This document shows, piece after piece, positions 1 through 11,236 of a DNA stretch of 11,236 nt. The DNA is from Willaertia magna (lineage: Eukaryota; Heterolobosea; Eutetramitea; Acrasida; Naegleriidae), in assembly GCA_902984215.1 (NCBI GenBank), contig CADWAF010000753.1, positions 1-11,236 on the forward strand, in the 5' to 3' direction. The notes under the pieces were generated by a model. That model had not been told where the DNA came from. It saw only the letters and a list, made by a program, of their open reading frames with translations, and searched no databases. Every line of letters starts with the position of its first letter. The stretch's first letter is position 1. The position numbers and the translations under genes were made by a program.

Positions 1-1
1 T

Positions 2-553
2 GATGCAAGATTAAGAACTAGATATGGACAATATGCTCAAAGAGATATTGTACAATTTGTTCCATTTAATAAGTTCACTAATCTTCCTTTCACTGCTTTA
101 GCTAAAGAAACACTAGCTGAAATTCCTCAACAAGTTTGTGAATTTATGAGATTGAAAGGAATTACACCTGGTAAGAAAATTGTGACAGAAGAATACATCC
201 CACCTGAACAACAAATACCAAATCCAAATGTTGTCAACCCAAATGTTGTTAATCCAAATGTCACAAACTCAAATCAACAAATGTATCCAAATGTTGTTAA
301 TCCAAATGTACAAAATCAAACCACTCTACAACAGAATTATCAGTATCCTTGTAATATGAATCAACAACCTAATTATCAACAAAACAATATGAACTATCAG
401 CAAAACCATCAACAAGTACCACCACAATCTTATCAAAATAATCAACAACATTACCAACAAAATATGAACTCAGCCCAAAATACTCAACAGATAAATTCAA
501 ACCAACAAAATTATCAATTTCCGCCTAATCAACAACCTCAATACAGAATATAA
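2..553 (+). CDS. Copine family protein, C-terminal part (5'-truncated by window)
   Basis: Copines are Ca2+-dependent phospholipid-binding proteins with two C2 domains and a C-terminal vWA-like domain. They act at membranes in signalling and trafficking, and dictyostelids have several. The frame is open from base 2, so the gene starts outside the window. Visible residues 14-46 carry the family's end-of-domain pattern: RDIVQFVPF, then ALAKETLAEIPQQV and a short tail reading MRLKGITP. From about residue 72 there are five or so N-P-N-V units, followed by about 90 residues that are mostly Gln, Asn, Tyr and Pro, with a TAA stop at 551-553. All Gln codons are CAA or CAG, so UAA is a stop in this host gene. 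Most copines end soon after the vWA domain, so the tail is a lineage-specific extension. Plant RGLG ubiquitin ligases share this domain end, but no RING domain follows here. The Met codon at 146 is internal, not the true start. Confidence 0.85.
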   Translation, partial: DARLRTRYGQYAQRDIVQFVPFNKFTNLPFTALAKETLAEIPQQVCEFMRLKGITPGKKIVTEEYIPPEQQIPNPNVVNPNVVNPNVTNSNQQMYPNVVNPNVQNQTTLQQNYQYPCNMNQQPNYQQNNMNYQQNHQQVPPQSYQNNQQHYQQNMNSAQNTQQINSNQQNYQFPPNQQPQYRI

Positions 554-1243
554 AGGTAATAAACAATTATTTTAGAATAGTTGGCTTGTAAATTTAATTG
601 ATTTTCATTTACTATTTGTAAATTTTGTAATTCTTTTAAAATTTCATATCTATCGTTTGTCTATGTCCATAAATTATTTAAAAAAGCTATATATAAATTA
701 TTTTTTTTTAAATTTATTAATAAACTATTTAAATATTTTAAAATAATAAATAAAACAAAATATAATAAAAATAATCTTATATTAAAAGTTAATTTATTTA
801 AAAATAGAAAATTTTTAAGGAATATTAAAAAAGATATTAAAAATATTAATAAAATAATAAATAAATAATATGTTTCTAAATAATATATTAATTATAAAAA
901 AAAATAATAAATTTTAAATATTAATATTAAACAATAAAAATTAAACAATATTTTTATTAATATGTTAATTAAAAAAAATTTAAAAAAAATAAAAAATTAT
1001 AAAAAAAATTAGTAAAAAAATTGTTTTAAAAAAAATGAATATTAAAAGGTAAATAAAAAATGTTAATAATTTATTTATAATTTAAAAAAAAATTAAATTT
1101 GTAATAATAATAAGTAAAAATTTTATTTAAAAATAAATGTTTAATTTTTTTTGTTATAAAATCAACCCAGGTTAAATGACTGATTGTTATTTAATAAAGA
1201 AATTTAAATAATTTTATTAATTAAAATAAAACAAATTTTAATT
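554..1243. other. AT-rich intergenic DNA, no gene seen
   Basis: About 690 bases of nearly pure A+T lie between the copine stop and the first decayed gene. I see no open frame, RNA gene or ordered repeat. One less AT-rich island at about 1162-1188 (ATCAACCCAGG and following) stands out but matches nothing I recognise. The copine polyadenylation signal would fall in the first 200 bases, but A-rich hexamers are too common to choose one. Confidence 0.6.
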
Positions 1244-3778
1244 TTATTCTATATATAAATTAAAATCCTGTCTTTTAATATTTAAATTTAAATTATTCTT
1301 ATTATTTTTATAATACTTATTAATAACTAAACATTTCTAAATTAAATTTAAATTTTTATTTATAATAAATTTTTTAATTATATTATCATTATTTTCATAA
1401 AAAATGTCACTATTAATATAATTAAATATTTCAATAAAATCATTTATTCTTTTTATATTTCTTTTAAATTAATAAATTTAATATAATTATTAACAAATTT
1501 ATTATCATTATTATTATTTTTAAAATTTTGTCTTATCTTTGTAAATAAAGATTTAGATTATTGTTGTTGTTGATTAGAAATTAATTGTTGTTATAAAGTA
1601 TTTAATTAAGTTTATAAAAGATTAAATTAATTATTTTGATTAGTAATAATTTGTTATAATTTAAAATTAAATTATTGTTCAGTATTATTTAAATTATTAA
1701 TAATGAAATTTAATTTATTATTTAATTTATTTTTAAGAGTTTTTATTTGTTAAATTAATAAATTAAAAGTTAAATTAAAAGAAATAAAAGAATTGAATGT
1801 ATTTAAATAATTAAAATAATTATTATTACTAATAAATTCTATAAATATTAATTAATTGAGAAAATAATTAATTAAATTTAAGAATTTTAAAAGAGAAAAT
1901 ATTTTATTTATTATTATTTAGTGAATTTAATTTAAATTTATTTTTAAATTTTTTATTTTAAATTCTTTTCTTTATTATTTTTTCTCTTTTTCTTTTCATC
2001 ATTACTATCAATACTATTATTGACCTGTCTATTGTTATTATTAAAATTATTATGATTAAATAATATTTTGATTGATTTTTTTTAAATTGATTTGTAAAAA
2101 AATTAATTTAAATTTAACTTATATAGTCTTTAATAAAATATTATTAATTTGTATTAATTATTGTATATTATAATTTTTTTTTGAAAATTAATAGTATTTT
2201 TAATTAAAATTAAAAATTATAGATAGTTAAGTAAAAAATTAATAAAAATATAAACAATAAAAATAATAAATATTATTTTTAAAATTTTAAAAATAAATAA
2301 TCTTTTAAAATATAATTCAATTAAAAATAGATTTTATTTTTAAAAATTAAAAATATTATTAAATAATTAACAATAATAATTATATTAAAATCTTAATATA
2401 TAAAAAACATTATTTATTTTATCTATTATTTTATAATAATATGATTAAAATGTTATTAATTTATTTTTTAAATAATAAGATTTTTATATTTATTTTATTA
2501 TTTATTATGAAATTTTATTTTTAATTTAAAGTTCTTAGTTTTTAAAATATTATTTAATAAATTATATTATATTTGAGTAATTATAAATAAAATATATTTT
2601 TTTAAAATTAAAAAACTCATTAATTATACTTACTTTTATTTTTTTATTATTGTTAACTTTATAAGGGTTAGATTAAGTTTAATGGATTACTTTAAAATTA
2701 ATCTAGTTTTAAGAATAGTCATTTAGATTATTTTTAACGTTAGGGACAGTAAAGAAAATAATAGTTATTAAGATAGGAAGATATTATAAAAATTTTAATA
2801 AATTTACATTTTTTACAAAGTTGTAACATTTCATTTTTTAAAAGGTATTAGGTTAAGAAGAGTTAAAAGAGGATTGGTTTTTATATTTTTAAAGAAAATT
2901 TAAAGTTAGGTTGAAAACAAGAAAAGATTATCAAAAATTACTAACTGATAATGTTGTAGTATTTGAAATAGAGGAAAAGGGGTTTGGTAATTAGTAATTG
3001 AATAAAATATAACTTTATTTAAACCACAATATTTTATTCTTCATTAAAAATTAATTTTAATATCAAACCATTATTAAATAGTAAACCAGCTTTAAAATAT
3101 AAAAAATTAACATCTTTATTATTAATATAAATAATACTTTCATCTATTTCTTTCTAAGTTAATTCAATATCTTTATTACAACATTTACAATCAAAACCTA
3201 AAGAATTAAAATCATTATATTGAATAAATAATTCAAAACTTTTTGAAAATGTAATTGTATTTAAAAATTTGTTATAAAATCTAATTAAATTACCTCTTGT
3301 ATCTTCTTTAAATCCTAAAAGTGAGTCACAATGATAATTAATTAATGATAAAAATTTAATTATAATACAATTAGATTTATTTGTATTAAAAATAAAAGAA
3401 TTATATGTAAATAAATTTTTATTTGTAGAAATTAAATAAAAAGGTAAATCATTAATTATTTTTTTACTTTTTAAAACTAAATCAACTTTTATAAAAACAG
3501 ATCATCCTAAATTTTTTTTTTAAATAAATAATTATTTAAAACAATTTTAATATCTTTTAATAATTCTCTAAACTGTTTTTCTTTTTTACTTCTACAAATT
3601 ATAATCTTTTTTAATCTTTCCTTTCATTAACAATTAAAGATAAATCATTTTTATAATCTTTTAATTTATTTACTTCATTTAAAATCCTTTCTTATACATA
3701 AATCTTAACATCTTGCTTCTTTTCACTCTTACAAGATGAACTAACATAAAAATTACGTTTTTTATTAAGGTTAATCAT
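1244..3778 (-). pseudogene. Decayed gene for a long protein with a Cys cluster and a Gln-rich coiled-coil tail
   Basis: I do not recognise the family. Reading the minus strand from the ATG at 3778-3776, protein-like sequence continues almost to 1244, about 840 codons. The frame changes near 3620, 3510, 2885, 1981 and 1453. A charged N-terminal region comes first. A well-preserved stretch at about 3505-3020 includes a C-x-C-C cluster (codons at 3189-3178), a possible metal site. A Ser/Asn/Gln region follows, then hydrophobic and Tyr-rich segments, and finally a Leu/Gln-rich coiled-coil-like segment (about 1800-1560) ending in a Gln tract. In-frame stops are mostly TAA, a few are TAG, and one TGA (3504-3502) sits where Trp would read well. 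This pattern fits CAA/CAG to TAA/TAG and TGG to TGA. Joining the two halves (above and below about 2885) into one gene is inference; they could be two genes. Confidence 0.55.
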
Positions 3779-4135
3779 TTTTTTAATATAAAATTTATGT
3801 TTTTTTGGCTAATATTTTTATTTAATAAATATTATTTAACTATTATTTCATAAATATGTTAATTTTAGTATAATATATGCGGTTTTTAAATTTTGTTAAA
3901 AAATATATATAAATAAGGAAACTGGAAAAATAATATAAAAAATATTTTTTTGGCTAATCTTTTAAAATAATAACTACTATATAAAGTTAAAATTATAAAA
4001 ATATTTAAAAATTAACTATCTATACGGCTTTCAATTTTAATTTTATAGAATTCACAATTAAAAAACTTTTCATATAAATATTTATAAATACAAATATAAA
4101 AATTACAAATAAAAATTAAAAAATACATTTATATA
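3779..4135. other. AT-rich spacer between two decayed genes, with a repeated 14-mer
   Basis: This gap lies between the end of the protease-like pseudogene and the ATG of the next minus-strand pseudogene. It is very AT-rich. The minus strand can be read without TGA through to 3777 if TAA is ignored, but the product is low-complexity Phe/Ile/Tyr and not convincing. The gap probably held the promoter of the downstream gene. Its only ordered feature is the repeated T-run plus GGCTAAT motif, listed separately. Confidence 0.45.
3800..3958 (-). repeat. Two identical 14-mers (minus-strand ATTAGCCAAAAAAA)
   Basis: TTTTTTTGGCTAAT on the plus strand occurs exactly at 3800-3813 and again at 3945-3958. 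A 15-base variant with one extra A is at 4179-4193. In DNA this poor in G and C, two perfect copies containing GGC are unlikely by chance. Both exact copies lie upstream of the minus-strand ATG at 3778, so a regulatory site is possible. The third copy falls inside the end of the protease-like frame. Confidence 0.5.
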
Positions 4136-5523
4136 AAAAAATTTTATTTATTATTATCTTTCTTTTAATAAAGTTCAATTTTTTTAGGCTAATTCATTAC
4201 AAAAGTAAATAATTTTTATTTTTTTCTTTCACGTAATTCAATATTAAAAAAATAATTTTAATAAAATGATTAATTACTATCATCAATAATTGAATAGTCA
4301 TTAAAAACTATATATCTTAACCATTCAATTACATAAAAACCACAATTAGTATTATTAAATTATATAACCTTTATAAATCTAATAACTTTAGCTTCTTCTT
4401 TAAAATTCTTTTCTTCTTTATAAAAAGTATAATATAAAGTTTTTATTAAATCAATATAAATTTCAATAATAGAGTCTTTTAATTTTTAGTTTTTAATACT
4501 AGTAGTATATAAATTAATTAAAGTATTTAATTTTGCACTTAAATTACTTTCTAATTTCCAATAATATAAAAATTATAAAAAGCTTTATTTTTTTTAAATA
4601 TTACAACATTAAAATAAATACTATAATAATAAAAATCATCTCAAAAATTAAAAGCAATTATTTTATTACAATTAATCCACTGTTAAACATATTTTAAAAT
4701 ATTTTCTTTTCTTATATTCTTTATTTTTTTATTAAAAGGTTTTCTATATTAATAAATAAATTATTAAAAATTATTTTTAATATTAAAAAACTTACATTAT
4801 ACCAACTAACAAAATAAATACTCTTCTTTTAACTAATTCTAAGTATTTACTTTTAAGAATTTCTAAATAAATAAAAAATAAATCAAATATAAATATTGAC
4901 ATTAAATAATTAGATTTAAACATTTTCAATATTTTAATTTCTCTAATTTCACCAATATAAATTATTAACAATAGAAATTCTTTAGCATTACTTAAATTTA
5001 AATTTAAATCCTTTTCCCTTATCACTTACAATTCTTTTTCATTTGCTTTATTAAAATAAAAATTATACATATTACTAAATAATTTTTGTATAAAATTATT
5101 TAAACTATTATTTTGTAGTTTATTATAATTTTTAGGTTTAATTGATAGAATAATAATTGATTATGAACTTATTATATTTTTAAAAAATTCTTCTTTGCTG
5201 CAACCAATATTATTTATTTTTTAAGTTGTATACATATGATTAAAAGTTTTTTTTGTAATAATTAAGTTTTCTTAGGATGATTAATATTTATTAAATATTT
5301 AACTTTTATTATCATTAAAAAAAGAAATTACTAAAATAGATTTAATTTTTTTAAAATTAATAGATTTTTTTTTTTCAACTTTTCTTTTCTTTTTATCTAC
5401 AGTAGATAAATTTTTATTTTTATTATTATTTTTTAATACTATTTTCGATGTTTTTTGTTAATTTATAATTGTATTATCAATATTTGTTTTAATAATTTTT
5501 TTTGTTCTATCACTTTTAATTTT
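4136..5523 (-). pseudogene. Decayed Ulp1/C48-like cysteine protease gene
   Basis: C48 proteases cleave SUMO-like or viral and transposon polyproteins with a His-Asp-Cys triad and an upstream Gln that forms the oxyanion hole. Here NTNCGFYVIEWLRY has the shape of the family's N-x-x-D-C-G-x-[FY]-V box, with the Cys codon at 4344-4342. Exactly six codons upstream, where Ulp1 has its catalytic Gln, stands TAA (4362-4360). Further upstream, a Trp (4679-4677) and the run KIIAFNF lead into YYYSIYFNVVIF, matching the strand that normally carries the catalytic His. Tyr is found there, possibly from CAT to TAT. The first 243 or so codons (5523-4796) form one frame with only TAA stops, then come an intron, exon 2, and one frameshift near 4570. 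About 20 TAA, one TAG and one TGA (4643-4641) interrupt the gene. The ATG is not certain. The intron shows it is not a retrocopy. Confidence 0.62.
4744..4795 (-). other. Probable 52-nt spliceosomal intron in the protease-like pseudogene
   Basis: On the minus strand the segment begins GTAAGT (4795-4790) and ends TATAG (4748-4744), with AT-rich sequence between. Removing it joins two otherwise different reading frames exactly: an AT left by the upstream exon plus the next A gives an Ile codon, and the Ulp1-like reading continues toward Trp 4679. Both splice sites match the GT-AG consensus of AT-rich dictyostelid introns, although this one is short. Confidence 0.6.
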
Positions 5524-6024
5524 TTCATTTTTTTACCATTATTTTTTTAGTGATAAAAATAAATTAAAAAAATTTTAGAGTAAATTTTTTTAAAGTTATT
5601 TTTAGATTGTTTAATGAATTAATTTAATAATAAAAAATAGTACAAATAGACAAAAAAGGTAATATAAAACAATTTATATTTATTATAACTATTACAACTA
5701 CTACTAACACTACTTCTAACACTACTACTATTACTACCAATACCACTATAACAAACAATTCCATTATTTCCGAAACTAAATAATCAGATATTATTTTATC
5801 TTTTATATTAGATTCATTTTTTTTTAAATAAATATTCCTTTACAAAAAAATAATAAATATAATTCTAATAATGATTTCATATCAAACATAATAAAAAAAC
5901 ATAAAAATAATTAACAACATAAAATTTAAAATCCAAATAATGTAAAAACAACATTTGTTAACAATAATGAAAAAAAAAATCAACCATAAACTGGTATTTA
6001 CAAAAATAGTTATTGTCTTAAATA
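5524..6024. other. AT-rich stretch with an ACT-rich simple sequence, no gene assigned
   Basis: At about 5689-5745 the plus strand is a degenerate run of ACT, AAC and ACC triplets. Read forward it gives a Thr/Asn-rich peptide, typical of dictyostelid low-complexity tracts. Read backward it gives Ser-rich sequence in one frame and a run of TAG/TAA in another. Neither strand gives a recognisable protein here. The minus strand near 5620-5540 could be an upstream extension of the protease-like gene, but it contains too many stop codons to claim. Confidence 0.4.
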
Positions 6025-6480
6025 TTATTTATTAAGTATTTTTAAAACAAGATTAGAATTGGCCGATTTTTGTATTAAATTATTAAATTTATCAATAGAA
6101 ACATCACTGGTTTCTGAAATATATAAAAATTAATATGTAAAAATATTTTTATATGTAAACCTTAGTAGTAAATTAAAAACAATATCTCCAATTTTTACTT
6201 TTTCTTTTACTGTTCCTTCTTTAAGTAAATCTTTAATATCTGTTGTAATATTAATTTTTATTAGTACTTCATTTTTTTTAAACTTTAAACAAAAAACTAT
6301 AGTTACCCCAAATCCATTTATCTAATCACAAGAAATTAGTAGAATAAAAAGTAATAATCAATCTTTACTTTTTATTAATGAAAGTAAATTGGGTGGGTTT
6401 GGGTTTGGTGTATCAATTGTATCAATTCACCAGACCCTACCATATTTTACCATAAAAGGAAATTTTTTTAGTAAGTACAT
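6025..6480 (-). pseudogene. Decayed small gene of unknown function (about 150 codons)
   Basis: From the ATG at 6480-6478 one minus-strand frame runs to a TAA at 6027-6025 with no frameshift. It is interrupted by TGA (6429-6427 and 6360-6358), TAG (6324-6322) and TAA (6132-6130). The product begins MYLLKKFPFMVKYGRVW, has a Pro/Asn patch, then a Lys/Glu/Val-rich part (EGTVKEKVKIGDIVF). That part looks like true coding sense; the opposite strand reads as Ser/Phe/Ile-rich antisense. An alternative start is the Met of MVKYGRVW. The stops fit Gln or Arg codons hit by C to T, and Trp codons hit by G to A. No family is recognised. It lies upstream of the protease-like pseudogene on the same strand and may have belonged to the same element. 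Confidence 0.45.
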
Positions 6481-6691
6481 AACATGAAGTTTCACCTATA
6501 TTCGAATCAAAGGCTGATATACAGTAAATAAAAAGTTATAATATAGTAACTTACTTTTGTATATTTTTTAAAAAATGAACTATGAATTTTATATTTATTT
6601 TTATAAATAATATTAAATAAAAATAATAATAATTTACATTAAATTATTAAATTAATATATATAAATAATATTTATTTAGTTTATATAATAA
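6481..6691. other. AT-rich spacer between the decayed block and the intact cassette
   Basis: No open frame or ordered repeat is visible. A less AT-rich patch at about 6485-6525 includes TTCGAATC, which recalls a tRNA T-loop, but there is no matching stem or acceptor. The boundary between the old and young blocks lies here or at the following repeat array. Confidence 0.45.
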
Positions 6692-6775
6692 ATTAACTAA
6701 AGTACATTAACTAAGGTACATTAACTAAGAGACATTAACTAAAATACATTAATTAAGATACATTAATTAAAATAT
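6692..6775 (+). repeat. Left array: six direct 14-bp repeats
   Basis: The units run ATTAACTAAAGTAC, ATTAACTAAGGTAC, ATTAACTAAGAGAC, then three more divergent copies, with perfect 14-bp spacing from 6692 to 6775. The first unit is identical to a unit in the right array (11110-11123), and the two arrays have the same orientation. The array sits 63 bp beyond the stop codon of the acidic-protein gene. Possible roles are protein-binding iterons, an origin or partition site, or element ends. Confidence 0.85.
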
Positions 6776-6838
6776 AAATACAAAAATAAATAATTTTTAA
6801 CCAAAAGAACCCTTTTATTAATAATTTTAATTACAATT

Positions 6839-7573
6839 TTAATATTCAATATTCATTTCTTCATTTTCTTCATTTTCTTCATTTTCATCTAATTCACTTT
6901 CTTCCCATTCTTCTAATTCTTCATTACTTTCTTCCATTTCTCTATTTTCAAATAAATCTTTAATCCAATCTTCTATTTCTATATTTCCTTTATTTCTTTC
7001 ATTACAATATTCTTCAATTTCTTCATGTAGATCAATATTATTTAAATTAGTGTCACTTAAATTATCTTCTAATAATTGATCTTCTTGTCCTTCTAATCCA
7101 CCAATACTTTCTTCAATTTCATTATCTTCTAATTGTGGCTCAATTATATCACCAGTAATATCTTCTTCATAATCAATTAAATTAAATACCTCACCAAAAT
7201 ATTCCAATTCTAATTCTGAACTATTTGGAATATCAATAGTCCAACTACCTCTATTTCTTTGAACAGATTCTTTAAAATAAATAAAATCATTAACCCCAAT
7301 ACAATTTAATTGTCTGGTATTATCAGCAATATAAAAAAGCTTTTCTATTCTATTTTTATCAATACTCTTTAAATATTTTAATGCAGCACCTTTAATTTCA
7401 AATATATTTGCATCTACACCTTCATCTAATCTTCTTTTAATCCATGTTTTAATATTACCTGTACTTTGTTTTTCAGTACCATAATAATTATCTAATGTAT
7501 GCCATAAAAAACAATAAACACCTTTAACAATAACTACCGGAAGAGAGTAAAAATCACTATATTGTTCACTCAT
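6839..7573 (-). CDS. Unrecognised 244-residue protein with a highly acidic C-terminal half
   Basis: No family is recognised. Residues 1-125 look like a compact mixed domain: a hydrophobic start (LPVVIVKGVYCFLWHTLDNYY), then a basic patch with WIKRRL and an A-L-K-Y-L-K helix. From about residue 130 to the end the sequence is dominated by Glu and Asp, finishing in repeated EEN units. There is no signal peptide or clear membrane segment. The gene is transcribed divergently from the H3-like gene, with 160 bp between the start codons. That gap holds two inverted-motif pairs, one only 4 bp upstream of this ATG. Long acidic tails are common in histone chaperones and other chromatin proteins, so a role in handling the neighbouring histone is a reasonable guess. 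Transcription activation is an alternative. The start is supported by the A-rich context before ATG and by the nearby motif pair. Confidence 0.8.
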   Translation of the reverse strand: MSEQYSDFYSLPVVIVKGVYCFLWHTLDNYYGTEKQSTGNIKTWIKRRLDEGVDANIFEIKGAALKYLKSIDKNRIEKLFYIADNTRQLNCIGVNDFIYFKESVQRNRGSWTIDIPNSSELELEYFGEVFNLIDYEEDITGDIIEPQLEDNEIEESIGGLEGQEDQLLEDNLSDTNLNNIDLHEEIEEYCNERNKGNIEIEDWIKDLFENREMEESNEELEEWEESELDENEENEENEEMNIEY

Positions 7574-7577
7574 TTTT

Positions 7578-7682
7578 TTCTAAGATACTTTAATAATTTT
7601 TTTTACGTCCCTTAGTACTTCAAAATTTTTTTTGAACCTTTGTACTAAGGTACATAATAATAAAAAATAATGTACCTTAGTA
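7578..7682. promoter_or_regulatory. Divergent promoter region with two inverted 13-14-13 motif pairs
   Basis: Pair 1 has arms at 7578-7590 and 7605-7617 (9 of 13 bases complementary). Pair 2 has arms TACTAAGGTACAT at 7643-7655 and its perfect reverse complement at 7670-7682. In both pairs the spacer is exactly 14 bp. They occupy most of the gap between the acidic-protein and H3-like start codons, so a dimeric protein bound here could control both genes. Confidence 0.75.
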
Positions 7683-7733
7683 ATTTTATAACGGTTTTTT
7701 ATTAATAAAAATTATATTTATAATTCAAAAAAA

Positions 7734-8213
7734 ATGGGCAAAACACCAACTCCTAAACCTTCACAAGCCAAAAAGGCTCCTCGTAAAAAAATAGTTGCAC
7801 CTAATAAACCACCAATTCCTTCATCCTCAACCGACAAAACTAAAAAACCAAAAACTAACCAAAACACTAATGCACTAAAAGAAATAAGAAAATATCAAAA
7901 ATCTACTGATCTTCTAATTCCAAAAAAGCCATTCATTGATTTGGTTAAAGAAACAATGCAAGATATGTCTGAAACTCACGGGGTTCCATCAAATGATAAA
8001 AGAATTCAAGCTGTTGCATTACAAGCAATTCAGTCAAGTGCTGAAGATTATTTAGTTGAAATTTTTGAAATTGCAACTGAATTAACTGTACATGCTAAAC
8101 GCAGTACTTTATTGGACAAAGATTATCAGTTAGCTGTTAGATTAGTTGAAAGATTTACTAAACCAGCTATTAATTGTGCTGCTACTAAAAGATGTATGAA
8201 TTTAAATAAATAA
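7734..8213 (+). CDS. Divergent histone H3 variant, centromeric-H3-like
   Basis: The 159-residue protein contains a full H3 histone fold. Residues 47-77 (ALKEIRKYQKSTDLLI, then KPF, LV and QDM) match the H3 alpha-N and alpha-1 region. Residues 90-136 match alpha-2 and alpha-3, with AVALQAIQ, AEDYLVEIFE, HAKRSTL and KDYQLAVRL. Loop 1 between QD and RI is about seven residues longer than in canonical H3; a longer loop 1 is a hallmark of centromeric H3. The 46-residue tail is basic and Pro-rich and keeps a KAPRK motif like H3 positions 14-18. It lacks the ARTKQTARKS start and the ARKS motif around Lys27. About 20 residues extend past the usual H3 end. Dictyostelids have divergent H3 variants including a centromeric one, so this could be the host's own gene. 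Its flanking motif pairs are shared with the recombinase gene, which favours the cassette. ATG follows eight A's, a typical dictyostelid context. Confidence 0.9.
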   Translation: MGKTPTPKPSQAKKAPRKKIVAPNKPPIPSSSTDKTKKPKTNQNTNALKEIRKYQKSTDLLIPKKPFIDLVKETMQDMSETHGVPSNDKRIQAVALQAIQSSAEDYLVEIFEIATELTVHAKRSTLLDKDYQLAVRLVERFTKPAINCAATKRCMNLNK

Positions 8214-8234
8214 TTTTTTTTTTCATTTTTTTTT

Positions 8235-8330
8235 AACTAAGGTACATTAATATTTATTCATATGTACCTTAGTTTATGTACCTTACTTATTATAAAGGGA
8301 CATAATAATAATAATTAATGTACCATAGTA
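8235..8330. promoter_or_regulatory. Two inverted 13-14-13 motif pairs in the convergent 3' gap
   Basis: Pair 3 is perfect: AACTAAGGTACAT at 8235-8247 and its reverse complement at 8262-8274. Pair 4 has arms at 8291-8303 and 8318-8330 (9 of 13 complementary). Both spacers are 14 bp. An extra half-site, ATGTACCTTA, starts at 8276. The pairs lie between the convergent 3' ends of the histone and recombinase genes, where a promoter is not expected. This argues for a role other than transcription initiation, such as recombination, replication, insulation or termination. Confidence 0.75.
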
Positions 8331-8382
8331 TAAAATGACAAAAAAAAATAAAAAAAATATATATTAATTAATTAATATATTT

Positions 8383-10767
8383 TTATTTATTATATTTTTT
8401 AGCTAATTCTTTTTTTTGTTGTTTATGTTTAAATATTAAATTTAATTTTTCTTCTTCTTGCTTATCAATTAACTTTTGTAATTCTTCTTCATATGTTAAT
8501 TGATTTATTGTTTCTTTTTGTTTTTTTTGTTGCTTTTCAAATAAAGTTAATAATGGTGAAATTATTTTTCTTTTTGTTTGTTTAATTGGTGATTTTGCTT
8601 GTTCATCTATAATTTTAGTAAAATCATCTAATCCTTTTTGTTTAATTAAATCATAATATATTTTATCATTCCATTTAGCAATTAAATCATTACCTCCTAC
8701 AACTTGTTTAAAAGATCTTTTACGTTCTCCAAATAATTGACTAGTAATAGCTAATTTCATACCAATTAATTTTCTATAATCTGGTAAATCTTCCCAACCT
8801 GATAAAGTATCACAATGTTCATTAGTTACAGATCTCCATAATGTTTGCCATACATTACCTTTATTCTTTTTAATACTTTTACGTTCATTTAAATATAAAT
8901 TTAATTTATCATTTTTAATAATATAGTATAATCTCATTTTCTCAGTAGGACTCTTTTTAGCTAAAGTAATTTTCCAATCAGTATTAATTCTTTTAGAATT
9001 ATTTATGTCTAAAGGAATATAACCATTATTATAAATCATTTCTTTTAATTGTTTCTTATTTAAATCTTTAGTATTTCCAACATTATGAATTGATGGAATA
9101 TAATTATCGTCTCTAATTTCTTTAATTAAATCATTTAAAATTATTTGATTACTGTCTTTTTCATGTAGTTCCAAAATTGCAGTAACATTATTATATTTAG
9201 TAACAATCCAACGAACATAAGGTAACATACAAATTTTATGTTTCCATCCAATATATTGTACCATAGTATTAATTGTTTCTTCTCTAATTCTATTATTATT
9301 AACAATATCCTCTAAAAAAGCTTGGCATAAACAGCCTGCTCTTAAAGAACGAAATGTAATACGCCAACTTGGATCTACAATTTTACTAGCATTAATAATA
9401 GTATTACTTAAATCTTTACTTGTAGCCACTAATGTAGTACCTGGTTTAGTAAAAATTGGTTCTAATTCACATCCTTTTTTATATTTAAAATTACCTGTTA
9501 ATAAAACAGAAGCACTATCTCCTGCTTCAAATACTTGTCTTTCATCTGCAAGATATAAAAGTAATGCTACATTAGCACATCTACTAATATCTAATTCACC
9601 TGTTGCTGTTTGTAATCTTGGTTCAGTCATTAATACTTTATCTTTAATTATTGTTAAATCAGTATTAATTAAAATCCATTTATCTGAAATTATATGTTTC
9701 TTCCAAGTTAAATAATGTAATTTAGCATATTCCCATGAATCAGCTCTTAAACCTCTTAAACGTCCTTGTTTTAAAATTGCATTAGTTCTAGTATTTCTAA
9801 CAGTTGTTAAATCTAATGATTGACAAATTGCATCTCTAAAATAATTAATACATGGAGTTACTTTATCAATATTATTACCAAATTTACGTAAAAAACCACG
9901 TAATATGCCTCTTAAAAAATTACCATATTCTTTCATTGGATCACCTAAATCATTATCTTTACAAATAGCACATAAATTATGTAAAAATACCCAATTACAA
10001 GTACTATGACTATATTTCTTTGTCTTTCTCATTTCATATAAAAATGCTCCAAAAGTATACTTTTGAATAGGAAAAGGATTTGGTTGATATTCCATAAACT
10101 TTCTATCATAACGTTTACTATTGTAAAATGTTTTATAAGCACGTGCTGCATAATTACGTAAATAAATAGTACCGTCAGATAATCTTTTTTCATAAATTTT
10201 ATCAATCTGTTCTTTAGCTAGATCAAAATCTTCATCTAAATCTTCAATTTCTTCTTCATTGTCTTCATTAATAGATTCAATAATTGGAACATTTTTCTTT
10301 AGTACTTCTTTAATTGGTTCCATTGTTTCAAACATTGCTAAAAATTTGTTTCTGTTATTATTATTATTATTAGAAATAACTGGAATGTTTCTATTATCAA
10401 AACTAAGATTAACAGTAGAAGTAGAAGTATTATTAGACATTTGTGAAGTATTTAATCTAGAATTATCATAATGATAATCATCTAAAGAAGCACCTGTAAT
10501 TTGTTCACTAATTCTATCAATAGTTTGTTCATTTTGATTTTCAAAATAAAATGGATCATCTGGAAGATTATCTATTTGTTGAATAGTTTTTCTAAAATCT
10601 AATTCAAATTCCGTAAAAACACTTTGTTCATCTTCATTTAATAATTCAGATAATGTAGGAACTGGTTGAGATTGATTATTATAATTTGGTGTTGGAATCA
10701 TTGCTTTTTTTTTAATTATTTTTTTTATATAACGATTTTTTATTTTAAAATGAGCGGGCTTATTCAT
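8383..10767 (-). CDS. Tyrosine recombinase (integrase), 794 residues
   Basis: Tyrosine recombinases cut and rejoin DNA through a covalent Tyr-DNA intermediate. The active-site region is visible in the C-terminal half of the catalytic domain. ITFRSLRAGCLCQAFLE (471-487) corresponds to the H/R-x-x-R-A-G box, with Arg476 as the second catalytic Arg and Arg473 where His is usual. IGWKHKICMLPYVRW (506-520) corresponds to the G-x-W block plus nucleophile, giving Tyr517. The first catalytic Arg is probably in the segment around DISRCANVALLL (393-404). Residues 30-190 are Asn/Ser/Glu-rich and look disordered. Residues 205-360 are basic and may form the core-binding domain. Residues 600-720 form another folded-looking part, and 740-794 is a Lys/Glu/Gln coiled coil. 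The box order resembles DIRS and Crypton enzymes, but no reverse transcriptase is present here. The Met at residue 23 is an alternative start. The gene is intact, and its upstream region carries the cassette motif. Confidence 0.8.
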   Translation of the reverse strand: MNKPAHFKIKNRYIKKIIKKKAMIPTPNYNNQSQPVPTLSELLNEDEQSVFTEFELDFRKTIQQIDNLPDDPFYFENQNEQTIDRISEQITGASLDDYHYDNSRLNTSQMSNNTSTSTVNLSFDNRNIPVISNNNNNNRNKFLAMFETMEPIKEVLKKNVPIIESINEDNEEEIEDLDEDFDLAKEQIDKIYEKRLSDGTIYLRNYAARAYKTFYNSKRYDRKFMEYQPNPFPIQKYTFGAFLYEMRKTKKYSHSTCNWVFLHNLCAICKDNDLGDPMKEYGNFLRGILRGFLRKFGNNIDKVTPCINYFRDAICQSLDLTTVRNTRTNAILKQGRLRGLRADSWEYAKLHYLTWKKHIISDKWILINTDLTIIKDKVLMTEPRLQTATGELDISRCANVALLLYLADERQVFEAGDSASVLLTGNFKYKKGCELEPIFTKPGTTLVATSKDLSNTIINASKIVDPSWRITFRSLRAGCLCQAFLEDIVNNNRIREETINTMVQYIGWKHKICMLPYVRWIVTKYNNVTAILELHEKDSNQIILNDLIKEIRDDNYIPSIHNVGNTKDLNKKQLKEMIYNNGYIPLDINNSKRINTDWKITLAKKSPTEKMRLYYIIKNDKLNLYLNERKSIKKNKGNVWQTLWRSVTNEHCDTLSGWEDLPDYRKLIGMKLAITSQLFGERKRSFKQVVGGNDLIAKWNDKIYYDLIKQKGLDDFTKIIDEQAKSPIKQTKRKIISPLLTLFEKQQKKQKETINQLTYEEELQKLIDKQEEEKLNLIFKHKQQKKELAKKYNK

Positions 10768-10773
10768 TTTTAA

Positions 10774-10843
10774 AACTAAGGGTCTTTAATTTTTATTTTT
10801 TTGTCCCTTAGTTAAATAATATTTAAATTTAACTAAGGGACAA
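10774..10843. promoter_or_regulatory. Recombinase promoter region with three motif arms and a 16-bp palindrome
   Basis: Arms at 10774-10786 and 10801-10813 (10 of 13 complementary) form a fifth pair with the same 14-bp spacer, starting 7 bp upstream of the recombinase ATG. The middle arm also forms a perfect 16-bp inverted repeat with a third arm: TTGTCCCTTAGTTAAA at 10801-10816 and its exact reverse complement at 10828-10843, 11 bp apart. The arms here read AAGGGACA rather than AAGGTACA. Being so close to the start codon, the site could mediate autoregulation of the recombinase. Confidence 0.75.
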
Positions 10844-10955
10844 TAAAATTCTTATTTAATCTAAAGTACATAAATTGGATCTAAGTAAAATTTATTAATA
10901 TAAAGTAATAAATTTATCAAAATTGATAATAACATATGTTTTTTAATTATAGTAA

Positions 10956-11165
10956 ATTAATTGTAATACATTAATTATAGTATATTAATTATAGTACATA
11001 AACTATAATACATAAACTAAAGTACATAAACTGAAGTACATAAACTAAAGTACATAAACTGAAGTACATAAACTAAAGTACATAAACTGAAGTACATAAA
11101 CTAAAGTACATTAACTAAAGTACATAAACTATAGTATATAAACTATAATACATAAACTACAATAC
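10956..11165 (+). repeat. Right array: fifteen direct 14-bp repeats
   Basis: Units with strict 14-bp spacing run from 10956 to 11165; a degenerate copy may precede them at 10942. The commonest units are ATAAACTAAAGTAC and ATAAACTGAAGTAC, which alternate from 11012 to about 11109. This gives a 28-bp higher-order unit and suggests recent duplication. Outer copies are more diverged. Orientation matches the left array. The array starts about 190 bp upstream of the recombinase start codon. Confidence 0.9.
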
Positions 11166-11176
11166 ATTTTGCTTTT

Positions 11177-11236
11177 GGGTTTATAATATTTTTGGGTTTG
11201 GGTTTATAATATTTTTGGGTTTATAATATTTTTGGG
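11177..11236 (+). repeat. G-rich 17-bp tandem repeat running off the window
   Basis: GGGTTTATAATATTTTT occurs at 11177-11193, 11200-11216 and 11217-11233, with a short GGGTTT at 11194-11199 and GGG at the window edge. It begins 12 bp after the last 14-bp unit. The array continues beyond the window, so its size is unknown. The G-runs on one strand recall telomere-like or structure-forming repeats, but the unit matches no telomere repeat I can name with confidence. Confidence 0.8.

Follow-up and report, generated by a model that had tools for sequence, protein, structure and literature searches.

Why would one end of a short contig carry, between arrays of a common repeat, the genes of a tyrosine-recombinase-like protein, a histone H3 variant and a strongly acidic protein? 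The question was raised by a first-pass annotation of an 11,236-bp contig, the whole of which was analysed here (hereafter the window) and which is labelled C235 in the 19.24-Mb, 894-contig assembly. The DNA had been attributed to a dictyostelid host, and this was not borne out, as the sole named protein relatives returned are from Willaertia magna, a heterolobosean by taxonomy look-up. The genome of W. magna T5(S)44 is given as 47.6 Mb with 24.7% GC in the available excerpt of the source (PMC11702301), and the assembly is therefore either partial or from another strain.

Three genes are intact, as had been claimed from the letters alone. An acidic protein of 244 aa (6839–7573, minus strand), an H3 variant of 159 aa (7734–8213, plus strand) and a tyrosine-recombinase-like protein of 794 aa (8383–10767, minus strand) were all found open in the ORF scan, the second being supported by Pfam and PDB and the third by its residue pattern and its relatives. 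Besides these, the lone cassette ORF of at least 60 aa in the ORF scan is an antisense frame of 70 aa. No reverse transcriptase or RNase H and no capsid, packaging or polymerase gene was found among the cassette ORFs by ORF scan and Pfam.

Direct arrays of the same 14-bp motif, in one orientation, lie around the genes, in agreement with the earlier description. In the repeat scan the left array (6692–6771, plus strand) comprises about six units (5.7) of the AACTAAGGTACATT type, and the right array (10943–11168, plus strand) about 16 units (16.1), with partly alternating ACTAAAG and ACTGAAG units. The arrays had also been read as the boundaries of the cassette; they do flank the genes, but the element probably extends to the left of them because homology with a second copy (see below) begins at 6460. 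For the proposed mobile element we infer edges at 6409 and 11168, the homology with the second copy being shown from 6460.

The motif is also found in every gap, as claimed. Allowing up to two mismatches, CTAAGGTACAT has 4, 4 and 3 matches in the three inner gaps against about 0.07 expected in each, and for no gap were such counts reached by any of 2000 dinucleotide shuffles; on the same terms, 3 matches fall within the 3600 coding bases. The exact 12-mer ACTAAGGTACAT occurs eight times in the 19.24-Mb genome, five of these within the window (reversed control, 0), and since 2.5–3.7 occurrences are expected genome-wide from base composition, the three copies outside the window are at chance level. 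For a two-unit array pattern with three mismatches allowed, 11 of 11 genome matches fall in the window, again with none for the reversed control. Inverted repeats accompany the motif: one formed by the motif itself, with 16-nt arms and an 8-nt spacer (7643–7682), in the divergent gap between the acidic and H3-like genes; one with 13-nt perfect arms and a 14-nt spacer (8235–8274) in the convergent gap between the H3-like and recombinase genes; and one with 23-nt arms (96%) and a 9-nt spacer (10795–10849) upstream of the recombinase gene, in which the motif has the opposite arrangement. The motif is not simply a promoter, because it is also present in the convergent 3′ gap. It might be the private binding site, in arrays and gaps alike, of a protein encoded by the element.

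Evidence for a unit came from a second contig, C663, on which the acidic, H3-like and recombinase genes stand in the same order as in the window. This contig matches window positions 6460–6728, 6869–8288 and 8354–9314 at 80–86% and holds decayed equivalents of the left array and of the gap motifs. The match ends within the recombinase gene, at the equivalent of 9314, where it adjoins a fragment of a different repeat; this copy lacks the N-terminal portion of the recombinase, and no right array was found in it. The flanks differ from those of the window. What recurs as one unit, in two copies at different sites, is the set of three genes with the left array and the gap motifs. Co-occurrence at other sites had been named as a check in the first-pass annotation and is observed at one; the opposite outcome that it had named, recombinase copies with no H3-like gene ever linked to them, is not what was seen, as the H3-like gene is on two of the 15 contigs with a recombinase relative (the window and C663, hence one of the 14 others), a count that would miss off-contig links because the contigs are short.

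Comparison of the two copies revealed how the second has decayed. In the H3-like gene, 98 of the 106 differences run from G/C in the window to A/T in C663 and 2 run the opposite way; the corresponding figures are 98 of 114 with 7 opposite for the acidic gene and 120 of 138 with 10 opposite for the recombinase part. C-to-T change affects 56–71% of the cytosines, on both strands and in every dinucleotide context (CT 128/227, CA 157/249, CC 65/105, CG 17/24). The second copy has undergone C-to-T hypermutation. It carries indels as well. When C>T/G>A changes and indels are set aside, the copies differ at 13 of 479 (H3-like), 18 of 704 (acidic) and 20 of 834 (recombinase part) aligned bases, a residual divergence of 2–3% from which it is read that they are otherwise close and that the copying was recent. 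Eight of the 13 residual differences in the H3-like gene are synonymous against 2.3 expected (0 of 5000 simulations), as are nine of the 18 in the acidic gene against 4.1 expected (P 0.005), and this synonymous excess, in small numbers, indicates purifying selection on the H3-like and acidic proteins during the divergence. No such excess was seen in the recombinase part (4 of 20 against 4.0 expected).

The assignment of the 159-aa protein to histone H3 is solid at the level of sequence similarity and agrees with the first-pass annotation: Pfam Histone (PF00125) is matched at E 7.4e-30 over residues 8–137, and H3 and CENP-A-type chains are matched in the PDB with a best E of 2.1e-23. In comparison with host H3 the protein has a loop 1 that is longer by 7 residues, it has a C-terminal extension, and the ARKS motif is absent from its tail at both sites of host H3. 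Of 84 core residues, 45 are common with the canonical host H3 (C471) and 38 with a CenH3 candidate (C696); ten are common with the candidate and not with the canonical protein, and 17 the other way. A clear CenH3 is not supported, and the core is nearer to canonical host H3. A tree of six H3 sequences, unrooted and with long branches, does not settle the origin of the protein. Other H3 matches, on C471, C186, C493, C696 and C312 (two), are host-type genes, and those of C312 lie about 129 kb from the recombinase copy on that contig. Because both ARKS sites are missing, the tail would be expected to escape marks placed on them. This loss fits a role in chromatin protection at least as well as that of a segregation factor.

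The third protein is acidic as described, with 65 D/E against 20 K/R, and its net charge of −45 is carried almost wholly beyond residue 120. Its sole database relative, W. magna ABK040_014408, is identical save for two gaps and one gap-edge residue, and the larger gap has GT...AG borders and resembles a predicted intron. The acidic protein may be regarded as a candidate histone chaperone.

The 794-aa protein had been called a tyrosine recombinase, and here the claim holds in part. The pattern R...K...RxxR...GW...YxR is present with order and spacing as in tyrosine recombinases, but no significant match to any recombinase family was obtained: searches of Pfam, NCBIfam, PHROGs and the PDB returned none, and hhalign against the Cre, lambda, P2 and HP1 recombinases gave insignificant E values of 0.4–0.6. 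Residues R341, D343, K375-D376-K377, R473, G507-W508 and Y517-x-R519 are invariant in eight aligned relatives, and R476 is kept in seven of the eight, the remaining one having H. The first position of the HxxR motif is R in this protein and not the usual H. The best, insignificant profile alignment pairs GW...YxR with the corresponding part of Cre, and nine residues lead from W508 to Y517, as in the Cre row. R341, K375/K377, R473xxR476, W508 and Y517 are the presumed catalytic residues. An AlphaFold model, built on an alignment of 3 sequences, had a mean pLDDT of 37 and was unusable. Judged by its residue pattern, the protein is likely a tyrosine recombinase.

Database searching with the long protein returned three entries, namely the protein itself (identical over 772 aa), one from ENA without a name at 42% and one from W. 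magna at 37%, and a second, profile-based search gave the same three; the W. magna relative has matches of only 39–48% among the ORFs of the recombinase contigs. In the assembly, relatives occur on 15 contigs, window included, and fall into several sequence families: family A with the window and C663; B with C846 and C312, plus pieces on C551 and C408; C with C360, C546 and C178; and D with C504, C378 and C423. C192 groups with C358, and the sorting left out C52 and a second piece on C551. The partner ORFs of families B to D differ from those of the window, and none of ten sister-element proteins reached the Pfam cut-off. In family B, three of the gaps between genes of the C846 element contain TTTCCTTATTTGTCC, and these are its only three exact copies in the genome; with one mismatch there are 11 copies elsewhere, 2 of them on C312, against 2 for the reversed control. 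The recurrence of a private gap motif in this second family hints at a site to which a protein of the element binds.

The location of the cassette was approached through telomere-type tracts. An interstitial tract, TTGGGTGGGTTTGGGTTTGG (6389–6408, plus strand), with GGGTTTGGGTTTGG at 6395–6408, lies at the presumed left edge of the element, and TTTGGG / TTTATAATATTTT repeats (11167–11236, plus strand), found by the repeat scan, close the contig. With up to two mismatches, the 20-mer GGGTTTATAATATTTTTGGG has 3 genome matches, all at this contig end; it is confined to this contig and is thus ruled out as a general chromosome-end repeat. There are 47 copies of GGGTTTGGGTTTGG, spread over 32 contigs. 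All 16 contigs with '+' matches have them in their right half, and 14 of the 16 with '-' matches have them in their left half, five '-' contigs of unknown size, with matches at positions 2–59, being scored left. The tract is at most 200 bp from the expected end on 8 '+' and 10 '-' contigs and 4.8–19 kb from it on six of the 32 (the window, C378, C815, C210, C682 and C767), where C682 and C767 are the two '-' exceptions whose tract points the wrong way. The longest TTTGGG run seen is the start of contig C781. Since the tracts, with these two exceptions, lie in the contig half to which they point, TTTGGG is probably the telomere repeat; the reversed-pattern control says nothing in this case because the reversed repeat is nearly identical. 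The excerpts returned by a literature search gave no telomere sequence for Naegleria or Willaertia.

In the window the tract at 6389–6408 points outward and is followed by the cassette and then by the TTTGGG-bearing repeats of the contig end. This puts the intact copy outside a telomere-type tract, towards the contig end. Similar placements recur: the last ORF of the C846 element is 24 bp short of the terminal TTTGGG tract, the C360 recombinase frame runs into such a tract, and the repeat pieces on C663, C218 and C682 and the C378 recombinase stop at them. The location at contig ends is partly biased because assemblies break at repeats. GC content is 16–26% in the outer element of C846 against 6–9% inward, 22–26% outer against 9–14% inward in the window, 16–22% outer against 7–8% inward in C781, and 23–29% near the tract against 10–20% beyond 6 kb in C360. 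This layering, fresh outside and AT-mutated inside, is suggestive, being the expected trace of repeated insertion at chromosome ends. Gene content confounds the GC layering, breaks in the assembly bias it as well, and the recombinase of the outer C846 element itself contains stops.

The best explanation, to which we give a probability of roughly 0.55 as a whole, is that the cassette belongs to a mobile element, some 4.8 kb long, in the telomere/subtelomere zone of a Willaertia-like nucleus, of recombinase type and on the telomere side, that supplies an H3 variant, perhaps together with its chaperone, for its own chromatin. A selfish nuclear element with a chromatin factor of its own had been proposed at the outset and is the best reading here also, now with a unit that recurs at a second site. 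In the mechanism that we envisage, the 794-aa protein, as a recombinase, would direct insertion at TTTGGG repeats or beside them, perhaps via a circle; the acidic protein, as a dedicated chaperone, would deliver the H3 variant; and the variant would wrap the element in chromatin beyond the reach of the silencing that the host imposes on subtelomeres, or mark the arrays, or both. Older elements would end up inward and mutated.

The main rival to this element-chromatin reading is a partition role, in which the H3 variant and the arrays would make a centromere-like or tethering complex that keeps an extrachromosomal form, linear or circular, chromosomal copies being by-products. A longer loop 1 is also seen in CENP-A-type histones, and the 7 extra residues on an H3 fold, the ten core residues common with the CenH3 candidate and the direct iterated arrays on both sides speak for such a role, which we consider rather improbable: 17 core residues show the reverse pattern, and the nearness of the core to canonical host H3 (45/84 against 38/84) sets the protein apart from CENP-A/CenH3. 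No empty site and no circular or free form was seen in the assembly. The longest contig listed in the database entries for the recombinase and for the acidic protein measures 146,065 bases in both cases and is presumably a single one, which means that a copy is probably chromosomal and leaves the earlier suggestion of a plasmid unsupported. The yeast 2-micron element is a circular selfish nuclear plasmid with a recombinase and an iterated locus and with no known histone gene; the cassette resembles it in the first two features, but has a histone gene. The parallel that had been drawn to CENP-A recruitment by this plasmid is weak and not supported, since according to a 2025 study, in the excerpt available, Cse4 is not enriched on this plasmid, STB in particular (PMC11962162), so that the precedent for the partition role is contradicted.

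Could the cassette instead be a subtelomeric cluster of duplicated genes of the host, coding for a paralogue of H3, an acidic protein and a domesticated recombinase, that was copied by exchange between chromosome ends with no mobility of its own? Subtelomeres freely exchange segments, the C663 copy is truncated and fused to a piece of another repeat near a telomere-type tract, and the H3-bearing unit is known in two copies only. The recombinase relatives on the 15 contigs, however, fall into several families whose partner ORFs differ, and a sister family has its own private gap motif, which looks like element organisation and not like duplication of host genes; we regard such a cluster as unlikely. 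Histones and tyrosine recombinases are known from viruses too, the latter from virophages, and on that ground descent from, or kinship with, a DNA virus, a virophage or a Polinton-like element was considered. According to the excerpt of PMC11702301, W. magna is a known or potential giant-virus host, with one capsid gene reported in its genome. Against this stand the lack of capsid, packaging and polymerase genes among the cassette ORFs and scans of viral contigs, of limited sensitivity, in which 36 recombinase and 17 H3-like pattern matches gave 0 confirmed relatives, and a viral origin appears very improbable. A scan of bacterial and archaeal genome contigs gave no pattern match.

Among the closest known mobile elements are the Cryptons, which the available text describes with a tyrosine recombinase (YR) gene and no reverse transcriptase, some oomycete members adding a C48 peptidase (PMC3212892). 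The cassette likewise has a recombinase-like gene, further genes and no reverse transcriptase, and its 13-nt arms resemble the 11–13 bp inverted repeats of YR sites in the excerpted part of that paper, where spacers are 6–8 (PMC3212892). The spacers here are 8, 9 and 14 nt, however, the 794-aa protein has no detectable sequence relation to a YR family, and the histone, the acidic protein, the iterated arrays and the telomere-side location are differences as well. Cryptons are characterised by short direct repeats at either end and a lack of terminal inverted repeats; GGGTTT-type sequence is found on both sides of the element, the ends of which we infer. Kinetoplastids belong to Discoba, as do the Heterolobosea with Willaertia by taxonomy look-up, and the YR-encoding TATE/VIPER-like elements of kinetoplastids offer a likeness in that TATE, in the excerpt available, is inserted at one position in telomeric hexamer repeats (PMC6681497); TATE, a retrotransposon, encodes a reverse transcriptase and RNase H and has no histone, whereas no reverse transcriptase is found here. 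MoTeR of Magnaporthe, as far as the accessible text describes it, likewise lives in or at telomeres but is a retrotransposon with neither recombinase nor histone. The same residence is known for HeT-A/TART of Drosophila, telomere retrotransposons that are not known to carry a recombinase or histone either. Starships, which are fungal and far larger than the element here, share a large recombinase gene accompanied by further genes, as their partly available descriptions state, but Pfam gave no matching domain in the cassette. A fragment of C781 reads by eye like a C48-type peptidase.

No transposon or plasmid encoding a histone was described in the open-access excerpts covered by a limited literature search. 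We raise, as a tentative and at present doubtful generalization, that a new heterolobosean class may be represented: telomere-resident elements with an orphan tyrosine-recombinase-like enzyme and element-specific binding arrays, one family of which would have captured an H3 gene and evolved a chaperone, its own nucleosomes evading host silencing and the C-to-T mutation of subtelomeric repeats. A self-mobilising eukaryotic element with a core-histone variant of its own would directly exemplify selfish DNA that edits the composition of chromatin, beyond merely exploiting it. It would also provide a small testable system, consisting of one H3 variant, an acidic protein and a defined array, for aiming histone variants and chaperones at DNA, and would link the biology of telomeres with genome defence by C-to-T change and with the evolution of transposons, in a lineage of eukaryotes that has received little study.

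The inner part of the window lies outside the element. The 3′ end of a copine-like host gene (2–553, plus strand; Pfam Copine PF07002, E 3.3e-10) forms the inner flank, and a decayed piece of a different multicopy element (2630–6390, GC about 12–14%) lies inward of the cassette. This piece is 85% identical to C521:46–3794 and C546:2241–6025 and also resembles pieces of C781, C360, C663, C218, C409 and others, in a comparison with 115 matches, many of them short and of low complexity. Region 2409–3808 belongs to a separate multicopy element and was therefore ruled out both as a part of the cassette and, by its order in C663, as a proof of a circle. C360 and C546, which both hold a homologue of 2630–6390, carry a recombinase relative too.

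The second, decayed copy of the cassette, on contig C663, is distinguished by the type of change that it has undergone. On comparison of C663:3845-6372 with window 6460-9314, about 60% of cytosines were found to be replaced by T on both strands and in every dinucleotide context, while substitutions other than C-to-T amount to only ~2–3%. The GC content drops to 5–14% in neighbouring zones, the low-GC zones being window 560-6390, 4–9 kb of C663 and 70–74 kb of C846. Judged from sequence comparison, this pattern is one of RIP-like hypermutation, here in a heterolobosean host. Among the papers listed in a literature search on such hypermutation, the titles and opening lines of abstracts concern fungi, and none of them deals with Heterolobosea.

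Inward of the cassette lies a separate multicopy element (window 2630-6390), which is also present on contigs C521, C546, C781, C360, C409 and C218. One of its fragments, C781:4728-5003, looks by eye like a C48-type peptidase; Pfam gave no confirmation of this assignment for the fragment.

A sister element, 8 kb or more in length, occupies C846:75029-83115, with a decayed copy at C312:3000-11337. The C846 element contains a recombinase-like gene interrupted by stops together with other ORFs, one of 1165 aa, and its private motif stands in three gene gaps. A terminal TTTGGG tract follows 24 bp past its end. This hexamer is probably the telomere repeat of the Willaertia-like genome (G000), occurring at contig ends such as C781:5-87, C846:83140-83156 and C178:1-20. 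An identical junction, GGGTTTGGGGGAAAT, follows telomere-type tracts at four sites (the end of C378, C493:76013-76040, C521:1-20 and C265:1-21), and another tract flank is common to C604 and C767. The recurring junction and the shared flank hint at additional telomere-associated repeats.

The public W. magna model of the acidic protein, ABK040_014408, lacks 17 residues that are open reading frame in the window. This gap is bordered by GT and AG and is perhaps a mispredicted intron. The model has a second, smaller gap relative to the window protein.

Elsewhere in the genome, a 327-aa host CenH3 candidate with a long N-terminal tail is encoded at C696:6511-7509. A pair of adjacent divergent H3 variants was also observed at a contig end (C312:139301-140506), ~129 kb distant from the recombinase copy on the same contig.
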